Shown here in pieces: positions 1 through 64,000 of a stretch of 64,000 nt of DNA. How positions within the stretch are numbered: position 1 is the first letter of the stretch; each line of letters starts with the position of its first letter. Below the pieces are notes generated by a model. It was not told where the DNA came from. It searched no databases and was given only the letters and a program-made list of their open reading frames with translations. A program made the translations under genes and the position numbers. Source of the stretch: Bacteroidia bacterium (GTDB taxonomy: Bacteria > Bacteroidota > Bacteroidia > CAIKAF01); contig JAUHWY010000001.1 in assembly GCA_030427255.1 (NCBI GenBank), positions 174,141 to 238,140 on the forward strand, written 5' to 3'.

Positions 1-312
1 AAAGCAAAGAAGCGATTGAGCGAGCTCATGCTTGCCGATTCCTTTGATCCCGCCAGCCATTTTGTGCGCGTGGGGGTAAAGGGTGGAGGCTGTTCTGGTC
101 TTTCTTACCAGTTGGCTTTCGATAAAGAATCCTCTGACCAAGATCAAGTCATTGAAGACAATGGCATGCGCATCGTAGTAGACAAAAAAAGCTTGTTGTA
201 TCTGGCCGGTACCTCTTTGGAGTTCTCGGATGGGTTAAACGGCAAAGGTTTTGTCTTTCATAACCCCAATGCATCGCGGACTTGCGGTTGCGGGGAAAGT
301 TTCTCCCTCTAA
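1..312 (+). CDS. sufA: SufA/IscA-type Fe-S assembly accessory protein (5' end outside window)
   Basis: A-type carrier of the HesB/IscA family, which delivers or stores Fe-S clusters in the cytoplasm. The three cluster-ligating cysteines are visible: one in the GGGCSGLSY motif and two in the C-terminal CGCGESF motif. The reading frame stays open to base 1 and reads KAKKRLSELM ahead of the first usable start (TTG at 16). That resembles the normal N-terminal helix of the family, so I treat the gene as truncated by the window edge rather than starting at 16. It ends 9 bp before sufB and is the first visible gene of the suf operon. Family assignment is secure. The name sufA rather than iscA or erpA is inferred from the neighbours. 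Confidence 0.9.
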   Translation, partial: KAKKRLSELMLADSFDPASHFVRVGVKGGGCSGLSYQLAFDKESSDQDQVIEDNGMRIVVDKKSLLYLAGTSLEFSDGLNGKGFVFHNPNASRTCGCGESFSL

Positions 313-321
313 ACAGCTACC

Positions 322-1767
322 ATGACCGAACAAGATAAATTACTTAACGAAGTCACCACAAGAGAATACCAATACGGTTGGTCGACCGATTTAGACATGG
401 AAAGCTTGCCTCCAGGTCTAAACGAAGACACCGTACGCTTTATTTCGGCCAAAAAGGAGGAGCCTGAATGGTTGTTGGAGTGGCGCTTAAAGGCGTTTAG
501 GTATTGGCAAACCATGAAGGAGCCCAAATGGGCGCATGTGTCCTATCCGCCGGTGAACTTTCAAGACATTATTTATTATGCTGCGCCTAAAACCAAACCC
601 CAATACGAGTCTTTGGATGAGGTAGATCCCGAATTGCTCGAAACCTTCAATAAATTGGGAATCTCTTTAGAGGAGCAAAAAATGTTGGCAGGGGTAGCCG
701 TAGATGCAGTCATTGATTCGGTTTCCGTTAAAACTACCTTTAGAGAAAAGCTGGCTGAAGTGGGTATTATTTTTTGTTCCATTTCGGAGGCTGTAAAAGA
801 ACACCCGGACTTGGTGAAGAAATACCTCGGCTCGGTTGTTCCTTACAAAGACAACTTCTATGCAGCGCTCAATTCCGCGGTTTTTTCGGATGGTTCATTT
901 GTATACATTCCCAAAGGCGTGCGCTGCCCCATGGAATTAAGTACTTACTTCCGAATCAATGCCATGAACACCGGTCAGTTTGAACGGACCCTTATTGTGG
1001 CCGAAGAAGCCTCTTATGTAAGTTACCTTGAAGGCTGCACTGCTCCCATGCGCGACGAAAATCAGCTCCATGCGGCTGTGGTAGAATTGGTGGCTATGGA
1101 GGATGCGGAAATCAAATACTCGACCGTACAAAACTGGTATCCCGGCGATAAGGACGGCAAAGGGGGCATTTATAATTTTGTAACCAAGCGCGGCATTTGC
1201 GCCGGAGATCGCTCCCGTATTTCTTGGACTCAAGTAGAAACCGGCTCTGCCATTACCTGGAAATATCCTTCCGTAATTTTAAAGGGCGATCACTCCGTGG
1301 GCGAGTTTTTCTCCGTAGCCGTTACCGGAAACAAGCAACAAGCCGATACCGGTACCAAAATGGTGCACTTGGGCAGAAATACCAAAAGCACCATCATAAG
1401 CAAAGGCATTAGCGCCGGGGAGTCCAATAACAGCTACCGCGGCCAAGTAAAAATGGCTCCAAAGGCCAAAGGTGCTCGTAACTTTTCGCAATGCGACTCC
1501 CTACTGCTGGGAAGCCGTTGCGGGGCTCATACCTTTCCTTACATTGAAGTGGACAACTCCACAGGAAAGGTAGAGCACGAGGCCACTACTTCCAAAATTG
1601 CAGAAGACCAGATTTTTTACCTCAACCAACGCGGTATTCCTACCGAAAAGGCAGTGGCACTTATTGTAAACGGCTATTGCCGCGAAGTACTCGATAAATT
1701 GCCCATGGAGTTTGCGGTTGAAGCAAGGAAATTGCTGGAAATTTCTTTGGAAGGATCGGTAGGATAA
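322..1767 (+). CDS. sufB: Fe-S cluster assembly scaffold protein SufB
   Basis: Central scaffold subunit of the cytoplasmic SufBC2D complex, on which nascent Fe-S clusters are built using sulphur from SufS/SufE. The 481-residue length is typical. The N-terminal region ([13 protein letters not shown], about residues 16-30) and the C-terminal core beta-helix ([14 protein letters not shown] near 352, then [17 protein letters not shown] near 419) are highly characteristic. It starts with ATG 9 bp after sufA and lies 28 bp ahead of sufC, so it is co-transcribed with them. No frameshift or missing region is seen. SufB keeps the EHEATTSK segment where SufD in this operon reads CSHGATTGQ, which separates the two paralogues. 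Confidence 0.98.
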
Positions 1768-1795
1768 GTATTGTTAACGCTAAGAATCGAAATAC

Positions 1796-2560
1796 ATGTT
1801 GAACATTAAAAACCTCCATGCCGAAATCGAAGGCAAGGAGATTTTAAAGGGCTTGAATCTGGAAGTCAAGCCCGGAGAAGTACATGCCATAATGGGGCCA
1901 AATGGTTCGGGAAAGTCTACCTTGGCTTCTGTTTTGGCAGGCAAGGAAGAATACGAAGTAACTCAAGGCGAAGTGCACTTTAATGGAAAAGACTTGCTGG
2001 AAATGGCTCCCGAAGAAAGAGCCGGTGACGGTTTGTTCTTGGCCTTCCAGTATCCGGTAGAAATTCCCGGTGTTTCCATGATGAACTTTTTGAAAACTTC
2101 CATTCAAGAGGTGCGCAAATACAGAGGTCAGGATCCTTTGGAAGCCAAAGACTTTCTGAAACTGGTCAAAGAGAAGCAAGCCCTTGTAGAATTGGATAAA
2201 AAACTGGCCAACCGCTCCGTAAACGAAGGTTTTTCGGGGGGAGAAAAAAAGCGCAATGAGGTTTTTCAGATGGCTATGTTGGAGCCAACCCTTGCCATTT
2301 TAGACGAAACCGATTCCGGGCTGGACATTGATGCCCTGCGCATTGTAGCGGATGGAGTAAATAAACTGCGTAGCCCCAAAAATGCTTTTGTGGTCATTAC
2401 CCACTATCAGCGCTTGTTGGATTATATCGTGCCCGATGTGGTTCATGTGCTTTATAAAGGAAAAATTGTAAAATCAGGCCCCAAAGAGCTGGCCCTCGAA
2501 TTGGAAGAGAAAGGCTACGATTGGCTAAAACTCTCCTCAACCGAGCAAATTGAAGGATAA
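1796..2560 (+). CDS. sufC: Fe-S assembly ATPase SufC
   Basis: ABC-type ATPase of the SufBC2D scaffold. ATP hydrolysis drives the conformational change that opens the SufB/SufD interface for cluster assembly; it is not a transporter. Walker A is GPNGSGKST near residue 34, the signature is NEGFSGGEKKRNEV near 145 (the SufC form, not LSGGQ), Walker B and D-loop are ILDETDSGLD near 170, and the switch histidine is in VITHYQRLL near 202. The 254-residue length is normal. The stop codon is one base before the sufD start, indicating translational coupling. Confidence 0.98.
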   Translation: MLNIKNLHAEIEGKEILKGLNLEVKPGEVHAIMGPNGSGKSTLASVLAGKEEYEVTQGEVHFNGKDLLEMAPEERAGDGLFLAFQYPVEIPGVSMMNFLKTSIQEVRKYRGQDPLEAKDFLKLVKEKQALVELDKKLANRSVNEGFSGGEKKRNEVFQMAMLEPTLAILDETDSGLDIDALRIVADGVNKLRSPKNAFVVITHYQRLLDYIVPDVVHVLYKGKIVKSGPKELALELEEKGYDWLKLSSTEQIEG

Positions 2561-2561
2561 A

Positions 2562-3797
2562 ATGAGCATAAGCTTTGATACTTGGCTAAACCAAGCTGCC
2601 GAAGATGCTAGCGGTTCTAAGGGCTTAGAGCGGCAATTGGAGGCCTTGCAACGTGCAAAAGCTTTAGGGAAGCCTACCGTAAAGCAAGAGATTTGGAAAT
2701 ATGCCCCCATTGAGTCCTTGCTTAACGAATTGCCCTGGTTTCAGGAAAATCCATCCCAAAAGCCGGCGCCAATACCGGGCCATTTGCTTGGCTCTTGGCA
2801 ATACAGAGATGAAGCATTTTGCCATAAAGACGCCTCCGGATGGTTTGTGGCTTCCTTAGCCTACATGAACAAACACCACCCGGATACCCTGCATCAATTT
2901 TTTGGAGCGGCCCCAACCCGCGAAGACGATGTTTTTGCTGAACTAAATACCGGCCAAGCCCAAGCCGGACTGTTTTTTTATGTGCCCAAAGGCCTGCACC
3001 TGAATGCGCCCCTCTCTTGGCTTGATGAAGGCCTGGATTTAGATCCCGTGCGCTGCATTTTCCATCTGGAAGAAGATGCCTCCCTGGCCTTAGACTATCG
3101 TTTGCTGGAAGGAAATGCCTTGCCCGGTTTGCTTAATCATGCTTGGGAAATCCACCTCGATCGTGGCGCTAAACTCAGCCTATACCGAAAATTGGCTCAA
3201 GGAACCCATAGAGGCTTGGTGCATCATACCCTCGCCAAGCTCCACGCAAAATCTTGCTTAGAAATACATACCAGCAGCTTGGATGCTCGTTTTCAACGCC
3301 TAAACTACTTTGTAGACCTGTGCGAAGAAGAGGCCCATGCAGAAATTATTGGACTTCAAGCTCCGGAGCTTGAACAGCACATCAATACTCGGGTCGATTT
3401 GAGGCACTTGGCGCCCAATTGCACCAGCCATCAAGAATACCGGTCCATTTCCAGAGACAAAGCACAAGCTGTGTTTTCCGGTAAAATACTCGTGGCTCGA
3501 GATGCCCAAAAAACCTTGGCTTATCAACATGCCGCCGGCTTAATTTTGGATGAGCAGGCCAAAGTATATGCCAAACCCGTGCTGGAAATTTATGCCGATG
3601 ACGTAAAATGCAGCCATGGAGCTACTACCGGACAACTCGACGAGGATGCCCTGTTTTACTTAAGAGCTCGAGGTATTTCTGAAGCCCAAGCCCGTAGAAT
3701 GCTCACCGAAGCCTTTTATGGAAGTGTGTTGGATAAATTGCCTCAGGGAGACCTCAAAGAAGAAATCGAAAACGACCTGCGCAATAAATGGAGCTAA
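2562..3797 (+). CDS. sufD: Fe-S cluster assembly protein SufD
   Basis: SufB paralogue and partner in SufBC2D, needed for iron entry and scaffold stability. I chose ATG 2562, one base after the sufC stop, over the in-frame TTG at 2550, which lies inside sufC. The resulting protein has 411 residues. The C-terminal SUF core is clear: VLEIYADDVKCSHGATTGQ with the conserved Cys-Ser-His (about residues 343-361), then LFYLRARGI and AFYGSVLDKLP. The N-terminal half is divergent, as is usual for SufD. It overlaps or abuts the sufS start. Confidence 0.97.
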   Translation: MSISFDTWLNQAAEDASGSKGLERQLEALQRAKALGKPTVKQEIWKYAPIESLLNELPWFQENPSQKPAPIPGHLLGSWQYRDEAFCHKDASGWFVASLAYMNKHHPDTLHQFFGAAPTREDDVFAELNTGQAQAGLFFYVPKGLHLNAPLSWLDEGLDLDPVRCIFHLEEDASLALDYRLLEGNALPGLLNHAWEIHLDRGAKLSLYRKLAQGTHRGLVHHTLAKLHAKSCLEIHTSSLDARFQRLNYFVDLCEEEAHAEIIGLQAPELEQHINTRVDLRHLAPNCTSHQEYRSISRDKAQAVFSGKILVARDAQKTLAYQHAAGLILDEQAKVYAKPVLEIYADDVKCSHGATTGQLDEDALFYLRARGISEAQARRMLTEAFYGSVLDKLPQGDLKEEIENDLRNKWS

Positions 3798-3799
3798 GC

Positions 3800-5077
3800 A
3801 TGACCGCTCAATTACCTGACAATCAATCTTGGCGAAAGGGGAGCATAGCCGAAACTGTAGACTGGGAAAAACTTCGAAACGATTTCCCAATCCTACAAAG
3901 GCAAGTCAATGGTCACCCCTTGGCTTATTTAGACAATGCAGCCTCCGCTCAAAAACCATGGCAGGTAAAAGAAGCCGAGCAGGCCTTGTACGACCATTAT
4001 TATGCCAACGTGCACAGGGGAGTGCATACCTTAAGTCAAGAAGGTACCGATGCCTTTGAAGAAGCCCGCGCTTGGGTAGCTTCCTTCATCAATGCCCCTG
4101 AAAAAGAAGAGGTGATTTTTACCAAAGGAACCACCGATGGCATCAATTTATTGGCCTATACCTTCGGCTTGGATTACCTGAAACCGGGCGACGAAATTTT
4201 GCTCACCGGCATGGAGCATCATGCCAATATTGTGCCTTGGCAACTGGTTGCCCGTAGAACCGGGGCGGTAATTAAAGTGGTGCCTGTGCTGGAAAACGGC
4301 ACCTTGGATCTCGAATCCTTTGACAAGCTACTGAGCGAAAAAACCAAGCTTTTGAGCATGGTTTGGGTCTCCAATAGTTTGGGAACCATCAACCCGGTGG
4401 ATTACATGGTCCAAAAAGCCAAGTCTTTGGGGGTACCTGTGCTGCTTGATGCGGCACAAGCTGCTCCCCATCTTGCGGTAGACGTTCAGGCCTTGGATGT
4501 AGACTTCCTTGTTTTTTCGGCACATAAAGTTATTGGACCCACCGGATTTGGTGTCTTGTACGGCAAGCGCAAGTGGCTCGAAAAGCTGCCTCCTTTTATG
4601 GGAGGTGGTGACATGATTGACCAAGTGCGCTTCGAGGAAACTACCTTCAATGCCCTGCCCCATAAATTCGAAGCCGGTACGCCACACATCAGCGGGGCCA
4701 TTGGCTTTTGTGCTGCGCTAAAATTTTTGGCCCAAATCGGAATGGATAGGGTAGCGGCAAGAGAACAAGCATTGGGAGAATTGTGCCGTACCAAACTTCG
4801 TGAGGCATTTCCTGAACTGCGCTTTATAGGAGAAGCTCCGGAACGGGTAGCCGTAGTCAGTTTTCTTTTGGGTGAAGCCCATCCCTACGATGTAGGATTT
4901 ATCCTGGACAAGGAAGGCGTTGCCGTGCGTACCGGCCACCATTGTTGCCAACCTTTAATGGATCGCTTTAAAATTCCCGGAACCGTTAGGGCCTCCTTTG
5001 CATTTTACAATAAGGAGTCCGAAATTGATCAACTCATTGCCGCCCTTGCCAAAGCTCAAAAAATGTTGTTGCCATGA
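3800..5077 (+). CDS. sufS: Cysteine desulfurase SufS (class II, PLP-dependent)
   Basis: Removes sulphur from L-cysteine as a persulphide and passes it to SufE. The PLP lysine is in FSAHKVIGPTG (about K243). The catalytic cysteine is in RTGHHCCQPLM (about C382). The usual family motif is HHCAQP, so here a second cysteine directly follows the catalytic one. Two starts are possible: ATG 3788, inside the sufD end, and ATG 3800, two bases after the sufD stop. I prefer 3800, which has GGAG six bases upstream and gives 425 residues. The 3' end overlaps the sufE start by the ATGA arrangement. Confidence 0.97.
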   Translation: MTAQLPDNQSWRKGSIAETVDWEKLRNDFPILQRQVNGHPLAYLDNAASAQKPWQVKEAEQALYDHYYANVHRGVHTLSQEGTDAFEEARAWVASFINAPEKEEVIFTKGTTDGINLLAYTFGLDYLKPGDEILLTGMEHHANIVPWQLVARRTGAVIKVVPVLENGTLDLESFDKLLSEKTKLLSMVWVSNSLGTINPVDYMVQKAKSLGVPVLLDAAQAAPHLAVDVQALDVDFLVFSAHKVIGPTGFGVLYGKRKWLEKLPPFMGGGDMIDQVRFEETTFNALPHKFEAGTPHISGAIGFCAALKFLAQIGMDRVAAREQALGELCRTKLREAFPELRFIGEAPERVAVVSFLLGEAHPYDVGFILDKEGVAVRTGHHCCQPLMDRFKIPGTVRASFAFYNKESEIDQLIAALAKAQKMLLP

Positions 5078-5499
5078 GTTACCCCAGCATACAAGAAATT
5101 GGAGACGAAATCGTAGAAGAGTTTTCTTGGTTTAGTTCTTGGGAAGAAAAGTACGAGCATTTGATTGAAATGGGCAGGCAACTGCCTATTATTGACGAAG
5201 CTTACAAAACCGACGACCGACTGGTGCGCGGATGCCAGTCCAGGGTATGGTTGCATGCCGAGTCCGAGGACCAAAGGGTGGTATTCCGGGCCGACTCCGA
5301 CGCAATCATTACCAAAGGCATTGTGGCCCTGCTGGTGCGCGCGCTTAGTCACCAACCCGCAGAGGATATTGTACGAAGCGATTTGAGCTTTATCGATACC
5401 ATTGGACTTAAAGCCCACTTATCGCCCACGCGCAGCAATGGACTGGTGTCTATGATTCAGCAAATGAAACAATACGCCGGAAGCCAATTAAACCATTGA
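5074..5499 (+). CDS. sufE: Sulfur acceptor protein SufE
   Basis: Accepts persulphide sulphur from SufS, raises its activity, and shuttles the sulphur to SufB. The acceptor cysteine is in LVRGCQSRVW (C54), the position expected for the family. The 141-residue length is normal, and the opening IQEIGDEIVEEFSWF is typical of Bacteroidota SufE. The start ATG overlaps the sufS stop (ATGA), so the pair is translationally coupled, matching the physical partnership of the two proteins. Confidence 0.97.
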   Translation: MSYPSIQEIGDEIVEEFSWFSSWEEKYEHLIEMGRQLPIIDEAYKTDDRLVRGCQSRVWLHAESEDQRVVFRADSDAIITKGIVALLVRALSHQPAEDIVRSDLSFIDTIGLKAHLSPTRSNGLVSMIQQMKQYAGSQLNH

Positions 5500-5502
5500 A
5501 CC

Positions 5503-5802
5503 ATGCAAGAGCAAATCATCGAACGCATCAAAACCGTGTACGACCCGGAAATCCCGGTGGACGTTTACGAACTAGGCTTGATTTACGATATTGAAGCCCG
5601 AAACGAGGGCAAGGCCGTACATATTCTTATGACCCTCACCAGTCCCAACTGCCCTGCTGCCGAAGAAATTCCGGCCGAAATCGAACAGAAAGTAAAAGAA
5701 ATCGATGGGGTAGAGCAGGTGACCGTGCAAATTACCTTTGATCCGCCTTGGGACAAAGACATGATGAGCGAAGAAGCTCAATTGGAATTGGGTTTTTTAT
5801 AG
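5503..5802 (+). CDS. sufT: DUF59/MIP18-family Fe-S maturation factor (SufT-like)
   Basis: Small single-domain protein (99 residues) of the DUF59 family. Members such as SufT, PaaD and MIP18/CIA2 help load Fe-S clusters onto client proteins. The opening VYDPEIPVDVYELGLIYDI is the diagnostic DPEIP signature, followed by MTLTSPNCPAAEEIP with the conserved cysteine near residue 50. The start is 3 bp after sufE, so it is the last gene of the suf operon. The final codons run straight into structured element E1. The role as maturation factor rests on family and context. Confidence 0.92.
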   Translation: MQEQIIERIKTVYDPEIPVDVYELGLIYDIEARNEGKAVHILMTLTSPNCPAAEEIPAEIEQKVKEIDGVEQVTVQITFDPPWDKDMMSEEAQLELGFL

Positions 5803-5966
5803 GTTTTGGGGGGCTGAACCGCGCTGCCGCCTGCAAATCCTCGCCCGGAGACCACTTGTGGCTAAAGGCTACGGGGTCCCCCAAAAGAATTTGGGGGCCT
5901 CCGTTCCTTAAACCACAAGGGCCTCCGAGCTCCGGGTTTTCCGGCGCATCGCTGCCCCGGGTTCCT
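5803..5966 (-). repeat. GC-rich structured intergenic element E1
   Basis: One of eight related elements in the window, oriented on the minus strand. The long inner stem pairs 5852-5867 with 5906-5921, with a few mismatches and G-T pairs. Inside it, read on the minus strand, is GGAGG, a perfect hairpin of CCCCCAAA with TTTGGGGG, then ACCCCGTAG. The outer edge carries GCCCCCC followed by an A-rich run, which abuts and slightly enters the sufT stop. The opposite edge has CGGAAAACCCGG and GGGGC. Its stem sequence is unrelated to those of the other copies while the apex motifs are shared. Function unknown. Confidence 0.8.
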
Positions 5967-5968
5967 TT

Positions 5969-6005
5969 ATTCTCCAGCATTAGGCTTTCTAAGCCTTTCG
6001 AGAAT
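5969..6005. other. Imperfect hairpin beside E1
   Basis: AGGCTT (5982-5987) and AAGCCT (5991-5996) form a tight hairpin with loop TCT. ATTCTC at 5969 and GAGAAT at 6000 add an outer stem. It directly follows the edge of E1 and may be part of that element or an independent transcription end. No long T-run follows on the plus strand. The rest of the gap to topA (6006-6168) is AT-rich and I see no gene in it. Confidence 0.45.
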
Positions 6006-6168
6006 AATTTAATATGCTTGTTAGTGGTTTGATTTCCAGACCTTAAACCAGTTGTCGCCCCCGCATTCATTTTTTTTCCTAAACCATGTCTTGATTTCTT
6101 TTTTCTTTCTTTGTTGACCTAATGCAGCAACTTGCCGTAATTTGGCTTTGCTTTGCAAACAATTGCCT

Positions 6169-8487
6169 ATGCCTAAACATTTAGTGATCGTCGAATCCCC
6201 CGCCAAAGCCAAAACCATTGAGGGTTACCTCGGTAAGGATTTTTTGGTACGTTCTTCTTACGGTCATGTGCGCGACCTAGCCTCCAAAGGCATTTCCGTG
6301 CGGATTGACGAAAACTTTGAACCCGAATACGAAGTACCCGCCGACAAGAAAAAGTTGGTGGCCGAATTAAAAAAACTGGCCAAAGCCGCCGAAACAGTAT
6401 GGCTGGCTTCGGACGAAGACCGCGAAGGAGAGGCCATAGCTTGGCACTTGTTTCAGTCCTTAGGCCTTAAAAAGGAAAATACCCGACGCATTGTTTTTAA
6501 CGAAATCACCAAAACGGCTATTCTTAAAGCCATAGATAATCCACGCCAAATCAACGAAGACTTAGTAAATGCACAACAGGCCCGACGTGTACTGGACCGC
6601 TTGGTTGGCTATGAATTAAGTCCTGTGCTTTGGAAAAAGGTCAAACCCAGCTTGTCCGCCGGTAGGGTGCAATCGGTGGCAGTTCGTTTGGTGGTAGACC
6701 GCGAGCGCGAAAGGGAAGCCTTTAGCGCCGAAACCTATTTTAAAGTGGTGGCTCATTTTACCAACGAGCAGGGCGCTCACGGTTTTAAGGCCGAACTCAA
6801 TCAACGACCCGAAGATGCCGCCACGGCCTCGGAGTTTTTACAGCACTGCGCTTCTGCTAGTTATAAGGTAAGCAGTCTGGAAACCAAACCGGCCAAACGC
6901 AGCCCGGCAGCACCTTTTACTACCTCTACTTTGCAACAGGAAGCTTCGCGCAAATTGGGTATGCCGGTAGGAAGAACCATGCAACTGGCACAAAGACTCT
7001 ACGAAAGTGGAAAAATAACCTACATGCGTACCGACTCGGTCAACTTGTCGGACTTTGCCCGGGAAAGTGCCGCTGAGGTAGTGCGCAGTCAATACGGCGA
7101 CAAGTACCATAAAGAAAGGCAATACGCTACCAAAGCAAAGGGCGCACAGGAAGCCCACGAATGTATTCGCCCAACCAATTTTGCTACTGAAGTGGCCAGC
7201 AGCGATGCTTCGGAGCAACGCTTGTACGAGCTTATCCGCAAACGCGCTTTGGCAAGCCAAATGGCCGATGCCCAACTCGAAAAAACTACCGCAAAAATTG
7301 CCGTATCCGGAAGAGAGGAATTGTTTGTAGCCCGTGGTGAGGTCATAAAGTTTGAAGGGTTTTTAAGTCTTTATCTGGAAAGCACCGACGACGAAGACGA
7401 GGACAAAGAAGATGCCGGCTTGTTGCCACCCATGAAAGAACAACAGAATCTTCTCTTGGCCCAAATGAAAGCCACCCAGCGTTTTTCTCAGGCTCCCGCC
7501 CGATATACAGAGGCATCTTTGGTCAAAAAGCTCGAAGAACTAGGTATAGGACGTCCTTCGACCTATGCTCCTACCATCTCTACCATACAAAAGCGTGGCT
7601 ATGTGGTAAAAGAAGAGCGAGAGGGCCATATTCGAAAATACCGCGTTTTTACGCTTCAACAAGGGGAGGTAAAAAGCCAAGAGGAAAGCGAAACCACCGG
7701 GGCCGAAAAAAACAAACTGTTTCCTACCGACATTGGTATGGTGGTCAATGACTTTTTGGTGGAGCATTTTGAGCAAATTATGGACTATCACTTTACCGCT
7801 AGGGTAGAGCAGGAGTTCGATGAAATTGCCGAGGGCAAAAAGGCCTGGGACAAAATGATCGACAATTTTTACGGGCCTTTTCACGAAACGGTTAAAAACA
7901 CCGAGGAAAACAGCGGGAAGGCCACCGGCAAACGTCTTTTAGGGGAAGACCCAAAATCCGGTAAGCCGGTCTATGCTTTGGTCGGTCGTTACGGCCCCAT
8001 GGTGCAAATTGGAGATGCAGAAGACGAAGAGAAACCTAAGTTTTCCAGTCTGCAAAAAGGACAGAGCATTCAAAGTATTGAGCTTGAGGAGGCCTTAAAA
8101 CTCTTTGCCTTGCCACGCAGTTTGGGTGATTTCGAAGAAAAAGAGGTAACCGTGGGGCGGGGAAGGTTTGGTCCCTATGTGCGGCACAACAGCAAGTTTG
8201 TTTCCATTCCTAAAGAGGAGGACCCCTTAGAAATAGATTTGGCACGTGCGGTAGAGCTGATTAAAGCAAAACGAGAAGCAGAAGCCAATCGAATCATCCA
8301 TGATTTTGGGGGAGATCCTCCGGTGCAGGTATTGAGAGGTCGTTACGGGCCATATATTTCTATCGGAAAAGAGAATGTTCGAATTCCCAAAGATGTGGAA
8401 CCGGAGCAATTGACTCGTGAGGCCTGTCTGGCCATTCAAAAGGAAGCACCTAAGAAAAAAGGTAGAGCAAAAAGCAGCAAAAAATAA
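6169..8487 (+). CDS. topA: DNA topoisomerase I (type IA)
   Basis: Relaxes negatively supercoiled DNA through a transient 5'-phosphotyrosine break. The Toprim domain opens with LVIVESPAKAKTIEGYLG and carries the acidic SDEDREGE motif (about D82-E87). The active-site tyrosine is in ITYMRTDSVNLS (about Y285). Instead of zinc fingers the C-terminus has three beta-rich topoisomerase C-terminal repeats (GRYGPMVQIG, GRGRFGPYVRH, LRGRYGPYISIG), then a lysine-rich tail, as is usual in Bacteroidota. I chose ATG 6169 over TTG 6142 because the family begins at MPKHLVIVES. Length is 772 residues. It is flanked on both sides by structured elements E1 and E2. Confidence 0.97.
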   Translation: MPKHLVIVESPAKAKTIEGYLGKDFLVRSSYGHVRDLASKGISVRIDENFEPEYEVPADKKKLVAELKKLAKAAETVWLASDEDREGEAIAWHLFQSLGLKKENTRRIVFNEITKTAILKAIDNPRQINEDLVNAQQARRVLDRLVGYELSPVLWKKVKPSLSAGRVQSVAVRLVVDREREREAFSAETYFKVVAHFTNEQGAHGFKAELNQRPEDAATASEFLQHCASASYKVSSLETKPAKRSPAAPFTTSTLQQEASRKLGMPVGRTMQLAQRLYESGKITYMRTDSVNLSDFARESAAEVVRSQYGDKYHKERQYATKAKGAQEAHECIRPTNFATEVASSDASEQRLYELIRKRALASQMADAQLEKTTAKIAVSGREELFVARGEVIKFEGFLSLYLESTDDEDEDKEDAGLLPPMKEQQNLLLAQMKATQRFSQAPARYTEASLVKKLEELGIGRPSTYAPTISTIQKRGYVVKEEREGHIRKYRVFTLQQGEVKSQEESETTGAEKNKLFPTDIGMVVNDFLVEHFEQIMDYHFTARVEQEFDEIAEGKKAWDKMIDNFYGPFHETVKNTEENSGKATGKRLLGEDPKSGKPVYALVGRYGPMVQIGDAEDEEKPKFSSLQKGQSIQSIELEEALKLFALPRSLGDFEEKEVTVGRGRFGPYVRHNSKFVSIPKEEDPLEIDLARAVELIKAKREAEANRIIHDFGGDPPVQVLRGRYGPYISIGKENVRIPKDVEPEQLTREACLAIQKEAPKKKGRAKSSKK

Positions 8488-8499
8488 GTAAGCCTTAGG

Positions 8500-8657
8500 A
8501 TTTGGCGCCCGGATGGAACGGAAAGCCCGGAGCACAGCGGCCCCCAAGGCATGAGCTGAGGAGGCCCCGACACTTCGGGGGACCCCGCAAGCCATAGCCT
8601 TGGGAGGCCGGTGTGCGAGGACTTGCAGGGACAGCCGGAAAAGCGCCCCAAAAAAGA
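8500..8657 (+). repeat. GC-rich structured intergenic element E2
   Basis: Plus-oriented copy filling almost the whole gap between topA and the next gene, and the clearest example of the family. The inner stem pairs CCCAAGGC with GCCTTGGG around the apex. The apex is GAGGAGG (8558-8564), hairpin CCCCGA/TCGGGG with loop CACT, then GACCCCGCAA (8581-8590). The edges are GGATGGAACGGAAAGCCCGG on the left and GCGCCCC followed by A6 on the right. TTTGGCGC on the left can pair with GCGCC..CAAA on the right to close the element. Confidence 0.85.
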
Positions 8658-8682
8658 CAAAGAAAACATCGATATTTAAACC

Positions 8683-9876
8683 ATGGAAAACAGCTGGCAG
8701 GAGTGGGAAGAGTGTTTTCAGCCGGTAGCGGGTCAGGTGCTGGCCGAGGACTACAATGCCGCGCAATGGGGCGCTCATTTAAAGTACTTTTCGGGTCGCG
8801 ACGATTTTCCGGATGTTCCCGGAACCGGCTTCGACATCGTTTTGTTGGGCTGCGGTTACGATATGGAAGACCTGTCGGCATCCGGCCATCAAACTCCGGA
8901 TTCGGTCAGGTATTGGTTTTATCGCTTATACAAAGGCGATTATGCGGTTCGTGTTGCCGATTTGGGGAATTTTTCTTTGCGCCGCAGTGCGGAGGAGACC
9001 TGCTTGCAATTGGGACGCATTATGGCCGAAATTCAAGAATCCGGAGCTGTGCCTCTATTAATTGGCGGCGGCTCGGAGTTGAACTTTTCCATGTACCGGT
9101 CTTTCACCTTATCGGGGCGTTACGCTAACTTATTGGAAGTTTCGCCGGTGTTGCATTTTAAAGAAGTGAGCGATCAGCTGACTCCGGAGAATGTGTTGGG
9201 CCGAATGCTCGGAGAAGAACCCCAAATGCTGTTCCATTATTGCAATTTGGGCTATCAAACCTATTTTAATCCACCCGAGTTGTTGGGTTTGTTTAAACAG
9301 TTTCATTTTGACTTGATGCGTCTTGGGGAGGTTCGAAGCCGCGTGGAAACTACGGAGCCTTTAATCCGCGACGCACATTTGGTGGGCTTAAATATGGCGG
9401 CGGTGCGTAAAGCCGATGTGCCTCATGCGCCGGGAGCTTCGCCCAATGGCTTGGCCGCCGATGAAATTTGTAGGCTGGCCAGGTATGCGGGTTTGAGTCA
9501 TAAATTACGCGCAGTTGCACTGACCGGTTTAGCGCCTGATTTGGCCCAGCAAAGTGCGGATGCGCACTTGGCGGCGCAAGTAATTTGGCATGTGTTGGAA
9601 GGTTTTTATGTGCGTAAACCTGAGACCTTGGAGGTGGATGCTGAGCCCTATCTGCGTTTTACGGTGCCTATGAAAGGATTTCCGGAGGAAATTACCTTTT
9701 ATAAGAACCAAGTTTCGGAAAAGTGGTGGATGGGTGTTCCTGTGGCCGGCAAATGGCAATCGCAAATGAAGCTGGAGGAGTACTTAGTACCCTGTGGAAT
9801 GGAGGATTATGAAGCGGCTGTTGGGCAAGATTTGCCCGAAAGATGGCTTCAAAGGTTCCATAAGTTAAATGATTGA
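8683..9876 (+). CDS. Ureohydrolase-fold protein (arginase/formimidoylglutamase family), metal site degenerate
   Basis: 397-residue protein resembling the Bacteroidota formimidoylglutamase/arginase-like family: DIVLLGCGYDMED near 51, VRVADLGNF near 89, VPLLIGGGSELNFSMYRSF near 123. Active ureohydrolases bind two Mn ions through GGNHS/D, DAHxD and SxDxDxxD motifs. Here the first reads GGGSE (128-132), the second region reads LEVSPVLHF with no DxHxD, and the third reads VGLNMAAVRKAD. Nearly all metal ligands are therefore missing, so arginase-type catalysis is unlikely. It lies between topA and the type IX secretion genes, the latter 143 bp downstream. The true role is unknown, and automatic names such as HutG would be misleading. 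Confidence 0.75.
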   Translation: MENSWQEWEECFQPVAGQVLAEDYNAAQWGAHLKYFSGRDDFPDVPGTGFDIVLLGCGYDMEDLSASGHQTPDSVRYWFYRLYKGDYAVRVADLGNFSLRRSAEETCLQLGRIMAEIQESGAVPLLIGGGSELNFSMYRSFTLSGRYANLLEVSPVLHFKEVSDQLTPENVLGRMLGEEPQMLFHYCNLGYQTYFNPPELLGLFKQFHFDLMRLGEVRSRVETTEPLIRDAHLVGLNMAAVRKADVPHAPGASPNGLAADEICRLARYAGLSHKLRAVALTGLAPDLAQQSADAHLAAQVIWHVLEGFYVRKPETLEVDAEPYLRFTVPMKGFPEEITFYKNQVSEKWWMGVPVAGKWQSQMKLEEYLVPCGMEDYEAAVGQDLPERWLQRFHKLND

Positions 9877-10019
9877 AAAAATTTAAACAGCACACTATTA
9901 GCGACTTAACACTTGGGTGCTAAAATTTATATCCCTAAGGTTTGGTGTGTACGCAAAAAAAAATCCATATATTTACGCTTTAAGTGTATTAACATAAGCC
10001 TAAAATTATCAGGCCGTTT

Positions 10020-11012
10020 ATGAGAAAATACCTCCTTACCGCCCTAGTAGCGACCGGACTTGCCCAGGGAGTTTCTGCCCAGCAAGATCCACAGTTTACC
10101 CAGTTTTTTTACAACAAACTGGTAATGAATCCGGCCTATGCGGGGTCAAAAGATTTATTGTGTTTTACCGGATTGTTCCGCTCTCAGTGGGTTGGACTAG
10201 ATGGCGCACCGACTTCTTGGCTGTTTTCTGCCGATGCTCCGCTTCCTTTTGACCTTGGTGGTCAAGATTTTGGAGTTGGTTTTACTGCTCTTGGAGATTA
10301 CATCGGTTTCGAAAGTAACCATAGTTTCCGATTGGCTGCCAACTGGAAAGCACCCAACATGATAGGTCCCGGTTACTTAAGAGCCGGTCTAGATATAGGA
10401 TTAACCAGCAAAGGCATCAATGACGCCACTTGGATTTATCCTACGCCTCAAAACGAGCCGGACATCGATGCCCTTAACAACAACTCCAATATGGCCATGG
10501 AATTGGGTGTGGGTGCTTATTGGTACAATACCAATTTCTATGCGGGTATTTCTGCCTTGCACCTTGCCGGCATGCGTTATGCCGATGTAAACATCACTCA
10601 AGCCCGCCACATGTTTATTATGGGTGGTTATACTTGGGAGGAGCCTTTTCACCCGGATTGGGATTTTAATCCTAATGTCTTGATTAAAACCGACTTCGCT
10701 ACAGCGACAGCCGATTTTAATGTGAATGCCATCTGGAGGAATTTCGTTTGGGGTGGTTTAACGTACCGCTTAGAAGATGCGATTGCCATTAACCTAGGTG
10801 CAGACTTGGGCATTTGGAAACCTTCGTTGGAATCGCTCCAAATCGGTTACAGTTACGACATCAACTTGTCGAGGTTGAGTTCCTACAACTCCGGCTCTCA
10901 TGAGATTTCGGTTCGTTATTGTCTCAATTTAAGCAAACCTCAAGTGATTATTCCAGGGTATTCGGTGCGTTATACCGATACCAGCGATCGAGTAGCACCC
11001 GAGTTCAAATAA
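10020..11012 (+). CDS. PorP/SprF-family type IX secretion outer-membrane protein
   Basis: Outer-membrane beta-barrel of the PorP/SprF family, found in type IX secretion (T9SS) gene clusters and used in secretion or surface assembly of adhesins. The signal peptide ends near VSAQ (residues 1-20). The mature start QDPQFTQFFYNKLVMNPAYAGS is the family hallmark. Alternating beta-strands continue to the C-terminus, which ends in aromatic-rich strands. Length 330 is usual. It lies just upstream of gldK, the common order in Bacteroidota. The 143-bp upstream gap contains a weak -7-like TATATTTA at 9968. Confidence 0.93.
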   Translation: MRKYLLTALVATGLAQGVSAQQDPQFTQFFYNKLVMNPAYAGSKDLLCFTGLFRSQWVGLDGAPTSWLFSADAPLPFDLGGQDFGVGFTALGDYIGFESNHSFRLAANWKAPNMIGPGYLRAGLDIGLTSKGINDATWIYPTPQNEPDIDALNNNSNMAMELGVGAYWYNTNFYAGISALHLAGMRYADVNITQARHMFIMGGYTWEEPFHPDWDFNPNVLIKTDFATATADFNVNAIWRNFVWGGLTYRLEDAIAINLGADLGIWKPSLESLQIGYSYDINLSRLSSYNSGSHEISVRYCLNLSKPQVIIPGYSVRYTDTSDRVAPEFK

Positions 11013-11083
11013 ACCCATAAGGCAATAAAGCAAAGGTTCCTCTCGTTTAAGCCATGAACACATTCGCCAAAAACAATCTTCCC

Positions 11084-12394
11084 ATGAAACAACTGATCAT
11101 ATTTGCCAGCCTTATTTGGTTGCTCACCAGTTGCGCTGGGTCCGACCATGGCCAGCTGGTTGGGGTGCAAGGTCGCCCTCGCTGGTATCAAGCCGATCCT
11201 TATGGTATGGTGTATCTGCCTATGGGCAGCTACAACATGGGTAGCAGCGATCAAGACGTTCCTTCGTCTTTCTACGCTCCCGCCAAAACAGTTTCGGTGC
11301 AAGCCATGTACATGGATCAAACCGAAATTTCGAACAACGAGTACCGTCAGTTCGTGTATTATGTGCGTGACTCCTTAGCGCGTCGCCTTATTGCCGAGAA
11401 CTTAGACGAGGATTACCATATCATGGAAAACGATTATGAGGAAATCCTTGATCCGCCATTGTTGGTTTGGGACATGCGTATTTATTGGGACGATCCCGAA
11501 TTCCGTGAAATTCTTGAGGAACTGTACTACGTAGAAGACCAACGCTATTTCCGCAAGCGCGAAATCAATGTAGATAAATTGGTGTACACCTATTGGTGGA
11601 TTGATTTTCAAGAAGCCGCTAAGTACAAGTACCGTAGAAATTCAGACGACATTGAAACGCCAATGCATGACCGTAAAGAGTTTTTGCGGAAAGAAGCAGT
11701 GAGGATTTATCCCGACACCCTAGTTTGGGTTGCTGACTTCTCCTACAGCTACAATGAACCCATGACCAAAATGTATTTTTGGCATCCGGCATACGATAAT
11801 TATCCTGTTGTGGGTGTAGATTGGTTGCAAGCCAACGCCTTCTGCAACTGGAGGACAGAATACATGAACAACTACTTGGTTTGGAACGGAGACTTCCCGG
11901 TACACGATTTCCGTTTGCCTACCGAATCTGAGTGGGAGTACGGAGCTAGAGGTGGTCGCGATTTGGCTGCCTACCCTTGGGGTTCAAATTACATCCGTAA
12001 CAGCCGCGGTTGTTTCTTGGGTAACTTTAAGCCTATGCGTGGCAACTACATTGACGATGGTGGTTTCCATACGGTTCCTGTAGATTCTTACAACCCGAAC
12101 GATTACGGTTTGTATTGCATGGCCGGAAATGTAGCTGAGTGGACTTCAGGTTCTTTTGAAGAAGCCGGTTACAATTGGAGCCATGACCTGAACCCGGATT
12201 TAAAGTATTTGAGTCAAGATAATGACCCACCAGCCCTTAAAAGGAAGGTAGTTCGTGGTGGCAGCTGGAAGGATGTTGGTTTTTACCTGCAAGTAAGTAC
12301 CCGCTCCTACGAGTATGAGGATACCGCAAAAAGTTACGTTGGCTTCCGTTGTGTGCAAACCTTCATGGGCCGTGACAAGGCAGATTTTGAATAA
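11084..12394 (+). CDS. gldK: T9SS/gliding lipoprotein GldK (PorK-like)
   Basis: Outer-membrane lipoprotein that forms the periplasmic ring of the type IX secretion machine with GldN. It has a lipoprotein signal with lipobox LLTSC near residues 13-17 and a formylglycine-generating-enzyme (SUMF1/FGE-sulfatase) fold: GMVYLPMGSYNMGSSDQD near 37, the Trp-rich VDWLQANAFCNW, RLPTESEWEYGARGG, and the terminal VRGGSWKD and VGFRCV. I prefer ATG 11084, which opens directly on the signal peptide, over ATG 11054, which would add ten residues. It is followed by gldL 92 bp downstream. Confidence 0.95.
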   Translation: MKQLIIFASLIWLLTSCAGSDHGQLVGVQGRPRWYQADPYGMVYLPMGSYNMGSSDQDVPSSFYAPAKTVSVQAMYMDQTEISNNEYRQFVYYVRDSLARRLIAENLDEDYHIMENDYEEILDPPLLVWDMRIYWDDPEFREILEELYYVEDQRYFRKREINVDKLVYTYWWIDFQEAAKYKYRRNSDDIETPMHDRKEFLRKEAVRIYPDTLVWVADFSYSYNEPMTKMYFWHPAYDNYPVVGVDWLQANAFCNWRTEYMNNYLVWNGDFPVHDFRLPTESEWEYGARGGRDLAAYPWGSNYIRNSRGCFLGNFKPMRGNYIDDGGFHTVPVDSYNPNDYGLYCMAGNVAEWTSGSFEEAGYNWSHDLNPDLKYLSQDNDPPALKRKVVRGGSWKDVGFYLQVSTRSYEYEDTAKSYVGFRCVQTFMGRDKADFE

Positions 12395-12486
12395 AAATGG
12401 TCTGTCGTTAAAATATGTGAACGCATATTGCGTTTACTACTGTTGAAATCTCTATTCATTTACGTTAACCTAATCTTAAAAGCAAG

Positions 12487-13305
12487 ATGAAATTCCTGCA
12501 ATCACGCAAAGGTAAAGTGGTAATGAACTTCGTTTACGGGTTCGGAGCCGCCATTGTAATTCTCGGAGCCATGTTTAAAATTATGCACTGGCCCGGAGCA
12601 TCGGTAATGATTGTTGCCGGTCTGTCTACAGAAGCGGTTATTTTTGCCATCTCAGCCTTTGAACCCCCTCATGAAGAATTGGATTGGACTTTAGCCTATC
12701 CTGAATTGGCAGGAATTCCGTCAGAAGATGGAGAAGGTGGCCACGGACATGGCCATGGCAGAGCACTTGCCAAAGCCTCTTCCGATCCTGTAAGCCAAGA
12801 ATTGGATAAAATGTTGGAAGAAGCTAAAATTGGTCCAGAACTTATCGAAAGCTTGGGTAGCGGTATGCGTCGTTTAAGCGATGCCACCACCAAATTGGCC
12901 GATATGTCCGATGCCGGTGAAGCTACCAATGAATACATTTCTAATGTACGCAAAGCCAGCAGCACCGTTAATGATCTTTCAGATTCTTACGTTAAGGCCG
13001 CTGAATCTTTAACCGGATTGTCTTCTGAAGATGGTGCCTCTTATGGTGAGCAGTTGCAGCGTGTGAGCAAAAACTTGGAAGTGCTCAACAGCGTGTACGA
13101 ATTGCAAATCCAAGGAAGCAAAGATTATATTGAGTCTTCCAGCAAAGCCTACAGCAATATTGCTGAGTTGTTGGAGAATTTGAATGCTTCGGTTGAAGAT
13201 ACCAAGCGTTACAAAGACGAAATCCATGTGTTGGGCAATAACCTGAATGCCTTGAATACCGTGTATGGCAACATGCTTTCTGCCATGAACATGAACCGCG
13301 GTTAA
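12487..13305 (+). CDS. gldL: T9SS/gliding motor protein GldL
   Basis: Inner-membrane subunit of the GldLM proton-powered motor that energises type IX secretion and gliding. Two N-terminal membrane segments are visible (about residues 12-32 and 38-57), including FKIMHWPGASVMIVAGLSTEAVIF with a membrane glutamate, the type of residue expected to handle protons. A long cytoplasmic alpha-helical region (about 95-270) follows. Between them is a short His/Gly stretch, GGHGHGHG near residue 82, which is unusual. Order and spacing with gldM are typical. Confidence 0.96.
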   Translation: MKFLQSRKGKVVMNFVYGFGAAIVILGAMFKIMHWPGASVMIVAGLSTEAVIFAISAFEPPHEELDWTLAYPELAGIPSEDGEGGHGHGHGRALAKASSDPVSQELDKMLEEAKIGPELIESLGSGMRRLSDATTKLADMSDAGEATNEYISNVRKASSTVNDLSDSYVKAAESLTGLSSEDGASYGEQLQRVSKNLEVLNSVYELQIQGSKDYIESSSKAYSNIAELLENLNASVEDTKRYKDEIHVLGNNLNALNTVYGNMLSAMNMNRG

Positions 13306-13353
13306 TTTCGGGTTGATTCATTTTTGATTGTTCATCACTAAAATTTAAAATCC

Positions 13354-14997
13354 ATGGCAGGAGGAAAAGCCAGTCCAAGACAGAAGATGATCAACATGAT
13401 GTACCTCGTGTTGACGGCCCTTCTGGCCTTGAACGTATCCAAAGAAGTACTCGACGCGTTCGTAAAAGCCAACATCGCGCTGAATCAGCAAAACGGTGTT
13501 TTGGTTTCTAAGAACAGCGGTACCTATAACGAGTTGAGTCAGCAGGTGCTGCTCAACCCCAAAGATCCCAAATACAAAAAGGCGGAAGAGAATGCGAATC
13601 AACTCAGCCAGTATGTTAGGGATATGGTGGACTACATCGAGAAAACCAAAGTGGATTTGCTAACTACGGTAGATGGTGTAGATGAAGCTACAGCTAAAGA
13701 GTTGATTGAAGACCCTTTTCGTGTTAACAAAAAGGACGACTACGACATGCCTACCAATTTCTTTGGTACAGGTGAGCCTCCCGGGGACAAAGGTCGTGCC
13801 AATGAGTTAAAAAAGAAGCTTCAGGAGTTTAAAGACAATTTGGCGAGTATCGAAATTCCAGGAGTAGCCGATACATTGCTTGCCAAAGCGCTTGCCACCA
13901 TTAACCTAAGTGATCCGGATCCCAACAGCGAAACGGTTAAAAAGCATAGGTTGTTTACCTGGGAACTCCAAAATTTCTACCACTTGCCACTTTCTGCTGC
14001 GCTCATGGAGTTAGCTCGCTGGCAAAACGTGGTGCGAGGTGCCGAAGCTGAAGTTTTAAAATTGATTTGGGATGGTATTTCGGCCAATGCCGTTAAGTTT
14101 GATGCAGTTGAAGCTAGAGTAGTTCCTAAATCTACCTTCGTGGTTGCCGGTGGTGAATTTGAAGCCGATGTATTCCTTGCGGCTTACAACACTACCCTTA
14201 AGCCTGAGATTGTGTATGGTTCTGCCGTAGATTCCGCTTCAGGAGAGGTAGCAAACCCCAATATTTTGGATACTGCAAACATCAACAATGGGGTAGGACT
14301 TATTAAAGTTCCTGCTAGTGGAACCGGTGAGCGTACCTTCGCGGGTGTGATTAACCTCATGGATAAGGCCACCGGCGACAAGCGTCCTTATCCTTTCCAA
14401 ACCAAGTATACCGTTTCTCCCCCCATGGCCTCTGTGGCTGCGGATAAGATGAATGTTTTCTATGTTGGATTGGATAACCCCATCACCGTTTCTGTTCCGG
14501 GTTATGCCCCCGAAAAACTGGTGGTTACCTCTTCAGGACCGATTTCTGTGAGTGGTTCCAACGGAAAGTATACCGTTAAGGCTTCCAATACAGGTGCTGC
14601 TAAAGTAAACGTATCGGTTAAAACCGAAGACGGTAAGAGCATTTCCATGGGATCTCAAGAGTTCCGTTGCAAATCCATTCCTACTCCGGTAGTAAAGTGG
14701 GCAGGTGCTAAAAATGGCGAGTTGGTTTCTGCCGGTATGGCATCACAATCTCCCCTCATTCCGGAAATGGAGAACTTCGATTTCGAGGTATATTCTAAAA
14801 TTCTAAGCTTTACCGTTACCTATTTTGAACAAGGCGTGCCACGCGACAAAACCGTATCCGGAAACGTACTTCCAGGGGATGTTGCAGGCCAAATTAGAGG
14901 CATGCGCCGCGGTCAAAAGGTATACTTCGACGATATCGTAGTGCAATTGCCCTCCGGTGAACGTCGTAAGGTAAATGCCCAATTTAAAATTAAGTAA
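13354..14997 (+). CDS. gldM: T9SS/gliding motor protein GldM
   Basis: Motor partner of GldL. One N-terminal membrane helix (about residues 12-32, within MINMMYLVLTALLALNVS) is followed by a large periplasmic region that spans toward the GldKN ring. The opening MAGGKASPRQKMINMMYLVL is near-identical to known GldM proteins. A helical domain (about 35-220) is followed by beta-rich Ig-like domains (about 225-547), ending with the conserved FDDIVVQLPSGERR region. The length of 547 is slightly longer than the typical 510-520. It is 11 bp ahead of gldN. Confidence 0.96.
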   Translation: MAGGKASPRQKMINMMYLVLTALLALNVSKEVLDAFVKANIALNQQNGVLVSKNSGTYNELSQQVLLNPKDPKYKKAEENANQLSQYVRDMVDYIEKTKVDLLTTVDGVDEATAKELIEDPFRVNKKDDYDMPTNFFGTGEPPGDKGRANELKKKLQEFKDNLASIEIPGVADTLLAKALATINLSDPDPNSETVKKHRLFTWELQNFYHLPLSAALMELARWQNVVRGAEAEVLKLIWDGISANAVKFDAVEARVVPKSTFVVAGGEFEADVFLAAYNTTLKPEIVYGSAVDSASGEVANPNILDTANINNGVGLIKVPASGTGERTFAGVINLMDKATGDKRPYPFQTKYTVSPPMASVAADKMNVFYVGLDNPITVSVPGYAPEKLVVTSSGPISVSGSNGKYTVKASNTGAAKVNVSVKTEDGKSISMGSQEFRCKSIPTPVVKWAGAKNGELVSAGMASQSPLIPEMENFDFEVYSKILSFTVTYFEQGVPRDKTVSGNVLPGDVAGQIRGMRRGQKVYFDDIVVQLPSGERRKVNAQFKIK

Positions 14998-15008
14998 ACC
15001 GCATAGCT

Positions 15009-15884
15009 ATGTTGCGTCTAACTGCTTTTTCTCTTTGTTTTTTCTTCGGTATGCAGCTTTCTGCCCAAACAGGCGGGGGTAATACCGGGGGTGGTCAAAC
15101 CCTTGAACCTGAATTTCGCGACAGTCCTTACGAAAGGATTCATGGCGAAAACAGAAGGGTGGTACCTTATCCACACCTTAGAGAAGCAGATGTGACCAAG
15201 CAATGGCGCGTTTGGAGGGAAATCGATCTTCGCGAGAAGATGAATCAGGTATATTACTATCCCTTGACGCCTACCAATCAGCGGAAGAACTTCATCACCA
15301 TAGTACGTGATGCGGTGCTTACCAACGAATCCATGACGCCTTTCGATGCAATTTCTGACGACTTCATCGCAGAAATTACTACATCGGATGTGGCAGCCAT
15401 GGGGGCTTACAGAGATACTCAAATGATTCCTGATCCCGAACCTCCTTACGAACTAAAACCCAAAGTCATTGATGAGCCTTTCAGACCCGAAACGGTGAAG
15501 AAAATCTGGCTCAAAGAAGACTGGTTCTTCGATCGTCAACGTTCGGTCATGGAATCCCGCATTTTAGGTATTTGTCCTGTAATGCAGGTGTTTGACCGAA
15601 CTACCGGTGAATTCCGCTACAACAAACCCATGTTTTGGGTTTACTTCCCTCAAGCAAGGAATACCTTTGCTCAGGAAGAAGTATACAACACCAATAACTT
15701 TGGGCAGCGTCTTACCTACGACGACGTGTTCATGAAACGGATTTTCGCATCCAAGATTCGAAAAATCGATAATGTCCACGATCGGAGAATCGAAGAGTAC
15801 CTTAAAGGCATACATGCCTTGTTGCGTGGTGAGGAAATCAAAGATGAGCTCTTTACCTTCGAACATGACATGTGGGAACAATAA
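15009..15884 (+). CDS. gldN: T9SS/gliding ring protein GldN (PorN-like)
   Basis: Periplasmic partner of GldK in the type IX secretion ring. The signal peptide is MLRLTAFSLCFFFGMQLSAQ, followed by a Gly-rich linker and a conserved body: RVWREIDLREKMNQVYYYP, KIWLKEDWFFDRQRSVMESRILGI, RYNKPMFWVYFPQAR and the C-terminal RRIEEYLKGIHALLRGEEIKDELF. Length is 291. It is the last gene of the porP-gldKLMN cluster and is followed 18 bp later by a strong intrinsic terminator. Confidence 0.96.
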   Translation: MLRLTAFSLCFFFGMQLSAQTGGGNTGGGQTLEPEFRDSPYERIHGENRRVVPYPHLREADVTKQWRVWREIDLREKMNQVYYYPLTPTNQRKNFITIVRDAVLTNESMTPFDAISDDFIAEITTSDVAAMGAYRDTQMIPDPEPPYELKPKVIDEPFRPETVKKIWLKEDWFFDRQRSVMESRILGICPVMQVFDRTTGEFRYNKPMFWVYFPQARNTFAQEEVYNTNNFGQRLTYDDVFMKRIFASKIRKIDNVHDRRIEEYLKGIHALLRGEEIKDELFTFEHDMWEQ

Positions 15885-15901
15885 GATTCCTAGAATTATA
15901 G

Positions 15902-15930
15902 AAAAAGAGTCCTTCGGGACTCTTTTTTTT
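15902..15930 (+). terminator. Intrinsic terminator after gldN
   Basis: AGAGTCC and GGACTCT form a perfect 7-bp stem closed by a TTCG tetraloop, extended by A/T pairs and followed by eight T residues. It ends the T9SS operon. The following 215 bp up to the epimerase-like gene is strongly AT-rich with no gene that I can see. Confidence 0.93.
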
Positions 15931-16144
15931 GCTTGCTGAGCTCCTTTTCTATCGGCAATTCCAGGACTGCCACTTTCTTAAGCATTAGATTTTACATCAT
16001 TTTTTCTCGGTCTATATTTTTAAGAGAGAAATACTCATTTATTGAAGTAGTATTCTTAAAAAATATCTAATATTAGGGCATCCATTTATTATGTAAATCC
16101 AACCTAAATGGGCAGTTAATAATGGAGGTCTTGGAACTTTAAAT

Positions 16145-16969
16145 ATGCGCATTATTGTAACCGGCGGTAGTGGATTTGTTGGGTCTACATTAGTCCCTAA
16201 ACTTCTGGAGGATGGGCATAGCTTATGCATTGGCACAAGTAAACCTAAGGAGGTACAGACTCTCCCCTTTTATAAGGCGGTAGATTGGTTTCCCTTGGAT
16301 TTATGTAGGCATGGCGACTATACACTCCCCTCCGGAGATTTTGACCTGCTTATTCATTTGGCTTGGCCCAAGCTAAACAACTACTTAGCTCCTGAGCATT
16401 TGACCCACATTCTTCCTGCACAGATTAATTTTGTAAGTCAACTGCTCAAACGCGGAGTGCGGCGTGTATTAAGTCTGGGCACCTGCATGGAATACGGAAT
16501 GGTAGATGGAGCCATTCCTTCCACTCAGATTACTCAGCCTCAAACTCCCTACGGTTTAGCCAAAGATAGCCTACAGAAAACCTTGACTTGTCTTGCGCCC
16601 CTCTACCATGCGCAGCTGCAATGGTTACGCGTTTTTTATTTGTATGGAAATCCTCCCAGAAAAGGAACATTGCTCGATAAACTACATAAGGCGGTAGACG
16701 AAAACCTGCCGGGTTTTCCAATGAGTGAAGGCAATCAAATTCGTGATTTTATTGGCATGGACCAACTAATCCAAGAGATTTTTTGGTACCTAAACCACCC
16801 TGACGCTACCGGGGTCTTTAATGTTTGTTCCGGTAAACCCATTACCGTGCTGGAATTCGTACAAAACTATGTAGCCAAACAGGGGCTTGAGATTGGCCTA
16901 GAACCGGGCAAAGTCGCCTATCCCGACTATGAGCCTTTTGCCTTTTGGGGAGTACCCGATCCCAAATAA
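16145..16969 (+). CDS. NAD-dependent epimerase/dehydratase family protein
   Basis: Extended short-chain dehydrogenase (SDR) of 274 residues, of the kind that epimerises or dehydrates nucleotide sugars. The N-terminal Rossmann motif is VTGGSGFVGS (residues 5-14). LIHLAWPK near 71 and the catalytic YGLAKDSL (Y and K three residues apart, near 138) are present. The substrate cannot be named. The next gene is a CmcI-like methyltransferase 70 bp away, suggesting a small surface-sugar or secondary modification pair. The gene and its upstream region look more AT-rich than the neighbours, a possible sign of transfer that I have not measured. Confidence 0.82.
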   Translation: MRIIVTGGSGFVGSTLVPKLLEDGHSLCIGTSKPKEVQTLPFYKAVDWFPLDLCRHGDYTLPSGDFDLLIHLAWPKLNNYLAPEHLTHILPAQINFVSQLLKRGVRRVLSLGTCMEYGMVDGAIPSTQITQPQTPYGLAKDSLQKTLTCLAPLYHAQLQWLRVFYLYGNPPRKGTLLDKLHKAVDENLPGFPMSEGNQIRDFIGMDQLIQEIFWYLNHPDATGVFNVCSGKPITVLEFVQNYVAKQGLEIGLEPGKVAYPDYEPFAFWGVPDPK

Positions 16970-17010
16970 GGAATCAAGCCTATTCCTTAAGTACTTTGCA
17001 GTAGGCACCT

Positions 17011-17031
17011 TTTGCGCTATATTAGCGCAAA
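17011..17031. promoter_or_regulatory. Perfect 9-bp inverted repeat before the methyltransferase start
   Basis: TTTGCGCTA (17011-17019) and TAGCGCAAA (17023-17031) are exact reverse complements separated by TAT, and end 8 bp before the ATG at 17040. TACTTTGCA lies 20 bp upstream at 16992 and is close to a Bacteroidota -7 box. The position fits either an operator or an RNA hairpin covering the translation start. No protein binding it is identifiable here. Confidence 0.5.
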
Positions 17032-17039
17032 TTTTATGC

Positions 17040-17771
17040 ATGGATCCCATTAAGGAGTTTAAAGACGAGAAAAAAGCGCGCATAGCCTCTTATGCCAATA
17101 ATCAAGAGCTGCAAAACGCCAGTAAAGATTTTTTAATCAGCTCCAACAGGGAACAATATTCCTATAATTTCACCTGGATGGGAAGGCCAATCATTCAATA
17201 TCCACAAGATATGTTGGCCATGCAGGAGCTTATTTGGGAGATCCAACCCGATTTAATTATTGAAACCGGCATAGCCCATGGAGGTTCTTTAATTTTCTAT
17301 GCCTCCATTATGGAACTCATAGGAAAAGGAAAAGTACTCGGTATCGATATAGACATCCGCGAACACAACCGCAAGGAAATTGAGCAACATCCAATGTTTA
17401 AACGCATTGAAATGATTCAAGGCTCTTCTGTTTCCGAGGAGACTTATGCTCAGGTAAAAGCCCATGCCGAAAAAGCAAAAACCATTATGGTTTGCCTGGA
17501 TTCCAACCATACCCACGATCACGTGCTCAAGGAATTGGAACTTTATGCCCCTTTTACCTCGGTAAATTCTTACTGCGTTGTTTTCGATACCGTTGTGGAG
17601 CTTCTTCCCGACGATATGTTCCCAAATCGCCCTTGGTCGGTAGGAGACAATCCCATGACTGCCATGGATACTTACCTCAAAGACCATCCCGAATTTGAAA
17701 TCGACCAACAAATCGACAACAAATTGCTGGTTTCCGTAGCTCCCAGAGGCTACCTTAAACGCCTCCGCTAA
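17040..17771 (+). CDS. CmcI-like SAM-dependent methyltransferase (cephalosporin hydroxylase family)
   Basis: 243-residue protein of the Rhamno_CmcI family. Members are SAM-dependent methyltransferases acting on sugars or antibiotics, despite the name cephalosporin hydroxylase. Visible motifs are the FTWMGRPIIQYPQD opening near 40, the SAM loop LIIETGIAHGGS near 74, GIDIDIREHNR near 101, and LDSNHTHDHVLKEL near 154 (metal-binding DSxHxxxHV-like). I chose ATG 17040 because the longer frame from 16929 overlaps the upstream gene out of frame and adds no family sequence. It ends by overlapping the convergent FG-GAP gene by 4 bp. Confidence 0.85.
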   Translation: MDPIKEFKDEKKARIASYANNQELQNASKDFLISSNREQYSYNFTWMGRPIIQYPQDMLAMQELIWEIQPDLIIETGIAHGGSLIFYASIMELIGKGKVLGIDIDIREHNRKEIEQHPMFKRIEMIQGSSVSEETYAQVKAHAEKAKTIMVCLDSNHTHDHVLKELELYAPFTSVNSYCVVFDTVVELLPDDMFPNRPWSVGDNPMTAMDTYLKDHPEFEIDQQIDNKLLVSVAPRGYLKRLR

Positions 17772-19372
17772 GGCCCTCCAACCACCGACAACAATCTCCC
17801 TGAACCGGTTTTTTCAGGAACCACCAAGTACAGGCTTGGTGCGAGCCCCTTTGTGTCCACAGCACTCCTGCCGCACCAATGTTTAATCTCCGTTCCGGTA
17901 AGGTCAACCAAGCGATAGCATGCATCTTCAGATCCTGTCATGCTAAAAAAGTCGTGGCAAGGATTAGGGTAGGGAAATGCCTCTTGTGCACTTAGGTGCT
18001 TGTTCACGGACTGTGTACCACATGCTTCACTTATTTCTTGGGGAGATAGAAATCCACTTCTTTGCGCATCTTGACGAAACATGGTCCATTCCGGGCATTG
18101 ACCAATGCCTGCTTCCATCATAAAGGCCTTACCTACATTTTGTGAATCCGGAGTATAGGTGCCATAGCCGGCGGCCACAAACACATCCATGGCACCATTG
18201 CCGTCAAAATCGGCGCAAATCGGGGCATTGTCGGTAAGCACGTAAGGCAAATTAGAAGGAAGGCTGTCGGCTAATGAAATTTCCCAGATAAGCCCTTCAA
18301 AAGGCTCTACCGCCAAAACCCTGCCCATAAAGGTGGAAAAAACCAGGTCCAAGGTGTCGTTTCCATTGATGTCGGCAATAGCACATCCCCTAAAAGAAGA
18401 AAAAGTTGTAGCAAAACTCCATAAAGTTTGCCCGGTAGCTGCGTCCAAAACCCAAACCCGCTCGTCCAACTGCACCCAATCGTTGTTGAAAACCACCAGC
18501 TCTAAGGAGCCATTTCCATCCAAATCGGCTACGGAAACTGCGCCCATCGTACTTTCCGGAATATGAATACTCCAAAGTTCAGCCCCATCTTCTACATGCA
18601 AAGCACGCACATAGCCGTTATTGGTGCCAATCAAGTACTCTTTATTTCCATCGCCATCTACATCTGCCACCGCTCCGGCATGGTAGGCATTAAAGCTTGA
18701 GCTGTCGCTTTGCTGCACCGTCCAGAGCTTTTGACCACTTTGCCAATCGTAGGCCCAAATAAATAAATCGTTGTTGAAATAATTGCCCACAATCACATCC
18801 AATCGTCCATCTGCGTTTACATCCACAGGGCTGGGAGCGGTTTGAATCGGTCCTAGAAGCGGATCCGCCTGCAACGTGGCCAAAGGAGTTCCATCGATGC
18901 CATTGAGCACCAACACTTTTCCCTGAAAATTTCCCAAGAGAATTTCAACGGTACCATTGCCGTCCGTATCTACGGCAACAGGAGGTGAGTCACCGCCACC
19001 TGAATGAACCGCCCATTCCTGCTGCCCAGTGGCTCCATCCACACAAAACAAGGTGGGCACACAAGAGCCTTGCAACAAAACTTCCAAAGCTCCATCCCCA
19101 TCCACATCATAAATCAAGGGGGCAACATCGCCGCAACCGCCCATGTCGAACACCCACGCCACGGTTCCGTCCTCCGCATGCAAGCAATGGGCCTTCCCAT
19201 CGTTGGTGTAGGTAGTAAAAACAAGTTCCAAATTCCCGTCCGCATCCAAATCAGCCGCGGCCGCAGAACCAAAAACCGGCGCCGGCAACTCATAACTCCA
19301 TTTCCCGGTCGGATAGGAACCCTGCGCCAAACACAGCTTGGCCAAAACGCAAAAGGCAATCGTTGTTTTCAT
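17768..19372 (-). CDS. Secreted FG-GAP/VCBS repeat protein with T9SS sorting domain
   Basis: 534-residue exported protein. The signal peptide ends near CLAQG (residues 1-17). Repeated FG-GAP/PQQ-like blades run through the body, each with a calcium-loop-like DxDxDG motif such as ADLDADGNLELVF, YDVDGDGALEVLL, VDVNADGRLDVIV and ADVDGDGNKEYLI, consistent with an integrin-alpha-type beta-propeller. The C-terminal ~75 residues (FPYPNPCHDFF ... LAPSLYLVV) form a type A sorting domain that routes it through the T9SS. The ligand is unknown. It starts 397 bp from purL, with element E3 in the gap. Confidence 0.85.
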   Translation of the reverse strand: MKTTIAFCVLAKLCLAQGSYPTGKWSYELPAPVFGSAAAADLDADGNLELVFTTYTNDGKAHCLHAEDGTVAWVFDMGGCGDVAPLIYDVDGDGALEVLLQGSCVPTLFCVDGATGQQEWAVHSGGGDSPPVAVDTDGNGTVEILLGNFQGKVLVLNGIDGTPLATLQADPLLGPIQTAPSPVDVNADGRLDVIVGNYFNNDLFIWAYDWQSGQKLWTVQQSDSSSFNAYHAGAVADVDGDGNKEYLIGTNNGYVRALHVEDGAELWSIHIPESTMGAVSVADLDGNGSLELVVFNNDWVQLDERVWVLDAATGQTLWSFATTFSSFRGCAIADINGNDTLDLVFSTFMGRVLAVEPFEGLIWEISLADSLPSNLPYVLTDNAPICADFDGNGAMDVFVAAGYGTYTPDSQNVGKAFMMEAGIGQCPEWTMFRQDAQRSGFLSPQEISEACGTQSVNKHLSAQEAFPYPNPCHDFFSMTGSEDACYRLVDLTGTEIKHWCGRSAVDTKGLAPSLYLVVPEKTGSGRLLSVVGGP

Positions 19373-19493
19373 TCTTTAAAAATACGGAATGCACCTCAGC
19401 AGTACGCATTTCAAGGCCAAGACCATGCGTCCATTTTGATTTTTTTTAGCCTAAAAATCAGGGGCTTGCCCATAGGAAGCTTTGCGCGCTGTG

Positions 19494-19628
19494 TGGGCCC
19501 TCCCTGCTGCCCTGCTTGGCCAAAGGCAGGGGCAAATGCTTGGTTCTGTGTTCCGCAAAGCTCCACAAGCCCCAAGCAGTGCCCCTAAGCCTTTGGCCTG
19601 CACAGGGGCATTCGTTCGGTCCCCGGCC
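19494..19628 (-). repeat. GC-rich structured intergenic element E3
   Basis: Minus-oriented copy in the 397-bp gap between the divergent FG-GAP gene and purL. The inner stem is long: 19518-19543 (begins GGCCAAAGGCAGGGGC) pairs with 19572-19598 (ends CCTTTGGCC). The apex is a variant: on the minus strand it reads GTGGAGCTTTGCGGAACACAG, here cited in two parts, GTGGAGCTTTGC and GGAACACAG, rather than GAGGAGG..ACCCCGCA. GGAGCTTTGC is shared with E6 and a related AGCTTTGCG with E4. The remainder of the gap holds only AT-rich sequence and the purL promoter. Confidence 0.7.
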
Positions 19629-19745
19629 AAACCCTCTGTTGTTCATGTACACTAAACTAAAACCTGTTGCTTTTACTTTAACCCTCTTCTCCAAAAGGCC
19701 TTAGGATTATTCTTAAAATATGCCTGCGAAACGCCCTTTGCTACG

Positions 19746-19753
19746 TACTTTTG
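19746..19753 (+). promoter_or_regulatory. Putative -7 box for purL
   Basis: TACTTTTG matches the Bacteroidota -7 consensus TAnnTTTG exactly and lies 17 bp before the purL ATG. I see no convincing TTTG -33 element at the usual spacing. Confidence 0.55.
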
Positions 19754-19769
19754 TGCAAACATTGCCGGT

Positions 19770-22016
19770 ATGAGCCAAACGCCACATGCACACCCCACCG
19801 ACCTCAACACAGCAAAGCAATTGGGCCTTTTGCCCGAAGAGTTTCAACATATTGTGGAGGCCCTAGGACGGGTGCCAAACTTTACCGAATTGTGCGCTTT
19901 TTCCGGTATGTGGAGCGAACATTGCTCCTACAAAAATTCCATTAAATGGCTCAAAACCTTACCTCGCACCGGTCCCGATATGCTTGCCGAAGCAGGCAAA
20001 GAGAATGCAGGTCTCGTAGATATCGGCGATGGCTTGGCCTGTGCCTTTAAAATTGAATCCCACAACCATCCCTCAGCCATTGAACCTTACCAAGGTGCTG
20101 CCACAGGCGTAGGAGGCATCAACCGCGATATTTTTACCATGGGCGCCCGTCCCATTGCCCAACTCAATGCCCTGTTCTTTAGCCACCCTTCCGAAGCCAA
20201 ATGCCAGTGGCTCATGAGAGGTGTGGTAAAAGGCATTGGCGACTACGGAAATGCTTTTGGCGTACCCACCGTAGCCGGACAAGTGTTTTTTGACGACTCT
20301 TTTAGGCAAAACCCTTTGGTAAATGCCATGTCCGCAGGAATTGTAGAGCACCACAAAGTCATGAGTGCCATTGCTACAGGCGTGGGAAACCCGGTGTATA
20401 TAGTTGGCTCTGCCACAGGTAAGGACGGAATTCATGGCGCTTCTTTTGCCTCCGGTGATATTACCGAATCTAGCGCAGACAATCTCCCCGCTGTGCAAGT
20501 AGGTGACCCTTTTCAGGAAAAACTGCTTTTAGAAGCAACCCTTGAACTCATTGACTCTGGTGCGGCTGTAGGCATTCAAGATATGGGAGCCGCCGGAATC
20601 ATTTGCTCTACCTCCGAAATGTCAGAGAAAGGCGGCCATGGAATGGATATCCACTTAGACCGCGTACCCACCCGTGGAGGGGAAATGCAACCCTATGAGT
20701 TGTTGCTTTCTGAATCTCAAGAACGCATGCTGGTAGTGGTGCACAAGGGCCGCGAAAAAGAGGTAGAAACTATTTTTGACCGCTGGGATTTGCAATGCGC
20801 CTGCATTGGTGAAGTTACCGGCGAAGACCGCCTGCGTTTCTTTATGCATGGAACCTTAGAAGCCGATCTTCCGGCTTCCCTCCTAGTTCTTGGCGGTGGT
20901 GCTCCGGTTTACGAAAGAGCATATTCGGAACCCGCCTATATAAAAGTTGCCAAGCAATTCTCCTTAAGCAAGGTTCCACAGCCCAAAAGCTTAAAAGAAG
21001 CAGCGCTAAAATTGCACAAACAGCCCAATTTGGTTAGCCGCACCTGGGTCACCAGGCAATACGATTCCACCATAGGAACGGCCAACCTAAGCGCCAACAA
21101 GCCTTCTGATGCAGCCATTATTTGGGTAAAGGGTACCCAAAAGGCCCTAGCCTTAACGGTAGACGTAAACCCAAGGTATGTGCAAGCCGATCCAAAAAAG
21201 GGTGCCATGATTGCTGTTGCTGAAGCCGCAAGAAATATTGCCTGCTCCGGTGCCACTCCCAAAGCCATTACCAACTGCTTGAATTTTGGCAATCCATACC
21301 AGCCCGAGGCCTATTGGCAGTTCGTACACGCCGTTAAGGGCATGGGCGAAGCCTGCAAGGCCTTTGGAACTCCGGTAACCGGAGGTAATGTGAGTTTTTA
21401 TAACCAGTTTACCAAAGGCGACCAAACCATTCCTGTTGCGCCTTCTCCATCCATCGGTATGTTGGGTTTGCTTCACGACTTAAAACACCATACAAGCTTG
21501 GCTTTTCAAAAGCCCGGCGAGGCTATTTTCTTGCTCGGTGAAATAACCAACGATATCGCAAGCTCCGAATACTTGCGTTGCTTTTATCCCGACATGCTCT
21601 CTCCCGCGCCTTATTTTGTTTTGGAAAAGGAAATTGCGCTTTGTGCACTTATTCAACAGGCCATTGCTCAAGGTTTGGTGGCTTCCGCACATGATGTTAG
21701 TGAAGGTGGTCTTTGGCAATGCTTGCTTGAGTCTGCATATCCCAACATGCTTGGCTTTGACGCCTATCTTGACGATAGCTTCCGGCCCGATGCCTTTTTG
21801 TTTGGAGAGGGGCAGGGCCGCATTTTGATTTCGACTAATCCGGAGCATGAAGAGGCCTTGCTTGACCTCGCAGCAGAAGCGGGGGTGCCTTTAACGCTCA
21901 TTGGCCACACCTTGCCTAACAAAGTCCGTGTAGAAGGCGAAGATTGGGGGGCTATTGAAGATTGGTATAAAATTTACACCCAAAGTTTAGAGCAATACTT
22001 ACAGGTGACTCAATAG
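19770..22016 (+). CDS. purL: Phosphoribosylformylglycinamidine synthase subunit PurL
   Basis: ATP-dependent synthetase converting FGAR and ammonia to FGAM in purine biosynthesis. At 748 residues this is the small PurL form, which works with separate PurQ and PurS proteins; those are not in this window. Visible motifs include WSEHCSYKNS near 49, KIESHNHPSAIEPYQGAATGVGGI near 94 (substrate/ATP site, cited only as a landmark), GIQDMGAAGI near 270, and the C-terminal repeat with VTGGNVSFYNQ and HDVSEGGLW. The last 18 bp overlap the convergent hydrolase gene. Confidence 0.97.
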   Translation: MSQTPHAHPTDLNTAKQLGLLPEEFQHIVEALGRVPNFTELCAFSGMWSEHCSYKNSIKWLKTLPRTGPDMLAEAGKENAGLVDIGDGLACAFKIESHNHPSAIEPYQGAATGVGGINRDIFTMGARPIAQLNALFFSHPSEAKCQWLMRGVVKGIGDYGNAFGVPTVAGQVFFDDSFRQNPLVNAMSAGIVEHHKVMSAIATGVGNPVYIVGSATGKDGIHGASFASGDITESSADNLPAVQVGDPFQEKLLLEATLELIDSGAAVGIQDMGAAGIICSTSEMSEKGGHGMDIHLDRVPTRGGEMQPYELLLSESQERMLVVVHKGREKEVETIFDRWDLQCACIGEVTGEDRLRFFMHGTLEADLPASLLVLGGGAPVYERAYSEPAYIKVAKQFSLSKVPQPKSLKEAALKLHKQPNLVSRTWVTRQYDSTIGTANLSANKPSDAAIIWVKGTQKALALTVDVNPRYVQADPKKGAMIAVAEAARNIACSGATPKAITNCLNFGNPYQPEAYWQFVHAVKGMGEACKAFGTPVTGGNVSFYNQFTKGDQTIPVAPSPSIGMLGLLHDLKHHTSLAFQKPGEAIFLLGEITNDIASSEYLRCFYPDMLSPAPYFVLEKEIALCALIQQAIAQGLVASAHDVSEGGLWQCLLESAYPNMLGFDAYLDDSFRPDAFLFGEGQGRILISTNPEHEEALLDLAAEAGVPLTLIGHTLPNKVRVEGEDWGAIEDWYKIYTQSLEQYLQVTQ

Positions 22017-22889
22017 CCAGTTGCCGGCCTTGTTTAAGGCTTTTGTTGCCTCCGGCAATACACCATCTCCAGCCTGAAACACATGAAACATACCCGGGTA
22101 GATTTCCAAGTCTACGTCGGTATTTCCTTCTTTTAACAAACGCTCCATGGCTAAGGCGTCCGGCAAAAGCAATTCGTCTCCACCTGCTTGCAATAGGATG
22201 GAACCTAAGTCTCTAGCTTCATTAAATACAGGCGAAATTTCAGGGTTTTTTACCTGCGTTCCTGCATAAAATTTCGCAAACCTCGCCAAGGACGCTCTAT
22301 CTAAATAGGGATCTTTTTGCTCTTGCCGGTCATATCCCGGCAACTGCCCGCTTAAATCGCACCAGGGAGATATCAAGTAGGTGGCTTTGGGCATGGGTTT
22401 TCCTCTTTCTTTTAACCTAAACAAAAGCGAAAGTGCTAAACCACCCCCCGCAGAGTCGCCGGCCAAAAACAGAGGCTCTCCCGCAAACCTTTGTTCCATC
22501 GCTTCCCAAGCCGTCAAGGCGTCTTCCAAAGCGGCAGGGTAGGGCTGTTCCGGTGCCAATCTGTAGTTGGGTATCCAAACTTCAAAATGGGTTCTTCGAG
22601 CAATTCTTCCGGCCATTTTCCAATGGGTTTTGGCACTCCCCATGGCATAGCCTCCTCCATGCAAATAAAGCAGGTGGGCTTTGATATCCTTGGTTTTGTG
22701 CTGCACACAAAGCGCTTCCAAGTCTCCTAAGGTATGCCAAGTCTTAATGCAGCCTTTGGGGGAAGGAAGCAAACGCATCAATCGCTCCATTCCCGGACGC
22801 ATGTGGTATAAGGGCATACGTTGGTGGTACCAATGCTTTTTATACCAACGGAAGAGTGATTTTGCAACCTTAGATTGAATTGAAGCCAT
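21999..22889 (-). CDS. Alpha/beta hydrolase (hormone-sensitive-lipase-like esterase)
   Basis: 296-residue esterase of the HSL/bacterial family IV type. The oxyanion motif HGGGYAMG is near residue 76, the nucleophile elbow GDSAGGGLALS near 143, the acid region GGDELLLPDA near 235 and the histidine in PGMFHVFQ near 266, giving a complete Ser-Asp-His triad. No signal peptide, so cytoplasmic. The natural substrate cannot be told. It follows the symporter gene (4 bp apart) and probably shares its transcript. Confidence 0.9.
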   Translation of the reverse strand: MASIQSKVAKSLFRWYKKHWYHQRMPLYHMRPGMERLMRLLPSPKGCIKTWHTLGDLEALCVQHKTKDIKAHLLYLHGGGYAMGSAKTHWKMAGRIARRTHFEVWIPNYRLAPEQPYPAALEDALTAWEAMEQRFAGEPLFLAGDSAGGGLALSLLFRLKERGKPMPKATYLISPWCDLSGQLPGYDRQEQKDPYLDRASLARFAKFYAGTQVKNPEISPVFNEARDLGSILLQAGGDELLLPDALAMERLLKEGNTDVDLEIYPGMFHVFQAGDGVLPEATKALNKAGNWLLSHL

Positions 22890-22893
22890 TGCT

Positions 22894-24219
22894 TTACTTC
22901 TCGTGACTGTCTACGATATAGGCCACCATGGCATCCGAAGTAACGTTTGCGGTGGTTCTAAACATATCCAGTAAGCGATCAGGGGCGAGTATTAAAGCAA
23001 TCCCCTCCGGTGCCATACCTACTGATTTTAGCACAATAACCAACATAATGATTCCTGCCCCGGGAACAGCCGCCGAACCAATGCTGGCCAATACCGCTGT
23101 TAAAACCACCATCAATTGCTGCGCAAAACTTAAATCTAAGCCAAAAGACTGGGCAATAAACAAGGCAGCAATAGCTTGGTACAAAGAGGTGCCATCCATA
23201 TTAATGGTGGCTCCCAAAGGAAGCACAAAACCAGAGGTTTTTGGCGAAATCTTTAAGTGGTTTTCTACCCGGTCTAAAGTCACAGGCAAGGTGGCCGCCG
23301 AACTTGAGGTGCTAAATGCCACCAATTGAGCCGGAAAAATCTCTCGATAAAACCGGAAAATCTTTTTGGGACTGGTTTTCTTTACAAACAAGAATAAAAT
23401 GAGCGGGTTCACAGCAAAAATCAATATCAAAACCCCTGCCAATACTACCGCCGTATATTTTCCTAAGGCAAATAAAATGTCCTGCACTTCGCCGGCATTG
23501 TCTGCCACCGAAGTCAAAACTCCCGCCAGCAATGCGGTAACGCCAATGGGAGCATAGCGCATGATTAGGTCCACCATTTTTAAAATGACCTCATTCAGGC
23601 TGTCAAAAAAGTCTAGTAGGGGCGCGGCCTTGTTTCCGGGCACCATCATTAAAGCAATGCCCATGAGCAAGGCGAAAAAAATGACTTGAAGCATGTACTG
23701 ATTGTCGGAAGCTGCTCCAAATATGTTTTTGGGAACCATATCCACCAAAAACTGAAGCGCAGGCTCCGACTGCTTTTTGCTTGCTTTATCCAATACGGTT
23801 TCTTTGGATTGTGCTTGGTCTTTTTCCATTTGGCTGGCAAAGTTCTCCTGCATGCGCACTTGCATCTCCGCAGGAAACGATTTGCCCGGCTGAAATGTAT
23901 TGGCCAATCCCAGTCCTAAGCTTATGGCTGTTACGGTAGTAAGCATGTAAAGGCCTAAGGTTCTTAGGCCCATCCTTGAAAGGCTGGCGAGGTCTTTTAA
24001 AGAGGCAACCCCTGTGATTAAAGATGCCAAAACCAAAGGCACCGCAATTACTTGCAATAAGCGGGTAAAAACATCTCCCCAAGGACTTATCCAATCTCTG
24101 GTAAAATCTTGCCATCCTTGCTGTACGGCCAATATTCCGTATATCAAGCCAAGTGCCATGCCCAGTAAAATCTGAACATACAAGGGCAAGCGCCGCTTTT
24201 TATGCTTTTGTTCCTTCAT
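22894..24219 (-). CDS. Dicarboxylate/amino acid:cation symporter (DAACS/GltP family)
   Basis: Inner-membrane transporter of about 441 residues that couples uptake of C4-dicarboxylates or acidic amino acids to Na+ or H+. Family landmarks are the serine-rich re-entrant loop AFSTSSSAATLPVTLD near 305, LPLGATINMDGTSLY near 340 (the NMDGT motif) and GSAAVPGAGIIML near 392. A hydrophilic insert (about 130-165, MQENFASQMEKDQAQSK) sits after the third membrane segment. I chose ATG 24219 over the earlier in-frame start at 24264, because 24219 begins just before the first basic/TM region. It overlaps the aroC end by 20 bp. Confidence 0.9.
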   Translation of the reverse strand: MKEQKHKKRRLPLYVQILLGMALGLIYGILAVQQGWQDFTRDWISPWGDVFTRLLQVIAVPLVLASLITGVASLKDLASLSRMGLRTLGLYMLTTVTAISLGLGLANTFQPGKSFPAEMQVRMQENFASQMEKDQAQSKETVLDKASKKQSEPALQFLVDMVPKNIFGAASDNQYMLQVIFFALLMGIALMMVPGNKAAPLLDFFDSLNEVILKMVDLIMRYAPIGVTALLAGVLTSVADNAGEVQDILFALGKYTAVVLAGVLILIFAVNPLILFLFVKKTSPKKIFRFYREIFPAQLVAFSTSSSAATLPVTLDRVENHLKISPKTSGFVLPLGATINMDGTSLYQAIAALFIAQSFGLDLSFAQQLMVVLTAVLASIGSAAVPGAGIIMLVIVLKSVGMAPEGIALILAPDRLLDMFRTTANVTSDAMVAYIVDSHEK

Positions 24220-25300
24220 GAGCTGTTTTACTTTGCTGAATAAGCCACATATCGGCCAAAACAAGTGCTGCCATGGCCTCTACAATGGGCACCGCTCTAG
24301 GTACCACGCAAGGATCATGCCTTCCCTTAGCCTCTAAGGTTATGGTTTCTTGTGTTTTGGATAGGGTTTCTTGTGTTTTTCTAATAGTAGCCGTTGGTTT
24401 AAAAGCAACCCGAAATTGCACCGGCATCCCGTTGCTTATGCCACCTTGAACTCCTGCTGAATGGTTGCTTCGGGTTTTAACTTCGCCCTCTTTTGCATAA
24501 AAAAGATCGTTAACCTCCGAACCTTTGTGGCGTGTTAGCTCAAAACCACGGCCCATTTCAAAGCCTTTCACTGCATTTATAGACAACATAGCAGCTCCTA
24601 ATGCGGCATGCAATTTATAATAGATGGGCTCGCCCAAACCTGCCGGAACTCCGGTAATCTTGGCGGAGATAATGCCCCCTAAACTGTCGCCCTCATCCCG
24701 TGCAAGGGCTATGGCTTTCTCCATGGCACTGCTGCATTTTTGGTCCGGACAATACACGATGCTTTGGCGTATCTGCTCCTTGGTCCAATCTCCAAAATCT
24801 TGCGGCATTTCGTGTTGGTATATGGAGCTAACCCAAGCTTTAATTTCCATGCCTAAAGACTCCAGCCAAGGCATAAGTAATGCTCCTGCAGCTACCCGGC
24901 AAGCCGTTTCTCGAGCCGATGCCCGGCCGCCTCCACGGTAATCGCGGGTGCCATATTTGGCCCAATAAGTGTAATCGGCGTGGGAGGGCCTAAATACATC
25001 CTTGAGTGCTTCATAATCGCCCGATCGTTGGTCGGTGTTGGGAATTAAAAACCCAATGGGGCTCCCGGTAGTTTTCCCTTCAAAAATGCCGGACAACCAC
25101 TGTACTTCATCCGATTCATTTCTTGGGCTACGCAAGTCGTTTGCGCCGGGCCTTCGGGCTTCCATTTCCTTTTTTACCCGTTCAAAATCTACAGGAATTC
25201 CTGCCGGAACACCCGACAAGATACCCCCAATGGCAGGCCCATGTGATTCTCCAAAGGTCTGCAAACTCAACAGTTCTCCTATTTGGCTCAAGCTTCCCAT
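24200..25300 (-). CDS. aroC: Chorismate synthase
   Basis: Last shikimate-pathway enzyme, converting EPSP to chorismate with reduced FMN. The conserved signatures are all present: TFGESHGPAIGGILSGVPAG near 15, RRPGAND near 49, YRGGGRASARETACRVAAGA near 124, and GRHDPCVVPRAVPIVEAM near 329. The 366-residue length is normal. Its 3' end overlaps the symporter start. No other aro genes are nearby. Confidence 0.97.
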   Translation of the reverse strand: MGSLSQIGELLSLQTFGESHGPAIGGILSGVPAGIPVDFERVKKEMEARRPGANDLRSPRNESDEVQWLSGIFEGKTTGSPIGFLIPNTDQRSGDYEALKDVFRPSHADYTYWAKYGTRDYRGGGRASARETACRVAAGALLMPWLESLGMEIKAWVSSIYQHEMPQDFGDWTKEQIRQSIVYCPDQKCSSAMEKAIALARDEGDSLGGIISAKITGVPAGLGEPIYYKLHAALGAAMLSINAVKGFEMGRGFELTRHKGSEVNDLFYAKEGEVKTRSNHSAGVQGGISNGMPVQFRVAFKPTATIRKTQETLSKTQETITLEAKGRHDPCVVPRAVPIVEAMAALVLADMWLIQQSKTAHEGTKA

Positions 25301-25436
25301 CTGCTCTTGTCCACAGCTTTTTAAGGCTAAGGCACACCCTTGAATTGCGTTTGCCTATTGCCGGGCTTTGGCTTAGCTCAAAGGTATCAATTTTAAAGAA
25401 GGCCTTTGGCTCATTCTTGTCCTTGTTCAACACCAA

Positions 25437-26288
25437 CTAAGTGGCATTGGAAACCAAGCTGTTTTCATTGGTTGGCCGGCTTAGGTCCAATTCAAGTCCA
25501 TCCCATGCTACTTGAAAACCAAAGGGACTTACTAAGGCTTCCAATTCCTCGTGCAAAATATTGTCTTGGTGGTGAAGTTGAGTTAAGTACCATAAGGTTT
25601 TGGAATGGCTTATGCCTTCTTTTTCAAACCTGCGCTTCAATTCTAAGGCCTCCGGGAAGCCCATGCTATAAGGATCTACCGCCTTAGCGGCACCACACCG
25701 ACAGCCACACAACACCAAATCCAGTTTGTGGTACCTTAAAAACCGAAGACTAGGCTCCGCATAAAGCCCTGTATCGCTAACATACAACATGCTGTGTTTT
25801 CCTTTGCGAATCAGGTAGTTGAGCGGTTCTCTATCGCCATTGTTGTGGGCGCGAATGGGATGAATTAAATAATTTCCCAAGGATAAGGTCTGAAAAGCCT
25901 GAATCTCAAACAATAGGGCAGATTTTTTTCCCAAATTGCCTTTTAGCTTCTCCACCGTTTCGGTATTTCCAAAAACGTTTAGCGGAGATTTTCCATCGAA
26001 ATCCGCTAAACCCTGCAACACCAAACTTAATTCTTCCGGCGCTACATTGTGGTACGAAGATCGGGTCAAAAGCAAATACTTAACTTGGTCAAGCAGGAGC
26101 TGTTGAGTAACCGCCTGATGAAAGGTATCGGCAGGAAAGTCAATTTTTAAACAGGCATCAATAAGCAGGCTGCTTCTGGACCGCACATGCTTGCCCCCAA
26201 GCTCCATAGAACGATGACTTCCATGCGATTTGCTAAACAAGGGAGGCCAGCCTTGCTCCGCTGCCGTTCCTAAAATTTTGATGCGCAT
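25437..26288 (-). CDS. Metallo-beta-lactamase-fold protein (PqqB/PhnP-like), metal site degenerate
   Basis: 283-residue protein similar to PqqB-like members of the metallo-beta-lactamase fold: the opening MRIKILGTAAEQGWPPLFS and LLIDACLKIDFP near 41 are typical. The usual metal motif HxHxDH is replaced by TRSSYHN (about residues 75-81), so only one histidine remains there. Other landmarks survive: HNNGD near 150, VSDTGLY near 169 and LHHQDN near 240. Hydrolase activity is therefore doubtful. I chose ATG 26288 because the frame from 26336 lies in the divergent promoter region and the family starts at MRIKILG. No pqq genes are nearby. Confidence 0.75.
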   Translation of the reverse strand: MRIKILGTAAEQGWPPLFSKSHGSHRSMELGGKHVRSRSSLLIDACLKIDFPADTFHQAVTQQLLLDQVKYLLLTRSSYHNVAPEELSLVLQGLADFDGKSPLNVFGNTETVEKLKGNLGKKSALLFEIQAFQTLSLGNYLIHPIRAHNNGDREPLNYLIRKGKHSMLYVSDTGLYAEPSLRFLRYHKLDLVLCGCRCGAAKAVDPYSMGFPEALELKRRFEKEGISHSKTLWYLTQLHHQDNILHEELEALVSPFGFQVAWDGLELDLSRPTNENSLVSNAT

Positions 26289-26383
26289 ATTGAACCTACC
26301 ATATTCATATACAAAGGTAGCCTTTGCAGCAGCCACGCATTTTAAGCAAGCGTTACCATGCTTTAAATTTTTACCTTTATGGG

Positions 26384-26782
26384 GTGGAAATCATAGGGCG
26401 TAGTGCATACATTTACTTCCCCGATTTTTCGGACCAAGGAATTCCGGCCAAAATAGATACAGGCGCCTACCGGTCGGCGCTTTACGGCGAAGTTTTGGAA
26501 GAGCGCGGAAAGCAACTTTTGGTGCGCGCCTACTTTTTATCTTTGGAACATCCTCCTGAAATTTGGTTGCCCGGAATCCGCAAAAAAAACATCATTAGCA
26601 GCAATGGCCAATCTCAAGAGCGCTGGCTAGTGCGCATCCGTCTCAAATTGGGGCAATATGAGGGAGTGGCCGAATGCAGCCTGGCCAATCGCAAAGGCTT
26701 AACCTTCCCGGTTTTGGTAGGCCGCCGACTTCTACGCAATAGATTTCTTGTGGATGTTTCTAAAAATCAATTGCAGCCATGA
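26384..26782 (+). CDS. Retropepsin-like aspartic protease family protein (RimK-associated type)
   Basis: About 132 residues with the single-domain retropepsin signature IPAKIDTGAYRSALYG (DTGA active-site motif, near residue 20) and a C-terminal PVLVGRRLLRNRFLVDV, as in the family often annotated ATP-dependent zinc protease or RimK-linked. The start is uncertain: TTG 26324 gives a longer frame, but GTG 26384 sits at the expected domain start and only 4 bp after TACCTTTA, a -7-like sequence, which would make a nearly leaderless message. It overlaps the downstream PyrR-like gene by 4 bp (ATGA). Proteolytic activity is inferred from the motif only. Confidence 0.7.
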   Translation: MEIIGRSAYIYFPDFSDQGIPAKIDTGAYRSALYGEVLEERGKQLLVRAYFLSLEHPPEIWLPGIRKKNIISSNGQSQERWLVRIRLKLGQYEGVAECSLANRKGLTFPVLVGRRLLRNRFLVDVSKNQLQP

Positions 26783-27294
26783 ACTTAGGTCCTGAACGAA
26801 GAATGCTGGAAACGGCCGATATGCAGCGGTGTGTGCAACGGATGGCCGCCGAATTGCCCGAAATATTGGACACCGAAAAGCCCCTAATTTTGGTAGCCAT
26901 TCTTCGAAACGGACTGCCTTTGGCTGAACGTCTATTGCCCTATTTGAAGCCAAAATTTCCTGCTGGAGTGCAATTGATTGCTGCCAACCCCAACAAATCG
27001 GCTCCCTGGGAGCAGCCCGGCCTTCCCTCAGCGGAGGTTTCTTTTACCCATGCCCAAGTGGTGTTGGTGGACGACGTATTAAATACCGGAAAAACAGTAA
27101 GTTATGTGATGGCTGCCCTTTTGCAGCAAAGGCCTCAGTGCGTGCGTCTTGCCGTTCTGGTGGATCGAGCGCATAAAAGGTTTCCATTAACGGCAGATGT
27201 TGCCGGCTTTCGCCTTTCTACCTTGCCCGGACAATTTGTGCGTGTGGACATGGAGCCACCCACTCCGGAAATTTGGATCAGCGATTCCCATTGA
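26779..27294 (+). CDS. PyrR-like phosphoribosyltransferase
   Basis: 171-residue type I phosphoribosyltransferase. The PRPP-binding loop VVLVDDVLNTGKTV (near 94) and LAVLVDRAHKRFPLTADVAG near 124 match PyrR/uracil-hypoxanthine-type enzymes. PyrR proteins bind pyr mRNA and also have uracil phosphoribosyltransferase activity. No pyr genes or obvious pyr attenuator lie nearby, so a regulatory role is unproven. The ATG overlaps the upstream retropepsin-like stop. Element E4 begins directly at the stop codon. Confidence 0.78.
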   Translation: MNLGPERRMLETADMQRCVQRMAAELPEILDTEKPLILVAILRNGLPLAERLLPYLKPKFPAGVQLIAANPNKSAPWEQPGLPSAEVSFTHAQVVLVDDVLNTGKTVSYVMAALLQQRPQCVRLAVLVDRAHKRFPLTADVAGFRLSTLPGQFVRVDMEPPTPEIWISDSH

Positions 27295-27525
27295 TTTTTT
27301 TTGGGCCCCCGGCCTTTTGGGCCCCCGGCCTTTTGGGCCGGCCGGGCTTTCAGCTATAGCCAAAGCATGCCCTTTGCGCAAGGCTTGGGCTGTGGTGGTT
27401 TCGCAAAGCTACACCTCCTCGCCCAAGCCTTGCGTAAAGGCCAAAGCTTTGGGCTATTTGAGACTTTTGATGCGGTGCTATTCTGTCGGCACACCTGCCC
27501 TGACGCTTCGGTCAGGGACTAGGTC
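27295..27525 (-). repeat. GC-rich structured intergenic element E4
   Basis: Minus-oriented copy starting at the stop codon of the PyrR-like gene, with the T8/GGGCCC edge first. The inner stem is the longest in the window: 27358-27389 pairs with 27422-27455 with few mismatches. The apex on the minus strand is GAGGAGG (27414-27420), then TGTAGCTTTGCGAAACCACC, then ACAG. The edge GCTGAAAGCCCGGCCGG is present. The 16-nt unit GGGCCCCCGGCCTTTT occurs twice in tandem at 27303-27334. An extra hairpin, CCCTGAC/GTCAGGG, lies at 27498-27517. Confidence 0.82.
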
Positions 27526-27604
27526 TTGAAAACGCAACGCATCAACAGTCTCTTTTTGCTTCAATTCCTGGTCCGGATGGCGCTTTTGGAAGAAGAATAA
27601 AAGA

Positions 27605-27778
27605 GAATGGCCCCCCGGCCGGACGGAGGGCCGTAAGCAGCCCAAAGCCAGCCAAACAGGGAGCGAGGAGGCCCCGAATCATCGGGGACCCCACAGCCCC
27701 TAGTTTGGCGGCTTTGGGCAATTACGACCGGAGGCAGGGCCGTATAGAAAGATGAACTTCTAAAAAGAAGGGCCCAAA
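27605..27778 (+). repeat. GC-rich structured intergenic element E5
   Basis: Plus-oriented copy, back to back with E4, about 80 bp away. The inner stem pairs GCCCAAAGCC..GCCAAAC (27640-27657) with 27697-27719. The apex is GAGGAGG (27665-27671), hairpin CCCCGA/TCGGGG with loop ATCA, then ACCCCACAG (27688-27696), nearly identical to that of E2 although the stems differ. The left edge is ATGGCCCCCCGG (shared with E7) and the right edge is GGGCCC followed by A5. Between E4 and E5 (27526-27604) I see no gene. Confidence 0.83.
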
Positions 27779-27838
27779 AAGACCAATAAAATGTGTAATT
27801 TTATAGGGTAAGCACTATGCCTTACCTGAACCTTGCAG

Positions 27839-27867
27839 GGCAGAATTTTTTCTGCCTTGTTTTATTT
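27839..27867 (+). terminator. Hairpin with T-rich tail before convergent GT2 gene
   Basis: GGCAGAA (27839-27845) and TTCTGCC (27850-27856) form a 7-bp stem followed by TTGTTTTATTT. It reads as a terminator for the plus strand and reaches the stop codon of the convergent glycosyltransferase gene. A second hairpin, GGTAAG/CTTACC, lies just upstream at 27807-27826. Confidence 0.6.
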
Positions 27868-28800
27868 AGGGCCGCCCTTAAATATGCTTCGAATGCGGTA
27901 GGGGCGCTTTTTCTGGCTTTCAAAATAAGTGCGCATTTGTACCTCGGCCATAAGACCAAAGGTAACCAGTTGAATGCCTGCCAAGATGCATAAAACGCCC
28001 AAAATGAGTAGGGGTCTTCCTCCGATTTCGTTTCCTAAAATTTTGATTACCAGCAAGTAAGCGTTTATAATTAAACCTACTAAGAAAAGCAGTATGCCTG
28101 ATTTTCCAAACAAATGCATGGGCTTTTGAAAGTACTTTTGCATAAATACCATAAGCACCAAATCGCTGAGCACTTTAAAGGTCCTGCCTAGTCCGTATTT
28201 GGAGGTTCCGGCGGTTCTGGCACGGTGATTCACGTTCATTTGATGGATTCGTGCCCCTTGAAGGCTAGCCAGTACGGGAATAAAGCGGTGCAATTCGCCA
28301 TACATGCTGAGGTTTTTGGCGATATCTGCACGAAAAACCTTAAGCGTGCAGCCATAGTCTCGGATATGGACTCCGGTAAGGTGTCGAATCATGCTGTTGG
28401 CCAAACGGCTGGGGATTTTGCGGAGCACCATCCCGTCTTTTCGGTTGGCTCTGTTTCCGGCTACCACATCAAATTCCCCTTGTTCCAAAGCCTCAATCAT
28501 GGCCGGAATATCGGCCGGGTCGTTTTGAAGGTCGCCATCCAAGGTTACAATGAGGTCTCCGGTAGCGTGCTCAATACCGGCAGACATGGCCTGGGTTTGG
28601 CCATAATTTTTTTGAAAAATAAGCAGATGCGTATTTGGCCCTGCGTGTTTTTTAACCTGCAGCACGGTGTCGTCGGTAGAACCGTCGTCTACCAAAATAA
28701 TTTCATGCTCAAAGGCACTTAGCGCAGTTTCTATTTGGTGAATTAGGGCTTCAATGTTCGGCCCTTCGTTCATTACAGCAACAACGACGGAGACTTTCAT
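27862..28800 (-). CDS. Family 2 glycosyltransferase (DPM1/GtrB-like), membrane-anchored
   Basis: 312-residue enzyme that probably transfers a sugar from a nucleotide donor to a polyprenyl phosphate. The GT-A domain is complete: VVVAVMNEGPNIEAL at the N-terminus, ILVDDGSTDDT near 36, the metal-binding VTLDGDLQNDP near 90, and VRDYGCTLKVF-like IRDYGCTLKVF near 150. Two C-terminal membrane segments (about 228-250 and 263-287) anchor it, as in GtrB/ArnC-type proteins. It follows the lipid-kinase-like gene by 26 bp, so the two are probably co-transcribed. The sugar cannot be specified. Confidence 0.9.
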   Translation of the reverse strand: MKVSVVVAVMNEGPNIEALIHQIETALSAFEHEIILVDDGSTDDTVLQVKKHAGPNTHLLIFQKNYGQTQAMSAGIEHATGDLIVTLDGDLQNDPADIPAMIEALEQGEFDVVAGNRANRKDGMVLRKIPSRLANSMIRHLTGVHIRDYGCTLKVFRADIAKNLSMYGELHRFIPVLASLQGARIHQMNVNHRARTAGTSKYGLGRTFKVLSDLVLMVFMQKYFQKPMHLFGKSGILLFLVGLIINAYLLVIKILGNEIGGRPLLILGVLCILAGIQLVTFGLMAEVQMRTYFESQKKRPYRIRSIFKGGPK

Positions 28801-28826
28801 GGCACAAAGTAACCAAAAAAGAACCG

Positions 28827-29774
28827 TTAGGGTTGCATGTTCTTAAGCATAGATATGATTCTGAGGCGTTGGTACAGGCAGTCTAATCTTGCCGGGGCTT
28901 CTCCTGCATAGGATTCGTCCAAGGCCAAAGGCAAGGCTTGTGGCGTGTTAACTTCTATTTGTTCGCCTTGCCAACTTTTGACCATAGGTTCTTGCATAAA
29001 ACTGCTTTGACGAATGGCCGACCATTTGCTGTACCTTTCAAAGGTGGAGAGTTTGGGAATAAGTTGGATTTCAAAAAGTCCGTCGTCGGGTATGGCTTTG
29101 GGCGCATGCACAAATCCCTGTCCATGGGCTTGGCCCAAATGCACGGATAATGAAAAGCAGGGACCTTGGTAAACAGAGGTTCCATCAATGGAAATTTCTA
29201 CTTCGGTACCTTTCCAGAGGTGCAGTTGTTTTTTGATTTCGGTAAGGCTTTTTGCCTTTTTTCCTTTGGCTTTCTTTTCGCTTAAGCTTTGACCGGCTTT
29301 GCCCAACCAGCCTAAAGCAGCAACATTTAAAAAATAGGACTGATCCACCTGTCCATCTTTAATGTAGGTTGCCAAACCGAGGTCTTGGTAAAAATAATGA
29401 CCTAGTTTAAGGTTCTTGGCGGCTTCTTCGGGGGAAGAAGGAATGCCCACAGAGGGATGCCAGTTTTTGGCCTCTCCTGTGGGAATGAAACCTAGTACAT
29501 GGTCGGCAGGAACTTTTAGCTCGTCTTCAAGCATGCCGTTCATGGTGGCATGCAGGGCTTCTTCTCTTCCTGCGGCAAGGAATTTTTTTTTGCCTTCCTT
29601 GGCTAGGCTTCGGGCCTTGCGACGTAGCATGTCGGGGCTTTCTAGCCCAAAAGATTCAAAAGGAATATGCAGCTTTTTTAGGGCCTCCTGAATGCGCTTG
29701 GAGGCTTTCTGGTCGGCTTTGCTTTGATCCAAAAAAAATAAGGACCAAGGGGAGTCGTCGGGAGGATTTACCAT
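28827..29774 (-). CDS. Diacylglycerol-kinase-fold protein with degenerate active site
   Basis: 315-residue protein whose layout resembles DagK/YegS lipid kinases: an N-terminal nucleotide domain, then a beta-rich domain with FLNVAALGWLGKAG near 147 and PDDGLFEIQLIPK near 228. The catalytic GGDGTxNEV motif is replaced by AAGREEALHATMNGM (about 67-81) and the GTGND motif by PTGEAKNWH (98-106). Kinase activity is therefore doubtful. It overlaps the propeller gene by 7 bp upstream and precedes a lipid-sugar glycosyltransferase, so a lipid-binding or envelope role is possible but not shown. Confidence 0.68.
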   Translation of the reverse strand: MVNPPDDSPWSLFFLDQSKADQKASKRIQEALKKLHIPFESFGLESPDMLRRKARSLAKEGKKKFLAAGREEALHATMNGMLEDELKVPADHVLGFIPTGEAKNWHPSVGIPSSPEEAAKNLKLGHYFYQDLGLATYIKDGQVDQSYFLNVAALGWLGKAGQSLSEKKAKGKKAKSLTEIKKQLHLWKGTEVEISIDGTSVYQGPCFSLSVHLGQAHGQGFVHAPKAIPDDGLFEIQLIPKLSTFERYSKWSAIRQSSFMQEPMVKSWQGEQIEVNTPQALPLALDESYAGEAPARLDCLYQRLRIISMLKNMQP

Positions 29775-31027
29775 GTGCGAATGAGTCGATGCCAGCTTTC
29801 CGGTGCATTATCCGGGGAAATGTGAAGCAAATAGGGGCCCGGAGCCAAATCAACCACCGAAATGGGAAAGCCATGACCAGTTTTAACGATTTGTCCATTA
29901 AGGCTTACCATACGCCAAGGTGCAGCTTGCAATTGAGATGCTTTGGTGCTTAACCAATCTTTAGCAGGGTTGGGAAAAATCAGGCCTTGACTTGATGCCC
30001 CGAGGGATGCTATGCCAACACCGGGTTGGTCTTTATTGATGGAAAGTCCCATAAAATGTCCTACAAACACAAAATCGCTGTCGGCAGGCGCAAGGGCATA
30101 AACCAAGTCGGTAATGGACTGGTTTTGAAAAGCGCTTTGCGCATGAAAACCTAGGCTATCGTAATAGGCAAGACCATAACCATTGCCATTGGAAGCGAAC
30201 CAAAAGCGACCTAGGCTGTCTTTTTGGATGTCCCAGATATTGGTGTGGGTGAGTCCTGAATTGCTTTGGTTAAATATTTCGAACTGGCTATTTTGTCGGT
30301 TGAAGCGCATGAGGTGGTCGCTGCCTGTTTGTCCGGCAAAGCCAAGCCACATCCAGTCGTTGCCATCCAAAGCCAAACGCTGCACATGCTGATGGGTTAG
30401 CCCGGAGTCAGTATTGAAATAAAAAGTACTTCCATTGTTTTTAAACGCATACAAACCGGCCGATGAGGTGGCAATCCAAAGGTCACCAGCCTCGTCGAGC
30501 TCCAAGTCTGGAATGTCTGAAAAGGGCAATAGTCCATTGGTCGTTTGGTTGTTGAACAGTTGCCAGGTAATGCCATCGTAGCGATACAGTCCCCCTCCCG
30601 AGGTGCCAATCCACACCAAGTTATTGTCAAAGGCGAAGGAAAGGATATGGTCGTGGTTAAAGCCTCCCGCACCACCAAAGGTATTGGAAGAAAACTCAGA
30701 AAAAGTACCGTCTATATTCCTTCTAAAGGCTCCTTGACTTGAGGTGCCGACCCATAATCTGCCTTGTGGATCTATCTCCAAAGCCGAAATAAACCAGCCC
30801 GAAGAGGCTGCCAGAACTTGTATGGTACTGTCAACCAGGTATGCCAATCCGTTACTGGTGCCAATCCAAAGGGTATCTCCTTGGGATTTGGCTAATTGCG
30901 TTACTTGGGCCGCGGGTAAGTTCGAGTTTTCCGGTTGAAAAGTATCCCAAGAATAATTGATTTGGGCTTTTAGGGACAAACCAAAAATCCAAAGAAATAC
31001 GAACCAGACTATTGTTAGGCGTTTCAT
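29768..31027 (-). CDS. Secreted two-component-regulator-propeller protein with T9SS sorting domain
   Basis: 419-residue exported protein. The signal peptide (residues 1-21, ending SLKAQ) is followed by repeated propeller blades of the type seen in hybrid two-component sensors (GDTLWIGTSNGLAYL, GRLWVGTSSQGAF, NLVWIGTSGGGLYRYDG, GDLWIATSSAGLYAF). Kinase and DNA-binding modules are absent. The C-terminal ~75 residues (LIFPNPAKDWL ... LAPGPYLLHI) are a type A T9SS sorting domain. The function is presumably extracellular ligand binding; nothing more specific can be said. Confidence 0.85.
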   Translation of the reverse strand: MKRLTIVWFVFLWIFGLSLKAQINYSWDTFQPENSNLPAAQVTQLAKSQGDTLWIGTSNGLAYLVDSTIQVLAASSGWFISALEIDPQGRLWVGTSSQGAFRRNIDGTFSEFSSNTFGGAGGFNHDHILSFAFDNNLVWIGTSGGGLYRYDGITWQLFNNQTTNGLLPFSDIPDLELDEAGDLWIATSSAGLYAFKNNGSTFYFNTDSGLTHQHVQRLALDGNDWMWLGFAGQTGSDHLMRFNRQNSQFEIFNQSNSGLTHTNIWDIQKDSLGRFWFASNGNGYGLAYYDSLGFHAQSAFQNQSITDLVYALAPADSDFVFVGHFMGLSINKDQPGVGIASLGASSQGLIFPNPAKDWLSTKASQLQAAPWRMVSLNGQIVKTGHGFPISVVDLAPGPYLLHISPDNAPESWHRLIRTW

Positions 31028-31051
31028 GGTACTGCGAATTTAGGCATTCGG

Positions 31052-32860
31052 TCACATAGTCCATACCCTTCCTCCTGTTTTTGAGGGAAAAATACAAACG
31101 CTACAGGCATCCATGGGGTAGGGAACCAGCCAGAGTGTATGGTCTGGAAACTCCTGTAAAAAGGCTTCCGAGGGTGGTTTGTGGTGTAGCCACAGGATTA
31201 TATCGGTTTTAAAATCAGGAATCTCTTCTTTTGTTAAGCAGGCTAGCATGTAGTTTTGGACTTTATACGCTTTGGAATTTTGATTTGGCGCTGCTTGAAG
31301 TTGAAACCAAAGTTCTGAGTCCTTATACAGGTTGAATCCATTACCCTGAGCTTCTAAGTAAAAGAAGCGCCCTTTAGTGGCTTGCGCCAGACTTAAGCTT
31401 ATTCCCCAAACCCAAACCATGCCCAAGGCTAATTTTTTAAGTACTGCTTTTTTAAATGCAAAGCTTAGAATAAACAGCAGAGCATACAGCCACAATACCC
31501 ACTGGAGGGAAATGGAAGCTCCTTCCAAACTGACCCAATCATGAGCTCCTGTTATAGATACCCAGTAAATTAAGAGTCTTGCCGGAAGTTCCCAAAACCA
31601 ATCCATAGGCAGCCAAGCTTCGAACCCGAAGGCCTCCCATAAGAGCCACGCATTTGCAGCATAGAGCGTTAAGGCACCTAAAGGAATTCCAATCAGATTG
31701 TTGAGTAAAAACAACCAAGGAAAACTCCCAAAATGATATAGGGCAAGCGGGGTAGTATATAGTTGGGCGGCCAAAGTGGCTGACATGCCCGACCAAAGCC
31801 ATTTGGGCATCTTTTTGGGGCGCTTGTTTTCGAGCTTAGGCACTAGAATAAGAATTCCGGCGACCGCAAGAAAAGAAAGTTGAAAGCCCGGAAGGTTAAG
31901 ATACTCTTTGTCTATGGAAAGCATGAACAAAGCTGCCAAACCCAAAGTGTGTAAGGCATTCACCTTTTTTCTTCCCAAACCTGCCAAGGCATACACGTTC
32001 ATCATTAAACATACTCTGGTTACAGAGGCGCTAAAGCCGGTAAGCCAAGCATAGGTCCAAAGGGCTATGCTTAAGCAAACAAAGCGAAGCAGCCTAAAGC
32101 CGGTTTTATGATTGGGTAAGGGTTTAAGCAGCCAGATAAACAAACCAAAGATTAAGCCGGCATGTAAACCCGAAACGGCAAGCACATGAGAAAGCCCGGC
32201 CTGAGCAAACCACGTTTTGATTTCTTTGGGAAGCATGCTTTTCTCGCCCATGGCCATGGCCATCATAAGGGATTTGGCCGAGTTCCCTCTAGCCCTGTTC
32301 GAAAAGTACTTAATCCATTGTTCTCTTAGTCCGGGTGTGGTGCTTGGGTATTGGTCAAGGCACCGGATGTTTTGTTTTTTGGCCGATAAAAGGTAGTCCA
32401 CGTTCAGGTGTTCGAGCCAATTGCGTATTTGAAAGGCATTGGACCTTTGCATGTTGCTTGGCCACTCCAAAAAGCCTTCCACTTGCCATAGTTCTCCGGG
32501 TTTTGGATCTAAGCTACTTTGGTAGGGAAGTTTCCAAAGCACTTGTGTTCCAATGGTAGCTTGGGAACCCCCAAGCACAGTGGCTGTTAAATACCGTTGT
32601 TTTGGGTGTTCGTAATTGCCGTTTGGGCTGAGTAAAAGCTTGGCTGATATTCTTTGGTAAGGTCTTTCGGCCTCATGTTTTGGTTTGAGGTAAAATCCAA
32701 ACAAGGGGATGGCCAAATAGGCCAATCCAAGGAGGAACGATTTTCTTTTTAGGCTTTGCCATAAGAATGGTAACGCTAATAAAAGACCAATTCCGTTTGT
32801 GGGACCAAAAAATCCAAGAGAAAAAAGGGCGAGGAACTTCCAAGACAAAGGAAGTACCAT
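31052..32860 (-). CDS. comEC: ComEC/Rec2-family DNA-uptake membrane protein
   Basis: Inner-membrane channel that imports single-stranded DNA in natural transformation. It has an N-terminal DUF4131-type region with several membrane spans and the Competence domain with GLSHVLAVSGLHAGLIFGLF (about 235 in the longer frame) and LTGFSASVTRVCLMM. The C-terminal metallo-beta-lactamase-like domain found in longer ComEC proteins is missing; only ~100 soluble residues follow the last span. The open frame extends to 32896, but those codons form a terminator hairpin, so I place the start at ATG 32860 (602 residues). TATTTTTA at 32866-32873 on the minus strand may be its -7 box. Confidence 0.88.
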   Translation of the reverse strand: MVLPLSWKFLALFSLGFFGPTNGIGLLLALPFLWQSLKRKSFLLGLAYLAIPLFGFYLKPKHEAERPYQRISAKLLLSPNGNYEHPKQRYLTATVLGGSQATIGTQVLWKLPYQSSLDPKPGELWQVEGFLEWPSNMQRSNAFQIRNWLEHLNVDYLLSAKKQNIRCLDQYPSTTPGLREQWIKYFSNRARGNSAKSLMMAMAMGEKSMLPKEIKTWFAQAGLSHVLAVSGLHAGLIFGLFIWLLKPLPNHKTGFRLLRFVCLSIALWTYAWLTGFSASVTRVCLMMNVYALAGLGRKKVNALHTLGLAALFMLSIDKEYLNLPGFQLSFLAVAGILILVPKLENKRPKKMPKWLWSGMSATLAAQLYTTPLALYHFGSFPWLFLLNNLIGIPLGALTLYAANAWLLWEAFGFEAWLPMDWFWELPARLLIYWVSITGAHDWVSLEGASISLQWVLWLYALLFILSFAFKKAVLKKLALGMVWVWGISLSLAQATKGRFFYLEAQGNGFNLYKDSELWFQLQAAPNQNSKAYKVQNYMLACLTKEEIPDFKTDIILWLHHKPPSEAFLQEFPDHTLWLVPYPMDACSVCIFPSKTGGRVWTM

Positions 32861-32873
32861 AGGTATAAAAATA

Positions 32874-32907
32874 AAAAAAGCGGATTGCATGTGCAACCCG
32901 CTTTTTT
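32874..32907 (-). terminator. Terminator of the sialidase-like gene, inside the apparent comEC N-terminus
   Basis: GCGGATTGC (32880-32888) and GCAACCCGC (32893-32901) form a 9-bp stem with one mismatch, flanked by A7 and T6, so it is symmetric and can stop transcription on either strand. It lies 16 bp after the minus-strand sialidase-like stop codon. The in-frame ATG codons of comEC at 32896 and 32890 fall in the loop and stem, which argues for a comEC start further downstream. Confidence 0.85.
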
Positions 32908-32922
32908 AAATGACTAAAACAA

Positions 32923-34791
32923 TTAGTGTTGAACAATAAACTTCAAGCTCATGCGGTTTTCTCCCTCTGTAGCTTCAAGAATGTAGGTGCCGTTGCCCAA
33001 GGTGCTTAAGTCGGCACTGTAAGTGCTTTGGTTGGTTTTGCCAAAATCGGCAACCATTCTTCCATTCAGGTCGTATGCTTTAAGATCCACGGTTTTTCCC
33101 TCAAAAGCCGATAAGTCCACCTGCATGTTTTGATTCGCCGGGTTGGGGAATACAGACCAGTTCACTTTTTCTTGCGCATGTTCTTCGATAGACACATTTT
33201 CGCAGAATTGGTTATTGTAGCATTCTCCGTTAAAACTATAGGTATAGTCAAGTGTGGAAGGATCCTTAAAGTCATCCTCGCACAAAGTGGAAATCAAACC
33301 TAAATAGTGATACTCTACGGGGCTATTGGCATTGGAAATAAGGCGAGCAGAAACCACCGGTAAAGTGTACTTACCATTATCTTCCAGAACCAAAGGAGAC
33401 ATGGTTGGCGTTAATACTCCATCCTCGTTGATGTTGCCCTCAATGCGCTTGTAGCAGGTTTGGAAACCATCCGAAATACGAAGTGCTGCAATGCGCAAGT
33501 TTGGAGCTATATTGTCAATGGTTGAACCGGCCAACAGGGTGTCGGTGTCCGACCAAGAATAGAAAATACGATCTCCGGCTTGGTTACGTGCAATTTGCGG
33601 GAAGGCATCAATGGTGACATCATCCGGCACATCGGTTCTAAAGGTATTGAGCGGAGAAATGTAATGGGCATCCCAAGTAAGGCCTCCATCGGTAGAATAA
33701 ATGTCTACCATCATAGGCGTGTAGAAAGGATAAATGGAATATTGCTTTCCGGCACCTTGCACGGCTCCTGTGGTTGCACGTACTTCTGCTGCACCAACTG
33801 TACAGAAAAAGTGGGGATTTCCATTTGCGTCTACCGTAAGGTCGAAATCAAATGTGGTGGTGGGCGAAGTAACTAAAACCGTATCTAAAGACTGCGAAAG
33901 GTAAGCGGTTGCAGTTAGCGAGTCCATGATCCAAGGAATGTTTTCCAATTGGACTTCGATAGGGGCACCCCAGGTAACTCCGCCGTCAGTAGAGCGGTAT
34001 AAGATAGGATGATATACCGAGTCTGTGCCCCCGATTAAATCGCCAAGTGCACCAATCCAAGCCGTATTTCCATCCGGAGAAAAAGCCAAGTTTGGACTAG
34101 ATTGGCGGCCCGCTCCATCAAATCCTTTGTAGGTGTTTGCGGTGAGCACTTGATCGCGAGACCAGTCTACATTAGAGGTTTGGCTGTTGTATACACCTTT
34201 GTAGAGAAAGATTGAATCTGCAATGCTCGAATCGTTACGGATGGGAGTTTCAACCATGAAAAACTCATCGGTTCCAGGACGTTGACTTAGACCACCGGGC
34301 AAGCCACTTGCCATCGATTGAAATTGGTAATTCTCCGTAGAACTTGGTGTGGTAAGGGTTGTAGCACTTAATCCATTGGCATGGCCGTCCCAACCGGATA
34401 AACTGGGCTGGAGCGTAGGTGCAGCCCAAACCAGTTCAGTGTTGAGTCCATCTGTTGCATTATTGGGATTGTAAATGAGCACCTGAGGATACCTTGTGGC
34501 CCGCGTATAGGTGCTGTTCAAAATACCCACATCTTCGGTTATGGAACTTCCGCCATCGGTAGAAATGGAGTAACGAAGACGCCCATTATCTGCGGTTACA
34601 CCACCAAAAAGGTTGATGTCTTGTCTGTGAATAAAAACAATGGTACCTGAGGCAGGGTCGGCAAAAACTTGGTTTTGACTGGGTCTTAACGAAGTGAAAA
34701 TATTTGAGGCGTGACCACTGGGAAGTGAAGATTGGGCCAACAAACTCCCAGTCATTAACACACCAAAACTGCTTAGTAAGGTTTTTCTCAT
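32923..34791 (-). CDS. Secreted sialidase-like beta-propeller protein with T9SS sorting domain
   Basis: 622-residue exported protein. The signal peptide ends at SLLAQ (about residue 20 from ATG 34791). The body has BNR/sialidase-type Asp-box-like strands (YSISTDGGSS, YRSTDGGVTWGA, IYSTDGGLTWDAHY), but no sialidase arginine triad that I can identify, so an enzymatic name is not justified. The C-terminal ~75 residues (FPNPANQNMQVDLS ... LGNGTYILEA) are a type A T9SS sorting domain. I chose ATG 34791 because it opens on the signal peptide; the longer frame from 34821 would start inside the -7 box. Confidence 0.85.
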   Translation of the reverse strand: MRKTLLSSFGVLMTGSLLAQSSLPSGHASNIFTSLRPSQNQVFADPASGTIVFIHRQDINLFGGVTADNGRLRYSISTDGGSSITEDVGILNSTYTRATRYPQVLIYNPNNATDGLNTELVWAAPTLQPSLSGWDGHANGLSATTLTTPSSTENYQFQSMASGLPGGLSQRPGTDEFFMVETPIRNDSSIADSIFLYKGVYNSQTSNVDWSRDQVLTANTYKGFDGAGRQSSPNLAFSPDGNTAWIGALGDLIGGTDSVYHPILYRSTDGGVTWGAPIEVQLENIPWIMDSLTATAYLSQSLDTVLVTSPTTTFDFDLTVDANGNPHFFCTVGAAEVRATTGAVQGAGKQYSIYPFYTPMMVDIYSTDGGLTWDAHYISPLNTFRTDVPDDVTIDAFPQIARNQAGDRIFYSWSDTDTLLAGSTIDNIAPNLRIAALRISDGFQTCYKRIEGNINEDGVLTPTMSPLVLEDNGKYTLPVVSARLISNANSPVEYHYLGLISTLCEDDFKDPSTLDYTYSFNGECYNNQFCENVSIEEHAQEKVNWSVFPNPANQNMQVDLSAFEGKTVDLKAYDLNGRMVADFGKTNQSTYSADLSTLGNGTYILEATEGENRMSLKFIVQH

Positions 34792-34818
34792 GGTTTGGTA
34801 TTTGCGTTTCTTTACGTT

Positions 34819-34826
34819 CAAATATA
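34819..34826 (-). promoter_or_regulatory. Putative -7 box for the sialidase-like gene
   Basis: On the minus strand this reads TATATTTG, an exact TAnnTTTG match, 27 bp before the chosen ATG at 34791. Confidence 0.6.
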
Positions 34827-34994
34827 CGTTAAAACTGCATTAAGTTCTTACATGGTCGGTTCATTTATCAGATTTTATCGTTTCCGATAAACTTTGATTT
34901 GTTTGGGGCTAAGGCAAGCTTTTTTAAAATGCGCTCTAACTGCCTCAAAGGAAATACAAATAGGTATTCAAGCCACCCCGGGCTTTTTAGCTAC

Positions 34995-35008
34995 GCATAG
35001 GCCTATGC
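34995..35008. other. 14-bp perfect palindrome
   Basis: GCATAGGCCTATGC is self-complementary over all 14 bases. It lies in the 240-bp gap between the penicillin acylase stop and the sialidase-like promoter, both on the minus strand. It could be a protein-binding site or part of a 3' hairpin. The rest of this gap shows no gene. Confidence 0.4.
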
Positions 35009-35061
35009 TTTCCAACAATCTTTTGGTTTTGTAAGGATTTTGAAAAAGTATTGAGGGCAGC

Positions 35062-37167
35062 TTATTCATTTAATCGTTCGGGATTGTATCCTTTAGACTT
35101 CCATTCATCTAAGGGCAAATAGAAAAGAACTTTTCTTAAACTGTCCTTTACAAAAAGTGCGGTTTGGTTATTGAATTGATTGCTGGATCGGTTGTTCGAA
35201 TTACCATATGCTTGAACAGCTCGGGCCTCCACACTGTCTTTGGAGCTAAAACAAACTTCCATAATAAAAGAGTCTCCACCGTCTGCGGCATAAAACCCAT
35301 TGGACAAGGGATGTGTTTCGGTAGGTGCCAAGGTTTCTTTAATGCCTCCAACGGAATAAATTTTTGAACCACGACCAATACGTTGTACCTCGCCTAAACG
35401 AACATCTACCCGTTGGAAATGCTCCATAAAACGCTCTTGGGTTTCTCGCAAGGCTTGATGGATTTGTTGGGGAGGTGGTTGGTGATTTCTCAAATAGATA
35501 AACCGAAGGGGAACCCCGGAAATACGGCTCAACCGTTTGGCAAACTCTACAAACTGTGCTGCACCTACACTTTCTTTTTCTGCACTTCCGTTCCATGCAT
35601 ACAATACATCAAATATTGGCTTTAGGTCTTCCGGAACAGGTTTGGCTCCCTCTAAATGATTCCGAAACCCATTCCACACATAACCGTCTTTGGGGTACTG
35701 TCTATCGTATTTGAAGCGTCGGATGGCCTCCGGCGAGTCCGGGCAACCCAAACTGTCTAAGAGCTCTTGAATCCTATGGCTTCTGTTGGTTTCTATGGTT
35801 TGAATTCCGGGAAAGGCTAAGGTAGCATTAGGGGCCTTTTCAATTCCTTCGCAGGTGCAGCTGTAAGGGCTGTTGTTGGCGTTGAATAAAAAGCCGGACT
35901 CAGGGTTTTTGCGCACCGGACGATGTTGGTAGGGTATAGGCTTGTGCCAAATATAGCCGGTGTCGACTCCCAAAAGCACCCCGTTCCAATCGGGTCCTGA
36001 TATTCTTTGTGGGAGGTGCGTTTGCGAGCGAAGCATTAGGTTGTCGTTTTGGTCGGCATATACAATGTTAAGCATGGGAAAGGCGTCCATAGCCAAGGCT
36101 TCTTCGAATTGATTGAAGCTGTTGGATGCGCCCATATGCCACCATTGTTCTGCGGCCTTTATTCCATTTAAAGCGGCATTGCGAATAGCATAAATGCCCT
36201 GAGGACCTTCCAAAGCAGGACCAAACAAGGTGTTGTATTTGATGCGTTTTACGGCAACTCTAATCGGTCCTATTTTTACTTTTATTTTGACTTTTACGGG
36301 CTCCAAGGGAAACCATTGGTTATTTACTTTATACTGGGTCTTTTCCGTATTGGTTTCCAGTTTATATACATCTACCATATCGTGGTAGTTAAAGGTGTGG
36401 GCCCAAGCTAAATGTCGATTGAAGCCATGAAAAACCGTAACGCCTCCGGGAAACAAAGCTCCATACATTTCGGTTCCGCTTCCGGTTTTGGTATGTGCTT
36501 CATACCAGGAGTAGCGCCCTGTGTAGCTGTTGTGTGGATTTAGAAACAACCAGGTATTCCCATCCTTGCTTTGATTTTTGCTCAAGGCAAAGGCATTGCT
36601 CCCGCCCGGTAGCTCTTGGGCTTTGGGCAGGCTGCCTTGCAGTAAATCTCCCAAATCGCCTGTAGTGCCTGTGAACAGCAAAAACGAAAGCATGTAGCCC
36701 CCTAAAATATCTTCCGGAGTGTAGGGCAATCCGGGTTTATAAAGCACTTCTTTTGGATGCTGCTCTGCGTAGGCATTTAATCCGGCACAGTATCCATAGA
36801 GCACCTCCTGAAATTCAGGGCTTATCTGCCTTTTCCATTCTGAAGAAACGGTGGTGGGAACATCAAAGAATCGGATAAAAAAATCAAGCATAGCAGCGTC
36901 TTTTCCTTTGGCTTCCGCCAAAATTCCACGGCCGCTTAACAGGGTCTCCTCAATGGTAGAAAAGTCATCTTCTGCATGTGCCCAGGCCAAACCATAGGCA
37001 ACTTCTGCATCGGTGGGCCCATATATGTGCGGAACGCCCCAATGGTCGCGGTAAATAAAAATGGAATCGACGCTTAATTCGGTTTTTTGCCCAAGGGCAG
37101 CCGATGGGAAAAAATGGCCCAAAAAGAAAAGGACCATTAATGAGCTTGGAGGGATACAGCGTTTCAT
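35062..37167 (-). CDS. Penicillin acylase (Ntn-hydrolase) family protein, secreted
   Basis: 701-residue precursor of an N-terminal-nucleophile amidohydrolase; family members cleave penicillins, acyl-homoserine lactones or other N-acyl compounds. The signal peptide (1-26, ending AALGQ) is followed by the alpha-chain start IYRDHWGVPHIYGPTDAEVAYG near 37 (cited as a landmark) and the autocleavage site PGGSNAFAL, where S190 becomes the beta-chain nucleophile. NPHNSYTGRYSWYEAH near 207 and FNYHDMVDVYKLE near 262 are also family features. It is periplasmic or extracellular. The substrate is unknown. Confidence 0.9.
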   Translation of the reverse strand: MKRCIPPSSLMVLFFLGHFFPSAALGQKTELSVDSIFIYRDHWGVPHIYGPTDAEVAYGLAWAHAEDDFSTIEETLLSGRGILAEAKGKDAAMLDFFIRFFDVPTTVSSEWKRQISPEFQEVLYGYCAGLNAYAEQHPKEVLYKPGLPYTPEDILGGYMLSFLLFTGTTGDLGDLLQGSLPKAQELPGGSNAFALSKNQSKDGNTWLFLNPHNSYTGRYSWYEAHTKTGSGTEMYGALFPGGVTVFHGFNRHLAWAHTFNYHDMVDVYKLETNTEKTQYKVNNQWFPLEPVKVKIKVKIGPIRVAVKRIKYNTLFGPALEGPQGIYAIRNAALNGIKAAEQWWHMGASNSFNQFEEALAMDAFPMLNIVYADQNDNLMLRSQTHLPQRISGPDWNGVLLGVDTGYIWHKPIPYQHRPVRKNPESGFLFNANNSPYSCTCEGIEKAPNATLAFPGIQTIETNRSHRIQELLDSLGCPDSPEAIRRFKYDRQYPKDGYVWNGFRNHLEGAKPVPEDLKPIFDVLYAWNGSAEKESVGAAQFVEFAKRLSRISGVPLRFIYLRNHQPPPQQIHQALRETQERFMEHFQRVDVRLGEVQRIGRGSKIYSVGGIKETLAPTETHPLSNGFYAADGGDSFIMEVCFSSKDSVEARAVQAYGNSNNRSSNQFNNQTALFVKDSLRKVLFYLPLDEWKSKGYNPERLNE

Positions 37168-37233
37168 GCGACCAAATTAGCCATTCCCTTGCCGTGACAC
37201 ATATGTTCTACCTGAAATTGGCCAACTTTTTGC

Positions 37234-37241
37234 TATTTTTG
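37234..37241 (+). promoter_or_regulatory. Putative -7 box for the 37264 lipoprotein gene
   Basis: TATTTTTG fits TAnnTTTG and lies 22 bp before the ATG. The 96-bp gap also has to serve the divergent penicillin acylase gene, for which only a weak TAATTTGG-like sequence is visible. Confidence 0.5.
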
Positions 37242-37263
37242 GGAAATCTAAACTCTACCTTTT

Positions 37264-38163
37264 ATGAAATGGTTCTTTCTCCTTACCTCCTTTTTCTTTT
37301 TGGCCTCTTGTGCTGAGGACCCTGCCGATAATCAACCCAACGATGAACCGGAGTTGGTGTTTGTTATGAAGTTGGATCCCAACCAAGAACGCTTGAACAA
37401 TATTGGCCAGAGCGCTCCAATGCCTGCCAACCATCGAGGTCAAAATCCTAGGTTTAACTCCATTGGGGTGCACTACATTGAATTAAGTCCACAGGCTACT
37501 ACTTTATTGGGAGAAGGTGAGGTGCTTTACCAAACTCCTTCCACCTCTATTGGAGGCAGTGAGGCCATCGATTTTGATAGTTTGCCCTTAGTCAATAGTG
37601 GAGAGGTGTTTTATCGAATCCCCTTAAGCAAGGTGCCTAAAGGCAATTACACTTGGATTCGGGTTTCTTTGGCCTACCAAAATTATGAAGTAGATTTCAG
37701 GGTTGGCCCACCACAAGTGCCTGTTACTTTAGATGGAACCTCCACTTTGGCCAGTTTTATAGGCTACAATTCTTACGTAAGAGATTTTACTGTAAAGACA
37801 AAAAGCTTGACTTTAAATCAAAACAAACTACAAGGTTTTTGGGCCTTTGAAGCTCAGGTTCCCGGTCAGTCCGAACCAAGCCTAAGCACAGGTCAAGTGC
37901 CGGCAGGTGGAATTACCGTACCTAACCCCATTTGGCAGTCTTCTCCTATTCCACAAGGAAGTTGCGTGGTAACCGGTCCTTTCGATCAAACCTTAGAAAT
38001 TACAGGCAACGAAACCAAAGACATTCGTATTGAAGTAAGTCTGTCCATCAACAAAAGCTTTGAATGGAAGGAGTCCGGAAACAACAATTATTACGAACCC
38101 CTTGCCGGAGATACGGTGGTGGATATGGGAATTCGCGGCCTCAAAACCTATGTGATTTATTAA
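37264..38163 (+). CDS. Hypothetical lipoprotein
   Basis: 299-residue exported lipoprotein with signal MKWFFLLTSFFFLASC (lipobox LASC, cysteine at 16) and a Pro/Asn/Asp-rich linker before a beta-rich body. I do not recognise a catalytic domain. HYIELSPQATTLLGEGEVLYQTP near 75 and the C-terminal TLEITGNETKDIRIEVSLSINKSFEWKE (both landmarks only, quoted here in part: HYIELSPQATTLLGEG and DIRIEVSLSINKSFEWK) look like an immunoglobulin-like or carbohydrate-binding sandwich. It is monocistronic between divergent and unrelated genes. Role unknown. Confidence 0.75.
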   Translation: MKWFFLLTSFFFLASCAEDPADNQPNDEPELVFVMKLDPNQERLNNIGQSAPMPANHRGQNPRFNSIGVHYIELSPQATTLLGEGEVLYQTPSTSIGGSEAIDFDSLPLVNSGEVFYRIPLSKVPKGNYTWIRVSLAYQNYEVDFRVGPPQVPVTLDGTSTLASFIGYNSYVRDFTVKTKSLTLNQNKLQGFWAFEAQVPGQSEPSLSTGQVPAGGITVPNPIWQSSPIPQGSCVVTGPFDQTLEITGNETKDIRIEVSLSINKSFEWKESGNNNYYEPLAGDTVVDMGIRGLKTYVIY

Positions 38164-38232
38164 GGTATTTGGAACAAAACAAAGCCGATTTGATACTTAG
38201 CTCGTTTTTTTTGTTCTATAACCTACATATCT

Positions 38233-38263
38233 TTTGGAAATTCAAACCTAAGCCTTACTTTTG
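38233..38263 (+). promoter_or_regulatory. Bacteroidota-type promoter for rpmG
   Basis: TTTG at 38233-38236 and TACTTTTG at 38256-38263 are separated by 19 bp, the best -33/-7 pair in the window (consensus TTTG, 19 bp, TAnnTTTG). The -7 box is 28 bp before the rpmG ATG. Confidence 0.75.
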
Positions 38264-38291
38264 CAGTCCCTAAAATTGAAAGCACAGCGCT

Positions 38292-38474
38292 ATGGCGAAG
38301 AAAGGTAATCGAGTGCAAGTTATAATGGAGTGCACCGAACATAAAGAAAGTGGAGTACCGGGCACCTCTCGTTATATTACCACTAAGAATAAGAAAAATA
38401 CGCCCGACCGGCTAGAAATGAAGAAGTACAATCCCGTACTTCGTAAAGTAACCGTGCACAAAGAAATTAAATAA
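38292..38474 (+). CDS. rpmG: 50S ribosomal protein L33
   Basis: 60-residue L33 of the large ribosomal subunit: [20 protein letters not shown] at the start, then [12 protein letters not shown] and the C-terminal [16 protein letters not shown]. Only one cysteine (in MECTEH) remains, so this is the form without the four-cysteine zinc site (C- type). In many Bacteroidota rpmB (L28) comes just before rpmG; here it does not, and the preceding gene is a lipoprotein. Six bp to the next gene. Confidence 0.97.
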
Positions 38475-38480
38475 TATCCC

Positions 38481-38633
38481 ATGGCAAAGAAAACCGTAGC
38501 GACCCTCCGTACCGGCCAAGGCCGAGATTTCACCAAGGTTATTAAAATGGTGAAGGGCGAAAAAGGAAATTACCAGTTTAAGGAAGAAATGGTGCACAAA
38601 GACCATATCAAGGATTTCCTTACTGAAAAGTAA
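38481..38633 (+). CDS. DUF4295 small protein
   Basis: 50-residue basic protein, MAKKTVATLRTGQGRDFTK..., ending in KDHIKDFLTEK. It matches the DUF4295 family, which in Bacteroidota lies between rpmG and ftsY. Association with the ribosome is often suggested because of this position but is not proven by the sequence. The ATG follows the rpmG stop by 6 bp, so the two are co-transcribed from the promoter at 38233. A terminator follows it at 38663. Confidence 0.93.
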   Translation: MAKKTVATLRTGQGRDFTKVIKMVKGEKGNYQFKEEMVHKDHIKDFLTEK

Positions 38634-38662
38634 TGCCACAACGGCAAGTATTGTATTTTTGT

Positions 38663-38688
38663 AAGCTTCTTTAGGGAAGCTTTTTTTG
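38663..38688 (+). terminator. Terminator-like hairpin between DUF4295 and ftsY
   Basis: AAGCTTC and GAAGCTT pair around TTTAGG and are followed by seven T residues. It would end the rpmG-DUF4295 message. TATTTTTG at 38654-38661 just upstream is an exact -7 match, so ftsY may have its own promoter whose transcript starts within this hairpin. Confidence 0.7.
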
Positions 38689-38702
38689 TTTATACCCACA
38701 CA

Positions 38703-39662
38703 ATGGCACTTTTCGGTTTCCTCAATAAAGACAAAAAGAAAAAGCTCGACGACGGGCTTTCCAAAACGCGCGACAACATTTTCGGTCAAATCAAACGCAG
38801 CCTGCTTGGAAAAAAGCAAGTAGATGCTCAAGTTTTGGACGAACTCGAAGAAATTCTCATAGGGGCCGACGTAGGTGTGCAAACCACCCTCAACATTATT
38901 CAGCGCATTGAAGCAAGAGCCGCTAGAGAGAAATTTATGAATGCCTCCGAATTGGATGCCATTCTTAAAGAAGAAATCTCTTCCCTTCTTCGCGAAAATA
39001 AAGCACTGGATGGCAACCTTGGGCTGCCCCAAAACCAAAAGCCCTACGTTATTATGGTGGTGGGCGTAAATGGCGTTGGAAAAACCACTACCATAGGAAA
39101 ATTGGCCTGGCAATTCAAGCAGGCCGGAAAAGAAGTGCTTCTTGGAGCTGCCGATACCTTTCGTGCCGCTGCGGTAGACCAACTCCGCATTTGGTCCCAA
39201 AGGGCTCAAGTGCCTATTGTAGATAAAGGCATGGGCGCAGATCCGGCTTCTGTAGCTTTTGATACGCTAAACTCCGCTGTGGCTAAAGGTAGCGATGTAG
39301 TACTTATCGATACTGCCGGAAGATTGCACAACAAAGTCAATTTAATGAACGAGCTCGCCAAAGTGAAAAAGGTCATGGATAAAGTGGTACCCGGCGCTCC
39401 ACACGAAGTACTTTTGGTATTGGATGGCTCCACCGGACAAAATGCCTTTGAGCAAGCCAAGCAGTTTGCTCAAGTTACTCAAATTAGTGCTTTGGCCATA
39501 ACCAAACTCGATGGAACAGCGCGTGGGGGAGTTGTGATCGGCATTTCCGACCAACTTGAGGTGCCTGTAAAATATATTGGCGTTGGAGAAGGTATGGAAG
39601 ACTTGCAATTGTTTGATAGAGACCAGTTTGTAGAGTCTCTCTTTAATGCATCCCGCGTATGA
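38703..39662 (+). CDS. ftsY: Signal recognition particle receptor FtsY
   Basis: SRP receptor GTPase that docks ribosome-nascent-chain/SRP complexes at the membrane for co-translational insertion. The N-domain helical bundle (about 1-100) has only a short Lys-rich A-domain remnant (LNKDKKKKLDDGLSKTRDNIFG). The G-domain has GVNGVGKTTTIGKLA (G1, near 122), ADTFRAAAVDQL (G2), DTAGRLHNK (G3) and TKLDGTARGG (G4). Length is 319. Its last codons overlap the rimO start by 4 bp. Confidence 0.98.
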   Translation: MALFGFLNKDKKKKLDDGLSKTRDNIFGQIKRSLLGKKQVDAQVLDELEEILIGADVGVQTTLNIIQRIEARAAREKFMNASELDAILKEEISSLLRENKALDGNLGLPQNQKPYVIMVVGVNGVGKTTTIGKLAWQFKQAGKEVLLGAADTFRAAAVDQLRIWSQRAQVPIVDKGMGADPASVAFDTLNSAVAKGSDVVLIDTAGRLHNKVNLMNELAKVKKVMDKVVPGAPHEVLLVLDGSTGQNAFEQAKQFAQVTQISALAITKLDGTARGGVVIGISDQLEVPVKYIGVGEGMEDLQLFDRDQFVESLFNASRV

Positions 39663-40975
39663 AAGCCAGAACCCGAAAGGCAAACAGAGTAAATGTGGTT
39701 ACGCTGGGCTGCTCAAAAAACCTGTACGATTCCGAAGTGCTCTTAGGGCAACTCAAAGCCAACGGCATGGAAGCTTTTCACGAATCCTCAGAGAATGTGG
39801 AAGTAGTTGTTGTAAATACCTGCGGGTTTATTGATAAAGCCAAAGAAGAATCCATTCAAACCATTCTTCGCTATGCTCAGGCAAAGGTCGATGGACAGGT
39901 AGAAAAAGTCTACGTTACCGGATGCCTCTCCGAACGCTATAAGGACGAACTCAAAGCCGAAATTCCGGAAGTAGATGCTTGGTTTGGCACCCGCGAATTA
40001 CCTCGACTCCTTAAAACGCTTAAAGCCAATTACAAAAAAGAGCTTTTGGGCGAACGCTTGCTTACTACTCCGGCCCATTTTGCCTACCTTAAAATCTCGG
40101 AAGGCTGCGATAGGCCCTGCTCTTTTTGCGCCATTCCACTTATGCGCGGAAAGCACCGTTCCACACCCATCGAAGATTTGGTGAAACAGGCCGAATCGCT
40201 CGCCGCCCAAGGAACCAAGGAATTGCTATTGATTGCGCAAGACAGCACCTACTACGGTCTGGATTTGTACAAGAAACGCAATTTGAGCGAATTGCTGAGG
40301 GCTTTGTCCCAAGTGGATGGCATCGAATGGATTCGCCTCCATTATGCCTTTCCCACCGGGTTCCCGGAGGATGTTTTGGACGAAATGGCCGCCAATCCCA
40401 AGATTTGCAATTACTTGGACATGCCCTTGCAACATGCTTCCGATGCCATGCTCAAAAGCATGCGCAGAGGAACCACCTTGGAACGCACCAACCGATTGTT
40501 GAAGCTTTGCCGAGAAAAGGTGCCGGGCATTGCCCTAAGAACTACCATGATTGTGGGCTATCCCGGGGAAACCCAAGAAGATTTTGACACCTTGTGTCGC
40601 TTTGTAGAAGAACATCGCTTTGAGCGTTTGGGGGTATTTACCTACTCCCACGAAGAAAATACCCATGCCGCCCTTTTGAACGATGATGTTCCCCAAGAAG
40701 TAAAAGAAGAAAGAGCGGCGCGTTTGATGGAAATTCAGGAACGCATTTCTGCCGAAATTCAAGAAGCTAAGGTGGAGTCCGTGCAAAAGGTGCTCATCGA
40801 TAAGTACGAAAATGGCTTTTTTGTAGGAAGAACCGAAGCCGACAGCCCCGAAGTGGATTGCGAGGTGTTGATTGAATCGGGCGACCAAGACTACCTTAGA
40901 ATTGGTGATTTTGCACAGGTACGCATCACCGATGCAGAAGCTTTTGATTTGTTTGCAGAAATTTATTCTGAATAG
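39659..40975 (+). CDS. rimO: Ribosomal protein S12 methylthiotransferase RimO
   Basis: Radical-SAM enzyme adding a methylthio group to the conserved aspartate of ribosomal protein S12. The N-terminal UPF0004 domain has VVTLGCSKNLYDSE and VVNTCGFIDKAKEES with cluster cysteines. The radical-SAM motif CDRPCSFC is at about C150/C154/C157 and is followed by IPLMRGKHRS, and a C-terminal TRAM domain spans about 375-438. The start ATG overlaps the ftsY stop (ATGA). The 438-residue length is usual. It is convergent with the cyclophilin gene, with element E6 between them. Confidence 0.97.
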   Translation: MKARTRKANRVNVVTLGCSKNLYDSEVLLGQLKANGMEAFHESSENVEVVVVNTCGFIDKAKEESIQTILRYAQAKVDGQVEKVYVTGCLSERYKDELKAEIPEVDAWFGTRELPRLLKTLKANYKKELLGERLLTTPAHFAYLKISEGCDRPCSFCAIPLMRGKHRSTPIEDLVKQAESLAAQGTKELLLIAQDSTYYGLDLYKKRNLSELLRALSQVDGIEWIRLHYAFPTGFPEDVLDEMAANPKICNYLDMPLQHASDAMLKSMRRGTTLERTNRLLKLCREKVPGIALRTTMIVGYPGETQEDFDTLCRFVEEHRFERLGVFTYSHEENTHAALLNDDVPQEVKEERAARLMEIQERISAEIQEAKVESVQKVLIDKYENGFFVGRTEADSPEVDCEVLIESGDQDYLRIGDFAQVRITDAEAFDLFAEIYSE

Positions 40976-41011
40976 GCCAAAACACGCAAAAGTAGTGGAG
41001 TTTCCATCGGC

Positions 41012-41160
41012 CCCGGATGGACGCGGTAGCCTGCCGAAGGAGCTGCCCTGTTTTGGCGGATGAGCCGGGCGGAGCTTTGCAAGCCCCGGCGAAGACCAGC
41101 CAAAACGGGCAGGTACTAGGCAGCTAAAGCGGAGAGCCGGATAAGGCCGCCCCTAAAAAA
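41012..41160 (+). repeat. GC-rich structured intergenic element E6
   Basis: Plus-oriented copy between the convergent rimO and cyclophilin genes. The inner stem pairs CTGCCCTGTTTTGGC (41043-41057) with GCCAAAACGGGCAGG (41098-41112). The apex is divergent: GGATGAG, a CGGGC/GCCCCGG-type hairpin containing GGAGCTTTGC, then CGAAGACC. The left edge CCCCGGATGGACGCGG and the right edge AGCGGAGAGCC..GCCCCT followed by A8 match the family. Confidence 0.75.
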
Positions 41161-41174
41161 AACATTCCCTGCGC

Positions 41175-41810
41175 TTACTTGCGTTCGGTGGGACCTACCA
41201 GACCACTGAGTTCTCTGAACACCTCGGCCGATTTGAATTTGCGAGCTTCTTTGCCTTTGCGGATAACAATCATGTGCAGAATGGTGTCGCCTTGGGCAAT
41301 GCTGTTTAACACGTCCATGCCTTGAATCACTTTGCCAAAAACGCTGTGCTTGTTGTCGAGCCAAGGCGTTTCCTTGTGGGTAATAAAAAATTGGCTTCCG
41401 TTGGTGGCAGGACCTGCATTGGCCATGGAAAGAATGCCGGCGGTGTCGTGCTTGAGTTCGGGATGGAATTCGTCTTTGAAGGCATAGCCGGGGCCGCCCA
41501 TGCCATTTCCATCGGGGTCACCTCCTTGAATTACAAAATTGGGTACTACCCGATGGAACTTTAGGCCATCAAAATAAGGCGTTTTTAAGGCTTTGGCACT
41601 GTTGGGAATGCTGCCTTCCGCCAAGCCGGTGAAATTGGCCACCGTCATGGGGGTTAAGGCATAATACAAGGTGCAAAGCATATTCCCCTTGTTGGTTTGA
41701 ATTTCTACGTACAAGCCCTTTTCTTTGGGTTTAAAAGTGGCTTTTGGCTTTTGCGCAAAAGTAGCAAGGCTTAAACTGAGGCCTAGAAGCAAACAAAGGC
41801 TGGATTTCAT
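41175..41810 (-). CDS. Cyclophilin-type peptidyl-prolyl isomerase, exported
   Basis: 211 residues. The signal peptide ends at LATFAQ (about residue 19), so it acts in the periplasm or at the outer membrane on exported proteins. The cyclophilin core is complete: YFDGLKFHRVVPNFVIQGGD near 78 (catalytic arginine in FHRV), GNGMGGPGYAFKDE, GILSMANAGPATNGSQFFIT near 123 and LDNKHSVFGKVIQGMDVL. The insertion GNGMGGPG is typical of this family. Confidence 0.95.
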   Translation of the reverse strand: MKSSLCLLLGLSLSLATFAQKPKATFKPKEKGLYVEIQTNKGNMLCTLYYALTPMTVANFTGLAEGSIPNSAKALKTPYFDGLKFHRVVPNFVIQGGDPDGNGMGGPGYAFKDEFHPELKHDTAGILSMANAGPATNGSQFFITHKETPWLDNKHSVFGKVIQGMDVLNSIAQGDTILHMIVIRKGKEARKFKSAEVFRELSGLVGPTERK

Positions 41811-41870
41811 TTTATTCGATTTTGCTCAAAGATACAAGACCCACGGATTCATGGCCGCCTAGCTTTTTGT

Positions 41871-41878
41871 TATTTTTG
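41871..41878 (+). promoter_or_regulatory. Putative -7 box for the fused E1 gene
   Basis: TATTTTTG fits TAnnTTTG and ends 9 bp before ATG 41888. Transcription would begin a few bases before the start codon, giving a very short leader, and this supports 41888 rather than the upstream start at 41822. Confidence 0.55.
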
Positions 41879-41887
41879 GCAAAATTT

Positions 41888-43966
41888 ATGGATATGGCAG
41901 GTTCAAAGGTTGGAGCAAAAGTTTTTTCGTTTGACCCCGAAAGGGTTTGGAAACTTATGTGCACTGCCCAAGCCATGGCCGAGCTTTACGAAGCAAATGC
42001 CTCGGTAACGGCCAAATATGTGCATGCCACTTCCCGTGGGCACGAGGCCATCCAACTTGCCGCCGGCATGTTGCTCAAACCTCAAGACTTCGCTTTTCCA
42101 TATTACCGCGACGACAGCATGCTTCTTGGCATGGGCCTAAGACCTTACGATCTTATGCTTCAATTATTGGCTCGAAAAGACGACCCTTTTAGCGGAGGAA
42201 GGACCTATTACAGCCACCCAAGTCTAAACGATCCGGATAAACCCAAAATTCCCCACCAAAGCTCGGCCACCGGCATGCAAGCCATTCCTGCCACAGGCGT
42301 TGGTTTGGGGCTTAGGTACCGCGAAAAACAAAAACTTGACCAATTCGATGCCGACCAGGCACCCATTTGCCTTTGTTCGCTGGGCGATGCCTCTATAACC
42401 GAAGGAGAAGTTGCCGAAGCCTTTCAAATGGCTGTTTTAAAATCTCTGCCGGTTTTGTATTTGGTGCAAGACAACGAATGGGACATTTCCGCCCATGCCT
42501 CGGAGTTTCGTGCCATGGACGCCACCGCTTATGCGCAAGGGTTCCACGGCCTGGAAGTTCGCACCATTGACGGCACCGACACCCAAGCTTGTTTCCAAAC
42601 CTTACAAGAGGTAATTGAACTCATGCGCAAAGAACGCCGCCCCTTTTTGGTGCATGCCAAGGTGCCTTTGCTCAACCACCATACCTCGGGCGTGCGAAAA
42701 GAATGGTATAGGCACGATCTGAGCGATCAGGCACAGCGTGACCCCTTGCCGCGCCTTGCTCAAGACTTGCTTAAGGCAGGATGGACGCAAAGCACCCTCG
42801 ATAAACTACAGCAAGAGGCCAAATTACAAGTGGAACAGGAGTATGCCTTGGCTCTACAAGCTCCTGACCCCGAACCAGAAGACTTGTTTACCCATGCGTT
42901 TTTGCCTACTCCCATAACGGAGGAACGCGGCGAACGAAGCCCTAAAGGAAAACAGGCCACCGTTATGGTGGATTGCGCCCTTTTTGCAGTTCGTGAACTG
43001 ATGGAACAATACCCCGAATGTTTGCTTTATGGGCAAGACGTGGGCGCGCGCCTCGGAGGCGTGTTTCGCGAGGCGGCTACCTTGGCCAAAACCTTTGGCG
43101 ACGAAAGGGTTTTTAATACGCCCATTCAAGAAGCATTTATTATTGGAAGCACTGTGGGAATGTCGGCCACCGGACTCAAGCCCATTGTTGAGGTGCAGTT
43201 TGCCGATTACATTTGGCCGGGCTTAAACCAGTTGTTTACCGAGGTTAGCCGCTCGCTCTACCTGTCCAACGGCAAATGGCCCGTCTCCTGCGTGATTCGC
43301 GTACCCATTGGAGCCTATGGCTCAGGTGGACCATACCATTCCTCCAGCGTGGAGTCGGTGGTGATGCAAATCCGCGGCGTAAAGGTGGCCTATCCTTCCA
43401 CCGGTGCCGACCTAAAAGGACTGCTCAAATCGGCTTGGTTGGACCCAAATCCGGTGGTGATTTTTGAGCACAAAGGTTTGTACTGGAGCAAAATCAAGGG
43501 TACAGAAGGCGCCAAAACCATTGAGCCGGACGCAGACTATGTAGTTCCTTTTGGAAAAGGCCGCATTGTTCAAGAGGCCCAACCACAATCAACAGAGGCC
43601 ACCGCGGTAATTATAACCTACGGTAGAGGCGTGTATTGGGCCTTGGAGGCAAGCAAGAGCTGGCCGGGTAGGGTGGAAGTACTCGATCTGCGTACTTTAA
43701 ACCCATGGGATAAAGACCTGGTTATGGACCGGGTAAAAGCCCATGGCCGAGCCTTGGTGTTGGTAGAAGAGTCGCTGCCGCATTCCTTTGGAATGGCACT
43801 TACGGGGGAAATCCAAAAGGCATGTTTTGCCTATCTGGATGCGCCTGTAGCCTCGGTGGGTTCAGAAAACCTGCCTGCCATACCTTTAAACTCAATTTTG
43901 GAAGAGGCCATGATTCCCAATGCGCAAAAAGTGGCCGCGGCTTTACAGGAGCTGCTTGATTTTTAA
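41888..43966 (+). CDS. 2-oxo acid dehydrogenase E1, alpha and beta subunits fused
   Basis: 692-residue thiamine-diphosphate enzyme with both E1 subunits in one chain. Substrate is probably a branched-chain 2-oxo acid or pyruvate. The alpha part (about 1-340) has YVHATSRGHEAIQLAAG, PYYRDDSMLLGMG and the ThDP motif LGDASITEGEVAEAFQM..QDNEW. The beta part (about 365-692) has CLLYGQDVG, FNTPIQEAFIIGSTVGMSATGL, and VLDLRTLNPWD near the end. I chose ATG 41888 because of the -7 box at 41871; upstream ATG 41822 overlaps promoter sequence. E2 and E3 genes are not in the window. It overlaps the convergent CxxC protein by 4 bp. Confidence 0.9.
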   Translation: MDMAGSKVGAKVFSFDPERVWKLMCTAQAMAELYEANASVTAKYVHATSRGHEAIQLAAGMLLKPQDFAFPYYRDDSMLLGMGLRPYDLMLQLLARKDDPFSGGRTYYSHPSLNDPDKPKIPHQSSATGMQAIPATGVGLGLRYREKQKLDQFDADQAPICLCSLGDASITEGEVAEAFQMAVLKSLPVLYLVQDNEWDISAHASEFRAMDATAYAQGFHGLEVRTIDGTDTQACFQTLQEVIELMRKERRPFLVHAKVPLLNHHTSGVRKEWYRHDLSDQAQRDPLPRLAQDLLKAGWTQSTLDKLQQEAKLQVEQEYALALQAPDPEPEDLFTHAFLPTPITEERGERSPKGKQATVMVDCALFAVRELMEQYPECLLYGQDVGARLGGVFREAATLAKTFGDERVFNTPIQEAFIIGSTVGMSATGLKPIVEVQFADYIWPGLNQLFTEVSRSLYLSNGKWPVSCVIRVPIGAYGSGGPYHSSSVESVVMQIRGVKVAYPSTGADLKGLLKSAWLDPNPVVIFEHKGLYWSKIKGTEGAKTIEPDADYVVPFGKGRIVQEAQPQSTEATAVIITYGRGVYWALEASKSWPGRVEVLDLRTLNPWDKDLVMDRVKAHGRALVLVEESLPHSFGMALTGEIQKACFAYLDAPVASVGSENLPAIPLNSILEEAMIPNAQKVAAALQELLDF

Positions 43967-44532
43967 ACCAATACAGGACGGCGCTTAAACCACTCCACCA
44001 AATCGGGTGGCAAATCGGTGAGCTGATCCATAAACCGATCGTAATTTTCTTTGGTTTCTTTGGATAAACATTGTTGCATTTGCTCCAATGCTTCGCCCGA
44101 CAAACACACAGGGCTCATGGCATATTCTAAATCAAACAGGGGGTAGCCATCGCGCATGTGGCACTCCACCTGAAATTCAAGGCATGCATCCACTTCTTTA
44201 TGGGTCACGGCGCAGCGTTCTAGCCAAGCCTCCAAACCGGCAGGCTGCTCTTCGGACAGCAGCGCGGCTTTTCTCTTTTCCAGGTCAAATGCCTGCTGCA
44301 TAAATGCCTGCAGATTCTGTCTGGAGCTTTCCGAAATACTGCTTGCCATTTTTACTTGGCACGATCTGCAAATAACCGCTTCCAAGTCGGAGACCACCAT
44401 ATCTTGGTTGGGATACCTCCGAAAGTGCTTCATAAGCGCATAGCTTTGGCCTTGCACCAAGGTTCCGCATAAGTGGCAATGCGTGTAAGGCAAGTTGCTT
44501 GAGCTATCAATAAAGAGGTTTGTCCAGTTCAT
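43963..44532 (-). CDS. Hypothetical protein with two CxxC pairs
   Basis: 189-residue cytoplasmic protein I do not recognise. THCHLCG (C19, C22) and ICRSC (C55, C58) form a likely zinc-binding knuckle; the remainder is helical and acidic, ending in LPPDLVEWFKRRP. A role cannot be given. I chose ATG 44532 over the longer frame (44586), which would run through the -7 box TACCTTTG and into element E7. The predicted transcription start lies essentially at the ATG, so the message may be leaderless. Confidence 0.72.
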   Translation of the reverse strand: MNWTNLFIDSSSNLPYTHCHLCGTLVQGQSYALMKHFRRYPNQDMVVSDLEAVICRSCQVKMASSISESSRQNLQAFMQQAFDLEKRKAALLSEEQPAGLEAWLERCAVTHKEVDACLEFQVECHMRDGYPLFDLEYAMSPVCLSGEALEQMQQCLSKETKENYDRFMDQLTDLPPDLVEWFKRRPVLV

Positions 44533-44536
44533 AAAA

Positions 44537-44544
44537 CAAAGGTA
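44537..44544 (-). promoter_or_regulatory. Putative -7 box for the CxxC-protein gene
   Basis: On the minus strand this reads TACCTTTG, an exact TAnnTTTG match, ending only 4 bp before the ATG at 44532. Confidence 0.6.
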
Positions 44545-44584
44545 GGCAATCGATTTGGCTAAGCATGCTCTGAGCCCTGCTTCC

Positions 44585-44745
44585 ATTTGGGGTACTTCTT
44601 ACTTAGCCGGTGCCGGTTCCAGCCCTGCTTCAGGCAAAGCTCGTCATGCCGGGGCTTGCGGTGGCTTGCATGCGCGCCGCCTCCTCAGCCGGGCATGTCG
44701 GCCTTGCCTTTTGCATGGCGTCCACCTTACCGGGGGGCCATATTC
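44585..44745 (-). repeat. GC-rich structured intergenic element E7
   Basis: Minus-oriented copy between two minus-strand genes. The inner stem pairs 44632-44654 (starts AGGCAAAGC, ends GCCGGGG) with 44689-44709 (starts CCGGGCATG, ends TTGCCT). The apex on the minus strand is GAGGAGG (44680-44686), a CGGC..GCC hairpin, then ACCGCAAG. The edge ATGGCCCCCCGG is shared with E5. The other edge reads GTACCCCAAAT. Confidence 0.8.
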
Positions 44746-44768
44746 TGACAATTTATAAATACTTTGGG

Positions 44769-45512
44769 TTAAAAATCCGCTGCCAACAAAAGACCTTCTT
44801 CGTTTAAAAGAGGAACTACCGGCGCTACATTCTCCTGTAAGCAGTATTCAATATCTTCGCTAAGTTGCAAATGCTTAAGTCGAGTTCTGTGCGAACTGAA
44901 CCTTAAAAAGTGCGCTCTATTTTCTCCGGCAATTTCATGGAGATGCAGGGCCATAAGTGGAGCATCTGCATCAGAATCCAATCCAAAACCTTTAAGGCTA
45001 AGTTCCTTAACTAAGCTACCTGCAAATAAGGTGTCTTCTAGATTTATTCGACCTTTCCAACCCGCACACAAAATCATCACATCTTGTTGTTGGTTTACAA
45101 GGTATTCACTTAAAACGCCAAGGTTCACAAAGGCGCCGGTAACCAATGGACCATCGTGGCGTGCCACCTCAATGGCTTGGGTACCGTTGGTGGTGCTTAG
45201 AACCAATTCTTTTCCCAGGATTTCGGGGCGATTTACATAACTCAAAGGCGAGTTGCCTAAGTCAAATCCTTCCACAACTTCACCTCCCCGTTCGGCGGCC
45301 ATAAGCCGATGTTCCGATTTGGGAATCTTGGCCATGGCTTCCAGGCCGGCCACAGGGCGAACTGCTTTAACTCCATGGTGAAGAGCGGCTGCAATGGCCG
45401 TAGTTGCTCTAAATACATCTACAACTACGGTAATGCTGGGGCGTTCTCTATATCGAGGATATAAATCGGGGCTTAAGCAAACGCTTACTATAGGGCCCTC
45501 CGGGCGCAACAT
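44769..45512 (-). CDS. 2-phosphosulfolactate phosphatase (ComB) family protein
   Basis: 247-residue Mg-dependent acid phosphatase of the ComB family, which in methanogens acts in coenzyme M synthesis; bacterial members are widespread and their substrate is often unknown. VVVDVFRATTAIAAALHHG near 29 carries the conserved DxxRAxT, and AERGGEVVEGFDLGNSP near 73 and ILCAGWKGRINLEDTLFAG near 146 are family signatures. The start ATG overlaps the gcvT stop by one base, so the pair is probably co-transcribed. No sulfolactate pathway genes are nearby. Confidence 0.87.
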   Translation of the reverse strand: MLRPEGPIVSVCLSPDLYPRYRERPSITVVVDVFRATTAIAAALHHGVKAVRPVAGLEAMAKIPKSEHRLMAAERGGEVVEGFDLGNSPLSYVNRPEILGKELVLSTTNGTQAIEVARHDGPLVTGAFVNLGVLSEYLVNQQQDVMILCAGWKGRINLEDTLFAGSLVKELSLKGFGLDSDADAPLMALHLHEIAGENRAHFLRFSSHRTRLKHLQLSEDIEYCLQENVAPVVPLLNEEGLLLAADF

Positions 45513-46606
45513 TAGGATTTGTCTTTTTTAAGGAAGGGAAATGTGGTGGTGCGTGCCTTAAGTTGCTTTCCCCGAATTTCTACAAAAACTTCCTGTCCTG
45601 CTTTGTTCATTGGCACTTGAATGTATCCCATGCCAATGGCTTGACCCAGGCTGGGACTTTGGGTTCCACTGGTCACTTGGCCAATGGCATTCCCTTCGGC
45701 ATCTCTTATGGGGTAGCCTTGCCTTGGAATTCCTCTCTCTAGCATTACAAAACCGCAAAGTCGGCGTGTTAGTCCTTCTTCTTTCTGTTTTTTAAGGAGT
45801 TCAGAGGCTACAAAATTGGTGTCTAATTTTGTGATCCAGCCCAAACCTGCTTCTAGAGGACTGGTTTGGTCGGTAATGTCGTTGCCGTATAGGCAAAAGC
45901 CCATTTCCATGCGAAGAGTGTCACGCGCACCCAAACCTGCAGCTACCAAATCCACCTTTTGACCGGCTTGCATTACCGCATCCCAAAGCGCTTCGGCATC
46001 TTCATTGCTTACATACAATTCAAAACCACCGGCACCGGTATAGCCTGTGTTGGAAATCAGTACGTCTCCAATTCCAGCCATTTCACCAATAGCAAAAGTA
46101 TAATAGGGAATGCCTGCCAAGTCTACCTCAGTAAGTGTTTGAAGCACTTCTGTTGCTTTTGGGCCTTGCACTGCCAGTAGGCTTATTTGGTCGCTTCGGT
46201 TTTCTAGCTCAGCACCAAAGTCTTGATTTAAGTCTACCAATCTTTGCCAATCTTTTTCAATGTTTGATGCGTTTACAACCAACAAAAATTGAGTGTCAGA
46301 TAAGCGATATACCAATAAATCATCAACAATTCCGCCTTGGTCGTTTGGGAGACAGGAGTATTGTATGTTTCCGGGCTTTAATTTTTGTACATCGTTGCTG
46401 GTGGCGTATTGCAACAAGGCCTCGGCTTGGGGCCCCTGCACATAAAACTCGCCCATGTGGGATACATCAAACATGCCGGCAGACGCTCTCACCGCATGGT
46501 GTTCAGGCAAAAGTCCTTTGTATTGAAGGGGCATATCGTAACCTGCAAAGGGCACCATTTTGGCACCTAAGGCAAGATGTTTGGCGTGTAGTGCGGTTTG
46601 TTTCAT
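45512..46606 (-). CDS. gcvT: Glycine cleavage system aminomethyltransferase (T protein)
   Basis: Tetrahydrofolate-dependent T protein of the glycine cleavage system, releasing ammonia and forming methylene-THF. MVPFAGYDMPLQYKG, the DVSHMGEFYVQGPQA segment near 48, and YTGAGGFELYVSNEDAEALW near 189 are diagnostic, and GLGARDTLRMEMG follows. The 364-residue length is normal. Other gcv genes are not in the window. I looked for a glycine riboswitch upstream and found none. Confidence 0.97.
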   Translation of the reverse strand: MKQTALHAKHLALGAKMVPFAGYDMPLQYKGLLPEHHAVRASAGMFDVSHMGEFYVQGPQAEALLQYATSNDVQKLKPGNIQYSCLPNDQGGIVDDLLVYRLSDTQFLLVVNASNIEKDWQRLVDLNQDFGAELENRSDQISLLAVQGPKATEVLQTLTEVDLAGIPYYTFAIGEMAGIGDVLISNTGYTGAGGFELYVSNEDAEALWDAVMQAGQKVDLVAAGLGARDTLRMEMGFCLYGNDITDQTSPLEAGLGWITKLDTNFVASELLKKQKEEGLTRRLCGFVMLERGIPRQGYPIRDAEGNAIGQVTSGTQSPSLGQAIGMGYIQVPMNKAGQEVFVEIRGKQLKARTTTFPFLKKDKS

Positions 46607-46620
46607 AGCAAATATTCGCT

Positions 46621-46628
46621 CAAATATA
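46621..46628 (-). promoter_or_regulatory. Putative -7 box for gcvT
   Basis: On the minus strand this reads TATATTTG, an exact TAnnTTTG match, 14 bp before the gcvT ATG at 46606. The leader would be too short for a riboswitch. Confidence 0.6.
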
Positions 46629-46675
46629 GCAGCTTTTCGAGTAGAGCCATAAATTGACGGTTTCCTGACCGGCTT

Positions 46676-46698
46676 CTTTGGCCTCTTTTAGGCCAAAG
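46676..46698. other. Perfect 8-bp hairpin between divergent gcvT and nuclease genes
   Basis: CTTTGGCC (46676-46683) and GGCCAAAG (46691-46698) pair around TCTTTTA. It lies upstream of both promoters in a 161-bp gap, so it is better seen as an operator or a decayed repeat than as a terminator. It lacks the GAGGAGG apex of E1-E8. Confidence 0.4.
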
Positions 46699-46767
46699 CT
46701 TGGGTTTTAGGAGTAGAATCCGGAACCTGCATACGGGAGCTTCCTCCATTTTTTGTAACATTGACCT

Positions 46768-48021
46768 ATGAAGTATGCATGGATTTTGGCTGTCTTATGG
46801 ATTTCGGCAGCAGGTCTAAAAGGCCAAGTAAGTCAGCAAATTGAGGAATTAGAAGCACAGCGCTCGGCTTTGGCCAAGCAAGACGAGGCATTGAGAGACT
46901 CTCTTCAAGGGTTAAAACTTGCCGATATTCAGCAAAAACTGGCACAAATGGGTTGGCCCAGTGCGGATACCCCCGTGGTAAGCCACCCCGGCTTTGCCTT
47001 GAGTTATTCTGAGGACCACGAACAAGCCCGTTGGGTAGCTCATATGGTGCTTACCGATATTCAAGAAGGGAACGAAGGCCGTACCAACAAGTTTATGGAA
47101 GACCCAAAGGTAGCCACAGGTAGTGCTCAGGAGGTAGATTATTTTCTTAAAACCCCAAAACCTTCCGGTGGGTACAGCTACGACGGCTATGGATTTGACC
47201 GTGGCCACCTAGCGCCATCGGCTGATTTTAAATGGAGTGCTGAGGCCTTGGCGGCTTCTTATTTTTATTCCAATATGTCCCCTCAACGACCCGGCTTTAA
47301 CCGAGGAAAATGGGCCAGACTCGAGGGCTTTGTGCGCGAAAACGTGTATCGGTTCCAAACCGACCTGTATGTGGTTACCGGCCCTGTGCTCTACGATGGC
47401 ATGCCTAAAGTAGAACGTAGCCCAAACGGCATGAGCCTTCCGGACCAATACTGGAAAGTAGTATACAACCCCCTCATTCGTGCCGGTATCGCTTTTTTAA
47501 TGCCGAATCAAAGTTTGCCCAATCCTGTAGAATGGTATGCGGTGCCCATCGACTCCATTGAAACCCTTACCGGTTTTGATTTCTTTTCGGCGCTTCCGGA
47601 TACCTTGGAGGAACGAATGGAAGCTTCTTTTAGCTTACAGCAATGGCTGCCCGAAAAGCAGTTGGGAGAGGCTCTTCCCATAAAAAGTAGCGAGCTTCCT
47701 GAGGGTGCCTTTAATACAAAAACCCTTCAGGACATTTATTACGAGCAAGAAAAAGAAATTACCGTTTGCGGAACCGTAGTAAGTTCCAATAAGAGCAAAA
47801 AGGGGAATGTTTTTCTGAATTTAGACAAGCGCTTTCCAAATCAGGTCTTTAGTATTTCAATTTGGAGCTCCAACGTAAAAAACTTCAGCTATGCTCCGGA
47901 AGAGGAGCTCATGGGGCAAAAAATTTGCGTTACAGGCGAAGTAAGAGACTATAACGATACGCCCTCCACAAATATTAATGGAGAAGAACAATTATTTTTG
48001 CTTGGAGAAGTTCCTGATTAA
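46768..48021 (+). CDS. Secreted DNA/RNA non-specific endonuclease with C-terminal OB-like domain
   Basis: 417-residue exported nuclease of the NUC1/Serratia-nuclease ββα-metal family. The signal peptide ends at GLKGQ (about residue 20), then comes a short coiled coil (22-60: QIEELEAQRSALAKQDEALR). The catalytic motif is GFDRGHLAPSADF (H147), with the metal-ligand asparagine in PGFNRGKWARLE near 180. After the nuclease domain comes a separate region (about 325-415, EITVCGTVVSSNKSKKGNVF ... GQKICVTGEV) that looks like an OB-fold nucleic-acid-binding module. It probably degrades extracellular nucleic acid. Confidence 0.88.
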   Translation: MKYAWILAVLWISAAGLKGQVSQQIEELEAQRSALAKQDEALRDSLQGLKLADIQQKLAQMGWPSADTPVVSHPGFALSYSEDHEQARWVAHMVLTDIQEGNEGRTNKFMEDPKVATGSAQEVDYFLKTPKPSGGYSYDGYGFDRGHLAPSADFKWSAEALAASYFYSNMSPQRPGFNRGKWARLEGFVRENVYRFQTDLYVVTGPVLYDGMPKVERSPNGMSLPDQYWKVVYNPLIRAGIAFLMPNQSLPNPVEWYAVPIDSIETLTGFDFFSALPDTLEERMEASFSLQQWLPEKQLGEALPIKSSELPEGAFNTKTLQDIYYEQEKEITVCGTVVSSNKSKKGNVFLNLDKRFPNQVFSISIWSSNVKNFSYAPEEELMGQKICVTGEVRDYNDTPSTNINGEEQLFLLGEVPD

Positions 48022-48032
48022 TGCTTTTGACT

Positions 48033-48779
48033 ATGCGTGGTGTTGGTTCTTATGCTTTTTTAATTTGCTTGGGTATAGTCCTAGGCTTTAGTTCGTGCAG
48101 CAACGAATCGGAGTTGATTGAACCGGAAGATGTAAACTATTTTCCCCTGCAACCCGGAGCAACTTGGATATATCAGGTAGATTCCATTTGGGTAGATTGC
48201 CTAGCCGACAGATTTGATACCGCTAGTTTTCAAATAAAAGAAGAAATGGAAGCGTGGGTGAAGGGAGCTAACGGCGATAGTCTAATGCGTATAGCCCGTT
48301 ACCGCAGAGCCGACAGCAACAGCCCGTGGGGAGCGCCAAGAATTTGGACCGCTCGACGAAATAATTTACACGCCATTCGAACCGAAGAGAACCGTGCTTT
48401 GGTTAAATTGACTTTTCCCGTTGAATTGGAGAAGACCTGGGACGGTCATGCCTACTTAGCCGAACCGACTCAGGAGTGGCAGTATCAAGAAGTAGACGAA
48501 CCTTTCGACAGCTTAAGCCGCACCCTTCTGGTGGTACAGCAAAGTGAAGAAAACCTTTTGGAGAAAAAGCTGTTTTCTGAGCGTTATGCTTTTTCCATTG
48601 GCTTAGTACATGCCATAAAAATTGATGTGGTAGGTATTGTGACAGACCCAAACGATCCCAACGATTGTGCAGAATACCTGCCTCCCTCTGTCCCTTGGAA
48701 TTCCCTTCCTATTTTGGAGCGCGTTAAATTTGGATACATTTATGAAATGCAATTGCTTTCTTTTGATTCAGGCCTTTAG
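48033..48779 (+). CDS. Hypothetical lipoprotein
   Basis: 248-residue exported lipoprotein with a lipobox LGFSSC near residue 22 from ATG 48033. The mature part begins near EPEDVNYFPLQPGATWIYQV, a pattern common in Bacteroidota surface lipoproteins of unknown role, with KLTFPVELEKTWDGHAYL near 130. No catalytic motif is recognisable. ATG 48021 is an alternative start adding four residues. It lies 11 bp after the nuclease gene and overlaps the subtilase start by 38 bp, so the three may form one operon. Confidence 0.75.
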   Translation: MRGVGSYAFLICLGIVLGFSSCSNESELIEPEDVNYFPLQPGATWIYQVDSIWVDCLADRFDTASFQIKEEMEAWVKGANGDSLMRIARYRRADSNSPWGAPRIWTARRNNLHAIRTEENRALVKLTFPVELEKTWDGHAYLAEPTQEWQYQEVDEPFDSLSRTLLVVQQSEENLLEKKLFSERYAFSIGLVHAIKIDVVGIVTDPNDPNDCAEYLPPSVPWNSLPILERVKFGYIYEMQLLSFDSGL

Positions 48780-50436
48780 CCTTTGTTTTGGTTCATTATG
48801 GGCCCAACAAGAAGAATACCGATTTGCGGTTTTTTTTAAAGACAAGGGTGGCAATGAAGCCAAATTTAGTCTAGAGTCTCCTCAACAATTCCTTAGTATG
48901 CGTGCTTTGGAACGCAGAGAGCGCCAGCAAATAGCCCTTGATGCCTCCGATTTACCCGTGCACGAAGCCTACCGTGCCTCTGTACTCGGCTTAGATGCCA
49001 ATATCCGGGAGGTGGCTATTTCCAAATGGATGAACTTTCAAATGGTAAGCACCGCCGATTCTAGCCTTTCTACCACCTTATCCTCTTTAGATTTTGTAGA
49101 AAAGGTGGTATGTGTGTACAGTGGTAGTGCCATTTGGGAACCCGGCAGTAAAACGGAGTACCTTTCCCCGAAAGAAGGAACCGCAGACACCATGACCCAG
49201 AAGTTGAGGGCTATGGGAGATGCATTTTACGGAGAGTCTGACCGGCAACAACGCATGCTCGGCATGGATTTTGTTCATCATTTAGGGGGCTGGGGGCAAA
49301 ATTTGGTGGTGGCTGTTATGGATGGTGGTTTTAGGAATTACGATAAAATCACTTCCTTTCAACCTTTGTTGAGCCAAGAACGCCTGCTGGGAACCTGGGA
49401 CTTTGTGGCCGGCCATGCATCGGTTAGCGAAGATGCTTCGCATGGCATGCAGGTTTTAAGTTGTATGGCCAGTTGGGCACCGGGAGAAATGGTTGGAACG
49501 GCACCGGCAGCGCATTATTTGCTTTTCCGTACCGAGCATACGGCGGCAGAAACGCCCATGGAGCCCTACCTGTGGATTTGTGCAGCCGAGCTGGCAGATA
49601 GTTTAGGAGCCGATGTGCTAAATACCTCCTTAGGTTATACCACCTTTGACGCTCCATTTGAGAGTTACAGCTATGCTGATTTGGACGGTCAAACCATTTT
49701 GGTATCCAAGGCGGCCCAAATGGCCGCAGAAAAGGGAATGCTGGTATTCAATAGCGCCGGTAACTCAGGCAACAGTTCTTGGAAGTATATCGGTGCGCCT
49801 GCCGATGCCAAAGATATTATTGCCGTAGGAGCCGTAGATGCCAATCGAGAAAAGGCAGGGTTTAGCTCTTTTGGCCCTTCGGCAGATAACAGGGTAAAGC
49901 CGGAACTTGCCGCCATGGGGCGTAAAACCGTATTGTATGGTGCCGGGGATGCACTTACCAATTCTAACGGCACCTCCTTTTCTTCTCCTGTTTTGGCGGG
50001 AGGCGGTGCTGCCTTTTGGAGTTTACATCCTACCGAATCTGCAAGCGCCATTCGAACCGTTATGATTGAAAGTGGGCATCTTTTTGCGGCGCCCGGACCG
50101 GATTTGGGCTACGGAATTCCTCATTTCGGCAATGCCCATGCCCGTCTTTCTCGTCCCGAACTGCTGTTGGCTGAGACTTTTATGGCAGCTCCCAATCCGG
50201 TGGAAAAATCCGAAATGCTCACCTTCTTTTTTCATGCTGCAGATACCGGATTATACCAACTTCAATTCTTTATGGTGAATGGGGCAGAGGCTTTTTCTAC
50301 CGAAATTGGAGTGAGCGATAAAGGGCCGGTGGCTTATCCTCTTTCTTTAGCAGGCATTGGGCTGAATGCCGGAGTATACTCTGTGCGCTTAAGTTTGAAT
50401 GGGATATCCAAAGAAACCCGCTTGGTGTTAAACTAA
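48742..50436 (+). CDS. Secreted subtilisin-like serine protease with T9SS sorting domain
   Basis: 564-residue S8 peptidase. The signal peptide MKCNCFLLIQAFSLCFGSLW is followed directly by AQ. I chose ATG 48742 since it opens on this signal; the frame from 48667 lies inside the lipoprotein gene. The catalytic triad is complete: D194 in VVAVMDGGFR, H234 in DASHGMQVLS, and S412 in NGTSFSSPVLAGGG. The N-terminal ~150 residues (FAVFFKDKGGNE, LSMRALERRERQQI) are a propeptide typical of Bacteroidota subtilases. The C-terminal ~80 residues (LAETFMAAPNPVEKSEM ... LNAGVYSVRL) are a T9SS sorting domain. Confidence 0.92.
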   Translation: MKCNCFLLIQAFSLCFGSLWAQQEEYRFAVFFKDKGGNEAKFSLESPQQFLSMRALERRERQQIALDASDLPVHEAYRASVLGLDANIREVAISKWMNFQMVSTADSSLSTTLSSLDFVEKVVCVYSGSAIWEPGSKTEYLSPKEGTADTMTQKLRAMGDAFYGESDRQQRMLGMDFVHHLGGWGQNLVVAVMDGGFRNYDKITSFQPLLSQERLLGTWDFVAGHASVSEDASHGMQVLSCMASWAPGEMVGTAPAAHYLLFRTEHTAAETPMEPYLWICAAELADSLGADVLNTSLGYTTFDAPFESYSYADLDGQTILVSKAAQMAAEKGMLVFNSAGNSGNSSWKYIGAPADAKDIIAVGAVDANREKAGFSSFGPSADNRVKPELAAMGRKTVLYGAGDALTNSNGTSFSSPVLAGGGAAFWSLHPTESASAIRTVMIESGHLFAAPGPDLGYGIPHFGNAHARLSRPELLLAETFMAAPNPVEKSEMLTFFFHAADTGLYQLQFFMVNGAEAFSTEIGVSDKGPVAYPLSLAGIGLNAGVYSVRLSLNGISKETRLVLN

Positions 50437-50470
50437 ATAAGCTTCCCCTGTTCTGTGTCCCTCCATGAAC

Positions 50471-52933
50471 TCAAATGGGGTCCACATTTATGGTAATTCT
50501 GGGAGGGGACTTTTCCGCAGTAATGCGCTCCAAGTGCTGCTTTAAAAACTGCCTTAAAGGGGCGAATGGAGTTTGAACGGGAATTTTAATAATAATACGT
50601 AGTTGGAATAGATTCCTAAGGCGCTCCGGTCCGGGGGCTTCGGGGCCCAATACCCGCCACCCGGTATAGGTTTCAAGATTTTTTTTAAGCGTAAGCGCAG
50701 CTTTCTCTAGGCGATTGGGATCTTTATGCTTTAAATCGAGGTAAATCAAGCGGCAAAAGGGAGGGTATACATATTGTTGGCGTTCGGCCAACTCTCTTTG
50801 GTAGAACTCCACTAAGGTGTCCTCTGCTACGGCTTGAATGACCGGATGCCCCGGGGAGTATGTTTGAATGAGCACCAAGCCTCTATTGTGCCTACGTCCT
50901 GCTCTTCCGCTAACCTGCATGAGCAATTGAAAAGCCCGCTCTTGAGCTCTGAAATCGGGAAAGTACAGCAGGTTGTCGGCTTGAAGTACACCAACCAAAT
51001 GCAACCTGTCAAAGTCAAGGCCTTTGCTTACCATTTGGGTTCCGGTTAAGATATCGGTTTCCCCGCAGGCGAATCGGCCTATGATTTCCTTAAATGCATT
51101 TTTTCTGCGTGTGGTGTCTAAGTCAAGACGTTCTACCGAGGCCTTTGGAAAGTGGTGTTTGAGCTGTTCTTCCACTTTTTCGGTACCTAAGCCAATGCGC
51201 ACCAATCGTTGGCTTTGGCAGCTGGGGCATTTTTCAGGCGCTTGAATGCTGTAACCGCAATAATGGCACCGTAGTTCTCTGCTGCTTTTATGAAAAGTAA
51301 GACTAATGTCGCAATGGGCGCATTGAGGCACTTCGCGGCAGTCCAGGCATTTGAGCATTTGAGAAAAACCGCGGCGATTTTGAAAAATAATGACCTGTTT
51401 TCTTTGCAGAAGGCATTGAGCTGTTTTTTCGAGTAATTCGGGGCTAAACTGTTTGTCTTCGTGCTCTTCGGGAATTCTAGAAAGGTCTACTATTTGGATT
51501 TGAGGCAATTGCACCTCTCCAAACCGTTCTGTAAGGCTCACTTTGTAATAGGCACCTGTAGATGCCAAATGCCAGCTTTCGAGCGAGGGAGTGGCCGAAC
51601 CAAGAAGAATAGGAATTTTGAGATGTTTTGCCAACCATAGTGCCATATGCACTCCATGATACCTAGGGGCGGGGTCTTGCTGTTTGAATCCGGGGTCATG
51701 TGCCTCATCTACCAAAATTAAACCGGGGCGTTCAAGGGGCAAGAAAAGAGCCGATCGAGGACCAAGCACAATGGAAGGTTGCTTTTCTTTATCTCCCAAG
51801 CATTGCAAAAATACCTCGGTGCGTTCGGCTTCCGACAAATGGGAATGGTATACCGTGACTTCACCGGGAAACTGCTCGGCTACGCGTTCTATGAGTTGGG
51901 TGGTAAGGGCAATTTCCGGAATTAAATACCACACCTGTTTACCGGCAGCAATAGCTTCGGCAATCAATTCAAAATAAAGTGCTGTTTTTCCGCTGCCCGT
52001 AACCCCATGGAACAAAACAGGCTTTTGTGCTTCAATGCCACGCCTTATTTCTTTTAGTGCTGTTTGTTGCGCATCGCTTAATTGAAACGGTGCTTCTTTG
52101 CTGCTTCCAAAAGAAGCCATGCGGGCCACCGTAGATTCTTCACTGAATAGAATCTCTTTTTCTATCAAAGCCTTGATGGCAGGGGCACCATTGGAAACCG
52201 AGGAACTAAGTCTTTGACTATTTACGGGGAGAGGCTTAGGTCCAAAGGCATCGGAAAGTGAAAGGAACTGCATTAAGACCTCCAACTGTTTGGGTGCTTT
52301 GGTGAGCTCATCCATTGCTTTCCTTAACTGGTCCGGATCGTGCATTTCGGGCCTAAGCCTAATCATTTTTACGGTTTTGGGCTTGTATTGGTTTTTCACC
52401 TCAACTTCCATGGAAATTAAGCCCTGATCCATTAAGGTTTTTAACAAGGGCTGCACTCTTTTTTGGTTGAGGATGGATTGCACCTCCTTAAGGCTCAGCT
52501 TTTCTTGAATTTGAAATGCCTCCCATAAAATATAGGCTTTGTCGCTTAAGCTTTCTTCTATGGGTTGTGCATGTGCTTGGCGAATAAAAACCTGTTCGGA
52601 GTTTGGCTTTAATCCGGAGGGGAGGGCCGCAGCCAACACATCTCCCGGGCGACATAAATAGTAGCTTAGCATCCATTCAAACAAAGGCCATTGATAGGGT
52701 TGAAAAACCGGATATTCATCCGGGATTTCATGTATGGACTTTAAGCTTGCGGCTTGTTGGGGTGGGTCGGAAAAAACCGAGTGAATGACACCGGTTACCA
52801 ATTTGTTTCCGCCCAAGGGGACCAGAACTCGAAACCCCGGTTTTGCTTCCTCACCAAGCTCATCAGGTATTTTATAGGTAAGTGGTTCGGGAAGGGCAAG
52901 ATTCACCCAAACATTGGCGAAGCGGGGCTTCAT
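50471..52933 (-). CDS. priA: Primosomal replication-restart helicase PriA
   Basis: Superfamily 2 3'-to-5' helicase that reloads DnaB at stalled forks. The N-terminal 3'-end-binding domain (ANVWVNLALPEPLTYKIPDE) is followed by Walker A GVTGSGKTALYFELI near 313 and the DEAH box ILVDEAHDPGFKQQ near 405. The zinc-binding region has paired cysteines CLDCREVPQCAHC and CHYCGY..CPSC (about 512-552). The helicase C domain has TGTQMVSKGLDFDRL and MQVSGRAGR. Length is 820. It overlaps nothing and lies 2 bp from the pfkA end, so the two share a transcript. Confidence 0.97.
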   Translation of the reverse strand: MKPRFANVWVNLALPEPLTYKIPDELGEEAKPGFRVLVPLGGNKLVTGVIHSVFSDPPQQAASLKSIHEIPDEYPVFQPYQWPLFEWMLSYYLCRPGDVLAAALPSGLKPNSEQVFIRQAHAQPIEESLSDKAYILWEAFQIQEKLSLKEVQSILNQKRVQPLLKTLMDQGLISMEVEVKNQYKPKTVKMIRLRPEMHDPDQLRKAMDELTKAPKQLEVLMQFLSLSDAFGPKPLPVNSQRLSSSVSNGAPAIKALIEKEILFSEESTVARMASFGSSKEAPFQLSDAQQTALKEIRRGIEAQKPVLFHGVTGSGKTALYFELIAEAIAAGKQVWYLIPEIALTTQLIERVAEQFPGEVTVYHSHLSEAERTEVFLQCLGDKEKQPSIVLGPRSALFLPLERPGLILVDEAHDPGFKQQDPAPRYHGVHMALWLAKHLKIPILLGSATPSLESWHLASTGAYYKVSLTERFGEVQLPQIQIVDLSRIPEEHEDKQFSPELLEKTAQCLLQRKQVIIFQNRRGFSQMLKCLDCREVPQCAHCDISLTFHKSSRELRCHYCGYSIQAPEKCPSCQSQRLVRIGLGTEKVEEQLKHHFPKASVERLDLDTTRRKNAFKEIIGRFACGETDILTGTQMVSKGLDFDRLHLVGVLQADNLLYFPDFRAQERAFQLLMQVSGRAGRRHNRGLVLIQTYSPGHPVIQAVAEDTLVEFYQRELAERQQYVYPPFCRLIYLDLKHKDPNRLEKAALTLKKNLETYTGWRVLGPEAPGPERLRNLFQLRIIIKIPVQTPFAPLRQFLKQHLERITAEKSPPRITINVDPI

Positions 52934-52935
52934 GG

Positions 52936-53922
52936 TTATAAAGAAAGGATTTCTGCGATTTTAATAAGGTTTAGGTTGATTTTTCCGGTGTCTTTAATGG
53001 CATGATCAAAAGGGGTGTAGGCTACTTCGTTGTTTTGAATGCCTACCATAAGTCCGGATTTACCTCTAGCGAGTGCCTCAACAGCTTCATAGCCCAGCCG
53101 GCTTGCAAGGATTCGATCACTAGCTGTGGGTTTTCCTCCGCGTTGGATATGTCCGAGCACGGAAACCTTGGTTTCGTACTGGGTAAATTTGGACTTTACT
53201 TTTTCGGCTACTTGGTAGGCACCGCCTAGTTCGTCACCTTCGGCCACCATAATAATGCAGGAGCTTTTTCTACGGAGCCAACCTCGTTCTAAGGATTGAA
53301 TCAATTGATCTATACCAAGTCTGGTTTCCGGAATTAAGATGGCCTCTGCGCCGACTCCAATACCTGAAGCCAGGGCAATCATGCCGGAATCTCTTCCCAT
53401 AACTTCAATAAAAAACAAGCGGTCGTGGGAGGCGGCAGTATCTCTGATTTTGTCTACTGCGTCTATTACGGTATTTATGGCCGTATCGTAGCCGATGGTA
53501 AAATCAGTTCCTAAAAGGTCGTTGTCGATGGTGCCGGGAATGCCCATGCACCGGATGTCGGGGAATTCTTGCATGAGCACCATAGCCCCGGTGAATGTGC
53601 CGTCGCCTCCAATGGTGATTAGGGCATCTATTTCGTGTTTTTTTAGTTGCTCGTAGGCTTTTTCTCTTCCTTCTTTGGTTCGAAATTCTTGACTTCTTGC
53701 TGTTTTAAGGATAGTACCCCCGCGTTGAATGATGTTGGAAACGGAGTGGGAGCCCATAGGTTCTAAATCGCCTTGGATGAGGCCTGCATAGCCTCTTTTA
53801 ATACCAAAAACCTCTAATCCATTAAATAGCCCTGTGCGGACCACAGCGCGGATGGCTGCATTCATGCCCGGTGCGTCGCCACCCGAGGTCATTACTGCAA
53901 TACGTTGAAGGTTTGAAATCAT
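52936..53922 (-). CDS. pfkA: ATP-dependent 6-phosphofructokinase
   Basis: Phosphorylates fructose 6-phosphate in glycolysis. The 328-residue bacterial-type enzyme has AVMTSGGDAPGMNAAIRAVV near 9, the ATP-site IGGDGTFTGA near 103 (glycine-aspartate-glycine form of ATP-dependent enzymes), the catalytic GIPGTIDNDLLGTDFTIGYD near 126, and the FIEVMGRDSGMIALASGIG region near 171. Upstream gene of the priA transcript. Confidence 0.97.
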   Translation of the reverse strand: MISNLQRIAVMTSGGDAPGMNAAIRAVVRTGLFNGLEVFGIKRGYAGLIQGDLEPMGSHSVSNIIQRGGTILKTARSQEFRTKEGREKAYEQLKKHEIDALITIGGDGTFTGAMVLMQEFPDIRCMGIPGTIDNDLLGTDFTIGYDTAINTVIDAVDKIRDTAASHDRLFFIEVMGRDSGMIALASGIGVGAEAILIPETRLGIDQLIQSLERGWLRRKSSCIIMVAEGDELGGAYQVAEKVKSKFTQYETKVSVLGHIQRGGKPTASDRILASRLGYEAVEALARGKSGLMVGIQNNEVAYTPFDHAIKDTGKINLNLIKIAEILSL

Positions 53923-54069
53923 GGGTGTTTAGTAAAGATACAAAGGTAGTGAATTCGGGCTTGAGCATGGGTCTTGCCTTTGCTAAAGCTTGTTATTGCA
54001 GGTAGAAAATTCGTAAAATATAGACTTGATGCCTAGCTTTGTGGTGTAGTGCGGTGGTTAAACCGTAAT

Positions 54070-54144
54070 CGGGGTGTAGCGCAGCCCGGTTAGCGCGCGT
54101 CGTTCGGGACGACGAGGTCGGAGGTTCGAATCCTCTCACCCCGA
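54070..54144 (+). tRNA. tRNA-Pro (anticodon CGG)
   Basis: A full cloverleaf folds by hand: acceptor CGGGGTG/CACCCCG, D-stem GCGC/GCGC, anticodon stem CGTCG/CGACG with loop TTCGGGA (anticodon CGG), variable AGGTC, T-stem GGAGG/CCTCT with loop TTCGAAT, discriminator A. CCA is not encoded. A T6 run follows directly and could end transcription. It stands alone between pfkA and E8. 53923-54069 shows no gene. Confidence 0.97.
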
Positions 54145-54175
54145 CTTTTTTATTTTTTAGGAAACCTGTTGTGGA

Positions 54176-54340
54176 AAGATGAACCCGGGGCAGGGATAGA
54201 GCAGGGTAGCCTACCGAAGCCAAGCCGCACATTTTCTTGGGCGGTGGAGGCAGCAATGCCTTGCTGACCCCGCAGGCCCAAAGAAAATGGCGGCTTGGAG
54301 AGGGAGCTACCCGCGAAAGCCCGGCAGCCCCCCAAAAAAA
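54176..54340 (+). repeat. GC-rich structured intergenic element E8
   Basis: Plus-oriented copy between tRNA-Pro and guaB. The inner stem pairs 54220-54242 (starts CCAAGCCGC, ends TTGGGC) with 54276-54298 (starts GCCCAAAG, ends GGCTTGG) with about 20 matches. The apex is GGTGGAGG, hairpin CAGCAA/TTGCTG, then ACCCCGCAG. A second stem joins GGGTAGC with GCTACCC. The edges are GGGGCAGGGATAGAGCAGGG on the left and GCGAAAGCCCGGCAGCCCC followed by A7 on the right. Confidence 0.83.
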
Positions 54341-54404
54341 CAACACAAAATATTTAACGAAAAACAAGAAAGTCTTTGCCAATCCGACCAATGAGAGTAG
54401 GTAA

Positions 54405-55937
<1,533 letters not shown>

Positions 55938-55991
55938 ATTCAAGGTTGACCTTGTTTTTGTACTTTCGTGTGCCTTTAAAATTCAGTGTGT

Positions 55992-57935
55992 ATGAAAACC
56001 ATTTGGAGGATGAGCCTCATCCTATTGCTTGGATTGAACTTGAATGCTCAGTCTAACGACCCGATTGTTATGAGCGTGGGCTCCGAAAAAGTGAGCCTTT
56101 CTGAATTTGAAGCTATTTTTAAAAAGAACAATCAGGAAAAGTCTATTAGTAAGGCCGAGCTGGATGAATACATGGATTTGTTCCGTGTATTTAAACTTAA
56201 AGTATATGATGCTAAGCAGCAAGGTTTGGATACCAGTGCGGCTTTTAAGCGTGAATTGCAGGCTTATGTAAAGCAATTGGCCAAGCCCTTTTTAAGGGAT
56301 ACGGCTGCTGAGCGTTCTTTGGTAATGAATACATGGAACAGGATGCAAACTGACCGAAAAATTCGGCAGATTTACCTTGAACTTCCGGTGTGTGCAGCGC
56401 CTTCCGATACCCTAAAGGCCTACAACAAGCTGGAAGACATCCGAAAAGATATTGAGCGGGGCAAAGTAGATTTTGCCACAGCCGCTAAGAATTACAGCGA
56501 AGACGAACGCTCTGCCGGCAATGGAGGACTTATCGGTTGGTTTACTGCTCCAAATGCAGCCTTAGATTTTGAACGCGCCGTGTATGATGCACCGGTAGGT
56601 GGTTTGTCACGTATAGTGCGCTCTTCTATTGGTTACCACTTGATTATGGTAGAAGAGGAGCGGCCTGCCAGAGGGCGCGTAGAGGTTTCCCATATTTTTG
56701 TGAGTGCTGATGCCGGCAATAGTGGGTCGGTTGAAATAGCCCGGAAGCGCATTCTTGAAGCCAAAGAAAAAGCCATGTCGGGAACCCCATGGGAAGAGGT
56801 GGTGCGCTCCTATTCCGAAAACTATAAAACAGCTACACGGGCAGGAAAATTACCGTCCTTCGGAATCAATGAGTATTCTCCGGACTTTGAGCAGGCGGCC
56901 TTTTCTTTGAAAAAGGTGGGCGACATTTCGGAGCCTATTCTAACTCCTCAAGGATTTCATTTATTGCGTTTGGAGCAGCCTGCCGGCTTGCCTGCTTTTG
57001 CAGAATTTGAGGATGAGCTTACCAAAATGCTGGCCAAATCAGCTCGTTGGAAAGAGCCTAAAAGGGTATTTGTGCAGCAATTGAAAACTCAGTATGGCTT
57101 TTCCGAGCCTGCGATTGAGTGGAACAAATACACCAACGAAGAGGGTCTGATAAGCTTAGCCGGCTTAGAAGCGCATAAGGACTTGGTTTTGGCCAATTTC
57201 CAGAACAATACCTTGAGTGTTGCCACTTTATTGGACTATTTGGAGGCTGAGCGCCTAGAGCTTAAAGCACTTCCTCCCTGCCTATTCCACAAAAACTATG
57301 TGGTTCCGTTTTTTGAATCCGTTTTGTTGGGTTACAAGGAGCAGCAATTGCCACAAGAAAACCGGAAGTTTCGTTATTTGGTCAACGAATACCGGGAAGG
57401 CATTCTGCTCTTTGGATTGATGGACGAAAAGGTTTGGAAACGTTCGGTGCGTGATTCCAGTGGCCTGGAAAGCTATTTTGCAGACCATAGAGACCGTTAC
57501 AGGTGGGAACAACCAAGAATGAAAGCTTGGTTGGTGGATTGCAAAAACGAAGAAGCCGAGAAACTGGCTCGGAAGTACGCCGATAAAGTAGCGAGCGGAA
57601 AGTGGGATATCAGCAAGTTCACGGGAAAACTAAATAAGAACGTTCCGGACAACGTTTTGGTGACCCAAGGGACCTTTTTGCCCAGCGATCATCCGGTAGT
57701 TGACTTGGCAAACCAACAAGTAGGCGTTGGAGCAACTTCGCGTAGCGAGAATAAAATTCGTTTTGCCATGGTGACCGAAGTATTAGCTCCCGGACCAAAA
57801 GAGCTGAGCGATGTCCGTGGTAAGGTTATTTCTGATTATGCCTCTTGGCTGGAACAGTCTTGGGTAGAAGAGCTGGAAAAGAAGTACCCTGTAACCATTA
57901 ATAAAGAAGTGCTTTACCGCTTGGTTACCCAATAA
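55992..57935 (+). CDS. Periplasmic parvulin-type peptidyl-prolyl isomerase (two PpiC domains)
   Basis: 647-residue exported foldase. The signal peptide ends at LNLNAQ (about residue 19). A SurA-N-like chaperone region (ESVSLSEFEAIFKKNNQEK-type: VSLSEFEAIFKKNNQEK) precedes two parvulin domains: one ending GNGGLIGWFTAPNA..SSIGYHLIMVEEERPA near 175-225, and one with SYSENYKTATRAGKLPSFG..TPQGFHLLRLEQPAG near 270-330. A long C-terminal region without PPIase motifs follows (330-647). It is the first of three consecutive folding-factor genes and probably helps outer-membrane and T9SS cargo folding. Confidence 0.9.
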   Translation: MKTIWRMSLILLLGLNLNAQSNDPIVMSVGSEKVSLSEFEAIFKKNNQEKSISKAELDEYMDLFRVFKLKVYDAKQQGLDTSAAFKRELQAYVKQLAKPFLRDTAAERSLVMNTWNRMQTDRKIRQIYLELPVCAAPSDTLKAYNKLEDIRKDIERGKVDFATAAKNYSEDERSAGNGGLIGWFTAPNAALDFERAVYDAPVGGLSRIVRSSIGYHLIMVEEERPARGRVEVSHIFVSADAGNSGSVEIARKRILEAKEKAMSGTPWEEVVRSYSENYKTATRAGKLPSFGINEYSPDFEQAAFSLKKVGDISEPILTPQGFHLLRLEQPAGLPAFAEFEDELTKMLAKSARWKEPKRVFVQQLKTQYGFSEPAIEWNKYTNEEGLISLAGLEAHKDLVLANFQNNTLSVATLLDYLEAERLELKALPPCLFHKNYVVPFFESVLLGYKEQQLPQENRKFRYLVNEYREGILLFGLMDEKVWKRSVRDSSGLESYFADHRDRYRWEQPRMKAWLVDCKNEEAEKLARKYADKVASGKWDISKFTGKLNKNVPDNVLVTQGTFLPSDHPVVDLANQQVGVGATSRSENKIRFAMVTEVLAPGPKELSDVRGKVISDYASWLEQSWVEELEKKYPVTINKEVLYRLVTQ

Positions 57936-58029
57936 AACTCCTTTGGTTTTTTGGAGATTTATAGGTGTACTACTTAAAATGGCCTAAGCCTATGTACAAT
58001 CGTTTAGCTTATTGTAGATTAGCTATTCC

Positions 58030-59025
58030 ATGAAGGGCAGGTCAACACATATTGGAGCTTGGGGGAGGAATGCCCGGGAAATAATTGGTAAAAAACGAAA
58101 TGCCGGTTTTTTACCCTTTAAGTTAGGGCTTCCTGAAAAACGTGGATTAGTCTCCTCTTGGGTCCTTGGCTTAGGTTTGTTTTTTGGTTTGCTCTCCTTC
58201 ACTTTTGTTTCTTGTACCAATGGAAATCCAAATAGTGAGGAGCATTCAGGCATGGCCTTGGCAGAAGTGGGCAACCAAAAGCTATGGCTGAGCGACTTGT
58301 CTTCCTTTAATTTTGGAGAAAGCCAAGAGGATAGCCTACTCCGCCTAAAGGCCTATGTAGATCAATGGGTGAAAGAGCAGGTGATGCTTCAGCAAGCTGA
58401 GAATAGCCTAGGAGAAGAGCTGAAAAACATTGAGGCAAAGCTTGAAACTTACCGCAAAGCATTGCTTATTTTTTCGTTTCAAGAGCAAATGTTGGCCAAA
58501 AATTTAGACACCCTGGTTCCTGAGGAAGAAGTAGAGGCATACTACCTGGCCAACCGAGAGAATTTTCAATTGCGTCAGAATATTGTGCGTTATGGACTTT
58601 TGGAGTTCCCATTAAGCCACAGCCCCAAGCCCAAGGTGAAACAATGGTTTTTGAGCAAGAAGGAATCCGACACCGAAAAGCTGGAAAATTATTGCCAAAA
58701 GCGAGCCAAAGCCTACATACTTCGTGATACCGGATGGACTGCCTTTGCCGAGATTGAAAAGATGGTACCTTTGGCCTATTCGAGTCAGGAATTGTTTCTT
58801 AAGCAAAACAGGTTTGTGGAAGTACGGGATACAACCACCTTGTATTGGTTGCGATTCGATGCTTTTCGCATAAAAGAAAGTCAGTCGCCGCTTGAGTTTG
58901 AAGCTCCAAAGATTCGCGCTATTTTACTTCAACAAAGAAAAAGAGCATATTTAGAGGCCTTAGAACAACAGTTGTTGCAAGAGGCCGTTGAACAGAAAAA
59001 AGCAGTTGTTTATGTGGAACCCTAA
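58030..59025 (+). CDS. SurA-N/PrsA-like lipoprotein lacking an evident PPIase domain
   Basis: 331-residue protein with a long basic N-terminus (about 40 residues) before a membrane segment and lipobox-like FTFVSC near residue 62. The body is helical and SurA-N-like (AEVGNQKLWLSDLSSFNFG, VKEQVMLQQAENSLGEELKN), and its C-terminal half has no GxLGW or GYHII parvulin motifs. It lies between two parvulin genes, so a chaperone without isomerase activity is likely. No internal ATG would give a conventional signal peptide, so I kept ATG 58030, with reservation. Its 3' end overlaps surA by 14 bp. Confidence 0.78.
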   Translation: MKGRSTHIGAWGRNAREIIGKKRNAGFLPFKLGLPEKRGLVSSWVLGLGLFFGLLSFTFVSCTNGNPNSEEHSGMALAEVGNQKLWLSDLSSFNFGESQEDSLLRLKAYVDQWVKEQVMLQQAENSLGEELKNIEAKLETYRKALLIFSFQEQMLAKNLDTLVPEEEVEAYYLANRENFQLRQNIVRYGLLEFPLSHSPKPKVKQWFLSKKESDTEKLENYCQKRAKAYILRDTGWTAFAEIEKMVPLAYSSQELFLKQNRFVEVRDTTTLYWLRFDAFRIKESQSPLEFEAPKIRAILLQQRKRAYLEALEQQLLQEAVEQKKAVVYVEP

Positions 59026-60358
59026 GTCATGGCGTTTCGTTGGGATATTTTTGTTGTTGCAGCCCATAATGCATGCACAAACCGTCGTAGATGAAGTAGT
59101 AGCCGTTGTTGGAAGCCAAGTGATTTTAAGGTCCGAGGTTGAAACAAGGGCTTTTCAAATGGAAGCCGATGAGCGGGGCAATAGAACCCGAAAAGTGGAC
59201 CGCTGTGAGGTCTTAGAGGATATGGTAATCCAAAAAATGTTGGTAATGCAAGGGGAGTTGGATTCCGTGGAAGTTACCGACGAAATGGTGGAGGACGAAC
59301 TCCAAAGGCGTATTGCTCAAACCGCAGCTCAAGTAGGTGGAGAAAAGCGTCTGGAACAAATGATGGGAAAAACCGTGGATCAATTGAAGGAAGATTCGCG
59401 TCCCAACATCTACGAACAGTTGATGGTAGAGCGCATGCAAATGGACATTACCGGCTCTGTAAGGGTTACTCCCTCTGAGGTTGAAGCATTTTTCCGTTCC
59501 ATGCCCTCCGACTCTTTGCCTCCGGTGCCCGGAGAGGTGGAATTGGCACAGGTAGCCTTGATTCCCGAAATACGCGAGGAAGAAAAAGAACGGGTAAAGC
59601 AAGAATTGATGGACATCCGTAAAGACCTGTTGTCCGGAAGTAACTTTTGCATTAAGGCCAAGTTTTATTCTCAGGATCCGGGCTCAGCAGAAAACTGTGG
59701 GGAACTTGGGTATGTAAAACGGGAAGATTTGGTTCCCGAATTTTCGGCGGTGGCATTTGGCTTAGAAGTAGGGCAGATTTCCGAACCTGTGGAAACACAA
59801 TATGGCTTCCACATCATTGAAAAATTGGGGCAAAGGGGGCAATATGCCAGTTTTAGGCATATCCTTATCAAGCCCGAAGTCGCCTTAGATGACCTGATTG
59901 CAGCAGAGGAAAAACTAAATACTCTTTTGGTCAAATACGACACCCTTGAATTCAAAACCTTGGCCTTTCGTTTTAGTCAAGATGAATCTTCCAGCGCCAA
60001 TGGAGGTAAATTGACCAATCCCAGAACCGGTGGAACCCGTTTTATGATGGAGGAGTTGGATCCTCCCACCTTACGTTTGATTCAAGGTTTGAGCGAAGGG
60101 CAAATTTCCGACCCTCAAATTGCGACCAATCAAACCGGAGATAAAATGGTGAGGGTCATTAAAGTGGTGAAAAAAATAGAACCTCACGTGGCCAATTTAA
60201 GGCAGGACTACAATAAAATTCAGCAAGCAGCGCTTTCCGAAAAAAAAGTTAAGGTGCTTAGAGAATGGGTCTCACGCAGAGAAGATGACTTATATTTGAA
60301 TCTTACGGGCTATTTAGAACAATGCCCGGCATTGAAAAAGTGGCATCAAGCACCATGA
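59012..60358 (+). CDS. surA: SurA-like periplasmic chaperone/peptidyl-prolyl isomerase
   Basis: 448-residue exported foldase. The signal peptide ends at IMHAQ, followed by [20 protein letters not shown], the SurA N-terminal signature. Two parvulin domains follow: [35 protein letters not shown] near 230-275 and [19 protein letters not shown] near 325. I chose ATG 59012 (overlapping the previous gene by 14 bp) over TTG 58988. It supports folding of outer-membrane beta-barrels. The stop overlaps the moxR start (ATGA). Confidence 0.9.
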
Positions 60359-61317
60359 GGTTTAGTAACGACAAAGAAGGCATAGAGGCTTTAGCCGAAG
60401 CCAACAAGCATTTAAAAAAAGAAATAGCCCAAGTTATCGTTGGTCAAGAGTCCATTGTCCAAAATTTACTCTTGAGCATATTTAGTAGGGGACACTGCCT
60501 ATTGGTCGGCGTGCCGGGTTTGGCAAAAACACTTTTGGTGCACACCGTAGCCGAGGCTCTGGGCTTGGACTTTAAACGCATACAGTTTACCCCTGATTTA
60601 ATGCCCGGAGATATCACCGGCTCCGAAGTATTAAACGACCAGCGAAAATTTGAATTCGTAAAAGGCCCGCTGTTTTCCCAGATTCTCCTTGCCGATGAAA
60701 TCAACCGGACGCCCCCAAAAACCCAAGCGGCTCTTTTGGAAGCAATGCAAGAGCGTGCCGTAACGGTTAGCGGCAAAAGATATCCTTTGGATAAACCATT
60801 TTTTGTGTTGGCAACCCAAAACCCTATCGAACAAGAGGGAACTTATCCGCTTCCCGAAGCCCAGCTCGACCGCTTTATGTTTAGCTTGGAACTTGGATAT
60901 CCTAGCTACGAAGAAGAATTGGACATTGTGAAGCGCACCACCGGAAATGAGCAAAAAAGCGCTCAAAAGGTAATGGAGGCACAAGATATCCTTGACTTTC
61001 AGGAATTATTAAGAAAGATTCCCGTTCCCGACAGCGTTTTTGCTTATGCCGTAAAGCTGGTGGGTAAAACTCGCCCCAACCAAAGCGGTGCCGATGCCTT
61101 AGCCAACGACTACCTCAGTTGGGGCGCAGGGCCAAGAGCCAGCCAGAACCTAATCTTGGGCGCCAAATGCCACGCCGCATTAAATGGCCGCTTCTCGCCA
61201 GACAAAGAAGACGTACAGGCGGTGGCTCACGCCGTATTAAGGCACCGAATCATTAGAAATTATAAAGCTGAGGCCGAGGGAATTTCTACCGATCACCTAA
61301 TCACCAAACTTTTTTAG
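60355..61317 (+). CDS. MoxR-family AAA+ ATPase
   Basis: 320-residue AAA+ ATPase of the MoxR/RavA group, which acts as a chaperone for metal insertion or complex assembly. Walker A is [15 protein letters not shown] near 55, Walker B is [21 protein letters not shown] near 112 (landmark; the core is [13 protein letters not shown]), the sensor is [20 protein letters not shown], and [14 protein letters not shown] follows. I chose ATG 60355 (ATGA with surA). The DUF58 and VWA (Bat) partners that usually follow moxR are absent here; the next gene is hpt with its own -7 box. Confidence 0.93.
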
Positions 61318-61341
61318 GCAACGCATCCGGTTTGCTTTGCT

Positions 61342-61349
61342 TATTTTTG
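61342..61349 (+). promoter_or_regulatory. Putative -7 box for hpt
   Basis: TATTTTTG fits TAnnTTTG and ends 14 bp before the hpt ATG at 61364. No TTTG lies at the usual -33 distance. Confidence 0.5.
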
Positions 61350-61363
61350 TGCTCTGAACAAAA

Positions 61364-61897
61364 ATGGAGCTCCGGATACACGATAAAACCTTTACCTCTT
61401 GGATTGATAGAGGCGAAATTGCAGCCACCGTAAAGGAGCTTGCAGTAAAAATTCGTGCAGATTACCCCAGCCAACGATTGCTCCTAATTTGTGTGATGAA
61501 GGGCAGTTTGGTCTTCTTTTCGGATCTGATGCGTTCTTTGGATGGCGAAATGGAAATGGCATTTATTTCGGCTTCTTCCTACCAAGGAACCCATACTTCC
61601 GGCATTGTGCAAGTGCATGCCCGTTCAGAACTGGGACTTAAAGGAAGACATTGCTTGCTCATAGAAGATATCGTAGATACAGGACTCACCATTCAAGCAC
61701 TTGAAGAGCTGCTGTGGAAAGAAGAACCCGCCTGCCTGGATATTGCTACTTTGCTGTTTAAACCCGAGGCATTTAAGGGCAATAAACGCCCTAAATTTAT
61801 TGGGAAAGAAATTCCGGACCGTTTTGTAGTAGGGTACGGTATGGATTACAACGAACTGGGCCGAAACTTGCCCGATATTTATCAATTGAAGCTTTAA
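61364..61897 (+). CDS. hpt: Hypoxanthine phosphoribosyltransferase
   Basis: 177-residue purine-salvage enzyme making IMP or GMP from the free base and PRPP. The N-terminal LLLICVMKGSLVFFSDLMRSL and the PRPP loop LLIEDIVDTGLTIQALEELL near 103 are diagnostic, and the C-terminal VVGYGMDYNELGRNLPDIY is nearly identical to known Hpt proteins (all cited as landmarks). It ends 7 bp before adk, so the two are co-transcribed, linking purine salvage with adenylate interconversion. Confidence 0.97.
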   Translation: MELRIHDKTFTSWIDRGEIAATVKELAVKIRADYPSQRLLLICVMKGSLVFFSDLMRSLDGEMEMAFISASSYQGTHTSGIVQVHARSELGLKGRHCLLIEDIVDTGLTIQALEELLWKEEPACLDIATLLFKPEAFKGNKRPKFIGKEIPDRFVVGYGMDYNELGRNLPDIYQLKL

Positions 61898-61904
61898 GAA
61901 GCAC

Positions 61905-62471
61905 ATGAAAAATTTGATTGTTTTTGGTGCCCCCGGCGCCGGAAAAGGTACGCAGTCTGAACGTATTGTTAAAAACCACCAGTTGGTGCACCTTTCCACG
62001 GGCGAACTGTTCCGTGAAGCCCTAAAAAAACAAACTCCCGTGGGTATGGAGGCTAAAGCCTATCTCGATAAAGGCTTATTGGTTCCCGATGAAGTGGTCG
62101 TTCAAATGATCCGCGAGGCATTGGAAGCTCATGCAGGTGCCCCCGGTTTTATTTTTGACGGGTTCCCAAGAACAAAAGCCCAAGCCGCTGCATTGGATGG
62201 CTTGCTCGAAGATAGAAAGGCTCCTATTACTCATGTAATCTTGCTCGAAGTCCCTGATGAGGAACTAAAAGAGAGACTTAAAAAACGCGCCGAAATCAGC
62301 GGAAGAAGCGACGATGCCGATCCTTCCATCATCGAAAAGCGCATTGAAGTCTACAAGGCCGAAACCTATCCGCTGAGGGATTATTATGCCGAACAAGGCA
62401 AACTTTTTGTGGTGAAAGGGGTAGGCAAAGAGGATGAAATAGCTGCAAAAATCCAAAGCATCATTGCCTAA
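61905..62471 (+). CDS. adk: Adenylate kinase
   Basis: Interconverts ATP + AMP and 2 ADP. The P-loop FGAPGAGKGTQ is at residues 7-17, followed by LVHLSTGELFREAL, the AMP-site FDGFPRTKAQA near 84 and the short-LID arginines KKRAEISGRSDDADP near 126. The 188-residue length marks the short-LID form without zinc cysteines, as is common in Bacteroidota. Followed by a bidirectional terminator. Confidence 0.97.
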   Translation: MKNLIVFGAPGAGKGTQSERIVKNHQLVHLSTGELFREALKKQTPVGMEAKAYLDKGLLVPDEVVVQMIREALEAHAGAPGFIFDGFPRTKAQAAALDGLLEDRKAPITHVILLEVPDEELKERLKKRAEISGRSDDADPSIIEKRIEVYKAETYPLRDYYAEQGKLFVVKGVGKEDEIAAKIQSIIA

Positions 62472-62508
62472 AATTGAGGTTCCCGCGCTTGTATTACCCA
62501 TGTAAAAC

Positions 62509-62538
62509 AAAAAAAGAGCCGAAATTTCGGCTCTTTTT
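62509..62538. terminator. Bidirectional terminator between adk and tsaC-like gene
   Basis: AAGAGCCGAAA and TTTCGGCTCTT are an exact inverted repeat with A-run before and T6 after, so it works on both strands between two convergent genes. Confidence 0.95.
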
Positions 62539-62563
62539 TGCAAAATGAAAGATTTAATCAGGA

Positions 62564-63181
62564 TTAGGCAACTTCTTCCAGCGCTCCAATGCCTTTTCTA
62601 AGTATGACCACTTCGTTTCCGGTGCAGTCCAATACGGTGCTGGCTTCGTTGTGGCCAAAGCCACCATCAACCACCATAGCTACTTGCTTTTGATACCTTT
62701 CCCAGATAACCTCAGGATCCGTAGTATACTCTAAAATTTCGTCTTCATCATAAACGGAGGTAGTGACCAAGGGATGCCCTAAAGCCTCAATGACTTTGAG
62801 CGGTATTTGATGGTTGGGAATACGCACGCCCAGCTCTTTGCGGTTGGGAAGGCTTTTCTTGAGGTTGTAAGAAGCCGGCAATACAAAAGTAAAGGGCCCG
62901 GGCAAAAGACGGCGCATGAGTTTATGTACCGAGTTGGATAAGGGACGAACATAATCGTTCAATCCTGAAATTTGGTGAAACATATACGAGAATCGAGCCT
63001 TATCTTCACTAAGACCCTTAATTCTAGCAAGTTCTGCAATGGCTTCCGGCTGACTTCCATCACACGCAAAGCAATATACCGAATCGGTAGGAAGAATCAC
63101 GACCTGACCTGCCTTTAAGGCATCGGTAATTTGCTCAATGTGTTTGGGAGCAGGATTCTTGGAATACACTTTAAGACGCAT
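62564..63181 (-). CDS. YrdC/Sua5-family L-threonylcarbamoyladenylate synthase-like protein
   Basis: 205-residue single YrdC domain. Family members make threonylcarbamoyl-AMP for the t6A37 modification of ANN-reading tRNAs; the YciO subgroup has no proven activity. VVILPTDSVYCFACDGS near 30, IKGLSEDKARFSYMFHQ near 54, LMRRLLPGPFTFVLPAS near 89 and GVRIPNHQIPLKVIEAL near 117 are the family motifs. The sequence is closer to YciO than to TsaC in my reading (KxR with FSYM instead of the PKR..PL motif), so function is tentative. Shares the terminator with adk. Confidence 0.85.
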   Translation of the reverse strand: MRLKVYSKNPAPKHIEQITDALKAGQVVILPTDSVYCFACDGSQPEAIAELARIKGLSEDKARFSYMFHQISGLNDYVRPLSNSVHKLMRRLLPGPFTFVLPASYNLKKSLPNRKELGVRIPNHQIPLKVIEALGHPLVTTSVYDEDEILEYTTDPEVIWERYQKQVAMVVDGGFGHNEASTVLDCTGNEVVILRKGIGALEEVA

Positions 63182-63229
63182 ACGTTTTTTAAGTTTGGGG
63201 GTTAAAAAGAACGCGGCGCCTGTAGGCGT

Positions 63230-63889
63230 TTATCCTTGCTGTGCACTGCGGTAATCGGCCAAGAACTTTTCCAGTCCTTGGTCGGTTAAGGGATGCTTAA
63301 GCAAAGATAAAATAGGAGCCAAAGGACAGGTAACTACATCGGCACCCAGTTCGGCACAGCGCACAATATGCATGGCATGACGAATACTGGCAGCCAAAAC
63401 TTCCGTTTTGAATCCGTAGTTGTCATAAATCTGCACAATTTGTCCAATGAGCTCAATGCCATCTGTCGAAACATCATCCAAACGGCCAAGAAATGGAGAT
63501 ACATAGCTTGCTCCGGCTTTTGCAGCCAATAGAGCCTGACCTGCCGAAAAAACTAAAGTGCAATTGGTTTTGATTCCTTTGTCGCTAAAGTACCTGAGGG
63601 CTTTTACACCGTCTTGAATCATGGGTACTTTTACTACAATTTGAGGATGCAAGTCAGCCAATGCTTCTCCCTCCTTTACCATTTCTTCGAAGGTGGTGCT
63701 GATTACCTCAGCACTAACATCGCCATCCACTATTGAGCAAATGTCTAAATAGTGTTTTTTGATGTTTTCTTCTCCTGAAATGCCTTCCTTGGCCATAAGC
63801 GAGGGATTCGTAGTTACTCCATCCAATACGCCTAAGGCTTGTGCTTCCCGAATTTGATCCAAATTGGCTGTGTCAATAAAGAATTTCAT
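63230..63889 (-). CDS. Transaldolase / fructose-6-phosphate aldolase family protein
   Basis: 219-residue enzyme of the small transaldolase (TalB-like/FSA) group, transferring dihydroxyacetone units in the pentose phosphate pathway. [33 protein letters not shown] near 24, the Schiff-base lysine in [11 protein letters not shown] near 86, and [17 protein letters not shown] near 131 are diagnostic. 63890-64000 is the upstream region: AT-rich, no exact TAnnTTTG seen, and no gene. Confidence 0.93.
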
Positions 63890-64000
63890 GTGGTTGTGTA
63901 ATTGTACCGTGAAATCAGCGTTCGGAAAACATTATGGTAATGTAAGAAAAATGTTACCGATACTGCAAGCTTCCCGGCTATTTTTAATTAAAAAAAGGTC

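Follow-up and report, generated by a model that had tools for sequence, protein, structure and literature searches.

A dispersed intergenic hairpin element in a Bacteroidia genus, probably a long-stem relative of Flavo-1

Two hairpins, E2 and E5, in a 64,000-nt stretch of a Bacteroidia genome (hereafter the window) very probably belong to one dispersed intergenic element, a long-stem relative of Flavo-1, of which this genome (G000) carries at least 140 intergenic copies and which also occurs in the sister species (G004). The best explanation overall, to which we give a probability of about one half, is that this Flavo-1-like element serves as a folded, strand-specific docking site that has spread rarely and has then been kept. 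All genomes compared are drafts.

A family of hairpins with a shared sub-apical motif

Copies were sought with a core-centred model (R1), which gives 138 matches in the genome, a few of them the reverse strand of the same copy, and with a full-length model (R2) of 152 positions and 57 pairs. With 150 candidates scored per genome, R2 has at least 139-150 matches at E<=1e-6 in every one of six congeneric species (G000-G005). The copies in the window and the parts of E2 are as follows.

8504..8652, +: E2 element, full hairpin and start of the CCAAAA tail (R2 122.9 bits; fold z -5.7)
8504..8533, +: E2 basal platform, 5' side: P1 GGCGC (8504-8508), CCGG, ...GGAAAGCCCGGAG
8536..8556, +: E2 variable stem, 5' arm
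8560..8564, +: E2 sub-apical motif GGAGG (ortholog changes at 0/85 sites)
8565..8581, +: E2 terminal hairpin CCCCGA-CACT-TCGGGGG, a fast-evolving cap (TTCCCCCCAATAAGGGGAA in the sister species)
8582..8589, +: E2 sub-apical motif ACCCCGCA (from the ortholog comparison)
8590..8612, +: E2 variable stem, 3' arm
8614..8647, +: E2 basal platform, 3' side, GCGAGGACTTGCA...CCGGAAAAGCGCC
8648..8655, +: E2 3' tail CCAAAAAA (CCAAAA in >80% of copies)
5805..5958, -: E1 element, upstream of and antisense to topA (R2 115 bits; same place in five congeners)
5898-5902 and 5870-5877, -: E1 motif, GGAGG and ACCCCGTA respectively
27609..27780, +: E5 element, longer subtype GGCCCC...GGGCCC AAAA (R1 73.8 bits, R2 50.4 bits)
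27667-27671, 27672-27687 and 27688-27695, +: E5 GGAGG, hairpin and ACCCCACA respectively
27333..27476, -: divergent copy, GAGGAGG...ACCACCACA, its core absent in the sister species by synteny (R2 34.2 bits)
41008..41154, +: copy with a different tip, without the GGAGG/ACCCC core (R2 62.1 bits; ortholog in the sister species)
44602..44733, -: weak candidate copy (R2 19.8 bits; ortholog 23.8 bits)
54187..54336, +: copy downstream of a tRNA gene, core GGAGG-CAGCAATGCCTTGCTG-ACCCCGCA (R2 93.6 bits)

The likeness between the apices of E2 and E5, from which an earlier sequence-only reading had started, is real. Positions 8558-8589 read GA GGAGG CCCCGA CACT TCGGGG G ACCCCGCA and positions 27665-27695 read GA GGAGG CCCCGA ATCA TCGGGG ACCCCACA, and a repeat finder paired the two unprompted (pair D8, 82% over 28 nt). 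The likeness is not due to chance, since the spaced apex pattern, with two mismatches, has 8 matches genome-wide and 0 in the reversed control. The stem arms adjoining the two apices do differ in sequence, as had been claimed, and both regions fold far better than their shuffles (z -5.7 for E2 and -6.6 for E5). The apex of E1 had been described as a different one, which came from reading the wrong strand: the minus strand of 5805-5958 also carries the GGAGG/ACCCCGYA motif, in the order ...GGAAAACCCGGAGC...ACGGAGGCCCCCAAATTCTTTTGGGGGACCCCGTA...GCGAGGATTTGCA..., and only the pairs of the terminal hairpin differ from those of E2 and E5. The window holds further copies that the sequence-only reading had missed, two of them clear (41008-41154 and 54187-54336) and two weaker (27333-27476 and 44602-44733). 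Beside E5, at 27300-27340 and 27490-27522, lie tandem TTTTGGGCCCCCGGCC units and a CCCTGACGCTTCGGTCAGGG hairpin, where the sequence is very different in the sister species.

Anatomy and covariation

Every copy examined folds as one long hairpin. Most are 144-149 nt long, with a few of 166-174 nt, and they have sharp ends (SCGSC...GCSGC-CCAAAA), terminating in CCAAAA. The two arms measure 58.4 +/- 1.3 and 62.2 +/- 1.2 nt, and the tip varies from 16 to 29 nt. From base to tip the element has four layers: a conserved basal platform made of a GC closing stem, an A-rich bulge and short helices between small internal loops; a stem of fixed length and free sequence; a sub-apical two-bulge motif in which GGAGG pairs with (A)CCCC and is followed on that side by GYA; and a variable, exchangeable terminal hairpin.

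An alignment of 43 divergent copies with MAFFT and RNAalifold recovered only P1, because the variable stems misalign, and it was replaced by a structure voted from single folds. With the consensus voted from single folds of the same copies, the percentage of paired positions is biased and the covariation measures less so: double-sided change is seen at 50 of the 57 pairs among the 43 copies, in 482 cells against 187 +/- 11 in shuffles, and the covariation score is 0.440, compared with 0.144 when shuffled and 0.10-0.17 when the structure is slid by one. For example, pair 5-169 in P1 is GC in 23 copies and CG in 20.

The pairing changes also carry information on strand. Single changes between orthologs lead to G.U in 24 cases and to A.C in 7, and the variable stems of the G000 and G004 copies contain 25 G.U against 6 A.C. 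Initial counts over all 43 copies were balanced (G.U:A.C 87:87 and 30:26), the A.C cells coming mostly from other species, where internal loops are asymmetric or columns are misaligned. In 17 of 20 elements, the plus strand folds better than the minus strand. Together with the preference for G.U over A.C, this points to one strand that folds, as RNA or as single-stranded DNA; for the G.U preference, RNA is at least as good an explanation as single-stranded DNA.

Conservation of the parts

Conservation is distributed very unevenly over the element. Among 30 copies from G000 and its sister species, the information content per column is 1.84 bits in GGAGG, 1.54 in ACCCCGYA, 1.61 in the tail, about 1.0 in the basal platform, 0.85 in the terminal hairpin and about 0.5 in the variable stem, most of these copies having been found with the core-centred model, so that the comparison of orthologs with G004 is the less biased measure. 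Between G000 and G004, GGAGG is unchanged (0/85 sites) and CCCCGYA is changed at 4 of 119 sites; the stems change at 4-6% of sites, the base at 6-9%, the terminal hairpin at 15.6% (49/314) and the flanks at 22-33%. Within the element, constraint is therefore weakest in the terminal hairpin, which had been taken for the recognised part. Changes in this tip come as compensated blocks: CCCCGACACTTCGGGG in E2 has become TTCCCCCCAATAAGGGGAA in the sister species, and E1 behaves alike. Several copies, fetched because R1 had missed them, carry the tip GCGACC-N3-GGAAGC instead, as do the Flavobacteriaceae copies. As such tips occur as well and tips are replaced in the sister species, the CCCCGA/TCGGGG tip common to E2 and E5 is one of several caps.

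The idea of a conserved core on a variable stem thus holds in part. The sub-apical GGAGG/ACCCCGYA is indeed the most conserved part, and the comparison of apex with stems over the 30 copies places it above the stems; the terminal hairpin CCCCGA...TCGGGG, which had been counted with the core, changes fastest and reaches only 0.85 bits. Nor does the stem merely present the core, as had been supposed: its length is fixed, its pairing is kept by compensation, and the base is conserved and common to Flavo-1. In the middle stem, sequence varies while pairing and a constant length are kept.

Whole copies are conserved beyond their surroundings, with 93% identity in 20 orthologous elements against 75% in their flanks. 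The element upstream of and antisense to topA is present in all six species (G000, G004, G001, G002, G003 and G005), yet TopA of G000 is only 66-67% identical to that of G001, G002, G003 and G005. Positions so well conserved over such a long time speak against mobility of most copies.

Kinship with Flavo-1

The element is a long-stem relative of Flavo-1 and no formal member of that family: bridging copies match both the R2 and the Flavo-1 model, and the copies of the window lie below Rfam detection. The Rfam model gives no Flavo-1 match in the window and none at E<=5 for E2; on 20 G000 copies it gives none either, save a 21.7-bit match beside one copy, and the window's copies fail the Flavo-1 (RF01705) gathering cut-off of 42 bits. 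In a sample of the phylum (n=198), in which Flavo-1 exceeds its cut-off in 21 genomes, copies of the element also occur in a few Flavobacteriaceae-like genomes. Bridging copies there score 51.7-60.7 bits with R2 and 31.6-37.1 bits with Flavo-1 over the same span. Two copies in another genome, G008, lie above the Rfam cut-off (65.6 and 55.8 bits), and the latter (L191) is also matched by R2 at 39 bits.

Alignment of the bridging copies to both models reveals the basal helix and loop architecture and the conserved letters of Flavo-1. The two share the base CCccGAUuGaAGcGGAAauCC ... GauUguAgCGgAaAGCggGA and the A-rich bulge before the closing stem, and both are intergenic in Bacteroidetes, with many copies per genome and no fixed gene context. 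They differ in length, about 150 nt in the element against about 80 in Flavo-1, and in the long GC-rich stem of fixed length and the conserved sub-apical GGAGG/ACCCCGYA of the element. In place of the short Flavo-1 form with a simple distal stem, we find 144-149 nt with a sub-apical motif, alongside a few short forms in the same genome (L186). A third Flavo-1 form, with a short stem and an extra 3' hairpin (GCGTGAGGGATAGCAGCGGAAAGCC...GGATAGCCCGACCC...GGGGCACGCCC), is seen at L186 (G000:C14:58448-58527, minus strand), at L185 in G004 and at L173.

Flavo-1 has been listed as a likely RNA without a cis-regulatory role (Weinberg et al. 2010, PMC2864571). In F. psychrophilum, Flavo-1 matches lie sense or antisense to transcribed regions, with many outside them, and the transcriptome study gave no clue to the function of Flavo-1 (PMC9723704). 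This placement matches the random orientation of the element described below.

Orientation and gene context

Copies are intergenic and occur in all four arrangements relative to their neighbours (+- 20, -- 14, -+ 13, ++ 11), and those antisense to both neighbours are conserved as well as sense ones. No replication-strand bias is found on the 1.57-Mb contig (27 + / 36 -). The 5' flank is the most divergent part, and no promoter signature is found there, the Bacteroidetes promoter TAnnTTTG lying upstream of 3 of 39 elements compared with 1-5 in controls. On the 3' side, positions +3 to +6 are 82-89% A; an intrinsic terminator was considered and rejected, as the hairpin is followed by an A-run and not a U-run.

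Tight head-to-head pairs of elements, with their 5' ends facing across a short spacer, are seen at L180 (3974-4273), L181 (991-1360), G004:C1:1102091-1102337, C1:1306360-1306822 and C13:325471-325919; in two species such a pair lies upstream of topA. That such pairs are transposon ends was rejected as a general rule, their interiors carrying housekeeping-like genes.

Spread, ends and junctions

Recent spread is visible in three copies (G000 C36:7014, C36:8026 and C7:9681) that are about 97% identical and lie in unrelated flanks; the element has therefore spread as a discrete unit. Their identity starts about 9 nt before the base and stops in the A-run. C36:7014 and C36:8026 form direct repeats that enclose an NTP_transf_2/HepT gene pair, and a HipA/HTH pair in G004 lies between two copies in direct repeat. 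Genes and elements are co-oriented in both cases, and both cargo pairs are toxin-antitoxin modules. Accessory DNA is seen between elements where the species lose homology, namely NTP_transf_2/HepT, HipA/HTH and a 22-kb block (G000:C36:5355-8170; G000:C42:10253-33006 versus G004:C12:516906-519315). Both species share the element and its 3' flank at the C42/C12 locus, where homology stops exactly at the 5' end of the element.

Breaks of homology cluster at this end. Of 38 orthologous elements, 10 have a homology break at most 30 nt from their 5' end and 2 have one that close to their 3' end (one-sided binomial test, p about 0.02, our own arithmetic). Intergenic space is usually larger on the 5' side than on the 3' side, and this alone makes alignment breaks more likely at the 5' end. 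One of the ten 5' breaks and one of the two 3' breaks are a transposon-like repeat of 146-150 nt, and a simple repeat accounts for the remaining 3' break, so that 9 breaks against 0 are left without these. In about half of the cases homology resumes further along the locus, and one break is a small transposon insertion; the breaks without resumption inside the fetched DNA are L009, L016, L026, L035 and L233. In the comparison with the sister species, we saw neither a target-site duplication nor a clean empty site of the element itself, and the best case of presence and absence (27333-27476) is a messy 80-nt loss in the sister species.

The repeat of 146-150 nt is a second dispersed family, with terminal inverted repeats GAGACCGTTGATGCGTTGTG / CGCAACAACGGTTTC. 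It is found at L024 (1639-1784) and L232 (1841-1990), with similar copies in G004 after E41 (C13, about 300170) and at L010. The sister species shows empty sites for it that are clean or nearly so. Its insertions lie about 25 nt or less from a Flavo-1-like element, and 5 of 39 elements have its end motif no more than 500 nt away. At L233 (3396-3708, in G000:C17), a long TGATGAATGGTAAA-type minisatellite stands beside an element and measures 313 nt compared with 33 nt in the sister species.

Comparison with known repeat systems

ERIC/NEMIS-type repeats are intergenic hairpins of 130-170 nt found in either orientation. The element is likewise a long intergenic hairpin in either orientation, and it differs in host phylum and sequence and in that its copies are mutually very divergent and its orthologs strongly conserved. 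With attC sites the likeness concerns only the way of working: structure is conserved, stem sequence is free, the terminal structure is variable, and direct repeats of the element flank toxin-antitoxin genes. The ends of the element lack RYYYAAC/GTTRRRY core boxes, however, and its copies are dispersed rather than gathered in one array.

REPs are 20-40 bp long and carry a GTAG or CGTC tag (PMC3733652). The element resembles them as a high-copy, intergenic, imperfect hairpin, some copies of which adjoin a Y1 transposase gene; it is far longer, has no GTAG/CGTC tag at its foot and is retained in two species that have no Y1 gene. In three of about seven groups of Y1_Tnp (HUH) genes, an element lies a few hundred nt away or less (loci L112, L115, L113, L117 and L116), an enrichment that is weak (p about 0.02, our own arithmetic). 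At L112, tandem short CCCCTTCGGGGTCGG-type hairpins stand between the Y1_Tnp gene and the element. G001 and G005 have no Y1_Tnp gene, yet at least 145 and at least 150 copies respectively, so a Y1 transposase is not needed to keep the elements. A reverse transcriptase was also considered as partner; there is one gene in each of two species, at coordinates not near elements, and among the Y1_Tnp and reverse transcriptase candidates no protein partner was found.

Possible roles of the element

There are several possible explanations for these observations. Somewhat tentatively, we propose a putative strand-specific, folded protein-docking site that has been spread and retained like REP or attC hairpins. 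One strand would fold while single-stranded, and the base and the sub-apical motif, held by the stem at a fixed distance, would form a docking surface for a protein; the sequence of the stem would be free provided that pairing holds, and the tip would act as a cap. New copies would arise rarely, as discrete units of about 160 nt at fresh intergenic places, and would then be kept by selection, and accessory DNA, for instance toxin-antitoxin modules, may join at the 5' ends of elements, which would act as boundaries. This mode would resemble that of REP or attC single-strand hairpins more than that of a conventional transcribed sRNA. Random orientation, the lack of promoters, discrete spread and the clustering of junctions lead us to weigh single-stranded DNA slightly above RNA as the acting form, and the G.U preference and the view taken by Rfam still speak for the RNA reading. 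Beyond the observed copies, structure, conservation, recent spread with sharp ends and clustered homology breaks, we infer three things: that a protein docks, that the acting form is single-stranded DNA, and that recombination takes place.

It is possible, if not what we would ourselves favour, that each copy is instead a gene for a structured regulatory or scaffold RNA of about 150 nt and of the Flavo-1 kind, in which case one RNA-binding protein would recognise the base and the sub-apical motif and the copies would raise dosage or carry individual stems. Compensatory change, G.U over A.C, the better plus-strand fold in 17 of 20, the conservation of each copy beyond its flanks and the filing of Flavo-1 as sRNA by Rfam all agree with this, against which stand the missing promoter signature, the 5' flank as the most divergent part and, in F. 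psychrophilum, Flavo-1 matches that favour neither strand of transcribed regions and in many cases lie elsewhere (PMC9723704). A rather unlikely extension of the DNA reading makes Flavo-1 elements strand-specific single-strand DNA recombination sites and not sRNA genes. Cargo with one element would join the 5' end of a resident copy, and toxin-antitoxin or other cargo carried in circles or segments would give the co-oriented direct repeats around it, in the manner of integron cassettes yet dispersed over the chromosome, with a putative recombinase; selection on each copy is unexpected if the copies were only recombination sites.

That the element is REP-like and mobilised by a RAYT/Y1 transposase is improbable. 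The neighbouring Y1_Tnp genes in three of about seven groups, the high copy number, the intergenic imperfect hairpin and the discrete spread would suit it, and it is contradicted by the abundance of copies in G001 and G005 (each at least 145) without Y1_Tnp, by a length unlike that of 20-40 bp REPs and the missing GTAG/CGTC tag (PMC3733652), and by the weakness of the enrichment near Y1 genes. A cis-acting mRNA element for 3' end protection, attenuation or termination, which an intergenic location often near gene ends might suggest, is highly improbable: orientation is random to both neighbours, which largely refutes it, copies antisense to both are as conserved as sense ones, and the A's after the hairpin, in place of U's, mean that it is no intrinsic terminator. 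Least probable of all are old, functionless inverted repeats made palindromic by replication slippage or template switching. The block replacement of terminal hairpins does resemble template switching, but unpaired motifs, bulges, total length and the CCAAAA tail are conserved as well, identity is 93% in the element against 75% in the flanks, and in the ortholog comparison the unpaired motif positions do not diverge equally with the flanks.

Flavo-1 has had no function assigned since 2010. Here, each genome of one genus has at least 140 long copies with strong covariation, which supply a clear anatomy, ortholog pairs, recent sharp-ended copies and insertion junctions; with all of these, one can test directly whether the element is an RNA gene or a DNA site. 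Should the DNA reading hold, a common flavobacterial repeat would be a site of gene capture.
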